Shown here piece after piece: positions 1-64,000 of a DNA stretch of 64,000 nt. Every line of letters starts with the position of its first letter. The stretch's first letter is position 1. The notes under the pieces are model-generated. The model was not told where the DNA came from. It saw only the letters and a program-made list of their open reading frames with translations, and did not search any database. This DNA is from Melioribacteraceae bacterium. GTDB taxonomy: Bacteria; Bacteroidota; Ignavibacteria; Ignavibacteriales; Melioribacteraceae. The stretch spans positions 1-64,000 of the forward strand of contig JAIPBD010000003.1 in assembly GCA_021739765.1 (NCBI GenBank), written 5' to 3'. A program made the position numbers and the translations under genes.

Positions 1-118
1 GTGGTCAGATAGGATGTAAATTTGTGTAGATCAATACCGGTATAGTACATGAGATGCCTCCAATTGATGTTGTTGATAAAAACAACATAAGTTCTTATTT
101 ACTTATTGGAAATATCAA
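1..118. other. Left edge, no gene recognised
   Basis: No reading frame stays open from the edge: all three plus frames stop within the first 30 bases. The stretch holds a perfect 8-bp stem hairpin (ATGTTGTT at 67-74, AACAACAT at 81-88, 6-base loop) without a T-tract after it. Because position 119 begins the left arm of an attC-like site, this is probably the 3' end of a gene cassette that starts outside the window. Confidence 0.4.
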
Positions 119-329
119 GCAAATCAACCCGACCGCGAGGTCAAGCGGATTTTGTGCAGTTCTTTAGTTTAGTGTTTTAAGAAAGTTGCTCTTTAAAATA
201 ATTTATGTTGTAAAGTTAGTACCGCCTTGTTTATTACGAAAGTTAAACAAGGCTACAGTTCTAAACATTTTTAATAAATAAAAAAATTGTAGGGTCGGGC
301 GGCGGGTTATTTGCAACGCCGTTAGGTGC
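112..329 (+). other. attC-like recombination site A
   Basis: The left arm GCAAATCAACCCG (119-131) pairs with the right arm CGGGTTATTTGC (303-314) over 12 bp, with C125 bulged out. A bulged base in an arm is a hallmark of integron attC sites. The right end is GTTAGGTGC (321-329), fitting the GTTRRRY core box. The matching left box, around 112-118 (ATATCAA), is degenerate. Between the arms, 152-174 nearly repeats 929-951 of site B. At about 210 bases the site is long for an attC. The assignment is from structure and the match with sites B and D; no integrase is in the window. Confidence 0.6.
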
Positions 330-334
330 ATCAA

Positions 335-544
335 TTATTGCCAATGAATATTTGGTTTCTTATTGTTTTCGGCACATTCTCTCAAATACATGTTCATTAA
401 ATTCTGATAGGGAATGTCAATTTCTGAAGCTAGGTTTTTAAAGTATTCTACTGTTTCATTCTCTATACGAATTGATATTTGTTTTTTTAGTCTCTTTATA
501 TAAGGATTTTTAATGGATTTTGAAAAATCATACTCTTTTTTCAT
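335..544 (-). CDS. brnA: BrnA-like antitoxin
   Basis: This 69-residue protein has the size and position of a BrnA antitoxin: it directly follows the toxin gene, with one base between the two. The C-terminal half (about residues 22-60, ISIRIENETVEYFKNLAS...) resembles a ribbon-helix-helix DNA-binding segment as in BrnA/CopG proteins. It would neutralise BrnT and repress the pair's promoter. The stop codon lies only 6 bases from the GTTAGGTGC end of attC-like site A, so the pair fills its cassette almost completely. It reads opposite to the likely cassette orientation, which is tolerated when a toxin pair carries its own promoter. The family call is by motif and context. Confidence 0.75.
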   Translation of the reverse strand: MKKEYDFSKSIKNPYIKRLKKQISIRIENETVEYFKNLASEIDIPYQNLMNMYLRECAENNKKPNIHWQ

Positions 545-545
545 T

Positions 546-845
546 TTATTTCACCTCTTGATAATATTTACTTTCAGATTTTGTGGCTTTTCTCGCAGAA
601 ATGATTCTGATAACTTCATCATTTTCTTTATAAGTATGAACAACAATTAGAAGTTTTAATTTGGCAGAAAGACCCAAAATGATAAATCTTTCTTCACTTA
701 CAGAATGTTCGGGATCTGAGATCAATCTTGCATTTTCATCGAAAAATACAGTTTTGGCTTCTTCAAAAGAGATTTTATGCTTTTTAATATTTGCAAGGTT
801 TTTACTCTGATCCCATTTAAAATGAATGTTATTCATATATGCCAT
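546..845 (-). CDS. brnT: BrnT family toxin (type II ribonuclease)
   Basis: This 99-residue protein is a clear BrnT-type toxin, a RelE-fold ribonuclease. It shows the family's N-terminal FKWDQSKNLANIKKHKISFEEA block, the ERFIILGLSAKLKLLIVVHTY strand region and the C-terminal IRIISARKATKSESKYY segment with the conserved R..SAR pattern. BrnT cleaves RNA and halts growth unless bound by BrnA. The first ATG (845) and a second three codons in (836) are both possible; neither has a good ribosome site. It is the first gene of the two-gene operon. The pair lies inside a cassette bounded by GTTAGGTGC (321-329) and its reverse complement GCACCTAAC (884-892). Confidence 0.88.
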   Translation of the reverse strand: MAYMNNIHFKWDQSKNLANIKKHKISFEEAKTVFFDENARLISDPEHSVSEERFIILGLSAKLKLLIVVHTYKENDEVIRIISARKATKSESKYYQEVK

Positions 846-883
846 ATAATGATATAATAATTATGGAATAACTTATAAAAAAT

Positions 884-1100
884 GCACCTAACAAGCAACT
901 CAACCGGACGCCGTTTTCAATTTGGCATCTGTGTAGTTCTTAAGTTTTGTGAAACAAACAACATTGCTGTTAGGCGGCAATTGTAAAAACTAAATTGTAG
1001 CAACCGGAAATTGCGTTGAAAATTAATCACCGGTTGCATAAACTTTGGTGTAGTCTTATTAATCGGCATTCCAGTGTTGGGGCGCCGGCTAGTTGCCACG
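884..1100 (+). other. attC-like recombination site B, interrupted by an IS
   Basis: The left box GCACCTAAC (884-892) is the exact reverse complement of the cassette's own start at 321-329. The left arm 895-912 pairs with the right arm 1081-1096: 15 pairs, one mismatch, and bulged C901 and A908. C901 is at the same arm position as the bulged base of site A. The normal right end is missing at 1100 and reappears at 2601 as CCGTTAGCC. Joining CACG (1097-1100) to CCGTTAGCC restores a right end like that of site A (GCAACGCCGTTAGGTGC). The inserted 1,500 bp is the IS listed below. Confidence 0.7.
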
Positions 1101-1116
1101 GTAAATTAGAAAAGAA

Positions 1117-1196
1117 GGTCTCACAAACTTTGAAGGTGCATATTCCGAATAAACGGAATAAATTATAGCATCTCATACAAAGTAAGGAGACCTAAA
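1117..1196 (+). promoter_or_regulatory. Structured leader over the recombinase ribosome site
   Basis: AGGTCTC (1116-1122) is complementary to GAGACCT (1187-1193), which contains part of the AAGGAG ribosome site just before the ATG at 1197. Inside lies a perfect 7-bp hairpin (TATTCCG 1141-1147, CGGAATA 1154-1160, 6-base loop). Folding would hide the ribosome site and limit recombinase translation. GGTCTCACA is also one half of the element's subterminal repeat, so the sequence may serve both purposes. The structure is visible; the regulatory role is inferred. Confidence 0.4.
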
Positions 1197-2258
1197 ATGA
1201 ATGAAATAAAATTAAAAGTAAATCACTCCAATGACAACAACGATTATCCCAATTTTATTGATCAGTTTGACCATTTTATCGGAGTTGACTGGTCAATGAA
1301 AAATATGTCCATTGCAAGGCTGACAAAAAATATGATTGCCCCTAAAGTAATAGATGTACAAACAGATTTATCGGACTTAAAACATTATCTGAGAAATCTA
1401 ATAGGGGCAAAAATACTCACAATTGAAGAAACAACATCAAGTCATTGGTTATACGTCGAACTTTACGATTATGTGGATAAAATAGTGATCTGTGACCCAT
1501 ACAGAAACAGACTTCTTAGTGAAGGGCCCAAGAACGATAAAATAGATGCCGGTAAACTGACTTTGTTACTCAAAAACGGATTACTCAAAGAAGTATATCA
1601 CACAACCGATTCATTATATGAGTTAAGAATGCTTATCAGTGCCTACAATGATCTTGTCGGTGCTGGTGTAAGGCTACAGAATCAAAAATCTGCTATATAC
1701 CGGGCTGAGAACAAGTCGCACAAAAAAGATAAAATTAAAATCAAGAATTTTATTTTAACACAACTTGATGATAACATTGAGAATTATTACAATAAAAAAA
1801 AGCTATATGAAGTTTAATTTGAAAGAATAGTTAGAAAAAATAAAACCCTAAGAAACTTAAAAACCATTCCGGGAATTGGAACAATTAGCTGTGTTACGAT
1901 ATTGGCTCATGCAATTGATTCTAAAAGATTTAAGAAACCAAGTAATTTCTTAAGTTATTGCGGGTTGGTAAAGCATGAAAAATTTAGTGGTGGCAAAAGT
2001 TATGGTAAAAGAACCCCTAGATATTCCAGAAAACTAAAAAGCGTTTATAGATCAGCTGCATTGAGAAGCATTTGTTATAATAGTCCGATAAAGGATTACT
2101 ATGATCACTTAATAGATGAGAAAAAATTAACCGATCAAAAAGCTAGAAACATGGTCGCCAGACATATAGCTAAGATAAGTTTGGCAATAATAAAAAACGG
2201 AAAAAAATATAAACCTTACGAAAAAAGCAAAAAAATATTGAAGGAAGCGGCGGCATAA
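1197..2258 (+). pseudogene. IS110/IS1111-family recombinase, interrupted by in-frame stop
   Basis: One continuous frame of 353 sense codons encodes an IS110-type recombinase but carries TAA at codon 207 (1815-1817). The first part is the DEDD (RuvC-like) domain, with acidic residues in FIGVDWS, TIEETTS and KNDKIDA. The second part is the Transposase_20 domain, with the IPGIG motif and FSGGK, whose serine (about codon 264) is the expected covalent nucleophile. The two halves are in the same frame with nothing lost, so a single base change such as CAA to TAA explains the break. A strong AAGGAG precedes the start. Readthrough would be needed for a full product. The downstream half opens only from a TTG at 1902 and is not a separate gene. 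Confidence 0.85.
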
Positions 2259-2533
2259 AAATAGCAGCTAATAGGATGTTGTTAGTATACTGAAAAAGGA
2301 ATACTAAATAGTGGGAGACAGAGTTCATAACGGCGTGTGAAGTTCTGTACAAAACAGAAACATTCCAACGCAACGGTTAACCGCTCATATGTTTTTACTA
2401 AAATTTGCCGCAGCCTAAAAAGAGCTCAAATAGACGCGTAGTAAAACAAGCTATAAATTATTATTCGTGCAAAATAAGGAGGACTAATTAACAAACACTA
2501 ATGACAAACGGCGATTAATTTTGATGTGAGACC
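2259..2533 (+). ncRNA. Candidate bridge/seek guide RNA of the IS
   Basis: IS1111-type elements encode a guide RNA downstream of the recombinase. This stretch has no reading frame and several hairpins. TTAGTAT (2282-2288) pairs with ATACTAA (2301-2307). A second hairpin spans 2318-2348: ACAGA/TCTGT and TTCA/TGAA stems enclose the loop TAACGGCGTG (2328-2337). That loop is the exact reverse complement of CACGCCGTTA, the sequence formed when the bases flanking the IS are rejoined. A looser same-sense copy of the target occurs at 2368-2382 (ACGCAACGGTTAACC). Possible donor guides are CTATAAATTA near 2450 and CTAATTAAC near 2485, resembling the element ends. RNA ends are not determinable by eye. 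Confidence 0.55.
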
Positions 2534-2602
2534 AAAGTTAAGAGATTGAAAATTATCTCAGCGGAAATCTCTTTTCTCTTGACTTTCTTTTCTATAGACG
2601 CC

Positions 2603-2610
2603 GTTAGCCT
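2603..2610 (+). other. 5' boundary of the HigBA cassette (core box)
   Basis: GTTAGCCT is the right core box of the attC-like site split by the IS and also the start of the next cassette. Its exact reverse complement, AGGCTAAC, stands at 3308-3315 on the far side of the HigB/HigA pair. That is the expected relation between the two ends of one integron cassette, which form a single site when the cassette circularises. Confidence 0.6.
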
Positions 2611-2623
2611 TCTAATTAAGATT

Positions 2624-2935
2624 TTAGGAAGAGATGGTACGAGCGATATCCTTATTTGAAGTTCCAAGTGCTAATAATGATCTAATTATTAAATCTAGAG
2701 AAACAGATGGATCACCGGTTTCAAGCTTTGCCACACGTGATTGGCTAGATTTGATAATCTTTGCAAGTTCAACTTGTGTTAATTTTCGCTCTGTTCTTAG
2801 TTTCCTTAAATTAGAACTAAGTTTTATTTTAAGTTCTATATATGATGATGATTCTTCTGACAAATTTAAGAATTCTTTGGCTGAACCAATCTTCCAACCC
2901 TTTTTCTCTAAGTTTTGTTGTTTCTGTTTATCCAT
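2624..2935 (-). CDS. higA: HigA-like XRE antitoxin
   Basis: A helix-turn-helix of the XRE type lies near the C-terminus (LRTERKLTQVELAKIIKSSQ with SRVAKLETG following), the arrangement of HigA antitoxins paired with Gp49-like toxins. The chosen ATG at 2935 gives MDKQKQQ and has AAGGA about 8 bases upstream; an ATG at 2941 is possible. A longer upstream frame to 3016 only overlaps the toxin and adds a basic low-complexity stretch, so it was not used. The gene overlaps the end of higB by 8 bases, so the two are translationally coupled. It should repress the promoter at 3266-3294 and neutralise the toxin. Confidence 0.85.
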   Translation of the reverse strand: MDKQKQQNLEKKGWKIGSAKEFLNLSEESSSYIELKIKLSSNLRKLRTERKLTQVELAKIIKSSQSRVAKLETGDPSVSLDLIIRSLLALGTSNKDIARTISS

Positions 2936-3233
2936 TGTCATATTCCTTAATTCTCTTTTTACTAATTTCAATAACTTTTTTAGAAGTTTGTTGAGTTTTC
3001 TTGTTAAATACTTCAAGAATTATTATCGCATCATCATCAATTCTATAGATTATTCGCCAGGTACTTCTTCCATCATTAATCCTAAGTTCATGGCAATTGG
3101 AACCAATACTGGGCATTGGTCTCGAATGAGGCATTTTCAACTTTTCTCCGATCTGAAGAAGTCTGAGAAGAAATCCAGCTTCTATTCTAGCAGTTGAAGA
3201 AAATGGAGGAGTTTTAATTTCTCCATGCACCAT
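2928..3233 (-). CDS. higB: HigB/RelE-like toxin, Gp49 family
   Basis: The 101-residue product belongs to the phage Gp49-like HigB group of RelE-fold mRNA interferases. Diagnostic stretches are the early helix FLLRLLQIGEKL, the PMPSIGSNCHELRI block, and the strand region WRIIYRIDDDAIIILEVFNKK that leads to the basic C-terminal helix with repeated lysines. Toxin-first order is typical of HigBA. The start at 3233 is the first ATG after the promoter and operator. The pair is bounded by complementary 8-base cassette ends. A 187-residue plus-strand frame across the same DNA is an antisense shadow. Confidence 0.88.
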   Translation of the reverse strand: MVHGEIKTPPFSSTARIEAGFLLRLLQIGEKLKMPHSRPMPSIGSNCHELRINDGRSTWRIIYRIDDDAIIILEVFNKKTQQTSKKVIEISKKRIKEYDNG

Positions 3234-3265
3234 ACGAGAGGTTTTTCTTTAATATTCACGGGAGA

Positions 3266-3294
3266 AATATATGTCATATTTGACATATTGTCAA
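3266..3294 (-). promoter_or_regulatory. higBA promoter with overlapping operator
   Basis: Reading the minus strand, TTGACA (3289-3294) and TATATT (3266-3271) are separated by exactly 17 bases, a canonical sigma-70 promoter. The spacer contains an inverted repeat, ATATGTCA (3269-3276) and TGACATAT (3281-3288), separated by TATT. Its position between and over the promoter boxes is where the HigA-HigB complex would bind to repress its own transcription. Confidence 0.65.
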
Positions 3295-3307
3295 GAAATT
3301 AGAAACT

Positions 3308-3408
3308 AGGCTAACCAGTTATTCCGATTGAAGTCAACGAAAAGTTGAAGATAATAAAATATAAAAATTGAGGCATAATAATGGCTATACCTCAATTTAC
3401 TCTTAGCT
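3308..3408 (+). other. attC-like site C, left half clear, right half degenerate
   Basis: AGGCTAAC (3308-3315) is the exact reverse complement of the HigBA cassette start. TTAGCT at 3403-3408 matches the core of AAAGCTAAC, the 3' end of the next cassette (3989-3997), but has C instead of G before it. The arms do not pair convincingly. A separate perfect hairpin AAATTGAGG/CCTCAATTT (3364-3399) lies inside and could act as a terminator. This site has probably decayed. Confidence 0.35.
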
Positions 3409-3565
3409 GCCATAACTTTTTTTCTCAATAATATCGGCGGAGTGGACAGTCAGTTTGAACGATGTTTGTGTTGAGGTTATGAATACTTGAGCAGAAATTA
3501 TGACCTTTATACTCAAAGCAAAACATTACCAACATTTTGTATTTTAGGGAAAAGGAAAAGATCAG
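3409..3565. other. Leader region of the DUF1801 cassette
   Basis: Apart from the ribosome site GGGAAAAGGAAAAG just before 3566, no promoter or frame stands out. A 71-codon minus-strand frame here runs into the DUF1801 gene and has no recognisable features. Confidence 0.3.
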
Positions 3566-3955
3566 ATGGGTAAAAAAGGACCAATGCCAAACTTTGAGAC
3601 GGTTGACGATTATATTGCCAATCAACCGAAGGAGGCACAAAAAGTTTTACAAGAATTAAGAAGTATTATCAAAGAGGCCGCTCCGGACGTGGTTGAAATT
3701 TTAAATTATAAAGTCCCCTCTTTTATGTTAGTTCCCGGAGGTAAAAGGGATCAACAGATTATGATGGCCAGATACGAAAAATTTATCGGGTTTTATCCTT
3801 TTCCAACGACTATGGAAGAGTTCTCGCATGAACTCAAGGATTATAAACGAGGAAAAGGTTCGGTACAGTTTCCTTTGAACAAACCTTTACCGAAAGACCT
3901 AATTATTAGAATGGTCAAGTACAGAAGGAAAGAGATTTTGAAACATTGGCAATAG
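3566..3955 (+). CDS. DUF1801 (YdhG-like, frataxin-fold) protein
   Basis: The 129-residue protein matches the DUF1801/YdhG family, small frataxin-like proteins sometimes called iron chaperones. Visible hallmarks are DYIANQPKEAQKVLQELRSI at the start, the EAAPDVVEILNYKVPSFM block, GFYPFPTTMEEF, and near the end GSVQFPLNKPLPKDLI. A purine-rich ribosome site (AAGGAAAAG) lies 6 bases upstream. The biochemical function of the family is not firmly established. Its 3' end runs into attC-like site D 34 bases after the stop, so it appears to be the single gene of a cassette. Confidence 0.88.
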   Translation: MGKKGPMPNFETVDDYIANQPKEAQKVLQELRSIIKEAAPDVVEILNYKVPSFMLVPGGKRDQQIMMARYEKFIGFYPFPTTMEEFSHELKDYKRGKGSVQFPLNKPLPKDLIIRMVKYRRKEILKHWQ

Positions 3956-3988
3956 CCGCAAATATTGAAGCAGCTTAAAGTAAAAAAC

Positions 3989-4107
3989 AAAGCTAACCGG
4001 CAAATCGACCCGCCCATTTCGTCAAGCTGAAAAGTTGATTTGCTTAAATTTTGTGAAAAAAGCACTTTGTAGTTCAGGTCAGCGGTTGTTTAGCAGCATA
4101 GTTAGTC
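3989..4107 (+). other. attC-like recombination site D
   Basis: The left core box AGCTAAC (3991-3997) and the right box GTTAGTC (4101-4107) pair over CTAAC/GTTAG. The left arm GCAAATCGACCCGC (4000-4013) pairs with GCGGTTGTTTAGC (4082-4094) if G-T pairs are allowed. Bulged C4006 again falls at the seventh arm base, as in sites A and B. CTTAAATTTTGTG inside echoes the inner motif of sites A and B. The total length of 119 bases is typical for attC. Confidence 0.55.
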
Positions 4108-4142
4108 AACAATAAAATTCAGCTTTTACAAAAGGAGTTATG

Positions 4143-4886
4143 ATGAAATCAAACAAAAAAATACTTATATGGGACCTGCCAATTCGATATTTTCATTGGT
4201 TCTTGGTTATTGGATTTTCTGGTGCCGCAATAATTGCTCTTGGTTTTGGAGATGATCACCCAAATTTTGCATATCACGCAATAATAGGTCTAATCCTTTT
4301 TTTGATGGTAATTTTAAGAATATTATACGGATTCATTGGAACGACTTATGCTCGATTCAAGTCCTTTCTTTTTAATCCAACAGAATTATTTGGCTATTTG
4401 AAAAGTGCATTAATGCGTAACGATAAACCATATCTTGGTCATAACCCCGGTACTGCCTATGCTATGTTTGTAATGTTAGCATTAATTATCGGGATTGTTC
4501 TAACCGGGATACAACTTGGTCTTGGCAATGAAAATCTGGAAGAACTGCACGAAATATTCGTTTATACTATGTTAGGAATTGTGGGTCTACATATTATTGG
4601 TATTATCTTTCACATTTTTAGACACCGCGAAAATATTATTGCGAGTATGATTCACGGGAAAAAAACATCCGATTCCGAATCCGGGATCAGTTCATCGCGT
4701 CCGGTTATCTTAATTATTTTCCTTGCTTTATTAAGTTTGTTTACATTTGATTTGTTATCAAACTATCAAGAAATAAATAAAACAATTAATGTTCCTATTG
4801 TTGGTGTTCAGTTACAAATTGGTGAATCTGATTCCCAAGAAGAGTTTAACAATAACAGATATGAGCATGAAAAGGATGATGACTAA
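4143..4886 (+). CDS. Cytochrome b561-type membrane protein
   Basis: A 247-residue integral membrane protein of the prokaryotic cytochrome b561 / Ni-Fe hydrogenase cytochrome b group (PF01292). It starts IWDLPIRYFHWFLVIGF, whose H is a likely haem ligand. Further histidines are in FAYHAIIGLILF, LEELHEIFVYTML and GLHIIGIIFHIFRHRE, near the expected positions on four helices. A fifth hydrophobic segment is near residue 190, and the tail is acidic. It would pass electrons between the quinone pool and a soluble haem protein. GGAG ends 5 bases before the second ATG (4143), preferred over 4140. No partner redox gene is adjacent, which fits a cassette-borne gene. ACTATTTTCAAAATAGT after the stop is a weak terminator candidate. 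Confidence 0.85.
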   Translation: MKSNKKILIWDLPIRYFHWFLVIGFSGAAIIALGFGDDHPNFAYHAIIGLILFLMVILRILYGFIGTTYARFKSFLFNPTELFGYLKSALMRNDKPYLGHNPGTAYAMFVMLALIIGIVLTGIQLGLGNENLEELHEIFVYTMLGIVGLHIIGIIFHIFRHRENIIASMIHGKKTSDSESGISSSRPVILIIFLALLSLFTFDLLSNYQEINKTINVPIVGVQLQIGESDSQEEFNNNRYEHEKDDD

Positions 4887-5115
4887 TACTATTTTCAAAA
4901 TAGTTTGTGTATTCACGAAAAAACAACTCAATCTTACGGTATTTTAGAATTTAATTATTGTACAAATTAAAAGCATTCAGTTTGGATTCAATTATGGTGG
5001 CCAAGTTTCAGATTGAAAGTTTGTTCTAACAAAAAATTGTAAATAAATATGACATTATGGTGCTTGAATTCGAATTTGGTATAGTACTGTTTCGAAAAAT
5101 AATTTAAGGATTTCA
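4887..5115. other. Spacer between cytochrome b and oxidoreductase genes
   Basis: GACTAAT (4881-4887), overlapping the cytochrome stop codon, matches six of seven bases of the complement of that cassette's start (GTTAGTC, 4101-4107). ACAACTCAATCTTACGG about 35 bases on resembles the left arm of site B (GCAACTCAACCGGACG). A right half cannot be identified, so this may be a decayed attC-like site. Confidence 0.25.
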
Positions 5116-6057
5116 ATGAAAGCTGTTATCTGCACAAAATATGGCCCACCCGAGGTTCTTCAGATTATAGAAGTTGAAAAACCAATCCCTAAACCGAATG
5201 AAGTACTTATAAAAATACTTGCTACAACAACGCATATTGGTGATACTAAGATCCGCCGCTTAGAACCAGGTTTAGGACCGGTAGCAGATTTTTTCTTCAA
5301 GCCGTTGATGAGAGTTATTGTCGGCTTTACCGGACCGAGGAAAAAGATACTCGGGATGGAACTCTCAGGAGAGATAGAAAGAATAGGCAAAGATGTTACC
5401 CTCTTTAAAGTTGGCGATCCTGTTTTTGCATCAACCGAATTTCGATTTGGTACGTATGTGCAATATTGCTCTCTTCCCGAAAATGGAATTCTTGCGGTCA
5501 AACCGGTAAATATGACACACGAAGAAGCCGCACCGGTTTCAAACGGCGGAATTACCGCATTGATCCACCTTAGAAAAGCAAATATCCGGGAAGGTCAAAA
5601 AGTATTAATCTATGGCGCTTCAGGCAGCGTTGGTACTTATGCGATACAGATTGCAAAATACTTTGGTGCAGAAGTCACGGCTGTATGCAGCACCTCAAAC
5701 CTGGAATTGGTAAAATCCCTCGGTGCGGATAAAGTAATTGATTATACAAAAGACGATTTTACCAAAAATGGTGTGACTTACGACGTTATTTATGATGCCG
5801 TTGGTAAGATTGAAACTTCAAAACGGAAAAAATCACTCTCTGATCAGGGTCAATATCTAAATGTTCTTGCTATGTCCGGCAACATCAAATTAAAAGTAGA
5901 AGACCTCTACGCTCTAAAAGAACTCTGCGAAGTGGGAAAAATACGAACGGTGATAGACAGACGCTATCCATTAGAGAAAATAGTAGAAGCCCATCGATAT
6001 GTTGATAAAGGGCATAAAAAAGGAAATGTGGTAATAACTGTTGATCATAACTGCTAA
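5116..6057 (+). CDS. Quinone-oxidoreductase-like MDR family reductase
   Basis: A 313-residue medium-chain dehydrogenase/reductase of the zinc-independent quinone oxidoreductase type. The N-terminal catalytic fold begins [16 protein letters not shown]. The Rossmann domain has the nucleotide motif [20 protein letters not shown] (about residues 161-180), followed by the [10 protein letters not shown] segment. The cysteine and histidine ligands of zinc alcohol dehydrogenases are absent. It probably reduces a small carbonyl or quinone substrate with NADPH; the substrate cannot be inferred. The start has AAGGA upstream. The stop codon sits next to GCTAAAC (6053-6059), a possible cassette-end box, so it may be the last gene of the accessory block. 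Confidence 0.88.
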
Positions 6058-6354
6058 ACCGAATAAGCGGACGCATCCACAAAACAATCGAAGGCAAGCA
6101 GTTTTCATATTTGGTGTTTTGGAATTTTTTACTGTTTAACAATCCGCATCGGCTGAGATGCATAAAGTTATTCCATTAACAAATATTGTTACACACCGCG
6201 CTTACTGCGAATATTGAGCTCCGCGCCGCCGTGGGACTAAATTATCGGCAGTTGTTATTTATGCGGCCTCTTTGTGTTGGGGCGGTCTTTATCGTGACTC
6301 ATTTATACTTACTCAAAGACTAAAATATATTTTGGGCGATAAATTGCTTATTCG
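6051..6354 (+). other. Possible attC-like site E, decayed
   Basis: CTGCTAAACCGAATAAGCGG (6051-6070) resembles the left part of site D (GCTAACCGGCAAATCGACC). CGAATAAGC (6060-6068) has a perfect 9-bp complement GCTTATTCG (6346-6354), but a clear GTTRRRY box does not follow it. The stretch between has no open reading frame that I trust and no other recognisable element. It marks the boundary between accessory and ordinary chromosome. Confidence 0.3.
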
Positions 6355-6378
6355 CGGTAAAAGTAAATTGGAAAGATT

Positions 6379-6406
6379 CGGCTCAATCTTCTTGTTGATT
6401 GAGCCG
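6379..6406 (-). terminator. Terminator of the acyl-CoA synthetase gene
   Basis: CGGCTCAATC (6379-6388) and GATTGAGCCG (6397-6406) form a perfect 10-bp stem with an 8-base loop, 15 bases past the stop codon. The T-run on the minus strand is short, so termination may be partial. Confidence 0.6.
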
Positions 6407-6420
6407 GTTTAAGAAAATTC

Positions 6421-8112
6421 TTAACTGTACAAATAACGTTTAATTTTGTGTGTAGGTGTTTTTTCGAAAGGTTCGGTCTGCATAGTGAATTTGTGAATTT
6501 TTGAATGTCCGGAAATACTTCCATTGACGTTTTTTTGTAATTCCTTCAGAATGGAATCCAATTTTGCTCGTGACTCATTTTCTGAAAGTTTACCCAATCC
6601 GTGCATTTCATCAAGCAAATCACTATCGAAAAATACTTTCGCCATTAATTGATTATCCCTTTCAACAACCAAAGATTCCACAACACAATCTTGAGAATTT
6701 ATGACGGATTCCAATTCCTCCGGATAAATATTTTTCCCATTGGCACCTATTATTACATTTTTGGATCTTCCTTTCAAATACAAATAATTGTCTTCGGAAA
6801 GGTAACCGAGGTCGCCGGTATGAAACCAGCCGTCTTCGGTTAAAACTTCGGCTGTTTTCTCGGGATCTTTATAATATCCCATCATAACATTAGGCGCTCT
6901 AACAATTACATCCCCTTCCCCGGTTTGTTCATCTTTATTAATAATTTTCACTTCAACACCTTCCATCGGTTTACCGGAAGACTGGAATTTTGTGTATTTC
7001 TGGTTCGTACCGGTTAGAAGTGGGGCCGTTTCTGTTAGACCGTAACCCATCGCATAAGGGAATTCTGCCTCACGTAAAAATTGTTCTACATCAGGATTAA
7101 GAGCCGCTCCTCCGATGCACAACATTTTCAAATTACCACCGAAAGTTTCATACAGTTTTTTGCCTGCGGCTTTGTTAATTTTTTTACGAACTGCGGGAAT
7201 TTTATAAAGGGCTTTTACCAGTTTTTTTGAATTAATTTGAGGTAGTACTCTGTTTTTATAAATTTTTTCGATCACAAGCGGAACTGCAATCATAACAGTC
7301 GGTTTTACCTTTTTAAGCGCCGGCACCAAAACCGAAGCGGTCGGTGGTTTATTTAAGTAAAAAACAGACGCTCCAGTGTAGAAGACAATAACCATTCCCA
7401 AAGTTGATTCAATTGTATGAAACAATGGAAGAATTGAGAGAAGTCTGTCATCCCCAACAACTTCCGCCATTTCGGTTGAAACAACAGCATCGTAAACAAT
7501 ATTTTTATGCGAAAGCATAACGCCTTTGGAATGACCTGTTGTTCCTGAAGTATAATAAATCAAAGCGAGATCATCAGGTTCAACATTTTCATTTACCAAT
7601 CCTGCAAGTTTAAGAGCGGCAAACTTAATTTTAGCAAGCTCTTTTTGTCCTTCTTGAACAAATTTTTGGAGTAAATCCGAATTCATTTCATTGGGGATAA
7701 TCGAGAAATCATCCAAAAGAATTCTTGTGGTTAAATTTTCGAACTTAACGCCTGCTACTTTTTCAAAGAATTTTTCGGAAACGAAAATAGCTTTAGATTC
7801 CGAATGTCTTAAAACATGGTGAACTTCAGATTCGTGAAACTCAGTCATTATCGGAACGCCAACCGCGCCCATTGTTGTAATCGCGAAATATGCGACGCTC
7901 CAGTTTGGAGAATTTTCGCTCAAAATTGCAACTTTGTCACCGGGGACAATTCCTTGCTCTTTGAGGAATTTTGTAACCGAGAGGACTTTTTCCTTAAACT
8001 CGGAGTAAGTTACCGGTTCTTTATCCATCCAGCTGACAAACGGTTTATCAGCGAATTTTTCAGTACTGTAGTTGAACAGATCAACCAAGGTAAGTTTTTC
8101 TAAGCGATCCAT
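6421..8112 (-). CDS. AMP-dependent long-chain acyl-CoA synthetase
   Basis: A 563-residue ANL-superfamily ligase that activates a fatty acid to acyl-AMP and then acyl-CoA. The P-loop-like motif IYYTSGTTGHSKGVMLSHKN lies near residues 186-205, the A5-type motif MGYGLTETAPLLTG near 356, and the A7 motif GWFHTGDLGYLSEDNYLYL near 427. Next come KGRSKNVIIGANGKNIYPEE and a C-terminal THKIKRYLY, whose lysine fits the catalytic lysine region. The N-terminus matches FadD-like cytosolic enzymes. It stands alone on the minus strand, with a hairpin terminator downstream. The exact chain-length preference cannot be read from the sequence. Confidence 0.92.
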   Translation of the reverse strand: MDRLEKLTLVDLFNYSTEKFADKPFVSWMDKEPVTYSEFKEKVLSVTKFLKEQGIVPGDKVAILSENSPNWSVAYFAITTMGAVGVPIMTEFHESEVHHVLRHSESKAIFVSEKFFEKVAGVKFENLTTRILLDDFSIIPNEMNSDLLQKFVQEGQKELAKIKFAALKLAGLVNENVEPDDLALIYYTSGTTGHSKGVMLSHKNIVYDAVVSTEMAEVVGDDRLLSILPLFHTIESTLGMVIVFYTGASVFYLNKPPTASVLVPALKKVKPTVMIAVPLVIEKIYKNRVLPQINSKKLVKALYKIPAVRKKINKAAGKKLYETFGGNLKMLCIGGAALNPDVEQFLREAEFPYAMGYGLTETAPLLTGTNQKYTKFQSSGKPMEGVEVKIINKDEQTGEGDVIVRAPNVMMGYYKDPEKTAEVLTEDGWFHTGDLGYLSEDNYLYLKGRSKNVIIGANGKNIYPEELESVINSQDCVVESLVVERDNQLMAKVFFDSDLLDEMHGLGKLSENESRAKLDSILKELQKNVNGSISGHSKIHKFTMQTEPFEKTPTHKIKRYLYS

Positions 8113-8254
8113 TAATATTCCTCTCTTTGTGAAGTTAATTCCAATATAAGAAATAATTTTTTTAGTTAGTTGATAACAATTGGAAGGAATTAATCTTCGG
8201 GTGAAATACTTTTTGAGTGCAATTCACCCGAATAATGTTAATTAAAAATTCAAA

Positions 8255-9499
8255 TTATTCAGCCCAAATTCCGCTAAGTGTAACAATATTTCGCACAGCC
8301 ATTTCCATATCTTGAATCGCGACATATTCAGTTACCGCGTGGAAATTATGACCGCCCGCGAAAAGATTCGGAGTCGGTAGACCCATATAACTTAATCGAG
8401 ATCCATCGGTACCACCACGAATAGCGGATTGAATTGGTTTTATGTTAAGCCGCGAGAGAGCTTCAACCGCATTTATTTCAATTTCGGGGTGTTGATCTAA
8501 AACATTTTTCATGTTCCGGTACTGTTCAATTATTTCAAATTCAAACTTAGAACCGGGGAAATGAGAAACTGTTTTTTCGCAAAGGTCTTTTAACAAATCT
8601 TCATATTCGACCAACTTTTCATTGATAAAATCTCTTATAATAAACTTGAGCACGGATTTTTCTTCATTTCCATTAATCGAAACACAATGAACATAACCCT
8701 CTCTAGCTTCGGTAGTTTCGGGTGAAAGTCTATCTTTGGGCAGGCTTTCCATAAAAAATGAGGATACTTTTAATGAGTTTACCATTTTTCCTTTTGCGTA
8801 TCCGGGATGAACATTTATTCCATGAAAAGTAATAACTACGGCGTCAGCACTAAAAGTTTCCGTTTCAACTTCGCCGAGTGTTGATCCATCTATTGTATAG
8901 GCGAACTTCGCGCCGAATTTTTCAACGTCAAATTTTTCCGCTCCTCTGCCAACTTCTTCGTCAGGTGTAAAACAAACTTTAATAGTTCCATGTTTTACTT
9001 CCGGGTGATTTATCAAATAATTCATCGCATCCATTATTTCCGCGACACCGGCTTTATCATCGGCGCCGAGAAGTGTAGTTCCATCGGTTGTGATGATATC
9101 AAAACCTTTCATATCCTGTAATTCCGGGTTTTTACTCGCTTCAATCACCACTTTGGGATTATCGCTTACAATAATATCTCCGCCTTCATAATTTTTATGA
9201 ATTTGAGGATTTACGTTTTTGCCTGAAACGGCGGGCGAAGTATCAACATGAGCAATAAATCCGATGACGGGAACATCTTTTTCTACATTTGAAGGAAGTG
9301 TCGCAATCACATATCCGTTTTCATCCATGTGAGCGTCGTGCAATCCTATCTCTTTTAATTCAGTAACTAAATCTTTCGATAGTTCCAGCTGTTTCGGATC
9401 GCTTGGGAAAGTCTCGGAATCTTCATTGGATTGAGTATCATATTTAACATATTTAAGAAATCTGTCAGTCACAGTGAATTGATAATTATCTTCGAACAT
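8255..9499 (-). CDS. pepT: Peptidase T (tripeptide aminopeptidase)
   Basis: At 414 residues this matches PepT, an M20-family cytosolic enzyme that removes N-terminal residues from tripeptides. The expected two-zinc site is visible: HVDTSP (His84), GADDKAG (Asp147), and the catalytic pair in TPDEEVGRGA (Glu181, Glu182). The late GGTDGSRLS and GGHNFHAVTEYV blocks carry the remaining ligands and dimer-domain contacts. The gene follows the galactan operon after about 114 bases on the same strand and may be read partly from it, but there is no functional link. Confidence 0.95.
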   Translation of the reverse strand: MFEDNYQFTVTDRFLKYVKYDTQSNEDSETFPSDPKQLELSKDLVTELKEIGLHDAHMDENGYVIATLPSNVEKDVPVIGFIAHVDTSPAVSGKNVNPQIHKNYEGGDIIVSDNPKVVIEASKNPELQDMKGFDIITTDGTTLLGADDKAGVAEIMDAMNYLINHPEVKHGTIKVCFTPDEEVGRGAEKFDVEKFGAKFAYTIDGSTLGEVETETFSADAVVITFHGINVHPGYAKGKMVNSLKVSSFFMESLPKDRLSPETTEAREGYVHCVSINGNEEKSVLKFIIRDFINEKLVEYEDLLKDLCEKTVSHFPGSKFEFEIIEQYRNMKNVLDQHPEIEINAVEALSRLNIKPIQSAIRGGTDGSRLSYMGLPTPNLFAGGHNFHAVTEYVAIQDMEMAVRNIVTLSGIWAE

Positions 9500-9613
9500 T
9501 TTCCACCTAAGTAAATTTTAATCAAAATTGTTTTAAGCAACTTATCGAAATAGGGTTGTAATATCAATTTAATGAATAGGTAAAAAGATTCTTCCCGCTA
9601 CCAAATGGAATAA

Positions 9614-12052
9614 CTACTTAATATTTATTCGAATTGAATCGGATTTCAATCCGGTGCTGTTAGCGGAAATGATCGCTTGCTCACCTTTTCCATCGGCACT
9701 GATAATTAACATCGCTTTGCCGTAAAACAATTTTCTTTTGTTCGAAATAAACGGCTCCAACGATTGCGGATTGCCGTTCCCGACGGCAGCAATTTTTGCC
9801 GCTCCTTCAACTGTAAACTCAATTTCATTTTCAGCTAATGGACAAAATTTCCCTTCTTCATCTAAAACCTCAACAAGAATAAATGCCAGCTCATCATCCT
9901 CTGAATCGATTGCGGTTTTCTCGGTTGTTAATCTAATTTTAGAAGGAGACTTTGCGGTTCGGATGATCTCTTCCCCAATAATTTTCCCTTCTTTGTAAGC
10001 AACTGTTTTCAGCTCACCGGGTTCATATTTAACATCGTTCCACATCAATCGATAACGTTCAAACATATTTTCCGATTTAGGATTTTTTTCTTTCATTCCC
10101 AACGATTTTCCATTCAAAAACAATTCAGCTCTATCACCATTTGTGTAAACAAAAACCGGAATATTTTCACCTTCTTTGCCGTTCCAATTCCAATGAGGCA
10201 GAATATGAATGGTGGTCTTTTGCGGCGCCCAATAACTGCGATATAAATAAAATCTATCTTTAGGAATTCCGCACAGATCTACAATTCCGAAATAAGAACT
10301 TTTCGCTGCTTGCTCGATTTTAATTTTTCCTTCATTTACCAAAGTGCTATTGTAAGGTGTCGGTTCGCCGATGTAGTCAAAACCGGTCCAAACAAATTCT
10401 CCGGCAACATATTTATCTTGTTCTTGCCACAAATAATCTTGATCGGCCGGTTCCGCCCACCACGGAGCGTTCATATCATAAGAGCTGATTTGGTAATCTT
10501 TGTTTAGATAATCTTCTTTGTCGGATGGCAGAGGAAAAGAGTAGTATCCACGCGTACTAATTGTAGAAGCAGATTCACTGATGATTACAGATTTAGTTGG
10601 TTCCGCTTCTCTCGCGGGCAAATATCTTCTTCCGTAATTCCACGAATGGACATCGAAGTAATCGAAGAGTCTCCATCGCACACCTGAAGTATTATCTGTT
10701 ACCATTGTTACGGGTCTGGACAGATCATACTTTTTAAGAAAACCAATCATTAATTCTAATTTTTTAATACTTCCCGGTTGATTTGCCTGGATATCATGAA
10801 TTTCATTACCAACGCTCCACAAAATGATCGATGGATGGTTTCGATCCCTCTTTATGAAATTTCTCATATTTCTTTCAGCGGATTCGAAGAAATCATTTCC
10901 GGGAATAAATCCACCTTTTCGATCCCACTTGTCATAAATTTCATCAATCACCAACAATCCCATTTCATCGCATAAATCCAAAAGTTCCGGCGCGGGAATA
11001 TTGTGGCTGGTTCTTATCGCGTTGCATCCAATTTCTTTCATGATTTCCAATTGACGGCGCATTGCACTTTTATTGAATGCGGCTCCGAGAGGGCCCAAAT
11101 CGTGATGAAGATTGACTCCTTTAAACTGCACTCTTCGATCGTTCAAGAAGAATCCGTCATCTTCAGTAAATTTAAATTTTCTAATACCGAAAGGAGTGGA
11201 GTAGCTGTCAATAACTTGGCCATCCAGAATAATATCTGTTTTGAATCGATAAAGAGTTGGAGAATCAATATCCCATTTTTGCGGATTGCTTAGTGTGAAC
11301 CAGTTTTCAACTTCAATCGATTCTTGCGCTTCAATTTCGATGTTCGATTTATGAGATTTTACAATTCCGTTTTCCGGACCGACAATTGATGTTTCCAATT
11401 CAAATTTCTTAGATTCGTTAAAATTATTCGCGATTGTTGTAACCGTTCTTACATCGCTCCATTTTTGTTCGACAGCAGGCGTGGTGACGTATGTTCCCCA
11501 AATTTCGACGTGCAGAGCGGAAGTCGCGATCATCTCAATTTTTCTAAAAATTCCTGCTCCGGGATACCAGCGGCTGTCGTGTTCGCGTGTATCGGCATGA
11601 ATTGTTAGAATATTTTCGCCACCAAACTTCAGAAGTTTGGTTGCGTTGATGTAAAAAGAATTGTAACCATAATCCCATTCGCCGGCTAATTTGCCGTTTA
11701 GATAAATTATCGGGAACGCCATGATGCCGTCAAAAACAAAATAGATTTGTTTCCCTTCCAATTCTTTATCAATAATAAATGTACGACGATACCAGCCTTC
11801 TCCTTGCCATGGGAGTTTTCCGGTTTCGGGATCTCCTTTTTCATCAAACGGGCCGCTTATTGCCCAATCGTGCGGAACGGTAACGACTTCCCAATTTGAA
11901 TCATCAAAATTTATGTTTATTGCTGATTTATGATCACCTTTAGCAAACTTCCATCCATCTTTTAATGTTTGGACAATTCTCTCTTGCGCTGGAAGAACAG
12001 ATACAAAATAAACGAGCTGTAATAATAGAATAACTAGTAAACTTTTTTTCAT
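9614..12052 (-). CDS. GH2 beta-galactosidase, exported
   Basis: This 812-residue glycoside hydrolase family 2 protein starts with a signal peptide (KKSLLVILLLQLVYFVSVLPAQ). The sugar-binding domain comes first, then an immunoglobulin-like domain, then the barrel with acid/base Glu in WSVGNEIHD (about residue 417) and nucleophile Glu in VIISESAST (about 493). Two further beta domains, of the DUF4982 and GH2 C-terminal types, follow. The ATG at 12052 is chosen because GGAG sits 7 bases upstream; the upstream ATG (12064) would spoil the signal peptide. It is the last gene of the operon. Placement with GalK, GalT and GH53 points to release of galactose from galacto-oligosaccharides in the periplasm. 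Confidence 0.9.
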   Translation of the reverse strand: MKKSLLVILLLQLVYFVSVLPAQERIVQTLKDGWKFAKGDHKSAININFDDSNWEVVTVPHDWAISGPFDEKGDPETGKLPWQGEGWYRRTFIIDKELEGKQIYFVFDGIMAFPIIYLNGKLAGEWDYGYNSFYINATKLLKFGGENILTIHADTREHDSRWYPGAGIFRKIEMIATSALHVEIWGTYVTTPAVEQKWSDVRTVTTIANNFNESKKFELETSIVGPENGIVKSHKSNIEIEAQESIEVENWFTLSNPQKWDIDSPTLYRFKTDIILDGQVIDSYSTPFGIRKFKFTEDDGFFLNDRRVQFKGVNLHHDLGPLGAAFNKSAMRRQLEIMKEIGCNAIRTSHNIPAPELLDLCDEMGLLVIDEIYDKWDRKGGFIPGNDFFESAERNMRNFIKRDRNHPSIILWSVGNEIHDIQANQPGSIKKLELMIGFLKKYDLSRPVTMVTDNTSGVRWRLFDYFDVHSWNYGRRYLPAREAEPTKSVIISESASTISTRGYYSFPLPSDKEDYLNKDYQISSYDMNAPWWAEPADQDYLWQEQDKYVAGEFVWTGFDYIGEPTPYNSTLVNEGKIKIEQAAKSSYFGIVDLCGIPKDRFYLYRSYWAPQKTTIHILPHWNWNGKEGENIPVFVYTNGDRAELFLNGKSLGMKEKNPKSENMFERYRLMWNDVKYEPGELKTVAYKEGKIIGEEIIRTAKSPSKIRLTTEKTAIDSEDDELAFILVEVLDEEGKFCPLAENEIEFTVEGAAKIAAVGNGNPQSLEPFISNKRKLFYGKAMLIISADGKGEQAIISANSTGLKSDSIRINIK

Positions 12053-12081
12053 CAGAATCTCCATTTTATAATCTTTGTTTT

Positions 12082-13350
12082 TTAGAATGAGATATGACTG
12101 AGAGGAGTAACGCCAAACTTTCTGAAATTCAGAATTGTAATTGAACCCACACCGAATACAGATTCGATAATTTTTCTATACTCATCAATAAAATCTTTTT
12201 TGAGAAATACCTGTATTGTCCCCGCGAATCCACCACCGTGAATTCGACACGCGCCCTCATTTTTTTGATTTATAAAATTTTCCGTAATTGCTAGAGCCAA
12301 TGATATTGGCTGATTCGTGATCTCCTGAGGAGAATAAATATTCTGCAAATACTTAAAGGAAGAATTACCGGATTGATTTACGAGTCGCATAAACTCGGGC
12401 AGATTTTTATTTGTTAGCGCGGTTTTCTGTTCATCTACTCGAATGTTTTCTTGTGAAAAATGAAGCGCACGCAATATTGCCCTATGTGAATATTTTTGGT
12501 AAAGATCAGGTAAAGCTTTATTTAAATCTTCAGAATCAACTTCTGAACAAAGTTTTTTCCCAAAATAATTAGCAATTAATTTCATTTCTTCCGGAATTGA
12601 TGCATAATCCGCAGTTAGATTTTGATGATTCCCACCGGTATCAACAACAAGCAATTTGTAATTGTATTGCTCGAGATCAAAATCTATTTGTTCAATTTTC
12701 GGTTTATCGTGCTCTTTAAAGTCGATAGCCACAACACTTCCACAGGCGCACGCAATTTGATCCATAAGTCCGCAAGGTTTTCCGAAAAACTCATTTTCCG
12801 CAAATTGTCCAATCAATGCTAAGTCAACAGGAGAAACCAAATTGTCATTATAGAAATGATTAAATATTGAAGCAATTAAAACTTCGAAAGAGGCCGATGA
12901 ACTTAATCCGGAGCCGACTTTTACTTCACCTGAAATAACGGCTTTGAATCCACCGATTTTAAATCCGTTTTTTACAAATCCGGCAGCGATCCCTCTTACC
13001 AACGCAGTTGACGTTTCTTTTTCCTTTTCATTCGGTTGCAGTTCATCTAAACTCAAAGAAATTTTTTCATCAAATCCGATGGAAAATATTTCAACGACAT
13101 TTTCTTGCAAGGAGGCGCATGCGATTGTATCCAAATTGATACTTGCGGCAATTACCTTGCCGCCGTTGTGGTCCGTGTGATTACCGCCGAGTTCGGTTCG
13201 GCCGGGTGAACTAAAATATTCATAAGATGTTGATGATGAAAATTCTTTAATAAATTTTTCCGTTAATTCCCGATACCGTTCGATCTGATAATTTTGGGTT
13301 TCGATGCAATTGTTGTAAAGCTTTTTTAGTTTTTGTTCAAGATTAATCAT
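12082..13350 (-). CDS. galK: Galactokinase
   Basis: A GHMP-family kinase of about 422 residues that makes galactose-1-phosphate. The galactokinase signature is complete: SPGRTELGGNHTDHNGG near the start, the ATP loop KVGSGLSSSASFE in the middle, and GACRIHGGGFAGTIQVF near the end. The start at 13350 (MINLEQKL) matches the usual N-terminus; an ATG six codons earlier is possible. It lies between the clan GH-A hydrolase and the GH2 gene with gaps under 50 bases. With galT in the same operon it covers two Leloir steps; no galE or galM is in the window. Confidence 0.95.
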   Translation of the reverse strand: MINLEQKLKKLYNNCIETQNYQIERYRELTEKFIKEFSSSTSYEYFSSPGRTELGGNHTDHNGGKVIAASINLDTIACASLQENVVEIFSIGFDEKISLSLDELQPNEKEKETSTALVRGIAAGFVKNGFKIGGFKAVISGEVKVGSGLSSSASFEVLIASIFNHFYNDNLVSPVDLALIGQFAENEFFGKPCGLMDQIACACGSVVAIDFKEHDKPKIEQIDFDLEQYNYKLLVVDTGGNHQNLTADYASIPEEMKLIANYFGKKLCSEVDSEDLNKALPDLYQKYSHRAILRALHFSQENIRVDEQKTALTNKNLPEFMRLVNQSGNSSFKYLQNIYSPQEITNQPISLALAITENFINQKNEGACRIHGGGFAGTIQVFLKKDFIDEYRKIIESVFGVGSITILNFRKFGVTPLSHISF

Positions 13351-13394
13351 TATATATTTACATTCCATAGTTTCTAATACATCGAACCTGCGTT

Positions 13395-15950
13395 CTAATC
13401 CTTTTTTCTGACGACGGATATTTTTCCAATTTCAATTTTTGTGTTGATGTTTTTGTTTACCGATTCGTTCTCGAGAGGAATGGCAAATTGGATGAGATTT
13501 AATTTCGGATTTGAATTTATAACATTCGTGTCTCCGGTCAATTGAAACCAATACGGCAAAAATTTAGGATATGGTCTCGGCAATAACGCATATTTAATTT
13601 TTGTCAGTTCTTTCGGATAAATTTCCAATGTGTTTTTTGTCTCGCTCATCTCGATCGTTTTGCTGAATCCAAATCCGTTATCATATATAAATCTAATTTC
13701 TAACTTATTTTTAATGTTACTGGTCAGAGTAAAATCCATTTCATATTTTTCTATTTCTTCAGCATCCTCTAATTTATCCCCCGCAAATATTTGAAATGAA
13801 AATTCCGGCAACTCTTTTTTGTACTCGCCCAGAATTATTGACGCTGATAAATCGCCATTCTCATTAAAAATAAGTTCGTTTGTAAATCTGAGGCTCGCCC
13901 ATACATTGGGTATAATCAGATTTTCCAGATCCGACTCAGGATCAAAAAGATTTACTTTATTTGACCACGGAAAAACATCAAGTATGAAACCTTTTTCACC
14001 ATTAAATCCCCAATTGTCAGGTGCCAGTGAATAATTGCCGGGAAAAGTTTTTGTTTTACCATCTAATTGAAATGAAAGAAAATATTCGAGTCTTCCATTA
14101 TTTAAAACATTCTCGGGCAATCCCGCCATAAAATTGTAATCGTTCGATTTCTCTAATTCTACTGAACCAAAACCACGCCAGCCAATTCTTCTGTAAAATA
14201 TTTTCGCGTCGGTTATATGGCTATCAGACAAAATATTAAATTCCAAATTAGCAGGGTTTCCTGTTTCAATTTTATGCGGAGAAACATTAATCACATCCAG
14301 AAAGTATTTTGATTCCGTTAGTTTTTTAAGTCCTTCAAAATCAAAATAAGAAAGGTCTTTATTTTTTACGAACTTTTCTCTGCTTAAAATGTAGCTGCCG
14401 GGTCGAATTGTAGTTGTAAATCCTTCAGCTTTTTGCGATGCAGTATTTTTATTTAAAGGACTGCTGATAAAGTAGTCTGCACCTAAATCGGGAAGTTTAA
14501 TGGAAATGGTATTCTCAGTCCACATAAGCTGTGTAACCGGTGACTCCAAATTATTAGATCCGAATGGATCTTTAATTTGTACAGCATCGGGGAAGACTTC
14601 CAATTTCCAGACACCCTCTTCAATTTTATCCAAATAGTATGAACCACTTCCCGAATAATTGACTATCGAGGAAGAACCAACTCCGGCAATACTTTGTAAT
14701 TGATGAATATTGTTTGGTTCCACTTTGGTGGAGTTAGAATAGTAAAAATATTCTTCCGCATTAAGTAAGCTGATATTATCATTATAACTTACCGAGTAGT
14801 TGGATTTTTTTACATTATTAAAACCGGAAACTATTCCTTTTTGATTTTTGTCTTGGAATAATTTACCGGCAATCAAGTAACTGATTGCTTTCCCGGGTGC
14901 GTAAGCCAAATTAAAATAGTGCGTGAAATATTCTGTGTTGAAGGCCGCAATTGGAGTCGGATCGTAGCTGAACATTGTGACCCATTGCATTCCCGCCCGT
15001 TTATAACTATCGGCAATCACGGGATACATTATCGATGATGAAATATCTGCGGCATCAAACTCATAAATCATCTTTGCTTTGTTTTTTATGTTCTGAGAAT
15101 ATTTGGGAAGAACGTAATTTGAAACATTCGCTAAATAATTGCCTTTTAGTGTATTTCCCTTTACCAAGCCTGTTGGATACCATTGAAACGAAACACCGTC
15201 AATTTCTGCATTTGCCACTCCGCTCCAAGTATTAATTTCCGGATTTTCGCTGATATTAAAAAAGATTGGTTTGGTTACGCCCGTTGATCGAATCGATTTA
15301 ACGAGTCTGTTTACGTAATTTGTGACCTGAACACTGTCATCGGGTAAATTCGGCTCATTAAATATTTCAAAAGCTATTATATTAGATTCGTTTTTATATA
15401 ACTTTTCGGTGAATTTGTTTTTGTGATTTAAAAATTGCTTGAGATAATTTTCCTGTGATTGAATTAAATCTTCCTTTGTGGATAGATCTAGTTTTGATCC
15501 GAAGGAAGAAAATCCTTTTGTCTCCTGATCCGGTTCGGGATAACCATTTCCCCACCAAGCAATCGGAGTTACAATCACATAAATGTCATTTTCAATTAAT
15601 TTCGAGATCAAATAATCGAACAATTCCAGATGATCATTTGGAATCAGATTTCCATTTCTATCCGAAATTTCTCTATCCCAAACATGAACTCGATATGCGT
15701 TAATACACAATCTTTTAAATTGCTGAATGTCTTGATCGATAACTTCTTTATGATCAAATCCTTTTGCTTTGATTGCGCGAAAAGAATGTGCGAAGGGGAC
15801 GGTGTAATTTACTCCCCAAAAATATGCTTCGGTTTCATCGGATGACCAACGCATGCGTCCTTCGTCATCAACATAAACCAAATTTTCTTGAGGAATAATT
15901 TGAGTCGAAACCAGCAAAAAACTGAAAAGCAAAAGCATTTTACACTTCAC
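13395..15950 (-). CDS. Clan GH-A glycoside hydrolase, exported
   Basis: An 851-residue secreted protein with signal peptide MLLLFSFLLVSTQIIPQ. Residues about 40-360 form a cellulase-like TIM barrel. The acid/base is Glu199 in FEIFNEPN and the likely nucleophile is Glu297 in KMIYEFDAAD, spacing typical of clan GH-A families such as GH5. The rest is beta-rich and without a type IX sorting tail, so it is probably periplasmic or membrane-associated. Its place after GH53, with a 5-base gap, makes a role in galactan or galacto-oligosaccharide breakdown likely. The precise family (GH5 or another GH-A family such as GH147) cannot be settled by eye. Confidence 0.75.
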   Translation of the reverse strand: MKCKMLLLFSFLLVSTQIIPQENLVYVDDEGRMRWSSDETEAYFWGVNYTVPFAHSFRAIKAKGFDHKEVIDQDIQQFKRLCINAYRVHVWDREISDRNGNLIPNDHLELFDYLISKLIENDIYVIVTPIAWWGNGYPEPDQETKGFSSFGSKLDLSTKEDLIQSQENYLKQFLNHKNKFTEKLYKNESNIIAFEIFNEPNLPDDSVQVTNYVNRLVKSIRSTGVTKPIFFNISENPEINTWSGVANAEIDGVSFQWYPTGLVKGNTLKGNYLANVSNYVLPKYSQNIKNKAKMIYEFDAADISSSIMYPVIADSYKRAGMQWVTMFSYDPTPIAAFNTEYFTHYFNLAYAPGKAISYLIAGKLFQDKNQKGIVSGFNNVKKSNYSVSYNDNISLLNAEEYFYYSNSTKVEPNNIHQLQSIAGVGSSSIVNYSGSGSYYLDKIEEGVWKLEVFPDAVQIKDPFGSNNLESPVTQLMWTENTISIKLPDLGADYFISSPLNKNTASQKAEGFTTTIRPGSYILSREKFVKNKDLSYFDFEGLKKLTESKYFLDVINVSPHKIETGNPANLEFNILSDSHITDAKIFYRRIGWRGFGSVELEKSNDYNFMAGLPENVLNNGRLEYFLSFQLDGKTKTFPGNYSLAPDNWGFNGEKGFILDVFPWSNKVNLFDPESDLENLIIPNVWASLRFTNELIFNENGDLSASIILGEYKKELPEFSFQIFAGDKLEDAEEIEKYEMDFTLTSNIKNKLEIRFIYDNGFGFSKTIEMSETKNTLEIYPKELTKIKYALLPRPYPKFLPYWFQLTGDTNVINSNPKLNLIQFAIPLENESVNKNINTKIEIGKISVVRKKD

Positions 15951-15955
15951 AACAA

Positions 15956-18157
15956 TTACCTCAACAAGACTAATTTTATATTTTTCTGTTCATTACCGGA
16001 AATCATCTGCAAAAAATATATTCCCGCCGGCATTGCTTTACCCGAATCGGAATTTCCGTTCCATGTTTTCTGAAACTTTCCCGCTGAGCTATATCCTTCA
16101 AATAAAGAATAAACCTTTTCTCCGATTGAGTTGTAAATATTTAATCTTATGTTTTGTGGTTCATTGAGCGCGAATGTTATCAGCGTACTCGGATTAAATG
16201 GATTTGGATAATTCTGGAGCAAATTAACTTTGCCGGGAATCGAAATTTTTTCATCTATTCCGGTAATAATTTTCATGTCATCAAAATAAACCCAACTTAG
16301 TGTTGTATCTTTAGTCGGAATACCAAATATTCTAGGCTGAGTAAAACTTTCTATTTTCACGGACGAACCTTCAAGAACAAATTTATAAGCAATTTCTGAT
16401 CCGGAAGGCAAATCATTCTTAGCAAAGTAAACTGTTCCGGAATAAAACGATCCTTCATCAAAAGAATAAAGTTCTCGTTCTAAATAGAATTTTGTCTCGT
16501 TCCATGAAAGATATTTACCCTGAAGATTATCATCCCCGCGTAAACCGATTGAATCATTGTCGTGATCAAAAAGTTCCGCATTTATAATGGGCGATAAATT
16601 AATTCTAAAAAGTACAGCTACCGAATCTTCGTATTCCGAATAAGGCCGCCAGAATTGATCATATTTTAACCCCAACGGATTATAGAATTCCAAATTCACC
16701 ACGGTATCTTTTTCACCAATTTCAAGAATACGGTAATTTCCATTACTTCCATCAACCGGTGCTATTGGGCCTTCCCAACCAAGCCGCGCGTTTGTTGGTG
16801 TATCAGCATCTTTGCCGGTCCAGAATTTGTAATGAATTGTTGTGTTGGGAACAACTTCAACTTTCGTCTGCCAAATGTTGCCATCAACATTTTGCATAAC
16901 AATTTCAGAAATATTATCCCATGAGATTTTTAAACCACCGGGCAAAGTATAGTTTGTACCATATTCAACCACTTCTCCACGCAATTGAACAAATGATGAA
17001 GCTGAGATTGTATCGGGGTGAAGTGCAGTGTTCAGATTAAATGTAACCGAAACCGACCCAAGATTTTCTTGTTTGTGAAAGGCTGATAGTCCGGCAAGAG
17101 CGTTTCCTTGAAAATCGAAAAGTGCTAAATTTTCCCAAGGACTATTTTGTCTCGGAGCGGAAATATATTCGGGCGCCCAATATAGTACGCCTATTCCTCT
17201 GCCATTTCTAACATTCCTTACCACATTAAACAAGTCATTCAAAAACGATCTTTGTCCTGACTGACTTGCACTATAACCCGCATGAAGCTGGGAGCTTGAA
17301 CCAACAATATTTGACTGGCTGTCGTAGTAATTTAGTGTCCAGGGGTAAGCTGTTTCGGCAACAAGTAAATCTTTATTGTATGTTCTCGCGAGATCATTTA
17401 AGTTATTTTCTAATTGAGTGAGAGTTCCATGCCACCACGGATAGAATGAAACTCCGAAAATATCAAATTCAACATTTCGCTGATTAAGGTTATTCATAAA
17501 CCATCGACAGGCGGAATTATTTCCTCCGCCAGCCACATGAATCATAATTTTAACGGTGTCTTCTTCTGCGGCATCTTTAACAGCTTGAATTCCGGATTTG
17601 AGAAGAGTCGTCAAATTATTCCATTGAGTACTGTTTTCGTAATCACCACCAACCCGTCCATCCGGCCAAAGCATTCCCGGATTTATTTCATTGCCGATTT
17701 GTACAATTTCCGGAAGTGTATTTTGAGATTTAAGTTTTGCAATCACATCAAAAGTATATGCGTAGACACTATCTGTTAAAGCCGAGAACGAAATATTTTC
17801 CCATGCTGCGGGTTTGTTTTGTTGACCGGGATCGGCCCACCAATCCGAATAATGAAAATCCAGCATTAGACCAAGATTCGCGTCTTTAATTCTTTTAGAC
17901 ATTTCAAGTGTTTTGGCAAGATCACAATATCCTTCCGAAGGAGTATGCCATATTCTAAGTCGATAATAGTTCAGATCATTATTCTTGAATATTTGGATTG
18001 GATCGGCAGCAGTTCCGTTTTCAGAATAAACACCGCCGGCATCTTCAATTTGAGGGATGAAAGATACATCCGCACCACGGATGAATTCACCACGATATTG
18101 TGCGGAAGTTAAACTCGAAACTATCAGAATAAATATAATTGATAAATAAGACTTCAT
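15956..18157 (-). CDS. GH53 endo-beta-1,4-galactanase with type IX sorting tail
   Basis: A 733-residue secreted arabinogalactan endo-beta-1,4-galactosidase. A signal peptide (MKSYLSIIFILIVSSLTSAQ) precedes the GH53 barrel, which has FIRGADVSFI, the MLDFHYSDWWADP block, acid/base Glu157 in IGNEINPG and nucleophile Glu268 in LVAETAYPW. Residues about 370-635 hold beta modules homologous to the protein encoded just upstream. The end carries a type IX secretion domain (NYPNPFNPSTLITFAL ... GIYFLQM), so the enzyme should be placed on the cell surface, where it cuts beta-1,4-galactan or type I arabinogalactan into oligomers for uptake. Confidence 0.93.
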   Translation of the reverse strand: MKSYLSIIFILIVSSLTSAQYRGEFIRGADVSFIPQIEDAGGVYSENGTAADPIQIFKNNDLNYYRLRIWHTPSEGYCDLAKTLEMSKRIKDANLGLMLDFHYSDWWADPGQQNKPAAWENISFSALTDSVYAYTFDVIAKLKSQNTLPEIVQIGNEINPGMLWPDGRVGGDYENSTQWNNLTTLLKSGIQAVKDAAEEDTVKIMIHVAGGGNNSACRWFMNNLNQRNVEFDIFGVSFYPWWHGTLTQLENNLNDLARTYNKDLLVAETAYPWTLNYYDSQSNIVGSSSQLHAGYSASQSGQRSFLNDLFNVVRNVRNGRGIGVLYWAPEYISAPRQNSPWENLALFDFQGNALAGLSAFHKQENLGSVSVTFNLNTALHPDTISASSFVQLRGEVVEYGTNYTLPGGLKISWDNISEIVMQNVDGNIWQTKVEVVPNTTIHYKFWTGKDADTPTNARLGWEGPIAPVDGSNGNYRILEIGEKDTVVNLEFYNPLGLKYDQFWRPYSEYEDSVAVLFRINLSPIINAELFDHDNDSIGLRGDDNLQGKYLSWNETKFYLERELYSFDEGSFYSGTVYFAKNDLPSGSEIAYKFVLEGSSVKIESFTQPRIFGIPTKDTTLSWVYFDDMKIITGIDEKISIPGKVNLLQNYPNPFNPSTLITFALNEPQNIRLNIYNSIGEKVYSLFEGYSSAGKFQKTWNGNSDSGKAMPAGIYFLQMISGNEQKNIKLVLLR

Positions 18158-18166
18158 ATTTTCCTT

Positions 18167-20203
18167 TTATTTCATCAATATCATTTTTACAGTTTTTGAA
18201 TATTGAGCGCTCTGAATACGCATAAAATACAATCCTGATGAAACAGAAACATTCTCCGCATTGGTACCATTCCAAGTAACTTCGTAGTTGCCGGATTCCA
18301 TTTCTTCATTAACAAGTGATTGCACCGATGAACCCATTGCATCGTAAATTCGGATTTCTATGTTCATTTTTTCAGGTATTGAATATCTAACTTTTGTACT
18401 TGGATTAAAAGGATTCGGATAGTTATCCGTCACGTCAAATTTCGATGGAGTTAAATCGTTAATTAGAACAGAAGTTGGCTCCTGCAAGTTTGGAATTTCT
18501 TCAACTATCAATTCGCTTGCCTTCCAAGGCATAACAGGAAAATCAAATTTTGAAGGCCATGTAATTTCTTTTGAGTCGCTTATCGATTCGGGGTGAATGA
18601 ATTGATAATACCGTCTGCCTCTCTGAACACCGCCCCCATTCCAAACTTCCCCATCAGTTGATTTATAAACTACTCTATAACTTGCTTGATACAAAGTTGG
18701 GGGAGTTAAACTCATTTTTCCGGAATAAATTCCGTCACCATCGATATCATCCAACAAAATTCTATTATCAGTTCCCCACATTGTAAAGCCTTGTGTAATT
18801 GGCATCAACGAACCGTCGAACTGAACCCAAACCGAGTCAAGTCCCGGTCTGAACAAAGGATTCGCGGCATTGCTATCAATTAAAGTCGCATTTTTCATAT
18901 TTATATGAAATGATATATCGATTGGAGTTGTGATTACTGCTTCGGGAGGAAGACTATTAAAAAACTGTTGTTCTCTTCCGAAGTCACCTTGCGGAGTTTG
19001 TTCAGCGGCTTCGGTAAAGAGATAAATCCTATCCGCTCCGCCCGTAAAACTTGGTTCTTCCCAGCCGTCATCCAATGTTAAACCGGGAACAAAATTAGCA
19101 TGATCCGGATCAACTTTTGTAGTATCCCATTTAATATAATACTTGTAAATAATTTCTGAACCGGCATAACGCGACATTGTTTCTTGTCCAATCCATTCTT
19201 GCAATGCGGGAACAAAAGTCATTTCAATTCCATCGGTTAAAGGGTCCCAGCCATTTGGGCCAAGCACCATAATACGGTCGCCCAATCCACGATCGAATAA
19301 TCCGACATTTTCCAAAGCGTCTAGTTTGAGTCTAAAGGATAGATTAGCAGTTGTTTTATCTCCTGAGCGAGGTGCGAGATCTTGAAAGTAATACCAGTGA
19401 ATTGTCGCGAATCCATTCTCGAACATTTCGAATGTGTAATTGAAACTACGGTCGGTAATTCCTTCTTCCCACCTGCTTAAATCTTCGATCACAAATTTGA
19501 AATTTTGAGTTTGCCCATCTTGGATATCGGTTTTGGCGACATATCCATATCCTGAGTAAAACGTTTCTCCCAACTGGCTTCCGGTTTCTTTCGCGAGTGT
19601 AACGAAGGAAACATCCCAATCCAATGGAGCGTTACCTCGTACAACTACAGGTCCATTATTTTCCGGATCGAAAACGTCTTCCTGAATTATCCCTGCCATA
19701 TTCACCCTAAAGTAAACCGCAATCGAATCTTCTTTCAATTCGAAGGGACGCCAATATTGAGGTTTGGAATTAGGATCGCCGTTATAGAATTGGACTAACG
19801 CAGTTGTATCCGTATTTCCGGCAGTAAAATAACGATTGTCATCACTTCCTTCCGGTGAGCTCAAAGGACCTTCCCAACCATCCCAAAAGAAAGTGCCGGT
19901 TGATTTTGTGTAACCTGTCCAAAATTTGTATTTAATTTGCGAGCCCGCAGCCATCTGAAAATTTGCTTCCCAGACGTCTCCTCCAACGTTTGTCATTGTT
20001 ATTCCGGTATTAGAGTCCCAAGTTAATGAAGGACTTACGGTTCCGGATAGAACTTCGCCTCTAATCTGAACTACATGGTTTGGTTTTAAAGTGTCAAGAT
20101 TAGTAGCACCATTAAATTTCATTCTCACGTTGACATTCTGTGCTGATAGGTTTACTAAACCGATCATTAGAATTACAACAAAATACTGAAGAAATTTTTT
20201 CAT
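18167..20203 (-). CDS. Surface protein with carbohydrate-binding-like modules, type IX sorted
   Basis: A 678-residue protein with a signal peptide ending LVNLSAQ, repeated beta-sandwich modules and a type IX C-terminal domain (NYPNPFNPSTKVRYSIP ... GLYFMRIQS). Modules near residues 24-150 and 430-560 look like starch-binding or glycogen-binding folds (IKYKFWTG, YRVVYKSTDGEVWNGG). The first half parallels the C-terminal region of the GH53 enzyme: VQIRGEV, YKFWTG...GWEGP, QYWRPFELKEDSIAVYFR and FYSGYGYVAK all have counterparts there. No catalytic motif is visible. It is a candidate surface glycan-binding protein that could do the job SusD does elsewhere. The binding target is inferred from the operon. 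Confidence 0.7.
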   Translation of the reverse strand: MKKFLQYFVVILMIGLVNLSAQNVNVRMKFNGATNLDTLKPNHVVQIRGEVLSGTVSPSLTWDSNTGITMTNVGGDVWEANFQMAAGSQIKYKFWTGYTKSTGTFFWDGWEGPLSSPEGSDDNRYFTAGNTDTTALVQFYNGDPNSKPQYWRPFELKEDSIAVYFRVNMAGIIQEDVFDPENNGPVVVRGNAPLDWDVSFVTLAKETGSQLGETFYSGYGYVAKTDIQDGQTQNFKFVIEDLSRWEEGITDRSFNYTFEMFENGFATIHWYYFQDLAPRSGDKTTANLSFRLKLDALENVGLFDRGLGDRIMVLGPNGWDPLTDGIEMTFVPALQEWIGQETMSRYAGSEIIYKYYIKWDTTKVDPDHANFVPGLTLDDGWEEPSFTGGADRIYLFTEAAEQTPQGDFGREQQFFNSLPPEAVITTPIDISFHINMKNATLIDSNAANPLFRPGLDSVWVQFDGSLMPITQGFTMWGTDNRILLDDIDGDGIYSGKMSLTPPTLYQASYRVVYKSTDGEVWNGGGVQRGRRYYQFIHPESISDSKEITWPSKFDFPVMPWKASELIVEEIPNLQEPTSVLINDLTPSKFDVTDNYPNPFNPSTKVRYSIPEKMNIEIRIYDAMGSSVQSLVNEEMESGNYEVTWNGTNAENVSVSSGLYFMRIQSAQYSKTVKMILMK

Positions 20204-20218
20204 TTTTTCCTCCCTCTA

Positions 20219-21238
20219 TTATAATTGTAGAATTATTGAAAATCTGTTTACGCTTCCTAAATACTTCATTTGTTGGTATGAAAAATCCACCGAGATTAAC
20301 AAAGTTGGAATTAATTGAAGTTTGTATAATCCAACTCCGGCGGTTAAACCCTTTTCTCGTTCGGGCAGAAAAATGTCACTGTACCCAATTCTTAACAGAA
20401 CTAATTCATTCAGAAATGAAATTTCACTTCCAATGTCAATACTTTGAGCATTATCGTTTGGATTAACACCATCAACAGCGATAGTTATTCTTGTAGAATT
20501 TGTTTGGAATATTTCTCCGGATAATCCGATGCGCATTATGAGGGGCATATCGAATTTGTCCGTTTTAATCATTCCAACAATACTTTGGTTATTGCCCTCT
20601 TGATCGGGAGCAATATCGACTCTGACGTTCAAGTCATCTCCCATAATCTGCATTTTTGTTCCGAAGTTCGAGATGCTCGCGCCAAGTCTGATTCCGGCAA
20701 GTGGAGTAAGGTAAAATGTTCCCACATCAAAAGCGATACCAGCAGCGGATGAGTTATAAATGGTTTCATTTATGTATTTAAATGTTCCGCCAATCGAAAA
20801 ATTTGTTGTCAACATTTTCGAATAAGTCAATCCCAAAGCCATGCTGGTTACTTCAAAAGTTTCACCCGTTCCCATTGGGTTTCTTGGAGTAGTAACATCC
20901 ATTTGCGGTGATTGTAACGCGAGAACACTTACACCGATTGTTCCCAAATCGCCCAAATTTGTTGTCACGCCTACGAAAGAATGTTTAATGCCAACGAGCC
21001 AATTTGCATAATCAACAAGTATGTTTGTGTTGGAAAGGCGGGAAACTATTGCTGGATTCCAGTACAATCCCGAAACATCTTCACCCATTGAAACAAAAGC
21101 ATTTCCCATCGCAGAAGCACGAGCACCGACAGGAATTCGCAAAAAATTTGCGGCGCTTGTACCAATTTTTCTGGTTTCTTGAGCTAAACTCAAGCTGCAT
21201 ATAAAAAGCATCATTAAAATTATTTTTGAAATCTTCAT
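20219..21238 (-). CDS. PorV/PorQ-like outer-membrane protein (UPF0164)
   Basis: A 339-residue beta-barrel protein with a signal peptide. It begins after processing with the family hallmark GTSAANFLRIPVGARASAMGN (abbreviated here), followed by VSGLYWNPA; alternating hydrophobic strands run to the C-terminus. PorV and PorQ are type IX secretion barrels that carry sorted proteins or help process them at the surface. Their Ignavibacteria paralogs often sit beside large secreted proteins. It lies between two secreted proteins with gaps of 15 and 22 bases. Whether it is a dedicated shuttle for this operon's cargo or another outer-membrane function is open. Confidence 0.8.
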   Translation of the reverse strand: MKISKIILMMLFICSLSLAQETRKIGTSAANFLRIPVGARASAMGNAFVSMGEDVSGLYWNPAIVSRLSNTNILVDYANWLVGIKHSFVGVTTNLGDLGTIGVSVLALQSPQMDVTTPRNPMGTGETFEVTSMALGLTYSKMLTTNFSIGGTFKYINETIYNSSAAGIAFDVGTFYLTPLAGIRLGASISNFGTKMQIMGDDLNVRVDIAPDQEGNNQSIVGMIKTDKFDMPLIMRIGLSGEIFQTNSTRITIAVDGVNPNDNAQSIDIGSEISFLNELVLLRIGYSDIFLPEREKGLTAGVGLYKLQLIPTLLISVDFSYQQMKYLGSVNRFSIILQL

Positions 21239-21260
21239 TTTACATTCACTTATACTTTCA

Positions 21261-24200
21261 TTATTTAATTATGGCGAAGGTTCCGCTCTTCTCGCCAATT
21301 CCCGGGGCATCAACGTGATAGATGTATAAACCATAAGCTATTTCGAAGTTTTCGCTACTCAATACGTCCCAAATTGCGGTGCCGTTTTCGTTGATTCCAT
21401 CATGAATAATCGTATCAATCAACACGCCATTTACATTATAAATTCGGATTGTGCAGCTGTTTGGAAGATTGATAAAGTGTATTTCTCGCGGGCCTCTTCC
21501 GCTTGTGTAAGTATTTCTCGGTTCCCAGATTTCAGCCGCAACATATGGATTCGGGACAACTCGAATATCATCCAATTCTGTCTCTGCATTATCCTTTATA
21601 ATTTTTGAATTTTTGAATTGGAATCGATAGACATCGCTAGAGAGAAAAGGTTTGTTTAGAATAATGTTGAGTGAATCTCCGGCTTGTGGATTTCGACTGC
21701 CGGTCTGTTTATTCAGTACAACTTGCCAAGTATAATCAAGTTTGCCGGCTTTGTTAGGTTCCAAAAAATAAATCGCGTCTACTAAATTTGAATTGGTTGG
21801 ATTGATAGAATACTTTCCATCATTTCCATCAGCTTCACTAAAAGCAAATTTTACAAATCGGTTTTCGGTTGCATTGTAAATTTTGAAATTAACATCTTTT
21901 GCAGGAAGTCTTAAAAATCCCAAGCTCGTATCATGCGAAGTTTCGAAACCGACTTCATCGAAAATTATTTTATAATCGTTTGGCCGCTGTGTTCCTTTTA
22001 CCGAAAGGAATACAACTTTTTCGAAGTTGAAATTGTAAACATCCGAAGAATTCCAGCCCGATTTAGTTTTATTTAACTCAACTTTCTCGACGTTAGTCAT
22101 CAATATTTTAAATCCGTCAAAAACTCTTCTCGCCGCATTATCCGAGATATTTCTATCATCTTCAATTATAAATTGACCTGTGGATAAATTTTGAACGGAA
22201 TAAGATTTTGTGGTTAAAATTTCTTCTTGAGCATTTACAATCGTGGTGTCTTTGAATGTCAACTCATATTCTTCATTTTCCCGTAACTCAGTATTATCAT
22301 AAATTTGAAGAAAAATTTGACCCGAGGCGCCTCCGTTGTAATGTTCAAACGAAGCAACTTCAGGAGGGAAGTAACCGGCGGAAGCCGCAGTCGGGCGAAC
22401 ACGAACGACATTTGTTCCCAATTTCAGATTTCCTTGAAGATCAACATCCACGCGTATATTACTTTCGGAAGGAGGAATGCGGGCAGCTTCGTATCCAAAA
22501 TCGTAAGCAGTAACCGCGTAATAATAAGTTTGACCGTTCAATACATCTGTATCAACGAATTCGTGACGTAACCCATTATCATTACCCAAAAAATATTTAA
22601 CTCCATTTATGTCAATTGGATGGAGACCGGAGATTCCGTCGTTTTTATCAAACCAGGTAATTGGTTTGAGTAAAGTTTGAACTCCATAAGCATCGGTCAC
22701 AACTTTAGCATCAAGGAAAGCGGCATCGGTTGCTCTATAAATTTTATAACCTTCAAAATCCGCTCCGTTTCCGCCTATACGATCGATATATCTGTCAAAT
22801 GATTTTTCCGCTTCGTCATCCCAATAAAGAGTAACTTTTCCATCGCCGGGAACGGCAGTTAATGTAACTTGAAGCGGTGCGCGTGCAAATTGATAATCCG
22901 CATTGTAGGCTAATTCGGCTTGTCTTTGTTTTTCGATACTACTGGCAATATCAGCGTTGGTGTTTATTCCGCCGCCGGAAATTGAGACTGATACAGCCAT
23001 TCTTTGTCTTTCGCCGGGTAATATTGGGAAGAATCCGGAAGAAACAAAAGTATCAAACTCACCCAATTGACGTACAAGTTCGATATTTCCCGGAGCCATA
23101 AATTCATTCCAAATGTAATCATCACTAACTCGTGAATAGTTTATTTGTCCGACCGGAATTTGAACAACACTTGTTATTCCAACAAGATCAGTTTCCGAAA
23201 CGTCAGTTTTATCGATTCCGGGCTCACCGGGGAAATTGGTTCCCGCACCGCTGGTCGGTTTTCCGTCTCTTTCGCCTTCATCGCCTGAATTACGATTTCC
23301 ATCCAAACCATTGTCATCTAAAATCGAGTCCCAGTCATTATCATTATCAAACAAGTCATCGCGTGATTCATCGACCATTGGCGCAACATTTTCAAAACTC
23401 AATTCCGCATCTAAACCGGCAACCGCAAAACCTCGTTTAATTATATCGCCAATATCAAAATTCAAATAGTTGATAAATCTAACCGCTCTTTCGGTTCCAC
23501 TAATTTCATCATATCTGAGCAGGTGAAGACTTCTGTTTTCATCGATTAGTCCATCCAAATCATCATCATACGCATTCGCGGTTGAATCCTCAAAAAGTGT
23601 TGTTCCTCCGGCCGGCAATTGATATTCTTTTCCGAGACTGTAAACCGTTCCGCCGTTTTGGGGATATTCGACAACAGATCTATTATAAGTTACAGGTTCG
23701 ATGAGCACAATTTTGTCCCGGGGCAATAGTGTCCTGGCCAGAAAATCTTCCTCTTCAAAATGTGGGATTACCGAATCCGGATCGGCAGATAACAAGTCAT
23801 GCAAAGAAATGTCTTTATCCGAATCCCCGTCATTATCGATTCCATCCACTTGGTTGCCGGGTGTTTCAATATATTTGATCGCCGCTACACCAACCGGATC
23901 TGTTCCAAAAGCTTCGACTCCAATTCTGTCATTATCCGTAAGGAACGCGATATCAGTTTGTAAATCCACGAAAGGAAAATCGTCTGTTCCATCGCCACCG
24001 ACATAATCAGCCAGAAAAATTAGAAATGCCGCTTTATCAATTACTTTTGTTCCGTCGTTTTTTATATCGTGAATTGAAAACACAACATCATTAATTAAGA
24101 CTTGCGACCAAGCCATGGTGCGAACATCCATAAGCAGCCCAAGTCCCGCTCTCGAATAATCAGTTGTATCCGGTACGTAATCGAACTTATCGTAAGCGTC

Positions 24201-24767
24201 GTCTGATGTGAGATAATAAAATTCTTGATCGGCGTTAAAAATATCTTTTCCAAAAAATCCATTCCACGACCCTACCCAACCTTCATCCAAATAATCTTCT
24301 CGTTTATCAGCCCATCCTCCTTGAGCTGCGGTTGGCCAAGAATTTTCATCATCGCTTCTTGCAATTTCTTCAGAAAGAGGATTTGAAAATCCCGGAACCG
24401 GTTCGATATTCCATGAATTGCCGTTTGGATCACTTCTCCAAAGAGGCATTTCTACGAGGTGAGTAATTTCATCGTTTTCGTTTTTAACTTCACCGCCAAG
24501 CCATGCGCCGATAATCGAAATGTAAATTCTGTTTGTATTTTTCGGCCATTCATAAGCAATGTATTCCGGAATGTTATCGGGTTTACCGCTGTAACCGGAA
24601 TTGAAAAGTGTGGCTCTGATGTTATTACCATCAACATTGGAGTGCCGCCGTAAATTTGGATCGCCCCTAAAATCTGATGGTTCATGCATAAACGATTGAC
24701 CGCTAACTACATTTGTAATTAGAGCAAAAGACAGAATGAGAAATAAATATTTTTTGGAACTTGTCAT
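21261..24767 (-). CDS. Large secreted protein with Ca-binding-type acidic repeats
   Basis: About 1,168 residues starting with a signal peptide (KKYLFLILSFALITNVVSG). The ATG at 24767 is preferred over an upstream frame because GGAAT precedes it and the upstream part overlaps the receptor gene. Several DxDxDG-type loops (VDGIDNDGDSDKD, DDDLDGLIDENR, DNDNDWDSILDDNG) resemble calcium-binding type-3 repeats. A fibronectin-like region with TYYYAVTAYDFGYE lies near residue 750. The C-terminal 90 residues (VVPNPYVAAEIWEP ... GLYIYHVDAPGIGEKSGTFAIIK) look like a type IX sorting domain variant. No enzyme motif is seen. Its position after the receptor and before the PorV-like gene suggests a surface partner of the uptake system. 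Function unknown. Confidence 0.7.
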   Translation of the reverse strand: MTSSKKYLFLILSFALITNVVSGQSFMHEPSDFRGDPNLRRHSNVDGNNIRATLFNSGYSGKPDNIPEYIAYEWPKNTNRIYISIIGAWLGGEVKNENDEITHLVEMPLWRSDPNGNSWNIEPVPGFSNPLSEEIARSDDENSWPTAAQGGWADKREDYLDEGWVGSWNGFFGKDIFNADQEFYYLTSDDAYDKFDYVPDTTDYSRAGLGLLMDVRTMAWSQVLINDVVFSIHDIKNDGTKVIDKAAFLIFLADYVGGDGTDDFPFVDLQTDIAFLTDNDRIGVEAFGTDPVGVAAIKYIETPGNQVDGIDNDGDSDKDISLHDLLSADPDSVIPHFEEEDFLARTLLPRDKIVLIEPVTYNRSVVEYPQNGGTVYSLGKEYQLPAGGTTLFEDSTANAYDDDLDGLIDENRSLHLLRYDEISGTERAVRFINYLNFDIGDIIKRGFAVAGLDAELSFENVAPMVDESRDDLFDNDNDWDSILDDNGLDGNRNSGDEGERDGKPTSGAGTNFPGEPGIDKTDVSETDLVGITSVVQIPVGQINYSRVSDDYIWNEFMAPGNIELVRQLGEFDTFVSSGFFPILPGERQRMAVSVSISGGGINTNADIASSIEKQRQAELAYNADYQFARAPLQVTLTAVPGDGKVTLYWDDEAEKSFDRYIDRIGGNGADFEGYKIYRATDAAFLDAKVVTDAYGVQTLLKPITWFDKNDGISGLHPIDINGVKYFLGNDNGLRHEFVDTDVLNGQTYYYAVTAYDFGYEAARIPPSESNIRVDVDLQGNLKLGTNVVRVRPTAASAGYFPPEVASFEHYNGGASGQIFLQIYDNTELRENEEYELTFKDTTIVNAQEEILTTKSYSVQNLSTGQFIIEDDRNISDNAARRVFDGFKILMTNVEKVELNKTKSGWNSSDVYNFNFEKVVFLSVKGTQRPNDYKIIFDEVGFETSHDTSLGFLRLPAKDVNFKIYNATENRFVKFAFSEADGNDGKYSINPTNSNLVDAIYFLEPNKAGKLDYTWQVVLNKQTGSRNPQAGDSLNIILNKPFLSSDVYRFQFKNSKIIKDNAETELDDIRVVPNPYVAAEIWEPRNTYTSGRGPREIHFINLPNSCTIRIYNVNGVLIDTIIHDGINENGTAIWDVLSSENFEIAYGLYIYHVDAPGIGEKSGTFAIIK

Positions 24768-24789
24768 TGTTATTCCATTATCATAAACT

Positions 24790-27534
24790 TTAAAAAGAAA
24801 CATTAAGACCTAGAAATATTTTTCTTGGTTCGGAGTAGAAATTAGGATAAACAAACCAGCCGTCATCGGCACCAAACGCGAGGTCTTGTTGCAATGTATA
24901 ATCCGGAAGTCCTGTATCACCAAAAACCGTTGTTGGATTTTTTGCATCGAGCAGATTAAAAACTTTCACAAAAAATTGCAGCTCTTGTCCAAAGAGATTT
25001 AATTTTCTGTTCAACTCAAGGTCCACATTAAAAACATCTGGTTTGTTTCTGCTGTTCTCTGTCAAACCTGAGATAATATTTCGTCCGGAGTACGCTCCCG
25101 CAATTTGTGAAGGGGTGTAAGGTTGACCTGTGTTGAATCTGGAAATCAAACTCGCGCCCCATCCCTCATAGGCAAAAAACAATGTTGCATTAACAGTATG
25201 CGTTTGATCCCAATTGAGCGGGGTTAACACTTTTGTTGGTTCCGATCCATCGGCTTGGGCGAAAAATTCTTCTTCGGGTGTCGAGTTTGTGCCTTCCGCG
25301 ACTTGAAATGTGTAATCTATTGTAAAGGCATAATTTTCGGCGAACCGTTTGTTGAGCGCTAAAGTTATTCCACGAACATTCGCGAAATCTCGATTGATTC
25401 TAATCGCATAGGAGTTTCCGGCGAGCACAGTTTGTATTGGTTGACCGGTTGAAACCCAATCCCGTATATCGCGATAGAATCCGGTTACATCCATTGCGAA
25501 ATTTTCGGAAAGTTTCTGCTGCAAACCAATTTCGTAAATAGTTGTTCGTTGAGGTTTTAAATCCGGATTTCCAAACGGTCCTTGAATTCCTTGGGAAGAT
25601 GTTAATTTTATTTCATCACCTAAATAGAGTTGGCTGTACTCAGGAATTTGTTGAAAAATTCCAAATGAAAATCGAATAATTCCTTCATCTGTTATCGGGT
25701 AAGCAATTCCTATTCTTGGGCTGATCTGTGTTTTTAAGGAAGTTTCTTTCCACCAAAATTTTTCTTTTTCCGCAAGCGAATATTTATTCGATTCGATTTG
25801 TTCGTCAAGTCCAATATCGCCATCAAGATTTAAATCTTTGTAGATGTGTGTCAATCGGAAAGGATTGTAAATGTTTGGATCTTTCTCATCGACAGCAATT
25901 TTGCCTTGTGGATCAAACAGATCGAAACGAATTCCGATATTCAAGATTAAACTTTCTAATTCTATTTTATCTTGAATAAATGCGGAAAGTTTGAAAGGGG
26001 TTCTGGTGAACATATCGTGAGAGGTTACATCAACGCCGCGAATTGAAGGCACAAAAGGAACAACCTCTTGTCCAAATTCATTTTCAAGTGGAACGAGATT
26101 TATGTCTTCATAAAACAATCTGTCAAATTGAGTTTCGATACCAACTTTAATCAAGTTGGATTTGTTTAGTTGACTGCTCAATTCCCATTTAAGTACAGCA
26201 CTGGATGTGGATCTGAAAAAACGATTGAGATCTGTTCCCGCTCTTAAAAATTGGAATCCGCTGACATTCGCGGAATCGGGATGGACATATCGTTCGTCGA
26301 ACGGTGAATCATAAAGTTTGCTTGTATAATCATTGTATCTGTAAGCAAATGTCAAATCTTGAAAAGTAGAACTGCTTATCTGATGCGAAATTTTAGTCAC
26401 ACCGGTTAAACCAATTCTTTCATCCGGATTGTATCCGTTTGGATTAAGTCTGTAAATATGATTGTAATATTTCTGCTTATCGTAATTGGCGAATAAATCA
26501 GTTTTAACTCTTAGATTCTTTAATATTCTATATTCAAGAGAGAGCTGGCCGCTCCATCTTTCGTGCCCATTTAATGAAACTTTCTCTCCGCTTCCGGTGG
26601 TATCGGTTCCGCTTAAATTACCTTGCGGCGAATAAATATCTTTCCCAAAAATCCAACCGCCATTGTTGAATCTTCTGATTGACGCAAAGTAGAATAGATC
26701 GTCAGGAATTAACGCGCCGCTGATAAATCCTTGAATGTCGTAATTGTTTATCGGATCAAATGAATTGTCTGACCAAAACACATCATCATTTGAAGTAAAA
26801 TAATTACCTGAGAGAATTTCCAATCCGGATTTAAATTCGTTCGTTCCGGATTTTGTAACCAGATTAATAACGCCGCTCATCGCGTTTCCATATTCGGCGT
26901 TGAATGAACCGCTTATGATCTGCAATTCTTGGATTGAACCGGTCTCAAGCTGAACGGCTTGGAGTCGGGTAAAATCATCGGTGATGCTGATTCCATTTAC
27001 CATGTATAAAACTTCTGTCGATCTTCCGCCTCGAATATGAATTCCTCCACCGGCATCTCGATTTACACCGGCTTGTAAATCAATAACTTGATTCAAATCC
27101 TGAACGGGGAGATTGGCAATCTCTTCCGCTGTTACTCTGGCTTCGGTGGAAGTTAAATCTTTTCTGACCATTGGAGCGTTTGCGCTGACTACAATCTCAC
27201 CTTCCATTTCGATTGACATTGGCGACAATTCGAACTCCAAATCGGTGGTTAAATCCGTCAACACTTCAACACCGGAAATCAACATTTGCTGATAGCCGAC
27301 AAAATTGGCCTTGATATTGTAACGACCCGATGGAACTCGTAAAATCGTAAAATTACCCTCTATATCCGATGCCGTACCAAGCGAAGTTTTTTCAATAATA
27401 ATATTCGCGTAAGGAAGAGCCTCTCCGGTCGAAGCATCTTTTATCTGCCCGGTTATTTTCCCATAACCTTGTCCCGAGATGATTGTCGAAGACATCAAAA
27501 TAATCCAGAGGACTATAACTTTATTGATTTTCAT
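24790..27534 (-). CDS. TonB-dependent receptor with carboxypeptidase-like N-domain
   Basis: A 914-residue outer-membrane receptor of the SusC-like type. After the signal peptide comes a CarboxypepD_reg-like domain (GKITGQIKDASTGEALPYAN), then the plug (LPVQDLNQVIDLQAG, GGIHIRGGRSTEVLYMVNGI), then a long barrel ending in the aromatic terminus FLGLNVSF. It should import galacto-oligosaccharides released by the surface GH53. Its start overlaps the isomerase stop by ATGA, so the two are translationally coupled. No SusD-type lipoprotein gene follows, unlike standard Bacteroidetes polysaccharide loci. The substrate is inferred from neighbours. Confidence 0.9.
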   Translation of the reverse strand: MKINKVIVLWIILMSSTIISGQGYGKITGQIKDASTGEALPYANIIIEKTSLGTASDIEGNFTILRVPSGRYNIKANFVGYQQMLISGVEVLTDLTTDLEFELSPMSIEMEGEIVVSANAPMVRKDLTSTEARVTAEEIANLPVQDLNQVIDLQAGVNRDAGGGIHIRGGRSTEVLYMVNGISITDDFTRLQAVQLETGSIQELQIISGSFNAEYGNAMSGVINLVTKSGTNEFKSGLEILSGNYFTSNDDVFWSDNSFDPINNYDIQGFISGALIPDDLFYFASIRRFNNGGWIFGKDIYSPQGNLSGTDTTGSGEKVSLNGHERWSGQLSLEYRILKNLRVKTDLFANYDKQKYYNHIYRLNPNGYNPDERIGLTGVTKISHQISSSTFQDLTFAYRYNDYTSKLYDSPFDERYVHPDSANVSGFQFLRAGTDLNRFFRSTSSAVLKWELSSQLNKSNLIKVGIETQFDRLFYEDINLVPLENEFGQEVVPFVPSIRGVDVTSHDMFTRTPFKLSAFIQDKIELESLILNIGIRFDLFDPQGKIAVDEKDPNIYNPFRLTHIYKDLNLDGDIGLDEQIESNKYSLAEKEKFWWKETSLKTQISPRIGIAYPITDEGIIRFSFGIFQQIPEYSQLYLGDEIKLTSSQGIQGPFGNPDLKPQRTTIYEIGLQQKLSENFAMDVTGFYRDIRDWVSTGQPIQTVLAGNSYAIRINRDFANVRGITLALNKRFAENYAFTIDYTFQVAEGTNSTPEEEFFAQADGSEPTKVLTPLNWDQTHTVNATLFFAYEGWGASLISRFNTGQPYTPSQIAGAYSGRNIISGLTENSRNKPDVFNVDLELNRKLNLFGQELQFFVKVFNLLDAKNPTTVFGDTGLPDYTLQQDLAFGADDGWFVYPNFYSEPRKIFLGLNVSF

Positions 27535-29222
27535 AGTTCTATTTTCAAATTTGTGATCTTTTCTTTGTTGATTCCAACTTGATAGCTTTGATCTAATTCA
27601 TAGGCAAAAGCTCTTTCGATATCATTCAATTTCATCTGCAGAAATGCTTTTGCGACTTCATTTTTTACATCTTCGAATTGTGGTTTTACGGAAGTTTGCT
27701 TTTCGGTACATTTTAGGATTAGAAACATTCCTTGATAGGCAATCGGGTGTGATATTTCTCCGGCATTCAGCTTAAAAAGTCCATCTTCAATTTGATTTAT
27801 TTCGGATTCTGTAAAATATCCGAGATCACCACCGTTTTTCGCCGTCTTTTTTTGGATTGAATATTTCTTTGCCAGTTCTTCAAAATTTTCATTTGCCGAA
27901 ATCAATTTTAGAACAAGATCAACTTGTTTGGGATCATCGAGTAAAATTCCGGCAAATCTTGTTTTTGCCGGAATTATGTATGACTCGATAGTTTGATGGA
28001 AAAAATCTTCCATCTCCGATTCATCAGGCACAAATTCTTTTTTAAGTTTTTGCTGAACTTCATCAACCAAAAACAATTCGAAGTTTTTGTTAGTTGAAGC
28101 TATGAACTCTTCACTTTTATCAAGAGATAAACTAAGAGCTTTCAGTTCTAAGCTTTCTCTAACAACTAATCCGGCAACAAATTCTTTTAACTGCTCTACA
28201 TCAGAAATGTTTTTTCTAACTCGTTCCGAACTAAATAAACTGTATTGGTGAATTTTTTCCATCGTCCAATCCCCAATCATTGATTTTGCAACAATTTTAT
28301 TCCTATTTATTTGATTCTTAACATCAGAATCTTCAAGGCTTATTTCATCCCAACTTTGGATTGATTCAAATAACTCATTCACAGCTTTTTCAGAAAATTC
28401 TATTTGAAGAGATTCTCGACTTGACTGAACATAATTCTGCATAAAAGTTTCAAATTTTCTCTTCTTTGTGTAACGAAACAGCATTTCATATTTATTGTGA
28501 AATTCATTCTCGGTGAGAACCGGATTGCTTTTAATGTCATCGACCCGGATAATGCTGTAGCCATAAGCGGTTTTAACAGGTTCGGATATTTCACCGATTT
28601 CCATGGAGTACGCTTTATTCTCAAACTTCGAATCCATTTCGTCAAAACCGAAATATCCGAGTGAACCAAAATTGGCTTTCAGTTTGGGATCTGTGAAGGA
28701 TGAGAATGCTAAACTGTCAAAGTTCGCTCCGGCGGCTAATTGATTTTCAAGCTCCAAAATGCCGGAATAAGTTTTGCTGAAAAGATGACTCGCTTTAATC
28801 TTTGTATTCAACCGATAGAAAGTTTCTTTCAAATCTGTTTCCGTAATTTCAACTTCTTTTGAAATTACTCTGCTTGTATAAAGGTTAATCAATTCTTGTA
28901 ATCGGATACGTTCCAATTCCAGTTGCGCGTAATCTGTTTTATCAATTCCCAAATCTTTTGCATAAGTAACAAATAGTTTATCCCGAATCATTTTGTCCAG
29001 AAATGATTCTCTCATTTTGGGCGAATCCGATATTCCATTTTTTAACAGAAGTAGTTTATATTCTTTCGTGAAATCTTCAATCGTAATCACTTCTTCATGA
29101 ACAGTTGCGACGACACCGTTTTTATTTTTATCCTCTCCAGCATGCAGAACAGAAGTAAACAACAGCAAAACAACTGACATTACTTTGGAAAGGAAGCGAT
29201 ATTTATTGCGATAAAATTGCAT
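27531..29222 (-). CDS. Periplasmic PpiC/SurA-type peptidyl-prolyl isomerase
   Basis: A 563-residue exported protein (hydrophobic stretch VMSVVLLLFTSVLHAG). The SurA-like N-terminal helical part includes VVATVHEEVITIEDF. Two parvulin-like domains follow: one near 165-230 (GSLGYFGFDEMDSKFENKAY) and one near 430-510 (NGGDLGYFTESEINQIEDG). Such proteins chaperone outer-membrane barrels. Its stop overlaps the receptor start, and its start overlaps the galT stop (TAATG), so it is locked into the sugar operon. A dedicated folding factor for the receptor or PorV-like barrel is the obvious reading. A housekeeping SurA would be expected elsewhere in the genome. Confidence 0.88.
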   Translation of the reverse strand: MQFYRNKYRFLSKVMSVVLLLFTSVLHAGEDKNKNGVVATVHEEVITIEDFTKEYKLLLLKNGISDSPKMRESFLDKMIRDKLFVTYAKDLGIDKTDYAQLELERIRLQELINLYTSRVISKEVEITETDLKETFYRLNTKIKASHLFSKTYSGILELENQLAAGANFDSLAFSSFTDPKLKANFGSLGYFGFDEMDSKFENKAYSMEIGEISEPVKTAYGYSIIRVDDIKSNPVLTENEFHNKYEMLFRYTKKRKFETFMQNYVQSSRESLQIEFSEKAVNELFESIQSWDEISLEDSDVKNQINRNKIVAKSMIGDWTMEKIHQYSLFSSERVRKNISDVEQLKEFVAGLVVRESLELKALSLSLDKSEEFIASTNKNFELFLVDEVQQKLKKEFVPDESEMEDFFHQTIESYIIPAKTRFAGILLDDPKQVDLVLKLISANENFEELAKKYSIQKKTAKNGGDLGYFTESEINQIEDGLFKLNAGEISHPIAYQGMFLILKCTEKQTSVKPQFEDVKNEVAKAFLQMKLNDIERAFAYELDQSYQVGINKEKITNLKIEL

Positions 29223-30226
29223 TAAACATTTCTCAATTTTTCAGCCGCTAATTCGGCGGTTATATCTCGTTGCGGATTTCCGAGCATTTCATAACCAACC
29301 ATAAATTTTTTAACAGTCGCCGATCTTAATAAAGGGGGATAAAAATGCATGTGAAATTGCCATTCCGGGTGCGGAGAACCATCTGTCGGCGATTGATGAA
29401 TTCCCGAAGAATATGGAAAGGAAACATTGAACAGTCTGTCGTACTTTTTTGTGAGTATTGAAATCGCTTCGCCAAAATCAACAAGTTGTCGGTTGTTGAA
29501 AGAACTAAAACTTTGCAGATTTGAGTTTGCAAGAATCATAGTTTCAAACGGCCAAACCGCCCAGTAAGGAACCAGAACCGTAAAATTTTCATTTTCGAAA
29601 ATTATCCGTTCGCTTTTCTGTTTTTCTAAATGCAAATAATCTAAAAGAAGAGTGGATTTGTGAATATCAAAATATTTTTTTTGCTGTTTCGTTTCTTTTA
29701 GCGATTCCATCGGAAGTGATTCCTGTGCCCAAATTTGGCAATGCGGATGAGGATTACTCGCTCCCATCAGACTTCCTTTGTTTTCAAAAATCTGTACATG
29801 ATTTACAAATTCTTTTTTTCCAAGATTTTCATATTCGTTCTTCCAAACTTTTACTCCTTCAAGCAACTGCTTTTCGGATAAATCGGGCAAAGTAAGACTA
29901 TGGTCAGGCGAAAAACAGACAACCTTGCAAATTCCTCTTTCGGGTTTCGCGACAAGCAGCTCTCTTTCGTTTATGCTTTCTTCTTGGTTTTCAGGTAAAA
30001 GCGCGCTGAAATCATTCACAAAAACAAAAGTATCTGAATAATTTGGATTGAATTCCCCATTTGCTCGTTTATTACCCGGACAGAGATAGCAATCCTTGTC
30101 GTATTTTGGTTTGAGCGGAATGTCAATTTTTTCCGATTGACCCTGCCAGGGGCGATCCGAACGGTGCGGGGAAACTAAGATCCATTCACCGGTTAATATG
30201 TTAAATCTTCTATGTGGATTTTCCAT
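29222..30226 (-). CDS. galT: Galactose-1-phosphate uridylyltransferase
   Basis: A 334-residue class I GalT that swaps UMP between UDP-glucose and galactose-1-phosphate. The N-terminus ENPHRRFNILTGEWILVSPH is family-typical. Zinc ligands are in CYLCPGN, and the catalytic HPH is in SNPHPHCQIWAQE, with the histidine before CQ as the uridylylated residue. HQSPTDGSPHPEWQFHMHFYPP near the end carries the second HIT-like half. It is directly downstream of lacI, and a perfect 16-bp palindrome lies two bases before its ATG. It supplies the step after GalK. Confidence 0.95.
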   Translation of the reverse strand: MENPHRRFNILTGEWILVSPHRSDRPWQGQSEKIDIPLKPKYDKDCYLCPGNKRANGEFNPNYSDTFVFVNDFSALLPENQEESINERELLVAKPERGICKVVCFSPDHSLTLPDLSEKQLLEGVKVWKNEYENLGKKEFVNHVQIFENKGSLMGASNPHPHCQIWAQESLPMESLKETKQQKKYFDIHKSTLLLDYLHLEKQKSERIIFENENFTVLVPYWAVWPFETMILANSNLQSFSSFNNRQLVDFGEAISILTKKYDRLFNVSFPYSSGIHQSPTDGSPHPEWQFHMHFYPPLLRSATVKKFMVGYEMLGNPQRDITAELAAEKLRNV

Positions 30227-30227
30227 T

Positions 30228-30243
30228 TTGCAATCGATTGCAA
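30228..30243 (-). promoter_or_regulatory. LacI-family operator before galT
   Basis: TTGCAATCGATTGCAA is a perfect 16-bp palindrome with the central CG typical of LacI-family operators. It ends two bases before the galT start and would block initiation or translation start there. The half-site TTGCAATCG recurs in the inverted repeat before lacI (31268-31293), supporting a common regulator. Confidence 0.7.
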
Positions 30244-30262
30244 AGATTGATAAAATGAGTGA

Positions 30263-31267
30263 TCACGTGGATTCCCTTTCAATTAAATTTGTTTCTAAAG
30301 TTATTTTTTTCTCAGGAAAACCATCTTCACCTTTTATTAAAGAGATCAAAACTTCAGCCGCTTTCTTTCCCATTTCATAAGCCGGCTGCTCAATAGTTGT
30401 TAAGGAAGGCGACATATATTCGGTAATCGGGTTATTTGAGAATCCAACAATTGAGACTTTTCCGGGAATTTCGATTCCCATTTTTTTCAGATATAAAGTC
30501 GCGCCAACGGCTACGGGATCATTTACTGCAAAAATCGAATCAAACTCTATATTCTGCGCTATCAATTGTTTTATGCTTTTCAGTCCGTCATCCTCATGCA
30601 TTCCGCCATGCAAAACCAAGTTTTCGTCGAACGGAATTCCGGCTTCTTCAAGCGCTTCTTTGTAACCTTCGAATCTTCCCCTGCAATTCTGAAGAATTTG
30701 CGGTCCGGCGAGATGCACAATTCTTCTGTTTCCTTTGCTGATCAGATGGCTAACAGCATCTTTGCTTGCTTTGAAATCATCAATCACAACTTTATAAAGA
30801 TCATCTTCTTCCCAAACTCTATCGAAAAAGACAATTTTAACGCCTTTCTCAATCAAAATTTTAAAGTGGTCAATGTTTTGTGTGGTTTGCGATAATGAAA
30901 CAATAAATCCCGCAACTCGATGAAGGTATAGAGCGTTGGTATTAATTTTTTCTCTCTCTTCATCTTCATTTGATTGAGAAACAATTACCGTGAATCCGGC
31001 ATTATATGCAACTTCTTCAATTCCACTGATAGCTTTGGAAAAAAAATCATGTTTTATTTCGGGGATTATTATCCCAATCTGATTTGAATATTTAGTCTTA
31101 AGATTTCGAGCAACAATATTTGGTTCATAACCGAGTTTCAGAGCGGCGGCACGTACCAGTTTTTTGGTTTCGATATTTATATCCGGATGATTCCTCAGAG
31201 CACGAGAAATTGTTGAGGTTGATAATCCCAGATTCAATGCTAAATCTTTTATTGTAACTTGAGTCAT
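30263..31267 (-). CDS. LacI-family transcriptional regulator of the galactan operon
   Basis: A 334-residue LacI/GalR repressor. The N-terminal helix-turn-helix VTIKDLALNLGLSTSTISRA is followed by the hinge helix region (PNIVARNLKTKYSNQIGIIIP) and a periplasmic-binding-protein-like sensor domain. It is the first gene of the operon and has an operator overlapping its own promoter, so it should repress itself and everything downstream until a sugar ligand binds. A galactose-derived inducer is likely from the gene content; the ligand cannot be read from sequence. The galT operator offers a second control point within the operon. Confidence 0.93.
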   Translation of the reverse strand: MTQVTIKDLALNLGLSTSTISRALRNHPDINIETKKLVRAAALKLGYEPNIVARNLKTKYSNQIGIIIPEIKHDFFSKAISGIEEVAYNAGFTVIVSQSNEDEEREKINTNALYLHRVAGFIVSLSQTTQNIDHFKILIEKGVKIVFFDRVWEEDDLYKVVIDDFKASKDAVSHLISKGNRRIVHLAGPQILQNCRGRFEGYKEALEEAGIPFDENLVLHGGMHEDDGLKSIKQLIAQNIEFDSIFAVNDPVAVGATLYLKKMGIEIPGKVSIVGFSNNPITEYMSPSLTTIEQPAYEMGKKAAEVLISLIKGEDGFPEKKITLETNLIEREST

Positions 31268-31320
31268 GCAAACGTTCCCGATAACGATTGCAACTTAGAA
31301 ACATTTTTTTTCGATGTCAA
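31268..31320 (-). promoter_or_regulatory. Promoter and operator of the galactan operon
   Basis: On the minus strand TTGACA (31315-31320) and TAAGTT (31292-31297) are 17 bases apart, a sigma-70-type promoter with a weak -10. Immediately downstream, GCAATCGTT (31283-31291) and AACGTTTGC (31268-31276) form an inverted repeat with one mismatch and a 6-base spacer. It reaches to the lacI ATG. Repressor bound here would block the start of transcription for all eleven genes. Confidence 0.7.
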
Positions 31321-31412
31321 GAAAAATTTCATTTTCATCCAAGCCATGTTGCTCTAAACAGATTCATTCCATCGGGAAAATTGTTATCTCAATTGAGTAT
31401 ATTTTGTCTTGA

Positions 31413-31418
31413 TATAAT
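31413..31418 (+). promoter_or_regulatory. Putative -10 box for the pyrimidine phosphorylase gene
   Basis: TATAAT lies 16 bases before the start codon at 31435. No well-spaced -35 box is evident (TTGAGT is 14 bases upstream), so the promoter assignment is tentative. The leader would be very short. Confidence 0.35.
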
Positions 31419-31434
31419 AATCAATTAGGCGAAA

Positions 31435-32739
31435 ATGAATACTGTTAGCATAATTCGAAAGAAAAGAGATGGTAAATCACTAAACGAAGACGAAATTTTT
31501 TTTCTTATTGATTCCTACACAAAAGGTAAAATTCCGGATTATCAATTTTCCGCCTTTCTGATGGCAGGATACTTAAACGGATTCACCAAAAAAGAAACCG
31601 CCTTTTTAACAAAAGCAATGCTTTACAGCGGAAAGGTTATCGACCTCTCGGAAATACCGGGTGCGAAAGTTGACAAACACTCAACCGGCGGAGTGGGGGA
31701 CAAAACATCGTTAATCCTCGCGCCAATTGTTGCGGCTGCTGGCGTAAATGTACCCATGATTTCCGGTCGGGGATTGGGGCACACGGGTGGAACTCTTGAT
31801 AAACTTGAAAGCATTCCGGGCTTTAGAACTGATTTGAACCTTAAAGAATACAACCACGTAATTAAAAAATGCAGGGCTGTGTTAATAGGTCAGACAAAAG
31901 ATATCGCACCCGCCGATAAATTAATTTATTCACTTCGTGATGTTACCGCAACAGTCGAATCGATTCCATTAATAACCGGAAGCATAATGAGTAAAAAACT
32001 CGCCGAAGGAATTGATGGTTTAGTTCTGGATGTAAAAACCGGTTCCGGTGCTTTTATGAAAAAACAGAAAGACGCGGAGGAGCTTGCCTTATCCTTGATG
32101 AACACCGCCAAATCTTTCAAGAAAAAAGTAATCGCGATTATTACCGATATGAATCAACCGCTTGGGAATTATATCGGAAATTGGTTTGAAGTTTATGAAT
32201 CGGTTAAAGTTTTACAAGGTGAAAAAGTAGACGATTTACTTGAAGTTTCTCTCAATCTTTCCGGAGCGATGATTTATTTGGGCGGAAAAGCGAAATCTAT
32301 AAATGAAGGAATCGATATCTCAAACGAAATGATCTCATCCGGGAAAGCATTTAAAAAATTCCTCGAAATGGTTGAGCTTCAAGGTGGCGACATTTCTTTC
32401 TTGACTGATCTCGAAAAATATCCGGTTTCAAAATACAGCCGGCAAATTGTACTTGATAAAAGCGGTTATATCAAAACTATTGATAATTATGCAATCGGCA
32501 TGGCAGCTTTGGAACTCGGGGCCGGACGCAGAACAAAAGCGGATAAAATTGATCCAAAAGCCGGAATAATTTTTCACAAAAAAATCGGCGATCGGTTGAA
32601 AAAATCTGACCCGGTTTGCACAATTTACACTGATGACCAATCGGTAATTGATAATGTTGTGCAAAAAATTCAATCCTCTATCGGGTTGACTTCACAAAAA
32701 GTGAAACCGCCCAAATTGATCAAAAAGTTCTTGTATTAA
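31435..32739 (+). CDS. Thymidine/pyrimidine-nucleoside phosphorylase
   Basis: A 434-residue phosphorylase that splits pyrimidine (deoxy)nucleosides with phosphate to base and sugar-1-phosphate. The family signature is intact: KVDKHSTGGVGDKTSLIL near 83-100, SGRGLGHTGGTLDKLESIPG near 116-135, and LRDVTATVESIPLI with SIMSKKLAEGIDGLVLDVKTGSGAFM after it. The C-terminal domain ends KAGIIFHKKIGDRLKKSD. The length is that of bacterial DeoA/Pdp enzymes. It is followed 16 bases later by dCMP deaminase, making a small pyrimidine salvage operon. Confidence 0.94.
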   Translation: MNTVSIIRKKRDGKSLNEDEIFFLIDSYTKGKIPDYQFSAFLMAGYLNGFTKKETAFLTKAMLYSGKVIDLSEIPGAKVDKHSTGGVGDKTSLILAPIVAAAGVNVPMISGRGLGHTGGTLDKLESIPGFRTDLNLKEYNHVIKKCRAVLIGQTKDIAPADKLIYSLRDVTATVESIPLITGSIMSKKLAEGIDGLVLDVKTGSGAFMKKQKDAEELALSLMNTAKSFKKKVIAIITDMNQPLGNYIGNWFEVYESVKVLQGEKVDDLLEVSLNLSGAMIYLGGKAKSINEGIDISNEMISSGKAFKKFLEMVELQGGDISFLTDLEKYPVSKYSRQIVLDKSGYIKTIDNYAIGMAALELGAGRRTKADKIDPKAGIIFHKKIGDRLKKSDPVCTIYTDDQSVIDNVVQKIQSSIGLTSQKVKPPKLIKKFLY

Positions 32740-32755
32740 TTTTAAAGGAATCTAC

Positions 32756-33241
32756 ATGAATAACGACCGCCCATCGTGGGATGAATATTTTTTAAAGGTA
32801 GCAATGTTAGTATCCGAAAGAGCCACATGCCCTCGAATGCATTGCGGATGTGTTTTGGTGAAGGATCGTCAAATTCTTTCAACCGGATATAACGGCTCAA
32901 TTCCGGGTGATTCACATTGTGAGGATGATGGTTGTTTAATAGTTGATAATCACTGCGTAAGAACGATTCATGCTGAAATGAACGCCATTTTGCAATGTGC
33001 TTCGCACGGTGTAAATACGCATGGCGCGACTGCTTATGTCACAAATATGCCATGTACAAATTGTTCAAAAGCACTTATCGCTGCAGGAATAAAAGAAGTG
33101 ATAATTTTTTCTGATTATCACTCTACTCTCGCCGAGGATTTTTTCAAAAAAGGAAAGGTGGTACTGACCAGAATGCCGATGCCGAAAATTAATATTGACT
33201 ATGACTTAGATAGTTTTACTTCTGCAAAGAAAATCTCATAG
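32756..33241 (+). CDS. dCMP deaminase
   Basis: A 161-residue zinc deaminase of the ComEB/dCMP deaminase type. The catalytic HAEMNA motif (His-Ala-Glu) and the zinc pair in MPCTNCSKAL are present. CPRMHCGCVLVKDRQILSTGYNGS and DGCLIVDNHCVRTIHAE match the dCMP-specific N-terminal part. It converts dCMP to dUMP for thymidylate synthesis. AAAGGA precedes the start, and the gene lies directly after the pyrimidine phosphorylase. Confidence 0.93.
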   Translation: MNNDRPSWDEYFLKVAMLVSERATCPRMHCGCVLVKDRQILSTGYNGSIPGDSHCEDDGCLIVDNHCVRTIHAEMNAILQCASHGVNTHGATAYVTNMPCTNCSKALIAAGIKEVIIFSDYHSTLAEDFFKKGKVVLTRMPMPKINIDYDLDSFTSAKKIS

Positions 33242-33243
33242 AA

Positions 33244-33284
33244 TTTGATTGATGTATGTACTGTAAAGCCGTACATTAATCAAA
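33244..33284 (+). promoter_or_regulatory. Operator-like inverted repeat before yefM
   Basis: TTTGATTGATGTA (33244-33256) is nearly complementary to the right arm, whose outer part ATTAATCAAA ends at 33284. Inner TGTAC (33257-33261) and GTACA (33271-33275) add a second inverted pair. YefM antitoxins are known to bind palindromes with a TGTACA core, so this 60-base gap probably holds the autoregulatory site. Confidence 0.5.
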
Positions 33285-33304
33285 ACAAAATTTTGGTAAT
33301 AGAT

Positions 33305-33577
33305 ATGGCCGAACTTTCAGTAAATTATTTTAGAGCAAACCTCAAAAGGGTTGTTGAAGATGTCATTGACAAACATACACCCATCCGAATTAAACGAAGG
33401 GCGGGCAGGGATGTTGTAGTTATTAGTGCAGAGGATTGGGAACGTACAGAAGAAACTATTCACGTTCTTCAAAATCAGAATTTAATGACACAAATGAATG
33501 ATTCAAGCAAAACTCATAAAAGCAAAAAAGGATACAAACCTTCGAATAAAGAATTAGATGAGATCAATAGTTTTTGA
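33305..33577 (+). CDS. yefM: YefM-like antitoxin (Phd/YefM family)
   Basis: A 90-residue Phd/YefM antitoxin. The DNA-binding N-terminal half begins AELSVNYFRANLKRVVEDVI and includes RRAGRDVVVISAEDWE. The C-terminal tail, rich in charged residues and asparagine, is the flexible toxin-wrapping part. The ATG at 33305 is preferred: the longer frame from 33245 starts at a TTG inside the operator region and adds residues atypical for the family. It overlaps the toxin gene by 20 bases. Confidence 0.9.
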   Translation: MAELSVNYFRANLKRVVEDVIDKHTPIRIKRRAGRDVVVISAEDWERTEETIHVLQNQNLMTQMNDSSKTHKSKKGYKPSNKELDEINSF

Positions 33578-33827
33578 GGGCAATACCTGGAAAGCCTACG
33601 AAAAAATGAGGGACCAAGACAAGAAACTACACCTTAATTTGTGCAAAATTATCCAGGAATTGCAAAGAGGTGATCCGACAAAAGGGCTTGGAAAACCTGA
33701 AGCTCTCAAAAATAACTTGAGCAGTTTCTGGTCAAGAAGGATCTCGTTAAAAGATCGAGTGGTTTATAAGTTTGATAAAAATTCGATCTATATATTTGCG
33801 ATAGGAGGTCATTACGACCAATTATAA
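33558..33827 (+). CDS. yoeB: YoeB-family toxin
   Basis: An 89-residue YoeB/Txe ribosome-dependent mRNA interferase. Family signature: FEGNTWKAYEKMRDQDKKL, LQRGDPTKGLGKPEALKNNL, SSFWSRRISLKDRVVYKF and the invariant C-terminal GGHYDQL, where His and Tyr help catalysis. The short overlap with yefM gives translational coupling. The cassette ends 10 bases before the stop of the convergent DUF4175 gene. No attC-like hairpin flanks this pair, so it reached this site differently from the pairs at the left edge. Confidence 0.95.
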   Translation: MRSIVFEGNTWKAYEKMRDQDKKLHLNLCKIIQELQRGDPTKGLGKPEALKNNLSSFWSRRISLKDRVVYKFDKNSIYIFAIGGHYDQL

Positions 33828-33836
33828 CGAAATTGT

Positions 33837-36800
33837 TTAGTTTTCGGTGGCTTCTGTTTCAAGAGCTTCGAAATATTTTCTGATCAAATCTTCATAGTCT
33901 TTTTTATAACCTTCACGGATTGCTTTAATCAATTCTTCGCGGAGTATATTTTTACCTTCTTCTGAAGAAAGAATAACTTCGGGCGGCGAATTCAAATCAA
34001 AATTGCGGGCGGTTTTTGATTCACGATCTTTTTCAAAATCGCGGTCGTTCATTGATCTTTGAGCGTCAAGCAAACGGGAGAGAATTCGTTCTTGTTTCTG
34101 TAGAACATCATCATCAAGGTTGTTGCTCCTCATATTTTGAACAACTTCTTTCATCTCCTGTAGCGCCTTTTTAAGATCCGCCGCGAGCTTTTTTGATTGA
34201 CCTGATTCTTCAGCTTCTTTGTTTAGCTGTTCCAATGATTTTTGAATCAGCTCCTGCTCTTGCGCTAATCTTTGAATTTGCTGCATCTGTTGCTGAGATA
34301 ATTGTCCGCTCTGCATCATTTGAGTCATTTGATTCAAACTCATTTGCTGCTGTGACATTTGTTGAAGCTGCTGCATCAAAGACATCATGCCGCCGCTTCC
34401 TTGTCCGTTGCTGTTCATCATCTGCGCCATCATACCTTGCATAAATTGCGCGGCTTGGTTCAACGATTTCATCGCATCTTGCTGATTCTGTTTCGATGCG
34501 GTTTTATTTCTTTCCTGCATTGAGTTTACGGCTTGAGCCATTTCGCGTCTCGCGTCACCAAGTGCTTTTCCCATTTCGGGAGTTATCGCAAAAGTTTTGT
34601 TGGAAAGCGCAGACATTTTTGACAATATTTTGCTGATGTTGTTTAATAGTTCACTTTGTTCTTGAGCTGTTTCACCAAATTTTTTGGTGTTGATATCAGT
34701 TGATTCCGTAATGCCTTTTAACCGCTCCTGCTCTTTGGAAAGCGTTAAAACATCATCAATTATACGCATCAAATCTTGGAACACCTCCATCTGATTTTTT
34801 TGCTGCATACTTTGCTGCATTTGAGAAATTTGCTGCTGCATATTTTTCATATTTTGCATGAGCTGTTTTTGCGTTTCGGAAGCTTCGCTTTTTTGCATTT
34901 CTGAAATTTGTTGTTTGGCCTGTTCTGAGAGTTCTTCGTTGTTTTGGTTCGCGAATTCCTCCATCATTTTCATCATATCTTCCATCGGCATATCGGAAAG
35001 TTCGCTCATTTTTTCGGCAAGTTCTTCCATGCGTTCCTTCATTTTTTCGATCTGCTTCGAAATTTCATCTTGCTTATTAGAAAGCTCATCTTGTGCTTTT
35101 TGATCGTTCGGATCACTATTCTGAAGTTGTTCGTTAAGCTGTTCCTGCTGCTGCTGAAGTTGTTCGGCACGTTTTGCGAGTTCATCAATACGCTGTTCAA
35201 CTTGCATTCGTTTTAACAAATTAAGCGTGCGTTCAATACTTTTTTGAAATTGTTCCTCATCAATTTTTACATTTTCGAAATTTTTCTGAACTTGATTCCG
35301 TTGGAATTTTTCCAGCATTTCTTGCATTCTTTCAAATGATTTTTGCATCTCTTCATTATTAACTTCATTCATTAATTCTTGAAGCTCCATATACTTCTGC
35401 ATTGTTTCTTCGGAGAGCAATTCATTTTCATTCATCTCCTTCATCATGTCGTTTAACGATTTCTGAATATCATCAATTTTTTCTTGGAGTTTCTCGAACT
35501 TATCAAGCGTGTTTTTTATCTTTTCTTTCTCTTCAAAAGTGACTTCTTGTTGATCCTTTTTTAGTTCATTCGAAATATTCTGGAATTCATCCTGTAGTTT
35601 TTTTGCTTCCTTTAAAATTTCACTCAACTCATCAACAGCTTGTTCTTGGGTTTCATCAGATTGCGCGAATAACTCATCCATTGATGGAACCTTTACCGTA
35701 AAAATTTTAGTCCGTGATGATTTCGGACCACTAACATTGTCATTATCAAATACTTCGAAATAATATGAAACAACATCACCGGCGGCGAGATAAAGTTCAG
35801 AAAGATCCCATGTATAATAAACCTCCGATTCTTTGGAACCATTTTCATATGGAATTTTCACTCCCTCAAAATTTTCTTTAATCACTCCGAACTGAGTAGC
35901 GGTCAGTTTATATTTTAACAACAACTCGCTAAATCCATAATCATCAGAAATTTCCAATTCGATTGGAAGAACGAACTGTTTTGAAATTCTAACATCCTTA
36001 TTAGGTTTAATTACTTCAATTAAAGGATATTCATCTAGAATAGTGTTGATCGCGTATTTAATCGGTTTGTTGTTGCGAATTCCGGCTGTATCAACAATTG
36101 AGAAAAAATAATCCGTGTTTCGGGAAATATAAAATTCGGTTTTGGCGAGTTTTGCTTCGATCTTCATTTCTTTGATTTTATTATCGCCGAAAACAATGGC
36201 AGCTGAATCTAATATTTTGGATGACCGCAAATCAAACTCAATTTTGCTTCCTTTTAAAGATGTTACAGCACCATTATTTTTTAATATAGTCGGAGGAAGA
36301 TTTGCGTATGAGGGCGGAATAATTTTTAGAGAAAAGTCCTCTATTATCGGTGGGGCCAAAACAGATATTTCGTATCTATTCGATTCTATATTTTCCGAAC
36401 TGAAATAATATGTAAATTCCTCACGAATTTCGTTCTCATTGAATACAAATTGTGAAGCGGAATCCGTTAAGATTTCTTCAATCTGAAACTCGGCATCATT
36501 TTTACTTTTTTTATAGAAGCCAATCGAAGAAGGTTTCTCGCCGAGTATCTCCACAACAATTTGTATGTCATTACCTTTTAACACAGAAGCATCGCCGGGC
36601 TGTACTTCAAATGAAAATTTTTGAGGTTGAATATATTTCAGATCATAATTCATAATTCTTAGTGCGGAAAATCTAAAATCCGGTGAGGCAAAAACAACTA
36701 CGATAAGCAGAAAAACTGTTACACTCGCGGTTATAAATAAATGTTGAATATCCGAAAAATTTATGGCCTTGCTGAAATCCATGGATTCCGCTTTTTTGAA

Positions 36801-37217
36801 TACCCGCTCAAAAGCCGCATTAATAAGACTTTGAGATTTAGGAGATTTCCCCGACTCATCACCATCGACCAGTTGAATCGCGTTCAATAAGTCGTCTTTC
36901 AATTCCGGATAAGTTTCACCTACTTCCCGGCTCGCTTCAAATATATCTTTCTTGGAAAACGATTTAAGCAGTTTTAGTAAGGGACGACCTGCGGTTGCGA
37001 GAAAGGTGAATAATGTAAATCCGAGAATTGCAAAAAACAAAACAACTCTAATTTCGGTGTTGAATCGGAATAGAAATTCGAGTGCAAAAAATAGAAGTAA
37101 TAAAGCTGATGTGATTGAAATCCAGATGTACAATCCTTTTAAGGAATTTTTGTGGATTTCCTTTCGAATTAATCCACCGAGTCGTTTCTTGATATTTGAA
37201 AGATGTTGGTTATTCAT
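33837..37217 (-). CDS. DUF4175-type membrane protein with long coiled coil
   Basis: A 1,126-residue protein. Two hydrophobic segments lie near residues 28-75 (GLYIWISITSALLLLFFALE and a following one) and a third near 160-178. A beta-rich extracytoplasmic part to about 540 is followed by some 500 residues of Glu/Gln/Met-rich heptad-like helix, with runs such as QQQQEQLNEQLQ, MQQLQQMSQQQ and QSGQLSQQQMQQIQ. Proteins of this DUF4175 kind are common in Ignavibacteria and related phyla, with no settled function. The gene is next to DUF4159 with one base between, the usual pairing, suggesting a joint cell-envelope role. Confidence 0.8.
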   Translation of the reverse strand: MNNQHLSNIKKRLGGLIRKEIHKNSLKGLYIWISITSALLLLFFALEFLFRFNTEIRVVLFFAILGFTLFTFLATAGRPLLKLLKSFSKKDIFEASREVGETYPELKDDLLNAIQLVDGDESGKSPKSQSLINAAFERVFKKAESMDFSKAINFSDIQHLFITASVTVFLLIVVVFASPDFRFSALRIMNYDLKYIQPQKFSFEVQPGDASVLKGNDIQIVVEILGEKPSSIGFYKKSKNDAEFQIEEILTDSASQFVFNENEIREEFTYYFSSENIESNRYEISVLAPPIIEDFSLKIIPPSYANLPPTILKNNGAVTSLKGSKIEFDLRSSKILDSAAIVFGDNKIKEMKIEAKLAKTEFYISRNTDYFFSIVDTAGIRNNKPIKYAINTILDEYPLIEVIKPNKDVRISKQFVLPIELEISDDYGFSELLLKYKLTATQFGVIKENFEGVKIPYENGSKESEVYYTWDLSELYLAAGDVVSYYFEVFDNDNVSGPKSSRTKIFTVKVPSMDELFAQSDETQEQAVDELSEILKEAKKLQDEFQNISNELKKDQQEVTFEEKEKIKNTLDKFEKLQEKIDDIQKSLNDMMKEMNENELLSEETMQKYMELQELMNEVNNEEMQKSFERMQEMLEKFQRNQVQKNFENVKIDEEQFQKSIERTLNLLKRMQVEQRIDELAKRAEQLQQQQEQLNEQLQNSDPNDQKAQDELSNKQDEISKQIEKMKERMEELAEKMSELSDMPMEDMMKMMEEFANQNNEELSEQAKQQISEMQKSEASETQKQLMQNMKNMQQQISQMQQSMQQKNQMEVFQDLMRIIDDVLTLSKEQERLKGITESTDINTKKFGETAQEQSELLNNISKILSKMSALSNKTFAITPEMGKALGDARREMAQAVNSMQERNKTASKQNQQDAMKSLNQAAQFMQGMMAQMMNSNGQGSGGMMSLMQQLQQMSQQQMSLNQMTQMMQSGQLSQQQMQQIQRLAQEQELIQKSLEQLNKEAEESGQSKKLAADLKKALQEMKEVVQNMRSNNLDDDVLQKQERILSRLLDAQRSMNDRDFEKDRESKTARNFDLNSPPEVILSSEEGKNILREELIKAIREGYKKDYEDLIRKYFEALETEATEN

Positions 37218-37218
37218 T

Positions 37219-37875
37219 TTAATTTGTCAAAACCCATACGATAATGTTTGTGCCGAATTTTAAAGCTTCCTCTCTTTTTTCCGGTGGATTTTTATGAACT
37301 TCGGAATCCGCCCAACCATCCGATGGATTACTTTCATAAGTGTAATAAAGAACTAACTTTCCATCGACAAATATCCCGTATCCTTTGGGCGGTTTGTTGT
37401 CATGTTCATGTGTTTTTGGCGGTCCGTTATTAAAGTCGTAAACCGAGTGATAAATTTCATGATCGAAGGGTAATTCTATCAAATCATTTTCGGGAAACAC
37501 TTTTTTGATTTCCCTTCTGAACGCTTTATCCAGACTGTAATCATCATCAACATAAATAAATCCGCCATTTTCAAGATACTTTCTGAGATTTGAGGCATCG
37601 TTTTCGCTAAGGACAATATTACCATGTCCGGTCAGAAAAAGAAATGGAAATGAAAATATGTCGGAGCTTCCCACCTCAACAAAATAGTAATTCGGATCGG
37701 TTTCAAGGTTTGTATTTTCAGACAAAAATTTAAGTAGATTTACATCAGCCGAACGGTCGTTGTACCAATCACCGCCGCCATCATATTTTAGTCTGCCAAT
37801 TTTAAAGCCACTTTCAATTTGAGAAAATATAAAAGTGGAGCTGAAGAACAAAAATAACGTGAGTTTAAGAATCAT
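37219..37875 (-). CDS. DUF4159 protein
   Basis: A 218-residue exported protein with signal sequence LKLTLFLFFSSTFIFSQ. The DUF4159 core has RLKYDGGGDWYNDRSADVNLL, the LTGHGNIVLSENDASNLRKY block, GGFIYVDDDYSLDKAF and the end SNPSDGWADSEVHKNPPEKR. The fold is thought to resemble glutamine-amidotransferase-like domains without catalytic residues. The start at 37875 is the only ATG that gives a clean signal peptide. It is co-transcribed with the DUF4175 gene; the MoxR and DUF58 genes that often accompany them are absent here. Confidence 0.85.
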   Translation of the reverse strand: MILKLTLFLFFSSTFIFSQIESGFKIGRLKYDGGGDWYNDRSADVNLLKFLSENTNLETDPNYYFVEVGSSDIFSFPFLFLTGHGNIVLSENDASNLRKYLENGGFIYVDDDYSLDKAFRREIKKVFPENDLIELPFDHEIYHSVYDFNNGPPKTHEHDNKPPKGYGIFVDGKLVLYYTYESNPSDGWADSEVHKNPPEKREEALKFGTNIIVWVLTN

Positions 37876-37923
37876 AGAAAGCAAATTATTGATTAACTAG
37901 AATTTGGGAAACGTAATTATTAA

Positions 37924-39054
37924 TCACCTAAGAATGGTTTCAATTCTAAAGGCATTTAGAATTTTATTAAACTGTTCATTCCCCTTTTTTATTACCGCTT
38001 TGTAATTATTAAGTTCCCTTCTGAAAGGATATTCCTTACGCAACTTGTCAAAATGTTTTCCGCGTTCATGCTCCGGCAAATTCAATGCTTTTTTTAATCT
38101 ATTGGAATCTTCAAAAATCAGATATGATTTTCTAAAAATTGTGTAAAGCAATTCTTCAACAGAATCACCGGAATATTCAATTTCATTATCATCTACTTTT
38201 GGTAATTTTGGTTCCCATGTTGATTTAACGTCAAGAAATTCGCACAATTGATTATACAGCATAGTTGTACCGTTAACCTTTCCTTCAAATGAATATCCGG
38301 CAATATGCGGTGTTCCAACGAAAGAATTACTCAGTAATTCGGGAATGTATTGCGGCTCGTTTTCCCAGACATCTAAAACGTAAGTGAGATTTTGTCGCTT
38401 GTAATTTTCCAGCAATTTCTGATTATCAACAACAGGTCCTCGCGAAGAATTAATTACAAACGAGTCTGGTTTAATTAATCCGATATTTTCACCGAGCAAA
38501 TGAAAAGTGGGATATTTTCCGGTTTTATTTATGGGAACATGAAATGTGATGAAATCGGAGTCTAAGGCTTCGGAAAGTGAATTAAAATCTAATCCTTCAG
38601 CTTCTTGTCTCGGCGGATCGTTTCTTTTTACATCAAAACCAATTTGCTCTGCGATGCGCGAAACTTTTTTACCGATATTCCCGATTCCTACTATCCCAAA
38701 CGATTTATCCGTAAGCCCTATTTTATTCTGATAAATAAAATGTGAAATCGCGGAATAGACGTATTCAGTTACTGCCCACGAATTGCAGCCCGGAGCAAAG
38801 GCAAATCGAATATTTTCTTTTTGTAGGTATTGAAGATCAATATGATCCGTTCCGATAGTTGCCGTTCCGACAAATTTAACTTTGGTTCCTTTCAGCAAAT
38901 CCCCATTTACATTGGTGATTGAACGAACCAAAAGAACATCCGCATCTGAGAGGATTTCGTTCGTAATTTCGCGTCCGTTATAAAGATGAATTTCACCGAA
39001 TTGTGAAAAGGCCTCTTCTGCGAATGAAATATTTTCGTCAATAATTAGTTTCAT
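37924..39054 (-). CDS. pdxB: Erythronate-4-phosphate dehydrogenase
   Basis: A 376-residue D-2-hydroxyacid dehydrogenase of the PdxB type, acting in pyridoxal phosphate synthesis. The NAD motif FGIVGIGNIGKKVSRIAEQI is near residue 120. PdxB-specific NDPPRQ follows where NAD selectivity is set. Catalytic Arg is in INSSRGPV, Glu in DVWENEPQ and His in VGTPHIAGYS. The C-terminal extension (KLPKVDDNEIEYSGDSVEEL and after) corresponds to the PdxB dimer domain. It stands alone, back to back with aspS. Confidence 0.92.
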   Translation of the reverse strand: MKLIIDENISFAEEAFSQFGEIHLYNGREITNEILSDADVLLVRSITNVNGDLLKGTKVKFVGTATIGTDHIDLQYLQKENIRFAFAPGCNSWAVTEYVYSAISHFIYQNKIGLTDKSFGIVGIGNIGKKVSRIAEQIGFDVKRNDPPRQEAEGLDFNSLSEALDSDFITFHVPINKTGKYPTFHLLGENIGLIKPDSFVINSSRGPVVDNQKLLENYKRQNLTYVLDVWENEPQYIPELLSNSFVGTPHIAGYSFEGKVNGTTMLYNQLCEFLDVKSTWEPKLPKVDDNEIEYSGDSVEELLYTIFRKSYLIFEDSNRLKKALNLPEHERGKHFDKLRKEYPFRRELNNYKAVIKKGNEQFNKILNAFRIETILR

Positions 39055-39178
39055 AAAAATTATAATTAATCAAAATATAAACGAGTATAATACGAAAAAC
39101 GAAATACTATTTCGTGTAATTTGTCTAAACTTGCGCTATTAGTTATTTTTCGAATTCAATTAAATCTTATGAGGAAAA

Positions 39179-40951
39179 ATGAAGTTCAGTAAACGTACAC
39201 ACACATGCGGCGAATTAAGAGAAACTAATGTAAATGATAAAGTTGTGCTTAATGGTTGGGTAGATTCTACAAGGAATTTGGGCGGAGTATTATTTGTAAA
39301 TATTCGAGATCGATACGGTGTTACACAGGTTTTGTTCGAGGAATCATCTCAACCGGAAGTTTATAAAAATGCAAGGGAAGCAAGAAGCGAGTTTGTTGTA
39401 TCGGTCGAAGGTGAAGTTAGAAAACGTTCCGAAGACGCAATAAACACCAAAATGCCAACCGGTTTAATAGAGGTGGTGGGAAGTAAAATATTAATATTGA
39501 ACGAAGCTGAAACACCTCCTTTCGTAATTAAAAATAATGTTGAGGCAAATGAGGATTTAAAACTTAAATACCGTTACTTGGATTTACGCCGTCCTGAAAT
39601 GCGAGACAATATGATATTGCGGCACAAAATGTATCAATCGGTTAGGAATTATTTCGATAAACAAGACTTCCTCGAAATCGAAACTCCGATTTTAATGAAA
39701 TCTACACCGGAAGGCGCGAGGGATTTTCTTGTGCCCAGCCGTTTACACAAAGGAAAATTTTATGCGCTGCCCCAATCACCTCAACAATACAAACAATTAT
39801 TGATGGTTTCGGGTTTTGACCGTTATTTCCAAATTGTAAAATGTTTTAGAGATGAAGATTTCAGAGCGGATCGCCAACCTGAATTCACCCAAATTGATGT
39901 GGAAATGTCATTCGTTGATACCGAAGATATTTTTGAAGTGATGGAAGGTTTGATGAAAAAACTTTTTAAGGACCTAAAAAATTATGAACTGGAGACACCA
40001 ATCCCAAGATTGACTTATGCCGAAGCGCTGGAAAATTATGGCAGCGATAAACCAGATTTAAGATTTGAAATGAAATTGACAACATTAAATGATGTTGTAA
40101 AAAATAGTGAGTTTCGGGTTTTTAACGATACAATAAATAACGGAGGTATCGTTACTTCGGTTGTGGCAAAGGGATGTGCGGATTATTCCCGCAGTCAAAT
40201 CGACCAGCTCACGGCTCATGCAAAAAAATACGGTGCGGGTGGTTTAGTCTGGATGAAAGTGAAAGACGGAGCAATTGATTCCCCCGTCGCTAAGTTTTTA
40301 AGTGCAGAAATTCTTACGGGTATTATATCCGCTACAAAAGCCGAAGAAAATGATTTAATTCTTATAATTGCCGGACCCAAAACTAAATCCCTTACATCGA
40401 TGGGTGCGGTTCGATTAGAATTAGCGAAGAAGAACAATCTTATTGATCCGAATTCGGAACCAAAATTATTGTGGGTTGTTGATTTCCCTCTATTTGAATG
40501 GGATGAAGAAACCGAACGATTCTACGCTATGCATCACCCTTTTACATCTCCTCGAATTGAAGATTTCGAAAAAATGGATTCTGCACCGGGCGAAGTTAGA
40601 GCCCGCGCATACGATTTAGTATTAAACGGAAGCGAAATCGCGGGCGGAAGTATCAGAATACACGATTCTGCCCAACAAGCCAAAATGTTCAAAGCTCTTG
40701 GAATTTCCGATGAAGAAGCACAAATGAAATTCGGCTTTTTGATGAACGCTTTTAAATTCGGCGCGCCTCCTCATGGCGGTATTGCTTTTGGATTTGACCG
40801 TTTGGTTATGCTGTTCGCGGGTGAGAATTCTATCCGTGATGTTATAGCGTTTCCAAAGACCGCAAGTGGAATTTCGCTGATGGATGAATCACCTTCTCCG
40901 GTGGATGAGGGTCAATTAAAAGACCTTCACATAAATATTCGAGAAAACTAA
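39179..40951 (+). CDS. aspS: Aspartyl-tRNA synthetase
   Basis: The 590-residue length fits the bacterial type AspRS with an inserted GAD domain. The N-terminal OB fold (VVLNGWVDSTRNLGGVLFV) binds the anticodon. Class II motif 2 is FRDEDFRADRQPEFTQ and motif 3 is GGIAFGFDRLVMLF. The GAD insertion spans roughly residues 290-410. GAGG lies 6 bases before the ATG. A tRNA-Lys gene follows downstream on the same strand. Confidence 0.97.
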   Translation: MKFSKRTHTCGELRETNVNDKVVLNGWVDSTRNLGGVLFVNIRDRYGVTQVLFEESSQPEVYKNAREARSEFVVSVEGEVRKRSEDAINTKMPTGLIEVVGSKILILNEAETPPFVIKNNVEANEDLKLKYRYLDLRRPEMRDNMILRHKMYQSVRNYFDKQDFLEIETPILMKSTPEGARDFLVPSRLHKGKFYALPQSPQQYKQLLMVSGFDRYFQIVKCFRDEDFRADRQPEFTQIDVEMSFVDTEDIFEVMEGLMKKLFKDLKNYELETPIPRLTYAEALENYGSDKPDLRFEMKLTTLNDVVKNSEFRVFNDTINNGGIVTSVVAKGCADYSRSQIDQLTAHAKKYGAGGLVWMKVKDGAIDSPVAKFLSAEILTGIISATKAEENDLILIIAGPKTKSLTSMGAVRLELAKKNNLIDPNSEPKLLWVVDFPLFEWDEETERFYAMHHPFTSPRIEDFEKMDSAPGEVRARAYDLVLNGSEIAGGSIRIHDSAQQAKMFKALGISDEEAQMKFGFLMNAFKFGAPPHGGIAFGFDRLVMLFAGENSIRDVIAFPKTASGISLMDESPSPVDEGQLKDLHINIREN

Positions 40952-41070
40952 ACATTTTATCAACATTAAAGGTTGATAAAAAATAGAATGATTGATATAT
41001 TTGTTGTCTTGTTATTTTAGAATACGATATAGAAACGCTGTTATTTAATTTGAAATTATGAACGAATGTT

Positions 41071-41142
41071 GGGCGCATAGCTCAGTGGTAGAGCATCTCC
41101 CTTTTAAGGAGAGGGTCCCTGGTTCGAGACCAGGTGCGCTCA
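41071..41142 (+). tRNA. tRNA-Lys (anticodon TTT)
   Basis: A complete cloverleaf of 72 bases. The acceptor GGGCGCA pairs with TGCGCTC (one G-T). The D arm is GCTC/GAGC. The anticodon stem TCTCC/GGAGA encloses loop CTTTTAA, giving anticodon TTT. The T arm is CCTGG/CCAGG with loop TTCGAGA. The CCA end is not encoded. Confidence 0.97.
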
Positions 41143-41152
41143 CAACATTTAC

Positions 41153-41188
41153 AAAGCCTTGTAATTTTTTGCGAGGCTTTTTTATTTT
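41153..41188 (+). terminator. Rho-independent terminator after tRNA-Lys
   Basis: AAAGCCT (41153-41159) pairs with AGGCTTT (41174-41180); the inner T-G and G-C pairs extend the stem. A T-rich run follows (TTTATTTT). It lies 10 bases after the tRNA. Confidence 0.8.
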
Positions 41189-41305
41189 AAATGATTCTCC
41201 GAACTTTAATGGCCCCCTTCACTAAAATTTGGATAAAAATATTGGGTATTGTCTTGATATGATCAGCGTATTTATTATTTTTCAATAACTTTTGAAAGTG
41301 ACTGG

Positions 41306-42583
41306 ATGTATCAGGAAATCATATTTGATTTTGTTCTAGACGCAATAAGTAAGGCAAAGCCCGAATTTCTTATCCCGCAAAAAGTACAAGTCGCAGGAAA
41401 TATTCTCCAAATCGAAAAATCTGAGATCGATTTGGATAGTTTTAAAAAAGTGTACGTAGTTGGAGCCGGAAAAGCTTCGGGCAATATGGCGAAAGAGATA
41501 GAATTAATTCTTGGCAACAGAATTGATTCGGGTGTTGTCGGCGTTAAATACGGGCACAAAGCCGGCTGTAAAATTATTGAAGAAATTGAGGCCGCGCATC
41601 CTACTCCCGATAATAAAAGTCTCAAAGTTGGAAAGAAAATCTCAAATATTTGCTCCGAATCTACAAAAGAAGATTTAGTAATTTTTCTATTTTCGGGAGG
41701 CGGCTCCTCTTTAATGGAATCACTCCCAGAGGTCATTCCCCTCGAAGATTTTCAAAAGTTTAATTCCCTGCTGCTTCATTCCGGTCTGCCGATACAAGAT
41801 ATTAATGCCCTTCGCAAATCGGTTTCTCTGGTTAAAGCCGGCAAATTGGCGGAAATGGCCTTCCCGGCAAAATGTATAACTTTAATTATTTCCGATGTAA
41901 TTGGGAACGATCCGGCCGATATTGCTTCCGGTCCGACCACAAAATCCGAAACTGATTATAAGTTTTGCTTGGATTTATTAAAAGAGAACAAGCTTCTTTC
42001 TAAAACTCCAGATGCAATAGTCAGTTTTATGAAAGATCGATTCAGTACCAAACCTGCAGTTTCGCCCATTTTTAACAAAAACATCATTCTCGGCTCAAAT
42101 ATCGACGCCATTAACACACTCGTGAAAACCGCCGAGATTAATAAATTAAATCCTATAGTTATAGGCAGCGACATCAGTGGGGATGTAGAAACGGTTTCAA
42201 AATTTTTTATTGATAAAATTATCTCCGTGAAAAAACTCGCCGGTAATTCTAACAAACCAATTTGTTTAATTGGTGGAGGGGAACCTACGGTCAATGTTAA
42301 AGGAAACGGAATTGGAGGCAGGAATACTCATTTCGCCTTAGTTATGATGATTGAAATGATAAAATTAAATCTTGAATTTAGTTTTGCGTCTGTTGGAACC
42401 GACGGAACCGACGGCTCAACCGATGCGGCAGGAGCTTTTATTTCTCATAACACCAAATTTAAAATTTTACAGAAAAGGATCGATCCTACTAACTATTATA
42501 AAAATTTCGATTCGTACAATTTTTTTAATGATGTTGGAGGATTAATTAAAACCGGTCCGACTGGAACTAATGTTATGGATTAA
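41306..42583 (+). CDS. Glycerate 2-kinase (MOFRL/GckA family)
   Basis: A 425-residue kinase of the GckA/TtuD type that phosphorylates D-glycerate at position 2. The N-terminal DUF4147 domain has VVGAGKASGNMAKEIE, DLVIFLFSGGGSSLM and SDVIGNDPADIASGPT. The C-terminal MOFRL domain contains CLIGGGEPTVNVKGNGIGGR and SVGTDGTDGSTDAAGAF, and ends LIKTGPTGTNVMD. All expected blocks are intact. It is a single-gene unit with a convergent neighbour 22 bases past the stop. Confidence 0.92.
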   Translation: MYQEIIFDFVLDAISKAKPEFLIPQKVQVAGNILQIEKSEIDLDSFKKVYVVGAGKASGNMAKEIELILGNRIDSGVVGVKYGHKAGCKIIEEIEAAHPTPDNKSLKVGKKISNICSESTKEDLVIFLFSGGGSSLMESLPEVIPLEDFQKFNSLLLHSGLPIQDINALRKSVSLVKAGKLAEMAFPAKCITLIISDVIGNDPADIASGPTTKSETDYKFCLDLLKENKLLSKTPDAIVSFMKDRFSTKPAVSPIFNKNIILGSNIDAINTLVKTAEINKLNPIVIGSDISGDVETVSKFFIDKIISVKKLAGNSNKPICLIGGGEPTVNVKGNGIGGRNTHFALVMMIEMIKLNLEFSFASVGTDGTDGSTDAAGAFISHNTKFKILQKRIDPTNYYKNFDSYNFFNDVGGLIKTGPTGTNVMD

Positions 42584-42605
42584 ATGATTGCAATCATTTA
42601 AATGG

Positions 42606-43382
42606 TTAACGTCTAAATGTTTCTCTTAAAGCCGGTTCAAGATCTTCAAAACTGACAAATAAATCTGTTGCGCCCATCGAATAAGGGGCAATTTCATAAT
42701 GGTCATAACGAAATATTAATCCTTTCTCCAAAATTCCGAAGTTAGTGCTCAAATAAAATTTATCATCTGAGAAAAAATAGCCCAGCTCGGAATAGCTTTT
42801 TCCACTTTCAATATTCTTTAATCTCCGAAATTCTGCTTCAGCAATATCCGCCGCTTTTTTGAGATCTAAAATTGTGGACAATTCAATTAACACAAATGAT
42901 TTTGTATCAAAATTATAATATTGACGGAAGCTGTTTGGGTGTGCCCCTCCCGAATATGTAAATTCATCGAATTGAATCGTTAAGTAAAAACCGGAATTTG
43001 CAACCGTAACCCTACGGTCAAATGTCCAAGGTGATGCATGATCGGGGAATTCAGTTGCAAGCGAGAGGTACTCTCCCTCCGCATTTGTATAAACATCATC
43101 CCAACTATTTTGGAAATCCGAATTCATAAAATCATATCGGAATAAAGAATCAATAAAAGCATTTAATTTTTGGTTGAAAGTTCCGGTTGCCGGAAACTGC
43201 GGATAATTATAAACCAACGAAAGACACGTATCTTCCTTCGCACATTCTGTCAAATACCTCTCAAACTTTTTGTTTTCGAATTTAATCGGAGTGTTGTTTT
43301 CTGCGGAAGACTGTTTTGAAACTTCCTCGCTGCACCCGTATAGAAAACCAAGCAAGAAAAGAACGCGTAAAATATTTTTCAT
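42606..43382 (-). CDS. DUF3298-type lipoprotein
   Basis: About 258 residues with a lipoprotein signal (LRVLFLLGFLYGC, lipobox LYGC). The N-terminal part (ECAKEDTCLSLVYNYPQF) and the C-terminal part (QFDEFTYSGGAHPNSFRQYYN, LSTILDLKKAADIAEAEFRR, YFSDDKFYLSTNFGILEKGL, YEIAPYSMGA) match the DUF4163/DUF3298 pair seen in RsiV-like and other envelope lipoproteins. The start at 43382 is chosen for the signal peptide. No anti-sigma features or sigma gene accompany it, so the role is unknown. Confidence 0.82.
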   Translation of the reverse strand: MKNILRVLFLLGFLYGCSEEVSKQSSAENNTPIKFENKKFERYLTECAKEDTCLSLVYNYPQFPATGTFNQKLNAFIDSLFRYDFMNSDFQNSWDDVYTNAEGEYLSLATEFPDHASPWTFDRRVTVANSGFYLTIQFDEFTYSGGAHPNSFRQYYNFDTKSFVLIELSTILDLKKAADIAEAEFRRLKNIESGKSYSELGYFFSDDKFYLSTNFGILEKGLIFRYDHYEIAPYSMGATDLFVSFEDLEPALRETFRR

Positions 43383-43461
43383 TTTAGCAATTAAAATTAA
43401 CATTCGTGAAAAATAAGGATTCTCATAGATGGATAAAACATTTCTGTGGATTATTTCAAAA

Positions 43462-44901
43462 TTATTTTATAAGAATCAATTTTATTGATTGGGATTCGTT
43501 ACCATAAAGAATATTGGCAAAATAGACTCCGCTTGGAAAAGGGGAAGCGTCAAATTCAACTTCGTAGATTCCTGCGGCTTTTGCTTCATTGACAAGTGTT
43601 TCAATTTCCGAACCGAGTACGTCATAAATTTTTAACAGCACTTTTTTATTGATGTCGGGATTATTACCGTGAGATCTTGGGATAGAATATTTTATTTTCG
43701 TCACCGGATTGAACGGATTCGGATAATTTTGATGCAGCGTTAACTCTGTTGGATAAAAAAAGTTTTCTTTTACTGAAACTACTTCACCATATTTTTGTCC
43801 GTTAATTCTTGCTCCGATTAATTGAAAACTTGATGTTGCTGAGGTACCATCTCCACTGATATCAATGCTCACAAAACCAAATTGTTTTGAGAAAAATATT
43901 TGTTGGCCGCCAAATAACCCGTAATAACTGTTAGTTATGAGAGTATCGCGCGATCCAAAAACATCGGTATAAAAGTCATTATAACGTTCAAACCATGACA
44001 TTGGATCTCCATCCAAATTTCGCTCCCAAATCTCGGTGAAGCCAATTTCTGCGTAGAAATCCAGATATAAATAGTCCTTATTTTCTCTATTTGAATAGGC
44101 AAAAACTCCTTGGTCAGTGATTCGAAAAAACCCTTCACCATTGATTAATGGCAGCCGAACCATCGCGTAACTCAATCCATTTTGCATTGTTGTGTCATCG
44201 GCTACTTCAAAGCTTAAAGTATCGCTTCGATTTATGGTCCACATATTTTCCTTGTAAGAATAGTTGTAGGTCCATGTGTTCCCAATTTCAAAAAGATCGG
44301 GATTTATGGTTTTGAATTTCTCTGGAATTTCGCCGTAAACTTTACCATCGATTACGCATGCGAGCAGACTAAATTCCTCCGTCCCTGCTTGATCCCAACC
44401 GATGGAGCGTAAAATAGGTCCAAATTTTTTGTGAAGAACAACTCCGCCATAATTGCAACAATCAGAATATGAAAATCGAATAACGGAATCCTCAATCCCC
44501 AGATATGTAAAAGAAGTGTCAAACCCCCTTCCGGTATAAAGTTTGTCCCAAAAATCTGATTCCTCGTTAAAATCAATTTCGCTTCCCTGATCCATTGAAA
44601 AATCAAACAACAAAGAATTTGGATTCTCCCCTCTCGGCATTGCATAAACACCACTTGAATCACAAAGAATAGCTTCTTCCGACCAAAAGAAATTTGGTTG
44701 TGTTTTATAATAGACTTTCCCTACATAAGACAGAGTATCGACTATACAAAATTTCAATGTGTCTTCGGTATATATCATCTTTCCCGCATCCCAATAACTC
44801 TGTTTATAATACCAGGTGTTGCCGAGTGATAAAGGGAAATAGTCTTGCGCAAAAATTTGAAAAGAGGACATCATACAAATTATTAAAATAGGACTTTTCA
44901 T
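43462..44901 (-). CDS. Secreted protein with type IX sorting tail
   Basis: A 479-residue protein of unknown function. A signal peptide (SPILIICMMSSFQIFAQ) is followed by two related beta-rich repeats that each open with a GNTWYY/GNTWTYNYSYK-type stretch (residues about 27-200 and 210-385). The C-terminus is a type IX domain (LHQNYPNPFNPVTKIKYSIP ... GVYFANILYGN). The duplicated unit resembles hypothetical surface proteins common in Ignavibacteria. It is not part of an obvious operon. Confidence 0.8.
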   Translation of the reverse strand: MKSPILIICMMSSFQIFAQDYFPLSLGNTWYYKQSYWDAGKMIYTEDTLKFCIVDTLSYVGKVYYKTQPNFFWSEEAILCDSSGVYAMPRGENPNSLLFDFSMDQGSEIDFNEESDFWDKLYTGRGFDTSFTYLGIEDSVIRFSYSDCCNYGGVVLHKKFGPILRSIGWDQAGTEEFSLLACVIDGKVYGEIPEKFKTINPDLFEIGNTWTYNYSYKENMWTINRSDTLSFEVADDTTMQNGLSYAMVRLPLINGEGFFRITDQGVFAYSNRENKDYLYLDFYAEIGFTEIWERNLDGDPMSWFERYNDFYTDVFGSRDTLITNSYYGLFGGQQIFFSKQFGFVSIDISGDGTSATSSFQLIGARINGQKYGEVVSVKENFFYPTELTLHQNYPNPFNPVTKIKYSIPRSHGNNPDINKKVLLKIYDVLGSEIETLVNEAKAAGIYEVEFDASPFPSGVYFANILYGNESQSIKLILIK

Positions 44902-45059
44902 ATTTTATTTAATCTTTTTTTTTACACATTTAATGTAATAAATTGTTTGGAAAGATGAAAATAATTTTAACTAAATTATAAATGGAGACAAGACATAGAA
45001 TGTCAGAACGGCGAACTTAGTTGGTTTTCGTTCGTCTCCTTTCAAAAGCGAGGGAATAA

Positions 45060-46214
45060 ATGAATGCTTTGTACGATGTTGTTATAATTGGTGCCGGACC
45101 CGCCGGAGCTTTTGCATCATTTAATTGCTCTACATTAGGTCTAAAAACTTTGCTGATCGACAAGGCAAAATTTCCACGTTATAAAACTTGCGGCGGCGGA
45201 CTTGTAAAAAAAGGATACGATTTAATTCCTTTCGATATATCCCCAGCGGTTGAAAGGGAATGTTTCTCAATTTCGCTTTTTGACCACGAATCCACACACC
45301 AATTCACCGTCCGAAAAGATTATCCACTTGTTAAGATGGTAATGAGAGATAAATTCGACAATCTTTTGGTAGAAAGCGCAATCGAATCAGGCAGCCAATT
45401 TATTGATGATACCCGGGTTTCGGGAATCGAAAGCAGCGGTGAATCCATAAATATCAAAACCAATAGAGGAAGTTTTACAGCGAAATATCTTATCGCGGCG
45501 GATGGCGTAAACGGAATTGTATCCAAATTCTTAAATAATAAGTTCAATTTTAATCGTACTCCGGCTCTCGAATATGAAGTATTTGTTGATGAAAAAACCT
45601 TTTCCGAATACAATAATTCTGCGAGATTTGATTTTGGTTTTATTCCTGAAGGTTATGGTTGGATCTTTCCCAAAAGAGATCACTTATCTGTGGGCATAGC
45701 TTCATTCAATCCAAAAGTTCGAAATATAAAATCTTACATGAATGACTATCTGAAATCACTCTCTTTTGAAAAATTCAATCTGGAAAAACATGGATTCATA
45801 ATTCCTTTTAATTCAAAGTGGAAAACTTTTCATAGCGGAAACATTTTATTCGCGGGAGATACTGCAGGTCTTCCTGATCCGATTACGGCCGAGGGAATAA
45901 GCAATGCATTATTAAGCGGGAAAATAGCGGCTGAAATTCTAACAAATCATTTTGCTGAAAAGAATGTTGTTGGTGAAATATATTCAGAAAAAATAGCGGC
46001 TGAAATAGGGAATGAAAATCGTTACGCGCAATATGTTGCTTCCTTATTTTATAGATCTTCAACCGTTCGCAAATTTTTATTAAAAAGAAATGGAATAAAA
46101 CTTGCCGAACTGATGAGTGATATCATCGCAGGAAAGAGGAAGTATAGTCACTTAGTACGAAAACCTATTAACTATGTTAAATTGATTAAAAACCGGAATG
46201 GTAAAATCAATTAA
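45060..46214 (+). CDS. Geranylgeranyl-reductase-like flavoprotein
   Basis: A 384-residue FAD-dependent oxidoreductase of the geranylgeranyl reductase family. It has the N-terminal dinucleotide motif DVVIIGAGPAGAFASF, the family stretch DKAKFPRYKTCGGGLVKKGY, the mid GYGWIFPKRDHLSVGIASF block, and the FAD-binding AGDTAGLPDPITAEGISNAL. Such enzymes saturate isoprenoid chains of quinones, lipids or chlorophyll precursors. Which isoprenoid is the substrate here cannot be told. Its 3' end overlaps the convergent M23 gene by 8 bases. Confidence 0.9.
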   Translation: MNALYDVVIIGAGPAGAFASFNCSTLGLKTLLIDKAKFPRYKTCGGGLVKKGYDLIPFDISPAVERECFSISLFDHESTHQFTVRKDYPLVKMVMRDKFDNLLVESAIESGSQFIDDTRVSGIESSGESINIKTNRGSFTAKYLIAADGVNGIVSKFLNNKFNFNRTPALEYEVFVDEKTFSEYNNSARFDFGFIPEGYGWIFPKRDHLSVGIASFNPKVRNIKSYMNDYLKSLSFEKFNLEKHGFIIPFNSKWKTFHSGNILFAGDTAGLPDPITAEGISNALLSGKIAAEILTNHFAEKNVVGEIYSEKIAAEIGNENRYAQYVASLFYRSSTVRKFLLKRNGIKLAELMSDIIAGKRKYSHLVRKPINYVKLIKNRNGKIN

Positions 46215-47043
46215 GCGTCGAGATTTTAGAAAAATCCAATCGGAGAACAACTTCGGGATCGATTCGTTTTTTATTCCACATTATTCCCCAGTGCAGATGC
46301 GGTCCGGTCGATCTTCCGGTTGATCCCATTTTACCGATCAGATCACCCTTCTTAACATAGTCACCATCATCGACAAGCATTTCATCCAAATGAAGATAAA
46401 AGCTTTCTAGACCTTGCCCATGATCCAATAGGATGAAATTTCCATTATAGTAAAAATTTTCACCCGCAATTCGAACTATTCCATCGGCGGAAGCAAAAAC
46501 CGGTCGCCCCATCCAACCCGAGAGATCAATTCCATTGTGGACATTTTTAGGAATGCCGTTCAGAATTCGCTGCGAACCGAAGCGTCCGTTAATTCTACTG
46601 TTCTTTACCGGAATTGTGAATCCTGACATAAAGTAGGCTGAATCCAATCCCGCCTTTTTTTGTCTTGCCAGAATAAGCAACTCTCGTTCTTTTTCGATTC
46701 TGATTTGTTCTTCTTCAGGTGGCTCAACAAATTTTTGATTAAGATTATTAATTCTTTGAATATCGAATTGACGAGTTATTATTTCGATTTTGCGAAGTTT
46801 AACTTCTCCGGATTTATATTTTACTTTCAGAATCGAATTCGTTGAATCATCCCTGTCAATCGCGAATGTAAAATAACCATTAGCATCATGTTGAATATTA
46901 ACCGAATCAACTAATATTGATTCAACACCGGGAGCAAAACCAATAATTAGCCCGCCTTGTACCGGTTCCCCGACTAATTCCAAATCTTGCGAAAACAAAT
47001 TATTTGAGATAAAAATAAGTGAGACAAACAGTAATTTAATCAT
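46207..47043 (-). CDS. M23 family metallopeptidase (LytM-like)
   Basis: A 278-residue exported peptidase-like protein. After the signal peptide comes an N-terminal beta domain, then a short charged helix (about residues 108-135), then the M23 domain with HNGIDLSGWMGRPVFA (metal His and Asp), the LDHGQGLESFYLHL block and final HLHWGI. All expected zinc ligands are present, so it is likely an active cell-wall endopeptidase. It lies just after the histidine kinase gene, with 6 bases between, and may be co-transcribed with it. Confidence 0.92.
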   Translation of the reverse strand: MIKLLFVSLIFISNNLFSQDLELVGEPVQGGLIIGFAPGVESILVDSVNIQHDANGYFTFAIDRDDSTNSILKVKYKSGEVKLRKIEIITRQFDIQRINNLNQKFVEPPEEEQIRIEKERELLILARQKKAGLDSAYFMSGFTIPVKNSRINGRFGSQRILNGIPKNVHNGIDLSGWMGRPVFASADGIVRIAGENFYYNGNFILLDHGQGLESFYLHLDEMLVDDGDYVKKGDLIGKMGSTGRSTGPHLHWGIMWNKKRIDPEVVLRLDFSKISTLN

Positions 47044-47049
47044 AAGGTA

Positions 47050-49392
47050 TTATTGTCCGGGAGCTTGTAATGTCAGTATAAATTCCGTGCCTTCATTTTC
47101 TTTGCTTTTAACTTCAATTTGCCCGTTGTTAAGTTCGACAAATTCTTTCACGATTAGCAAACCTAAGCCGGTTCCTTTTTCCCGATTCGTGCCCAGCCTT
47201 TGGAAATCAGCTGATCCGTCAAACATCGAATGCAATTTATCGTTTGGAATCCCTATTCCCGAATCCTTCAAAAAGAGCTCAATGGAATCTTCTTTCCTGA
47301 CCGCATCAATTTTAATTGTTCCGCCCACAGGAGAAAATTTAATCGCGTTGGAAAATAAATTCCGGAAAATCACCTCTAACATATCCTGATCTCCGAATGC
47401 CACTATTTCAGGGTTTACACTATTTTCGACTACGATTTCTTTTTCTGATAGTTTTGCTTGATAAAGAGCGATATCTCGTTCAATTATTTCGCTCATTTTT
47501 ACTTTAACAAAAAATGGCTCGATATTTTCCAACTGAGTTTGTGACCAATTGAGCAAATTTTCGAGCAGATAATAGACATTTCTCGCGGCTATATTTAGTT
47601 CGTTATTAAGTGTCCTCATCTCTTCGTCGGTAAATTCTTCATCCTCGCTTGCGAGCATCTCCGAAATATTTAACAATGCGTTAAACGGACTTTTTAAATC
47701 ATGTGCAATAATTCGATATAATTTATCCTTGGTAGAGTTTAAATTTTGAAGTGATTCTTCCGATTCTTTTAATTTTTTATTCAATTGATTCAAATCCGAA
47801 TTCGCTTTTTCAAGTTCTAACTTTTGCCGATTGATTTTTTCATTTTGTGCCCGTAATCTTTGAATCGATTTTTTCCTTTCCGTAAATCTTCGAAAATAGA
47901 TGGTCCCCAGAAATAAGATTAAAACAGTAACAGCTCCTGTGGAATATGTAATTATCCTTTGGCGATTTAGATCAAGTTGGGCAATTTCATCATTTTTCTT
48001 TAATATCTCAATTTCCTTTTCCTTAGTGCTTACCTCGTATTTCGATCTTACAATCGCGACCTCATCACTATATTTGATTGTTATAAGCGAATCATGAATC
48101 GCGTGATACTTGTTCAAATATAGGAACGCATTCTTATAATCACCTTCGGCTTTGTACAAATCCGCAAGGCGTGAATATGAATTTTCAAGTTCATTATTAG
48201 CTTTAGCTTCCTGAGCTACTTTTGCGGCTTCCAAGTGTTTTTGTTTGGATAGCTCAACTTCTCCCTTTTTCTGATAAATCGCTCCGATGTTATTTAGCAC
48301 TATCGCAATTTTTTGTTTATCCCCGATATCTTCAAGTATAATCAATGATCTTTCAAACTGAGTTAAAGCTCTGTTTTCATGCCCTAATGAAATATTTACT
48401 TCGCCCAAATTATTAAGCGCAACGGCAACTCCGCTTTTCCTGTTGAGCCGCTCATTAAGTTTAAGGGAAGCTTCATAATTTTCTACTGCTTTGTTCAATT
48501 CACCTTTTTTCTTGTATACTTCTCCTATTGAATTTAAAGTAATTGAGACCAGGACATTATTCGGAATTTCCTCAAAGCGCGTTTTTGCCGAAGAATAATA
48601 TTCCAGCGCTTCATCTAGTTCGTTCATGTCTTCGTAAATCATCCCCATTAACAACGTTGCGTAAGATGATTTATAAGCGTCCTCCTCATTTTCAAAAATC
48701 TCTCTTGCTTCCAAAATCATTGAGAGCGCTTCGTCATACTTTCGTGTAATATTGAGGTGAATTGAACCCAAATTTAATAACGCATGGGCTTTCTGGTAAG
48801 TTGCTCCCAAATCATCAAATATTTCAATAGCCTCATCATTTACGATTATTGAACTGTCAGTTTCCCCTTTCGTCACTAAAACAATACTTAAACTAATTTT
48901 CGCCAAAGCTTCAATCAGTTTGTACTCATTTTTCTTCGCCACCGAAATTGATTTATCAAGAAACAGCTCAGCCGAATCAAGCTTCGATTGATTTGAATAA
49001 AATACTCCGTAGATACGATTCGCAAGGGCTAAGCCTTTAAGATAATTTACCCGTCTGGCGAGGTTTAAAGCAACCTTAATGTTGGAATTAAAGTTTTTGA
49101 TATCATATTGATTTACATAAATGTTCGCAAGATTGTTCTTTGCGTCAACTTGACCTTCAACGTCTTTGTTAATTTCCGCATAATCAAAAGCTTGCCGCGC
49201 ATATTTAATCGCGTCATTAAACTTACCCCGTTCCGCGTATGAAGAGCTGATAGTGTTTAAAAGTTCAATTCGCTCTTTACCTTTTGAACTTTTAACATTA
49301 TTAACAAGTGTATCAATTTTAGCTTGCGCAAACGCGACCTGGCAATTAAGAAAAAGCAAAAACAACAAATATTTAGCTATAGTTTTCATCAT
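47050..49392 (-). CDS. TPR-containing sensor histidine kinase
   Basis: A 780-residue kinase with an N-terminal signal peptide, about ten TPR repeats (residues 30-430, such as ALLNLGSIHLNITRKYDEAL), one transmembrane segment near 480-500 (ITYSTGAVTVLILFLGTIYF), a coiled coil, then HisKA with His564 in IIAHDLKSPFNALL. The ATPase domain has N-box NLFSNAIKFSP, G1 DSGIGIP and G2 GTGLGLLIVKEF. The TPR part is periplasmic, the usual design in this lineage. No response-regulator gene is adjacent, so the partner is unknown. An ATG one codon later is equally possible. Confidence 0.93.
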   Translation of the reverse strand: MMKTIAKYLLFLLFLNCQVAFAQAKIDTLVNNVKSSKGKERIELLNTISSSYAERGKFNDAIKYARQAFDYAEINKDVEGQVDAKNNLANIYVNQYDIKNFNSNIKVALNLARRVNYLKGLALANRIYGVFYSNQSKLDSAELFLDKSISVAKKNEYKLIEALAKISLSIVLVTKGETDSSIIVNDEAIEIFDDLGATYQKAHALLNLGSIHLNITRKYDEALSMILEAREIFENEEDAYKSSYATLLMGMIYEDMNELDEALEYYSSAKTRFEEIPNNVLVSITLNSIGEVYKKKGELNKAVENYEASLKLNERLNRKSGVAVALNNLGEVNISLGHENRALTQFERSLIILEDIGDKQKIAIVLNNIGAIYQKKGEVELSKQKHLEAAKVAQEAKANNELENSYSRLADLYKAEGDYKNAFLYLNKYHAIHDSLITIKYSDEVAIVRSKYEVSTKEKEIEILKKNDEIAQLDLNRQRIITYSTGAVTVLILFLGTIYFRRFTERKKSIQRLRAQNEKINRQKLELEKANSDLNQLNKKLKESEESLQNLNSTKDKLYRIIAHDLKSPFNALLNISEMLASEDEEFTDEEMRTLNNELNIAARNVYYLLENLLNWSQTQLENIEPFFVKVKMSEIIERDIALYQAKLSEKEIVVENSVNPEIVAFGDQDMLEVIFRNLFSNAIKFSPVGGTIKIDAVRKEDSIELFLKDSGIGIPNDKLHSMFDGSADFQRLGTNREKGTGLGLLIVKEFVELNNGQIEVKSKENEGTEFILTLQAPGQ

Positions 49393-49404
49393 ATCAATTA
49401 AATA

Positions 49405-50358
49405 CTAATTAGAATTCCAGTTAAAATTATCAAGATCAATATTCCCACCGGACAATATAACTCCAATTGATTTATTTTTAAACTTTTCTTGATTTTCCAA
49501 AACAACCGCTAAAGGAACAGCCGCCGAGGGTTCGATTACAATCTTCATTCTTTCCCATATATCGCGCATAGCCCGGATTATTGAATCTTCCCCAACAGTA
49601 ATTATTTCATCAACATATTTTTTTATCAACTCAAATGTTATTTCGCCCAAACTTGTCAACAATCCATCGGCAACGGTTTTGGGATTAATAGAAGGATAAA
49701 TTTTATTATCACGAATCGATCTAAACGCATCATCGGCACCTTTTGGTTCGGCACCAATTACTTTAGTTGAAGGTGAATAATAAAATGCAGATAAAGCTGA
49801 ACCGCTTAATAATCCTCCTCCGCCGACCGGAGCAATAAGATAATCCAGTTTAAATCCGGAATCAAATATTTCCTTTGCGCACGTCGCCTGTCCCTTCACA
49901 ATATCAATATTATTATAAGGGTGCACAAAATAAGCTCCCGTTTCCTCTACAATTCTATTGCAAGTTGTTTCACGAGCTTCCAAAGTCGGTTCACAAAAAG
50001 TTATTTTTCCACCATAACCCTTTACAGCTTTCTTTTTAATCTCCGGTGCGGTTTTTGGCATAACGATAAATGCTTCGGATTTTAACAACCGTGCGGCTAA
50101 CGCAAGCGCGGCGGCGTGATTCCCGGAAGAATGGGTAGCAACTCCATTTACCAACTTCTCCGTTGGGAGCGAAAGAAGCGTGTTAATTGCGCCCCGAATT
50201 TTAAATGCTCCGACTTTTTGAAAGTTTTCGCATTTGAAGAATAGATCCGCGTTATAAATTTTATTTAAAAAGTGTGATGTGAGTACCGGAGTTTTGTTAA
50301 TCAATCCCGATATTCTTTTATGGGTTTCTGCTAACTCGATTTGGGATGGAATAATCAT
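49405..50358 (-). CDS. Threonine/serine dehydratase (PLP enzyme)
   Basis: A 317-residue fold-type II PLP enzyme. The lysine that holds PLP is in KVGAFKIRGAINTLL; the phosphate loop is VGGGGLLSGSALSAF. SSGNHAAALALAARLL matches the substrate-binding loop of catabolic threonine deaminases. There is no C-terminal ACT domain, so it is the short TdcB-like or serine racemase-like form and not the regulated IlvA. It converts threonine or serine to the 2-oxoacid. It lies on the minus strand, 12 bases upstream of the kinase gene. Confidence 0.88.
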   Translation of the reverse strand: MIIPSQIELAETHKRISGLINKTPVLTSHFLNKIYNADLFFKCENFQKVGAFKIRGAINTLLSLPTEKLVNGVATHSSGNHAAALALAARLLKSEAFIVMPKTAPEIKKKAVKGYGGKITFCEPTLEARETTCNRIVEETGAYFVHPYNNIDIVKGQATCAKEIFDSGFKLDYLIAPVGGGGLLSGSALSAFYYSPSTKVIGAEPKGADDAFRSIRDNKIYPSINPKTVADGLLTSLGEITFELIKKYVDEIITVGEDSIIRAMRDIWERMKIVIEPSAAVPLAVVLENQEKFKNKSIGVILSGGNIDLDNFNWNSN

Positions 50359-50424
50359 AGTAAAATATAATCATTCTAATCAAAAATTTTGTGCGATTTT
50401 ACTCACAATAGTTGATTCTTAAAA

Positions 50425-51045
50425 TTATTGCTCATCATTGTGGTTTAGATCAAGTTTGGTGCAGAAAAACTTAACATGTTTAACAGCTTTTGAAACTGAT
50501 ATCTGCAGATTGTCTTCATCTTCGCTTGTCAAATACTCCAGCCTAATCATAAATAACGGATTAATAAATTGTTCCGCCAGATGTAGGGGATTCTCGTTGC
50601 AGATAATTCCGGCATTGATCATTTCATCAAAAATCATCCACCATATTGAGCGTAATTCGTTTACAATATCCTTTATTTCCATTGTACAATTCTTATCAGC
50701 GGCGAACTGTTCCCGAAGTACAATCCTAATAAATCTTTTTTCATTTCTGGAATTCCACAAGATTATCAAATCTTCGGCAAAAGTTTCCAGAAAGAAAATC
50801 GGTTCCAAAAATTCATCATTATCCTTTTTATCAAGAATCTCACGTCCCGTAGAATTGTGTTTGTATTTATCCAGAATTGAAAGCAGGATTTCCTGCTTCG
50901 ATGCAAAAACCGATTTAATAGAATTTCGCTTGACTCCACTTTTTTCCGCGATTCGTTTAAAGGTGGTTTCTTTATATCCGACATTGGCGAACAACTCCAA
51001 TGAAGCATCGATTATCATATTTTGAGTTGGTGTAAGCTTTCCCAT
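50425..51045 (-). CDS. TetR-family regulator
   Basis: A 206-residue TetR/AcrR-type repressor. The N-terminal helix-turn-helix runs MIIDASLELFANVGYKETTF then RIAEKSGVKRNSIKSVFASK. The C-terminal ligand domain has no specific match that I recognise. It is a single gene 66 bases upstream of the dehydratase, and it may control that gene or itself. A 195-codon frame on the other strand is a shadow. Confidence 0.88.
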   Translation of the reverse strand: MGKLTPTQNMIIDASLELFANVGYKETTFKRIAEKSGVKRNSIKSVFASKQEILLSILDKYKHNSTGREILDKKDNDEFLEPIFFLETFAEDLIILWNSRNEKRFIRIVLREQFAADKNCTMEIKDIVNELRSIWWMIFDEMINAGIICNENPLHLAEQFINPLFMIRLEYLTSEDEDNLQISVSKAVKHVKFFCTKLDLNHNDEQ

Positions 51046-51116
51046 TTAAGTCCCCCATCGAGGTAATAAATAAGGAGTAATTTTAGTAATAGATCAAGGT
51101 AAAATAAAAGGGAGTG

Positions 51117-52055
51117 TTAGGGTGTGGTTCGTTCGTAATAAGCGATATTCAAATTTCTTTTTGCTGAGCCGAGTCTCATTCTAAACCACATCCTCGTCAT
51201 AAAAAATCCGCAAATTAAAGCCGGGAAAATTAATGCGCCGGCTTCGGGTCCGAATTGTCCGCCGGTCCAATATTCACTTCCGAGCTGCTCAATACTTAGC
51301 ACGGACACCTCGGGTTGAAAACCACTAACCGGAAATCCGAATATATTTCCTTCAACAAAGTTCCACATAAAATGCACACCGATTGGGAAAGCAAGTGATC
51401 CCCGCATTAAATAAGAATAGCCGTACAGACCACCGATAAAGATTAAATTTAAAGATGAAATAAAAGATGAGTTTGGATTTGCACCATGCAAAACGCCAAA
51501 AATTATTGAAGAAATTATTAACGCAAACATCACCGATTGTTTTGCAGAAAATCTGTGGCTAAATCCTTCCGCGATATTTTTGATCAAATATCCCCGCGAA
51601 AAAATTTCTTCCATGTATGCTACTAGAAAATAACCAAAAAACCTTCCCAGCAACTCCATTCCAAAATTAAGATTGTTTCTTGAATAGAAATATCCGGTAA
51701 CTTTAACCCAGCCGAGCGAATATTCTGTAACAAAAACAATTACGATTATAATTGTTCCTATCAACATTCCGCCGCCAAAGTCTTTCAGCCAATCGGAATT
51801 TAGGGAAAGCCCCAGATCAGTCAGATTTCTTTTATCTGCGAATCGGGCGAAAAGATAAATCATCGGAACAACAACTACGAATAGGGCAATCTCAAAAAAC
51901 AGATTAAAAACATAATCATTTGGGATAAAATTTAGTGAGGCGGGTAGCAGCTCAAAAGCTAAAATATAGACAATAACCGTTGAGGCTATGACAGTCCATA
52001 CCGGATAAACGCGGTTCTCTCTCGGGTTTATAAATATTTTAGATAATGTGTTCAA
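51117..52055 (-). CDS. CPBP-family intramembrane protease
   Basis: A 312-residue multispan membrane protein. About eight hydrophobic segments are visible. The CPBP (Abi/CAAX protease-like) motifs are EEIFSRGYL in the middle, FGVLHGANPN later, and HFMWNFVEG near the C-terminus, giving the Glu-Glu, Arg and two His residues of the presumed active site. Substrates are unknown; family members act in prenyl-protein processing or bacteriocin immunity. It is monocistronic. Confidence 0.9.
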   Translation of the reverse strand: MNTLSKIFINPRENRVYPVWTVIASTVIVYILAFELLPASLNFIPNDYVFNLFFEIALFVVVVPMIYLFARFADKRNLTDLGLSLNSDWLKDFGGGMLIGTIIIVIVFVTEYSLGWVKVTGYFYSRNNLNFGMELLGRFFGYFLVAYMEEIFSRGYLIKNIAEGFSHRFSAKQSVMFALIISSIIFGVLHGANPNSSFISSLNLIFIGGLYGYSYLMRGSLAFPIGVHFMWNFVEGNIFGFPVSGFQPEVSVLSIEQLGSEYWTGGQFGPEAGALIFPALICGFFMTRMWFRMRLGSAKRNLNIAYYERTTP

Positions 52056-52131
52056 TCAGTAGATTATTATTTTTTATCAAAGAATGAATTTCTGGTTAAG
52101 AATTGGTTTTATTCATGACACAGATCACAAT

Positions 52132-54777
52132 CTAACTCAAATCGGCAAATATTTCTCGTAATTTTTCCAATGAATTTTCCCAATCGGCTTTCTTCGTTTT
52201 TTCCTTTTCAACAACATCAGTCGGTGCTCTACCGACAAATTTTTCGTTCGAGAGTTTTCTTTCAACTCCGATTAATGCGCCTTCGATTCGTTTTATCTCC
52301 TTATCAATTCGCTGGCGTTCAACTTCCAGGTCAATTAGTCCTTCCAAAGGAATGTAAATTTCGCATCCTTTCACAACAGATGAAGCACTTGTTTTTGGTT
52401 TTGTTAAATCGGCACTATGATTTAACGATTCAACTTTCCCCAGAAGTTTTATGTAATCAATTTGATTCTGTTCGAGAGATTCAATTTTTAATTCAACATT
52501 AATTTTCTTTGAGGGAGGAATGTTCATCTCACCACGAATATTTCTGATTGCGGTAACAATGTTCTGGATCAATGTCATGTCGGAAATAGCTTTTGCATCA
52601 ATTTTAGTTTCGTCGATTTCGGGCAGAAGGGCAAAACCGATACTGTCGCCTTTTTTACGTTCGGCAATAACAGACCACAATTCTTCGGTTATAAAAGGCA
52701 TAATCGGATGAAGCATTTTTAGCAGTTCTTCAAATAAATTGAGTGATCTTGTAATAACCGCAACTTTCACTTCTTCATCATCCGAATAAAGACGATTTTT
52801 AGCCAATTCGATATACCAATCGCAAAAGTCATTCCAGATAAACGAATAAAGGATCTTAGTCGCGCCGTTGATATCAAAATTATCCAGCGAGTATTTGTAA
52901 CGTTTAAGTGAATCATAATAACGGGAAATTATCCAGCGATCTGTAAAATCAATGTGTTTGTCAATGTAATATTGATCTTTTTGAATTGAATCCGCATTCA
53001 TTAAAAGAAATCTGCCGGCATTCCAAATTTTGTTCGCGAAGTTTCTTCCGATTTCACATTTATCGCTGCTGAATAAAACATCCTGCCCGATCGGAGCCAC
53101 ATAGTTAATTGTGAATCGCAAAGCATCGGCGCCGTATTCAGTAATCACATCGATCGGGTCGGGAGAATTGCCGAGCGATTTACTCATCTTTCTGCCCTGT
53201 TCATCCCGAATCAAACTTGTGAAATAAACATCGGAAAATGGAATTTGATTTTTGAAATGTGTTCCTGCTATAATCATTCGTGCAACCCAAAAGAAGATAA
53301 TATCCGGAGCGGTGACGAGAAGACTCGTCGGATAGTAATAATTTTGCTCCTCTTCCGTTGTAAAAACATCCTGCGCCCAAAGCCAACTTGAAGCCCAAGT
53401 GTCCAGAACATCTTCTTCTTGCCTTAAATTTGTTGAATCGCAATGCGGACATCTTTCCGGGCGTTCAACAGAAACAATTGGTTCTTTACATTCCAGTTTG
53501 CAATGATCATCACCAACGCAATACCAAACCGGAATTTGATGGCCCCACCAAAGCTGACGGGAAATACACCAATCGCGAATGTTTGTCATCCAGTGCTCAT
53601 AAGTTTTAATCCAATGCTCGGGATGGAATTTAATTTGTCCGTCGCGCACAACTTCCAAAGCGGGTTTTACCAGCTCATCCATTTTCATAAACCATTGCTC
53701 TGAAAGATATGGCTCAATCGGAACACCGCCGCGCTGAGAATAGCCAACTTTATTTTGGTAGTCTTCTTCTTTTACCAAATCACCCAATTCTTTTAGTCGC
53801 GCAACGATTTTTTTACGAGCAACAAATCGGTCTAATTCTTGAAATTCCTCGGGGACATTCCCGTTTGTAGTCGCGTCCTCATTAAAAATATTTATCGATT
53901 CCAAATTATGGCGCTCACCCATCGCGTAATCATTTACATCATGAGCTGGAGTAACTTTAACAGCTCCGGTTCCGAAATCCATATCTACATAATCATCGGC
54001 AAAAATTGGAATTCTTCTTCCGACGATCGGCAGAACCACGAACTTCCCGACAAGGTTTTTGTACCTTTCGTCATTTGGATTAACGGCAATCCCCGTATCG
54101 CCAAGCATTGTTTCGGGACGTGTTGTGGCAACGATAACGTGTTCTTGTGTTCCTTCCACCAAATACCGGATATGCCATAACTTTCCGTTTACGGTTTTAT
54201 ATTCAACTTCTTCATCAGATATGGCGGATTTTGAAGCGGGACACCAATTCACCATTCTGTAACCGCGGTAAATTAGTCCTTCATTATAAAGTGTAACAAA
54301 AGCTTCGATTACTTTTTTATAGTAATGATCATCCATGGTAAAACGTTCGCGTTCCCAATCGCAGCTTGCGCCCAGTTTTTTTAACTGGTTGATTATGATA
54401 CCACCGTATTTTTCAGTCCACTCCCAACAATGTTTTAAAAATTCTTCCCGTCCGATATCATATTTACTGATTCCATTTTCCTTTAAAAGATTAACAACTT
54501 TTGATTCGGTCGCGATAGAAGCGTGATCCGTTCCGGGAACCCAGCAGACGTTGTAGCCCAACATCCTTTTGTATCGAATGTAAACATCTTGAATGGTGTT
54601 GTTCAGAATGTGTCCGATGTGTAAAATTCCGGTTACATTCGGAGGTGGAATTACAATTGTGAAAGGTTCTTTTTCATCAGGTTCGGAATGAAATATTTTG
54701 TTCTCTAACCAGTATGAAGACCATTTATCTTCGCTATCTCGCGGGCTGTAAGTTTTGGGGATTTCGTTTTGTGACAT
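52132..54777 (-). CDS. valS: Valyl-tRNA synthetase
   Basis: An 881-residue class I synthetase. The PPPNVTGILHIGHILNNTIQ segment carries the HIGH motif, and KMSKSLGNSPDPIDVI the KMSKS loop. The editing domain has TTRPETMLGDTGIAVNP. The tail is a coiled coil (EVERQRIDKEIKRIEGALIG) as in bacterial ValRS. Length and motifs are complete. It is the last ordinary gene before the second cassette locus. Confidence 0.97.
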   Translation of the reverse strand: MSQNEIPKTYSPRDSEDKWSSYWLENKIFHSEPDEKEPFTIVIPPPNVTGILHIGHILNNTIQDVYIRYKRMLGYNVCWVPGTDHASIATESKVVNLLKENGISKYDIGREEFLKHCWEWTEKYGGIIINQLKKLGASCDWERERFTMDDHYYKKVIEAFVTLYNEGLIYRGYRMVNWCPASKSAISDEEVEYKTVNGKLWHIRYLVEGTQEHVIVATTRPETMLGDTGIAVNPNDERYKNLVGKFVVLPIVGRRIPIFADDYVDMDFGTGAVKVTPAHDVNDYAMGERHNLESINIFNEDATTNGNVPEEFQELDRFVARKKIVARLKELGDLVKEEDYQNKVGYSQRGGVPIEPYLSEQWFMKMDELVKPALEVVRDGQIKFHPEHWIKTYEHWMTNIRDWCISRQLWWGHQIPVWYCVGDDHCKLECKEPIVSVERPERCPHCDSTNLRQEEDVLDTWASSWLWAQDVFTTEEEQNYYYPTSLLVTAPDIIFFWVARMIIAGTHFKNQIPFSDVYFTSLIRDEQGRKMSKSLGNSPDPIDVITEYGADALRFTINYVAPIGQDVLFSSDKCEIGRNFANKIWNAGRFLLMNADSIQKDQYYIDKHIDFTDRWIISRYYDSLKRYKYSLDNFDINGATKILYSFIWNDFCDWYIELAKNRLYSDDEEVKVAVITRSLNLFEELLKMLHPIMPFITEELWSVIAERKKGDSIGFALLPEIDETKIDAKAISDMTLIQNIVTAIRNIRGEMNIPPSKKINVELKIESLEQNQIDYIKLLGKVESLNHSADLTKPKTSASSVVKGCEIYIPLEGLIDLEVERQRIDKEIKRIEGALIGVERKLSNEKFVGRAPTDVVEKEKTKKADWENSLEKLREIFADLS

Positions 54778-55255
54778 GATATCTATTTTTGTTAAAAATT
54801 AGCACCAAATATAACGAATAGTAAATTCGATTGTTGGATGGAATTAATAAAAATTGGGGTAACAGTTTATATAATATAGTCCGTACGCAGTTGTTTTCAA
54901 TTTAACTTCAAAGGATGCTCATTCGCAGGTAATCCAAAACGTGACAAGATTGCTTACAAGTTAAGCCCGACAATACGTTTACGAAAATTGGAAATAAATT
55001 CCAAGGTCATAGTAGCGTTACAAAAACCCCTAACCGTAACAGAAATACATAAAACTAAATTTCCTCAAAATCTTGAGTTTAAGCGGCGATGCAAGTAAAC
55101 CTAACCAAATACGCCTAATAATTATTTGCTCTCAAATATCTAAAGACTTTTAAAAACGCTAATATTTGAGTAATTTTTAAGGAATTGCTTAATAGGAATA
55201 CAAATCGGATATATTACGATAATTTCCTTAATAAACGTATTGGGTATATTGAGAT
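54778..55255. other. Noncoding stretch between valS and the second cassette locus
   Basis: No credible frame. CTCAAATAT (55131-55139) and ATATTTGAG (55162-55170) form a 9-bp inverted repeat. CCTAACCAAATACG (55100-55113) and CGTATTGGG (about 55237-55245) could be arms of a decayed attC-like site ending at GTTGTGCT (55256-55263), but the match is loose. Confidence 0.35.
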
Positions 55256-55285
55256 GTTGTGCTACATTATGACAAACCGCTAACA

Positions 55286-55981
55286 ATGATTAAATTCTTT
55301 AGAAAAATTAGGCAAGATTTACTTTCAAAGGGAAAAACTGGAAAGTATCTAAAATATGCCATCGGAGAAATAATTCTTGTGGTTATTGGAATTTTAATAG
55401 CATTGGGGATTAATAATTTAAATGCTAGAAAAAATGATAGAAATAAAGAAGTTGTTTATCTAAATCGTTTGACTACGAACTTGAATTCTGATATACGGCT
55501 ATATAACTTGATAATAAAAAAAGATTCTTCCCTCATAAAAGATTTGGAAATAATGAATTCTGATTATTTAGATGGTCAAAACAATGGAAAGAAAACTATT
55601 AGCAATTTAAGCTCATTATTTTCTGGGTATCATTTTACCTCGAATAGTACAACAATAGATAATATAATTTCATCTGGGAAAATTGAAATCATCAGAAGCA
55701 ATTATCTTTTGGAAGATATTTTTCTCTATTATAGAACAACTGATGATATCGAAAAAGGCATAGACGAAGCAATTTCGGAATATAATCGAGCAGTATTTGG
55801 TCCATTAATTATTGAATTAGATATTGAGAATTTGTCTGACAAACAAAAAATTAAATTCAAAAACTCTATAAATATGAAAATAGATTTACTAAATAATCAA
55901 CTGAAAATTTATAGTAGTCAAAGAGAGTTGGCAAAAAATTTGTTGAATAAAATCAATAAAGAACTTGAATTAATAAGATAA
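55286..55981 (+). CDS. DUF6090 family membrane protein
   Basis: The ATG at 55286 gives MIKFFRKIRQDLLSKGKTGK, followed by the single transmembrane segment AIGEIILVVIGILIALGINN; this start is the conserved one in the DUF6090 family. A longer frame from GTG 55259 adds nine residues that lie within the cassette end. The rest (231 residues in all) is helical and charged, probably outside the membrane, with no known enzymatic motif. Function unknown. The gene is bounded by GTTGTGCT (55256-55263) and its exact complement AGCACAAC (55992-55999), as in an integron-type cassette. Base composition is more AT-rich than its neighbours. Confidence 0.85.
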   Translation: MIKFFRKIRQDLLSKGKTGKYLKYAIGEIILVVIGILIALGINNLNARKNDRNKEVVYLNRLTTNLNSDIRLYNLIIKKDSSLIKDLEIMNSDYLDGQNNGKKTISNLSSLFSGYHFTSNSTTIDNIISSGKIEIIRSNYLLEDIFLYYRTTDDIEKGIDEAISEYNRAVFGPLIIELDIENLSDKQKIKFKNSINMKIDLLNNQLKIYSSQRELAKNLLNKINKELELIR

Positions 55982-55991
55982 AAATAACGAA

Positions 55992-56187
55992 AGCACAACA
56001 ACGTATATAGCTCATAGCTAATTAGTTGCTTAAAAAAGTTAAGGCATACTTGGAAGTCGCCAAATTTTTAAATTTGACGATTTCCAATAAAAAGAAAAAT
56101 AGTAAAATTTAAAAATCTGGCTTGTGCTCAACCGAAAATTAAAAGCTAATTTGCACGCTACGAGCCATATACAGAGACGTTGGCAAC
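55992..56187 (+). other. attC-like recombination site F
   Basis: AGCACAAC (55992-55999) is the left box and GTTGGCAAC (56179-56187) the right. GTATATAGCTCATAGC (56003-56018) pairs with GCTACGAGCCATATAC (56157-56172) at 14 of 16 positions, with two A-C mismatches. The loop between contains a further small hairpin (CAAATTTTTAAATTTG near 56070). The sequence differs from sites A, B and D, so it belongs to another attC-like type. Confidence 0.6.
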
Positions 56188-56224
56188 AAGCTAAAAAAAC
56201 GAACTGAAATCGAACATTAAGGGA

Positions 56225-56602
56225 ATGACAAAAATTATTTCAAGTCCGAATTGTGGAAATTCACCGAAAATGGAATTTTTAAAGGAATTCAACATTGCCT
56301 TTGCAAAAAGAGACGTGGCATTTATAACCGATAGTGTAACTGATGATATTAATTGGAATATAATTGGCGACAAAAAAATCGAAGGGAAAGAAATGTTTAC
56401 GGTGGAATTGGAAAAAATGAAATCCGAAAAAGTAAGCGAATTAGTTCTTGAGCAAATTTTGTCTCATGGAAAAGAAGGTGCTGTGAACGGAATAATGAAA
56501 ATGCAAGACGGTAAAAATTATGCATTTTCAGATTTTTATGTTTTTCAAGGAGCAAAAGGAACAAAAATTAAGTCTATGACCTCATATGTAATTGGAGTTT
56601 AA
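56225..56602 (+). CDS. NTF2-like (SnoaL-fold) protein
   Basis: A 125-residue protein of the nuclear transport factor 2 superfamily, a small cone-shaped fold. FLKEFNIAFAKRDVAFITDSVTDDINW (shortened) is the classic N-terminal helix-turn pattern, followed by GDKKIEGKEMF and strands ending DFYVFQGAKGTKIKSMTSYVIG. Ligand or reaction cannot be assigned. The gene sits inside a cassette whose ends GTTGGCAAC (56179-56187) and GTTGCCAAC (56621-56629) are perfectly complementary over nine bases. GGGA is 4 bases before the start. Confidence 0.85.
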   Translation: MTKIISSPNCGNSPKMEFLKEFNIAFAKRDVAFITDSVTDDINWNIIGDKKIEGKEMFTVELEKMKSEKVSELVLEQILSHGKEGAVNGIMKMQDGKNYAFSDFYVFQGAKGTKIKSMTSYVIGV

Positions 56603-56620
56603 TGAAAAAGAAAAAAGCCA

Positions 56621-56737
56621 GTTGCCAACAAAACCTATACGCAATGCGGGTTGATGAGCTGAATGAAAGGTCGGTGCTTTTAGCCCGCCAAAGGTTCGCT
56701 TTTTAATCCCACACTGCTCATAACCAAACCGTTCGAT
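56621..56737 (+). other. attC-like recombination site G
   Basis: The left box is GTTGCCAAC (56621-56629). The arm GGTTGATGAGC (56649-56659) pairs with GCTCATAACC (56716-56725) over 10 bp with one bulged G (56653). The right box GTTCGAT (56731-56737) departs from GTTRRRY at one base. No complement of GTTCGATGCG is found before the next gene, so no complete third cassette follows. Confidence 0.5.
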
Positions 56738-56941
56738 GCGCAAAATAAATAAGCCATGTTAACAAGATTTACAGAACATTTAAAAAACCAACTTCGATTC
56801 ATAAACTTATCGTGTCAAAATTTTGACCCGATTGATAACAGCGGATGATTTCTCGTAAATTCCTTATTCTTACTTCCTTATCTGCCATCTTTGTCTCCAT
56901 AGTTAATACGCTTGATTCAGCGCTCAAGTGAATAATTCTAG
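56738..56941. other. Noncoding stretch after the second cassette locus
   Basis: Holds a perfect 14-bp palindrome GTCAAAATTTTGAC (56814-56827) and nothing else recognisable. It may be the remains of a further cassette. Confidence 0.3.
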
Positions 56942-57076
56942 ATAACTAAAAATGGCTCTTTTAATATTTACGAAGTGGGGAATAAAGTGGTCCGTGTTAC
57001 GTTTTTACTGGGGAATGACCTGGATCCCGACAGACTGACAAATAATATTTTTCATGAGAAATTGAAAATATTCTAA
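56942..57076 (+). pseudogene. Possible remnant coding fragment
   Basis: An open stretch of 44 codons reads ITKNGSFNIYEVGNKVVRV and then TFLLGNDLDPDRLTNNIF to a stop at 57074-57076. Its composition looks protein-like, but there is no start codon and a TAG lies just upstream in frame. It may be the 3' end of a decayed gene. No family is recognised. Confidence 0.25.
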
Positions 57077-57146
57077 TCTTACTTATTTTTTATCCCTCAA
57101 AAAAATTATATTAATATTTAGTGGAATAAATAAATATGACGCAATT

Positions 57147-58109
57147 ATGAGCATCGACAAATATTTCGAAGACATCAAGATATTAACTCCCGCAGATATT
57201 AGAGGAAAGGTTAATATGAATGATGCCGTTAAAGCCATGGAAGCAGCCTTCTCCAGTTTTTCCAATGGATCGTGTTATGTACCTCAGCGACATATTTCGA
57301 GTATCCAAAGTTTGAATTTGTTTTTAAAACCGGCCTTTAGCCAGGAATTGGGTAGAATAGCCGTGAAGATCATAACACAAAAAACAGATGGTTCTTTCGG
57401 TGGAATTCCGACAATATTAGGCGTCGTTTTACTCATTGATATAAAAAGTGGTGCGGTATTAGCAATGATGGATGGTTCTTATATTACCGCGCTTCGTACC
57501 GGTGCCGCGAGTGGGATTGCAACAAAATTACTATCCGATGTAAATGCTGAGACAGTAGCAATATTCGGTTGTGGAAGTCAGGGTAAAACTCAATTGGAAG
57601 CTGTGTGCAACGTTCGACCGATCAAAAAAGCACTGCTATACGATAATAATTTGGATGCTGCTACCAAATTGAAAAACCAAATGGAAGAAGAATTGTACAT
57701 TTCTATTCAGGTAACTCAAGATCGTAGTTTGTTAAAACAAGCTGATATAATTTGTACAGCAACTAATTCTGAAAAAGCTCTTTTTAATTTTGAACATATT
57801 TCAAAAGGTACTCATATCAATGCGATAGGTTCCTATAAACCTCAAATGCAGGAATTAGATCCAGCGATCATTAAAAGTGGAAGATTTTTTGTCGATTCCA
57901 GAGAGGCTGTTCTAAGAGAATCCGGCGATCTGATCAAACCCATTAACGAGAATATATTTACAGAATCTGTCATTGAAGCTGAAATTGGCGAGTTAATCAA
58001 TAAAAACTATGAAGGCAGGAAAAGTAAAGATGAAATAACGATTTTTAAAAGTGTCGGTTTGGGAGTTCAAGATCTATTTATGGCAAATGCGATATATGAA
58101 AAACAATAA
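57147..58109 (+). CDS. Ornithine cyclodeaminase / mu-crystallin family protein
   Basis: A 320-residue NAD-binding enzyme of the OCD family. AALRTGAASG-type stretch ITALRTGAASGIATKLL is followed by the Rossmann motif VAIFGCGSQGKTQLEAV, and later GTHINAIGSYKPQMQELD and SREAVLRESGDLIKPI, all family hallmarks. Members act as ornithine cyclodeaminase, alanine dehydrogenase or ketimine reductase; the sequence alone does not decide which. Seven bases separate it from the serine dehydratase gene, so the two are probably one amino-acid catabolic operon. Confidence 0.88.
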   Translation: MSIDKYFEDIKILTPADIRGKVNMNDAVKAMEAAFSSFSNGSCYVPQRHISSIQSLNLFLKPAFSQELGRIAVKIITQKTDGSFGGIPTILGVVLLIDIKSGAVLAMMDGSYITALRTGAASGIATKLLSDVNAETVAIFGCGSQGKTQLEAVCNVRPIKKALLYDNNLDAATKLKNQMEEELYISIQVTQDRSLLKQADIICTATNSEKALFNFEHISKGTHINAIGSYKPQMQELDPAIIKSGRFFVDSREAVLRESGDLIKPINENIFTESVIEAEIGELINKNYEGRKSKDEITIFKSVGLGVQDLFMANAIYEKQ

Positions 58110-58116
58110 AAACAAA

Positions 58117-59682
58117 ATGAAATCACAACATGTACCTGGAATATTTAATGATGTAATGGGACCGATTATGAGGGGTCCTTCCAGTTCTCATACAGCTGCT
58201 GCGCATCGTATCGGGAGCATGATAAAGCAGATCCGAAAACCGGATTATTCCGGCGTAACTGTGAAGTTTGATAAAACAGGCGCATTAGCTACAACCTATC
58301 TCGGTCAAGGTTCCGCAATGGGTTTAGCCGGCGGTCTGTTGGGTTTGGAGATAACAGATCATGAAATTATCAACTACGAAAAACAAGTGGAAGAGCGTGA
58401 TCTTACAATAGATTACATCATTACCAATATTGAAAACAAACATCCAAATGCCTATCAGATCAGTGTGGAATATCCCGATGGAGAAGAGTTGCAAATTCTC
58501 GCCATTTCCACCGGTGGAGGGATGTTTGATATAGTGAAGTGGGATGGTTTCGAGGTTTCTTTGAAAGGTGATTTCTACGAAACAATACTGATATTAAATA
58601 ATGGAAATGTTGATATTGAAGAAGTTATAAATGCTCACTTTTCAGATATCATAATATACAAATCGTTAAAAACCGAAAATAATTTGTTACTAAATGTTAA
58701 ATCCGGAGCAAACATCAGTGCGGAGATTGACGAGCTACTTACACCATTCTCAAGTACATATTTAAAATTTGATTTAGTTCCGGTAATGCCGGCTCCATCA
58801 GCTACAAAAATCGAATTGCCTTTTACAACAGTCGATGAGATGCTACAATTGGCATCAGCGGAAAACCTTTCACTTTCTGAGCTGGCGATAAATTATGAAA
58901 ATGCACGCACCGGATTAAGTGCTGAAGCTATCCTTAAAAAAATGGAGGAAATTGTTCTAATCACCAAGGAAGGAATAAATGCGGGATTGAAAGGAACTGT
59001 TTATGAGGACAGAATTCTGGGAGCCCAATCTCCATTGATTGAGAAAGCGGAAAAAGAAGGCCGTATACCCAAAACCATTAATAGCAGCATCATTGCATAT
59101 ACTTCTGCTTTAATGGAAGTAAAAAGCTCGATGGGAGTGATTGTCGCTGCCCCGACCGCGGGAAGTTGCGGGACAATTGGCGGAGCACTGTTTGGGTCGT
59201 TAAATGAGAAAGAATTCGATTTGCGGGAGATGACTAAAGCATTTCTCGCTGCCGGGCTTATCGGAGTTTTTATTGCCTGGAAATATACTTTTGCCGCAGA
59301 GGAAGGCGGATGTCAGGTAGAAACAGGTTCTTCCGCTGCCATGGCGGCTGCCGGATTGGTTGAATTAAACGGTGGAACAGCGAAACAAGCCGTGGATGCC
59401 GCCTCGATGGCATTACAAAACCAACTGGGCTTGATCTGCGATCCGGTGGCCGTGAGAGTTGAAGTTCCATGTTTGGGCAAAAACATCATGGCTGCAAGCA
59501 ATGCATACAATTCTTTTATAATGGCTATATCCGGCTTCGATGCCGTCATACCATATTCAGAAGTGATAGATACAATGAAAACGGTTGGGGAAACCCTGCC
59601 ATCTTCCTTATGTTGCACCGGATTGGGAGGACTTGCACAAACGGAAACCGGGAAATGTTTAAATCAAAAATTTAACTTTTGA
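58117..59682 (+). CDS. Iron-sulfur L-serine dehydratase, single chain
   Basis: About 521 residues with the beta-type N-terminal domain (GIFNDVMGPIMRGPSSSHTA) fused to the alpha-type C-terminal domain. Cysteines for a 4Fe-4S cluster are in TAGSCGTIGG, EEGGCQVETGSSAAMAAAG and SSLCCTGLGG. It deaminates serine to pyruvate in an oxygen-sensitive way. The ATG at 58117 is favoured by comparison with the family start; 58096 would overlap the upstream gene. It is coupled to the ornithine cyclodeaminase-like gene. Confidence 0.93.
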   Translation: MKSQHVPGIFNDVMGPIMRGPSSSHTAAAHRIGSMIKQIRKPDYSGVTVKFDKTGALATTYLGQGSAMGLAGGLLGLEITDHEIINYEKQVEERDLTIDYIITNIENKHPNAYQISVEYPDGEELQILAISTGGGMFDIVKWDGFEVSLKGDFYETILILNNGNVDIEEVINAHFSDIIIYKSLKTENNLLLNVKSGANISAEIDELLTPFSSTYLKFDLVPVMPAPSATKIELPFTTVDEMLQLASAENLSLSELAINYENARTGLSAEAILKKMEEIVLITKEGINAGLKGTVYEDRILGAQSPLIEKAEKEGRIPKTINSSIIAYTSALMEVKSSMGVIVAAPTAGSCGTIGGALFGSLNEKEFDLREMTKAFLAAGLIGVFIAWKYTFAAEEGGCQVETGSSAAMAAAGLVELNGGTAKQAVDAASMALQNQLGLICDPVAVRVEVPCLGKNIMAASNAYNSFIMAISGFDAVIPYSEVIDTMKTVGETLPSSLCCTGLGGLAQTETGKCLNQKFNF

Positions 59683-59751
59683 CAAAAGATATATTTGGGA
59701 TAAATACCAAAAGGATAAATTAAATATAGATTTGAAATAAAGGAATTATCG

Positions 59752-60393
59752 TTATTTCACCCGATAAAGATAATTCGGAAGTTTTAATTTCTTGCCTGTG
59801 AATTCTCCCACCAAATCCGAATTTTGATCACCAATTGTTGCTATAATTTCATATCCGGCTTCGGTTAATCTTTTTCGTTCCGCTGCCTTAAAATCGGCTG
59901 AAGAAACACCGCCATAGTCTTCCGATTTACAAATTACGGTGTCAAAAACCGTAAAGCCTTCCTTCATTAAATTTATGATTGTGGCATCATAAACGGATTG
60001 TTTTCTTGCCGTAAGGAAAATAATATGATAGTGCTCTTGCAGAAAAAAGGTGTATAGATTTTTCACTTCCGGTATAGCTTCGGCAGACGCTTTTTGCATA
60101 TACGCATCCCAGAGTTTATACTCATAGCCGAAGTCGATTTTTTTGATATAGTCATAATTACTTAAAACTGTTTCGTCAATATCAAAAATCACAGCGGCGT
60201 TATTCGGATAATCATCGTGTTTTGTTTCAGTAATAAAGTTTTGAATAAGTTCGGTCAATTCCTCAGAATGTTTTCCCGATTCATAATAATTTGAAACCAC
60301 TCTCTTAGAATCTGTTAAATTCTCTAACTCCGCCTTTTCTTTTTCACATCCTATAAAAATTACAACTGCCAAGAGTAAAATAAAATTTTTCAT
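59752..60393 (-). CDS. HAD acid phosphatase lipoprotein (class B / e(P4)-like)
   Basis: A 213-residue exported HAD-superfamily phosphatase. The lipobox is IFIGC. Motif I is AVIFDIDETVLSNYD with two catalytic aspartates; motif II is IIFLTARKQ, and IATIGDQNSDLVGE supplies the motif IV acidic residues. This is the subfamily IIIB arrangement of periplasmic acid phosphatases such as the e(P4) lipoprotein, which act on nucleotides. It is a single gene convergent with the serine dehydratase. Confidence 0.9.
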   Translation of the reverse strand: MKNFILLLAVVIFIGCEKEKAELENLTDSKRVVSNYYESGKHSEELTELIQNFITETKHDDYPNNAAVIFDIDETVLSNYDYIKKIDFGYEYKLWDAYMQKASAEAIPEVKNLYTFFLQEHYHIIFLTARKQSVYDATIINLMKEGFTVFDTVICKSEDYGGVSSADFKAAERKRLTEAGYEIIATIGDQNSDLVGEFTGKKLKLPNYLYRVK

Positions 60394-60511
60394 TTTCGCC
60401 TAAACCATATTGAACACAAAAATAACTAACAGGCTTCAATAAATCCTTTTCTTAGTTCTTTTGCAAGAATTCATTATTTTTATTTTCCTTCAAATAATCT
60501 CAGGGGGCTAA

Positions 60512-63500
60512 ATGTTCAGATACTTTAGCAAGTTACTTTTCCTTCTTTTATTAATTCCTTTTTTATTAAACGCACAAGATGAAGAATCAGAAGAAACAAA
60601 AGATCCGTTTTCGTCTTCAACTTTTAGCGGATTAAAATGGCGCGGAATCGGACCGGCCAGAACCTCAGGCAGAATAGCAGATTTTGCCGTGAACCCGAAC
60701 AACTTCAATGAATTTTACGTCGCAACAGCGAGCGGACATGTCTGGAAAACCACTAACAACGGTACGACGTGGGATGCTGTTGACGACAAAATGCCTTATT
60801 CAATCGGTGTTGTCGAAATTGATCCGAACAATCACAACGTAGTTTGGGTTGGAACAGGCGAAAACAATCACCAACGCGCTCTAGGATATGGTGATGGAGT
60901 TTACAAATCAATTGATGGTGGAAAAAGTTTTCAAAATATGGGCTTGAAAGAATCCCGCCAAATTGGTGGAATTGTTATTGATCCCCGAAATTCCAATGTT
61001 GTTTATGTCGCTGCGGAAGGTTCGGCTTGGGGACCGGATGGCGATCGAGGACTTTATAAAACAGAGGATGGCGGGGAAAATTGGACCAAAGTTCTCGAAA
61101 TAAGCAGGCACACAGGAGTAAACAACATCGTTTTTGATCCCAGGAATCCTGATATCCTCTATGCAACTTCCGAACAAAGAAGAAGACGTTCTTTTTCAAA
61201 AATCGGGGGTGGACCGGAATCTGCTGTTTACAAATCGACCGACGCCGGAGCAACCTGGAATAAAATAATGAAAGGACTTCCGAGCGTGCACATCGGAGGA
61301 ATGGGAATTGATATTTCTCCGGTAAACCCGGATGTACTTTATTTAATTGTTGAAGCTGCTGAAGATAAAGGCGGATTTTTCAGAACAACAAACCGTGGGG
61401 CCAGTTGGGATAAAATGAGTGATCATCATTCCAGCGGACAATATTACAACGAAATTTACTGCGATCCGTTAAATGTTGATTTGGTCTATTCGGTTGAAAC
61501 TTACACGTATTACACAGAAGATGGTGGTAAAACATGGGAACGATTAAATTCGAAAGATCGACATGTTGATGATCATGCTTTGTGGATTAATCCTAATAAT
61601 ACTGATCATTTATTGATTGGAGGTGATGGTGGTGTTTATATTTCCTATGATAAAGGCGCAAATTGGCACTTTACTACGAACCTTCCCGTAACTCAGTTTT
61701 ACAGGGTTTCGGTCGATAACGCCGAACCTTTTTATAACATCTACGGTGGAACTCAGGATAACGCCACTCTCGGCGGTCCTTCTCAAACAACAAGCAGTGA
61801 TGGAATTATAAACGCGGATTGGTTTGTTACAGTTTTTGGAGACGGCTTCTTTTCCGCTGTTGATCCTACTGACGAAAATATTGTTTACTCTGAATGGCAA
61901 TATGGAAATATTGTCCGTTACGACAGAAGAAGCGGTGAGTTGATTACTCTCCGTCCTGAGCCTCCAAAAGGTGAAAAAATGTACAAATGGTATTGGGACA
62001 CTCCTTTTTTGATCAGCCCACACTCCAACACTCGTTTGTACATCGCTGCGGAAAGAGTATTCAGAAGTGATGATCGGGGAAACAATTGGCAGGTAATTAG
62101 TGACGATTTAACTACAAAAACCGATCGTAATTCTTTCAAAGTTATGGATAAATATTGGAGCATTGACGCGGTTGTAAAGGATGTTTCTACTTCTCAGTTC
62201 GGTTTGATTATTTCGTTGGCTGAATCAAAATTAAAGGAAAATTTAATTTATGCCGGTACTGATGATGGTTTGATTCAAAGATCCGAGGATGCAAAAACAT
62301 GGACTAAGATCGATAATTTCGGTGATGTTCCGAAGTTTACTCCGGTTCATGATATTCTGCCTTCGAAACATAACGAAAATGTGGTCTATGCTGTATTTAA
62401 CAACCACAAAGCCGATGACATGAAACCTTATGTTTTGAAAAGTGAAAACAAAGGGAAATCGTGGAATTCAATTGCCGGCGATTTGCCGGAAAACGGACCG
62501 GTCAGCACAATTGTTGAAGATCCGGTAAATCCAAATCTTCTGTTTGTGGGAACCGAATGGGGAGTTTATTTTACTGTTAACGGCGGTAAAAAATGGATTC
62601 AACTTAATAGTGGAATGCCAAAAGTGAAAATTCCCGAACTTTCAATTCAAGAGAGAGAAAAAGATTTGGTCGCAGCTTCATTCGGAAGAGGATTTTTCGT
62701 TATGGATGATTATTCACCTCTGAGAGAAGTTTCTTCGGATGTGTTCGAAAAAGATGCACATCTATTTGATATAAAAGACGCTAAAATCTTTAGATACAAA
62801 TCCGGGAAATATGGACAAGGCGCCAACTATTACCGTGCACCAAATCCTGAGTTCGGAGCAACTTTTACTTATTGGATTAAGGAAGTTCCCAAATCTCTTA
62901 AATCAATTCGTAAAGAAAAAGAGAAAGAACTTTTTAAGGATGGAAAACCAATTCCTCAGCCGACTTATGAAGAATTAAAAGCTGAAGAAGACGAAATTTC
63001 TCCTTATTTAGTTTTCTCAATTATAGACGATGCCGGAAATGAAATCAAAAAAATAACAAAATCCGCAAGCAAAGGAATTCAAAGGATGAACTGGGATTTA
63101 ACTTTAAACAGTTATAATCCGGCTAGATTAAAAGACAATAAATTTAATCCGACAGCAAAACAAAGCAGCGGATTGTATGTGTTGCCCGGTTCTTACAAAG
63201 TCTCTCTTTCGATGATTTCAAAGGGTGAAGAAAAGCTGCTTGTTCCTCCTACTGAGTTCAATGTTGATTTACTTGAACATCATTCTTTGCCTCCAAAAAA
63301 TCTCGCTGATAAAACCAAGTTTGAAAAAGACGCTCTTGAACTGGCAAGAAAGGTTGTCGGTGCGAGAGAATTAACATCCGATTTAGTTACAAAAGTTGAG
63401 CTTTTCAAACAGACTGTTCAGCAAACTCCGGATGCCGGATTCGATCTTCTGAAGAAAATCGAATTAACTTCAGAGAAACTTGACAAGATCAATTACAAAT

Positions 63501-63769
63501 TTAGAGGGAAACCGGCAAAGGCAAGCACGGAAGAAATTCCGCCGGCAATTGTGCCGTTAAATTGGAGATTAAACGATTTGCTCGGACCTTCATATTATTC
63601 TCATGCGGACATTGTTCAAAGTCAACGAAGCGCTTATGAGGTTTTATCAACCGAACTTCCCGCGATTATTTCAGATTTGAAAACAATAATGTTTGTTGAA
63701 GTTAAAGCTATTGAAGATGAGTTGGAAAAACTCGGGGCTAATTGGACACCGGGAAGAATTATTGAATAA
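60512..63769 (+). CDS. Secreted Asp-box (BNR/sortilin-like) repeat protein
   Basis: A 1,085-residue protein with a signal peptide (LFLLLLIPFLLNAQ). About eleven Asp-box repeats of the form SxDxGxTW are visible, for example SIDGGKSF, TEDGGENW, STDAGATW, TEDGGKTW, SYDKGANW, SDDRGNNW and TVNGGKKW, giving two beta-propellers as in VPS10/sortilin-like proteins. The last third (after about residue 750) is charged and partly helical. Such proteins are often labelled glycosyl hydrolases or sialidase-like but lack a sialidase active site here. There is no type IX tail, so the location is periplasmic or outer-membrane-associated. Confidence 0.88.
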   Translation: MFRYFSKLLFLLLLIPFLLNAQDEESEETKDPFSSSTFSGLKWRGIGPARTSGRIADFAVNPNNFNEFYVATASGHVWKTTNNGTTWDAVDDKMPYSIGVVEIDPNNHNVVWVGTGENNHQRALGYGDGVYKSIDGGKSFQNMGLKESRQIGGIVIDPRNSNVVYVAAEGSAWGPDGDRGLYKTEDGGENWTKVLEISRHTGVNNIVFDPRNPDILYATSEQRRRRSFSKIGGGPESAVYKSTDAGATWNKIMKGLPSVHIGGMGIDISPVNPDVLYLIVEAAEDKGGFFRTTNRGASWDKMSDHHSSGQYYNEIYCDPLNVDLVYSVETYTYYTEDGGKTWERLNSKDRHVDDHALWINPNNTDHLLIGGDGGVYISYDKGANWHFTTNLPVTQFYRVSVDNAEPFYNIYGGTQDNATLGGPSQTTSSDGIINADWFVTVFGDGFFSAVDPTDENIVYSEWQYGNIVRYDRRSGELITLRPEPPKGEKMYKWYWDTPFLISPHSNTRLYIAAERVFRSDDRGNNWQVISDDLTTKTDRNSFKVMDKYWSIDAVVKDVSTSQFGLIISLAESKLKENLIYAGTDDGLIQRSEDAKTWTKIDNFGDVPKFTPVHDILPSKHNENVVYAVFNNHKADDMKPYVLKSENKGKSWNSIAGDLPENGPVSTIVEDPVNPNLLFVGTEWGVYFTVNGGKKWIQLNSGMPKVKIPELSIQEREKDLVAASFGRGFFVMDDYSPLREVSSDVFEKDAHLFDIKDAKIFRYKSGKYGQGANYYRAPNPEFGATFTYWIKEVPKSLKSIRKEKEKELFKDGKPIPQPTYEELKAEEDEISPYLVFSIIDDAGNEIKKITKSASKGIQRMNWDLTLNSYNPARLKDNKFNPTAKQSSGLYVLPGSYKVSLSMISKGEEKLLVPPTEFNVDLLEHHSLPPKNLADKTKFEKDALELARKVVGARELTSDLVTKVELFKQTVQQTPDAGFDLLKKIELTSEKLDKINYKFRGKPAKASTEEIPPAIVPLNWRLNDLLGPSYYSHADIVQSQRSAYEVLSTELPAIISDLKTIMFVEVKAIEDELEKLGANWTPGRIIE

Positions 63770-63779
63770 AGAAAGTCTT

Positions 63780-63809
63780 GTGGTGACGCACAAAAGGGTG
63801 CGTCACCAC
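63780..63809 (+). terminator. Perfect 12-bp hairpin after the Asp-box gene
   Basis: GTGGTGACGCAC (63780-63791) and GTGCGTCACCAC (63798-63809) form a perfect stem with a 6-base loop, 11 bases past the stop. No T-run follows, so it may be a rho-independent terminator lacking its tail or a small dispersed palindrome. Confidence 0.5.
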
Positions 63810-64000
63810 TAATCAATCACACTATTTAGCTTCGCGGAAAACAGGTATAATTCTCTACAAAGTAAGTTGATTTTCACCCTACGCTGGATATCCAAAACAG
63901 AACAAAGAGGCAATCTTTTTCTCTTTCAACAAATTTTGGCTAAAAACACACCTTGTTAATCGGTAAAATTGGATGAAAAAAGACCAAAATTTTAGAAAGC
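63810..64000. other. Right edge, no gene recognised
   Basis: No credible frame, repeat or RNA gene is seen in the last 190 bases. Confidence 0.4.

Follow-up and report, generated by a model that had tools for sequence, protein, structure and literature searches.

A mobile element that carries, in its own noncoding tail, the exact complement of the site in which it sits raises the question of whether the tail encodes a guide that led the element there. Such an insertion sequence lies near the start of the window, the whole 64,000-nucleotide stretch of a Melioribacteraceae genome analysed here. When its flanks are rejoined, CACG (1097-1100) and CCGTTA (2601-2606) give CACGCCGTTA, the exact reverse complement of TAACGGCGTG in the tail; the original prediction had described this match, and both the sequence and its positions were confirmed. 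TAACGGCGTG complements the top strand across the CG core together with 2 nt of the target on its left and 6 nt on its right. Taken alone the match is suggestive, and it was the covariation of guides with targets across the family that settled the question. The element is very probably an IS1111-type insertion sequence in which a tail RNA guides a DEDD transposase through two target guides and probable donor guides, with exchange at a CG dinucleotide.

By its sequence the element is a member of the IS110/IS1111 superfamily, its DEDD transposase having the IS110 N-terminal and the IS116/IS110/IS902 C-terminal domain. The first piece of the interrupted gene matched Pfam DEDD_Tnp_IS110 (PF01548, 34.5 bits, cut-off 29) and the second Transposase_20 (PF02371, 63.1 bits, cut-off 21.3). 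With the NCBIfam model transpos_IS110 (cut-off 140), the relative L006 scored above the cut-off (159.4), while L004 (131.9) and the second piece of the window gene (69.7) scored below it. The transposase is similar to those of IS621 (E 8e-12) and ISCro4 (E 2e-11), and it gave a profile match to IS4321, the only IS1111 member compared (probability 96.6%, identity 20%). As in IS1111 elements, most noncoding DNA lies downstream of the gene, where it covers 342 bp (2259-2600); only 96 bp lie on the upstream side. The IS1111 C-terminal motif GL-P----S(t)G was found in part, with GL and SG or TG correctly spaced and the P absent in six aligned relatives. With its transposase gene broken, the window copy is probably no longer mobile by itself.

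The window element is the sole match in its 4.5-Mb genome, and the same insertion, stop codon included, occurs on a 5-kb contig labelled Bacteroidia bacterium (L022). Searches of three overlapping genome sets gave relatives in 12 of 395 for the phylum (E 1e-10), 8 of 165 for the order and 25 of 392 for the class (E 1e-30 for the last two); the right-end motif, allowing up to 2 mismatches, occurred in 22 of 392. As labelled in the records, the clade comprises Bacteroidota plus one Bacteriovoracaceae and one Desulfobacterales genome. It is diverse, with a median transposase identity of 46% over 78 pairs (highest 65.5%). Among viral contigs, 34 candidate stretches yielded no relatives, and 489 plasmid records, all below 60% identity, were left out of the analysis.

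The extent of the element was established by comparison with these relatives, and the flanks assumed in the original prediction proved to be right. The ends N-TAAATTAG and CTTGACTTTCTTTTCTATAGA (right end ...CTATAGA), or near variants of them, are common to relatives at unrelated sites. Genome G302 holds four copies inside a repeat, together with the empty form of that repeat, AATCCGCGGGCCATT (L136). By themselves the four copies leave the left edge unfixed, because their identity continues into the shared target; the empty L136 and the filled L006 differ in having a single CG when empty and a CG at both edges when filled. The window likewise has CG at 1099-1100 and at 2599-2600, on both element edges, and reads TTGCCA-CG, element, CG-CCGTTAGCC. 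Among the tabulated relatives the left-flank core was CG, except for TG in L118, and the right-side core was CG, CA or TG. The subterminal inverted repeat is 10 bp long in the window, within the 7-17 bp range of IS1111 elements. It was the longest repeat found (8-11 bp) in 10 of 13 members, the script having picked another repeat in L115, L118 and L023. The repeats stand 6 bp from each edge in 9 of the 13, and 5 and 5 bp in L025, with one core copy counted at the right. These distances depart from the IS1111 rule, which has 7 (or 6) bp beyond the repeat on the left and 3 bp on the right; with the core copy counted at the left instead, they become 8 and 4.

Features of the insertion sequence and its target site (window positions, forward strand read 5' to 3')
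Feature	Position	Strand	Basis or remark
Insertion sequence, 1500 bp with one CG core copy	1101..2600	+	Ends common to relatives elsewhere; empty site in G302
Left target part, CG core at 1099-1100	1084..1100	+	Includes CACG at 1097-1100
Left subterminal inverted repeat TAGAAAAGAA	1107..1116	+	6 bp off edge
Leader hairpin covering transposase Shine-Dalgarno	1116..1193	+	GGTCTC 1117-1122 with GAGACC 1187-1192
IS110-type transposase gene, in-frame TAA at 1815-1817	1197..2258	+	Pfam domains; same stop in L022
Outer stem 5' arm, around both target guides	2312..2317	+	Weak in window copy
Right target guide TAACGGCGTG	2328..2337	+	Exact complement; covariation in relatives
Left target guide AACGCAACGG	2367..2376	+	Left-flank sense; 6/10 positions match in window copy
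Outer stem 3' arm region	2383..2389	+	Weak in window copy
Probable donor guide AATTTGCCG	2402..2410	+	Complement of left end CGGTAAATT, one G-T
Probable donor guide ATAGACG	2430..2436	+	Identical to right end plus core
TGTGAGACC, able to pair with leader arm 1117-1125	2525..2533	+	Perfect 9-bp inverted repeat with GGTCTCACA
TTGACT, -35-like box	2579..2584	+	17 bp from TAAATT (1102-1107) in circular form; putative promoter role
Right subterminal inverted repeat TTCTTTTCTA	2585..2594	+	6 bp off edge
Right target part, CG core + CCGTTAGCC	2599..2609	+	Includes CCGTTA at 2601-2606

We parsed 22 tails via adjoining conserved motifs. For the first guide, the 12 nt that follow the motif were compared with the right flank; for the second, the 10 nt that precede TTAACC (or a similar sequence) were compared with the left flank. 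The permutation test had one row per independent target (n=14). Outside it are L003, L004, L096 and L097 (the window's target class), L014, L018 and L021 (RNA the same as in L006) and L024 (a near copy of L023). Outside the table are L112, L117, L005, L113, L119, L087, L123 and other right-end-only or fragment loci, with an end or tail missing or anchors that could not be parsed (L117 has a right end and an unparsed tail).

Guides follow targets. Over the 14 independent targets the first guide matched its own right flank over a mean run of 7.64 nt, versus 2.91 nt for foreign flanks (0/20,000 permutations), and in none of the 14 was it beaten by a foreign target. Leaving aside the two core bases, the runs were 6.07 versus 2.75 nt, with the own target best in 13 of 14 (0/20,000 permutations). 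In fixed register, and for members with a readable left flank, the second guide matched its own target at 7.33 of 10 positions against 4.18 for foreign ones (own best in 8/9, 0/20,000). The pairs can be read directly, e.g. ATAACATGCA with GCATGTTAT in L106, AGCCCTTTCA with TGAAAGGGC in L111, AACACCAACA with TGTTGGTGTT in L118 and ATCCGGCTCG with CGAGCCGGA in L025. First-guide runs were short in L108 (4), L116 (5), L097 (4, a guide mismatch) and L018 (5, a target mismatch); in L003 and L096 the left guide agrees with the flank at 5 of 10 positions, and in L088 the insertion point lies two bases away from where the guide match would put it. That the loop would change in step with the insertion site had been put forward from the window alone, and it does so; the accompanying idea of a guide programming the site is supported by this covariation, but with two target guides instead of one.

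Two further observations concern particular loci. L087 and L088, in one genome, are right ends of a near-identical element, followed by AAGGGAT in one case and by GGAAGGGAT in the other. The window element lies three bases deeper into its attC-like site than L003, L004, L096 and L097; the first guides are nearly identical, and the left guide of the window differs from theirs in accord with the three-base offset.

The tail was also expected to hold a conserved structure, specifically a hairpin presenting the ten bases as its loop. Four closing pairs are possible in the window, but predicted folds skip them, and only 5 of 18 relatives form them, all at attC-like sites, so that this hairpin is not a conserved structure. 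An outer stem around both target guides is conserved: 16 of the 18 members have five or more Watson-Crick pairs in it, the exceptions being the window (3) and L096 (4). Its forms include GGGAG/CTCCC, GGAAGAG/CTCTTCC, GAGAAG/CTTCTC and CGGAGTG/CACTCCG. RNAalifold on a MAFFT alignment of the tails returned 4 consensus pairs; this alignment misaligns the outer stem, and the arms were therefore anchored and compared by permutation, own arms scoring 5.89 and exchanged arms 4.52 (0/20,000 permutations). The stem is thus kept through paired changes, and the expectation of structure holds for the family but only weakly for the window copy. The window tail folds no better than its shuffles (z 0.40), and shorter pieces gave z values of -1.51, -0.37 and -1.19 versus shuffles.

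Downstream of the target guides, the tails of relatives carry stretches like AATTTRCCG, which complement the left end, and ATAGACG, which has the same sequence as the right end; their counterparts in the window are probably donor guides. It is also conceivable that the RNA is a short seekRNA with the two target guides only, AATTTGCCG and ATAGACG being conserved for a reason unrelated to the donor. Published seekRNAs of 70-100 nt suffice for movement (PMC11187229). Moreover, with element ends that barely vary, few changes underlie the donor covariation, and at several donor-guide positions the match fails in L088, L089, L115 and L023. Against this, the few changes there are tend to appear in both the guide and the end: ATAGGC (L106 and L025), TTTATCG with CGATAAA (L006 and L025), and CCA with TGG (L118). 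Donor pairing has been published for bridge RNAs (PMC11208160). We consider the short form the less probable of the two, though a serious contender, and retain the reading with probable donor guides.

A chance match, found through looking, was far less credible. With 266 10-mers in 2259-2533 and one given 10-mer on one strand, the match has a chance of about 2.5e-4, which rises to about 5e-3 when either strand and any of the nine 10-mers spanning the junction may match; the loop first proposed is, besides, missing from predicted folds. Guide-target covariation over 14 independent targets refutes coincidence for the family, and we regard it as highly improbable for the window. Equally implausible is a shorter element, 1117-2533, whose wrong edges would have made the rejoined target an artefact: GGTCTCACA and TGTGAGACC do form a perfect 9-bp inverted repeat, but the sequence outside them is common to relatives at unrelated sites, and the empty and filled sites of G302 put the edges at CG. 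Two readings of these repeats had been considered. One, in which they were the edges and the site formed a single long attC hairpin, was ruled out by the shared ends of relatives lying outside them; the other took them as subterminal repeats with long extensions, possibly a new variant, and was ruled out when subterminal repeats were found nearer the ends.

As to the nature of the target, the originally suggested attC site is likely, as is a cassette array, but neither is proven. The site resembles an intact TTGCAACGCCGTTA at 311-324 in the same window, and four relatives have attC-like right flanks, AACGCCGTTA. Pairing of the expected attC arms (881 ff.) scores -25.1, against -17.6 ± 3.4 for shuffled sequence; two neighbouring sites give -25.7 versus -16.1 and -15.3 versus -12.4. 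A blind scan leaves the assignment unproven (window z -1.1); L106 and L024, whose sites are not classed as attC-like, scored -3.3 and -3.5, and the scan is therefore unspecific for attC. An integrase model stayed below its cut-off in the window genome, equally so in all 14 control genomes. The small minus-strand genes around the element (546-845, 2624-3016 and 2928-3233) may be toxin-antitoxin genes, by their resemblance to a kind that integron cassettes often carry. Four other loci (L098, L099, L104 and L105) have a right end of the element but no neighbouring transposase gene, and are remnants of earlier insertions; three of these right ends are followed by attC-like sequence containing CGTTA and the fourth by a looser CATTA form.

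The other end of the element has a structure of its own. The leader of the transposase gene folds at -27.8 kcal/mol; shuffled sequences averaged -9.38 (sd 2.65), and none of the 200 was as stable (z -6.95). Among 20 leaders (the window and 19 relatives), each of the six predicted closing pairs is retained in 18-20 of them; at two of these pairs, both partners have changed in 4 sequences. Single folds of the relatives mostly agree, that of L112 being weak (z -1.9, simple shuffles). The leader of IS4321, the single control, gave no such fold (-14.1 versus -12.5, sd 2.8). The stretch 2525-2533, shortly after the guides, is similar to the Shine-Dalgarno arm of this hairpin, and in all 13 members examined 6-12 nt located 60-87 bp from the right edge can pair with the leader arm (in a different register in L089). 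Own pairings scored 8.0 and exchanged ones 5.97 (1/20,000 permutations; 56/20,000 with one member for each of six sequence classes). Together the hairpin and its covarying downstream sequence suggest translational control. It is possible, though we hold it only tentatively, that the hairpin buries the transposase Shine-Dalgarno throughout the clade and that the downstream arm pairs with the leader instead and frees it, so that transposase would be made from RNA with a complete guide. Opening by the downstream arm is an inference; such a switch, if true, would couple transposase synthesis to guide synthesis. A limited literature search on IS110 leaders and transposase translation showed no description of such control among the papers listed.

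By analogy with characterised systems, the tail RNA would be transcribed and bind the DEDD transposase, and the two target guides, one for each DNA strand, would lead it to the insertion point. The donor guides would probably pair with the joined element ends of a circular form, and strand exchange at the CG dinucleotide would leave CG on both edges. The circle junction would bring together TTGACT and TAAATT at 17 bp, a promoter-like arrangement of the sort reported for IS1111 elements (PMC11187229).

The element is new and the guide principle already known, the mechanism having been published in 2024 (PMC11187229, PMC11208160); guide order in IS1111, natural target change and attC-directed members are likewise in print (PMC11187229). 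What the clade adds is a guide code readable from genomes alone, in 14 targets and the guides that match them, with ends and core in common. Collections of this kind reveal how transposases led by a guide switch targets in nature, and they supply natural guide-target pairs for tests. IS1111 elements with a seekRNA (ISEc11, ISKpn4, ISPst6, ISPa11; PMC11187229) are alike in their DEDD transposase, downstream noncoding tail, subterminal inverted repeats and natural target change through guide change. Their guide order is also the same, a top-strand complement before a bottom-strand match, and this order, with the covarying target guides, supports the original comparison with the guide RNAs of IS110/IS1111 elements. 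They differ in that the repeats stand 7 and 3 bp from the edges, versus 6 bp from each edge here (one core copy), and in the P of the GL-P----SG motif, where this clade has K; these departures in motif and end length may mark a subgroup. The leader hairpin is absent from IS4321, the sole canonical element tested. By their description in the same source, the attC-inserting members ISKpn4, ISPst6 and ISPa25 similarly insert at one end of an attC-like site, whereas the present clade belongs to Bacteroidota (by the label of L022) and its close relatives use other targets too. With IS621 and the IS110 bridge RNA (PMC11208160), the element shares target and probable donor guides and a dinucleotide core on both edges; in contrast to IS621, its RNA is in the right end and not the left, the guide order is reversed and the core is CG.
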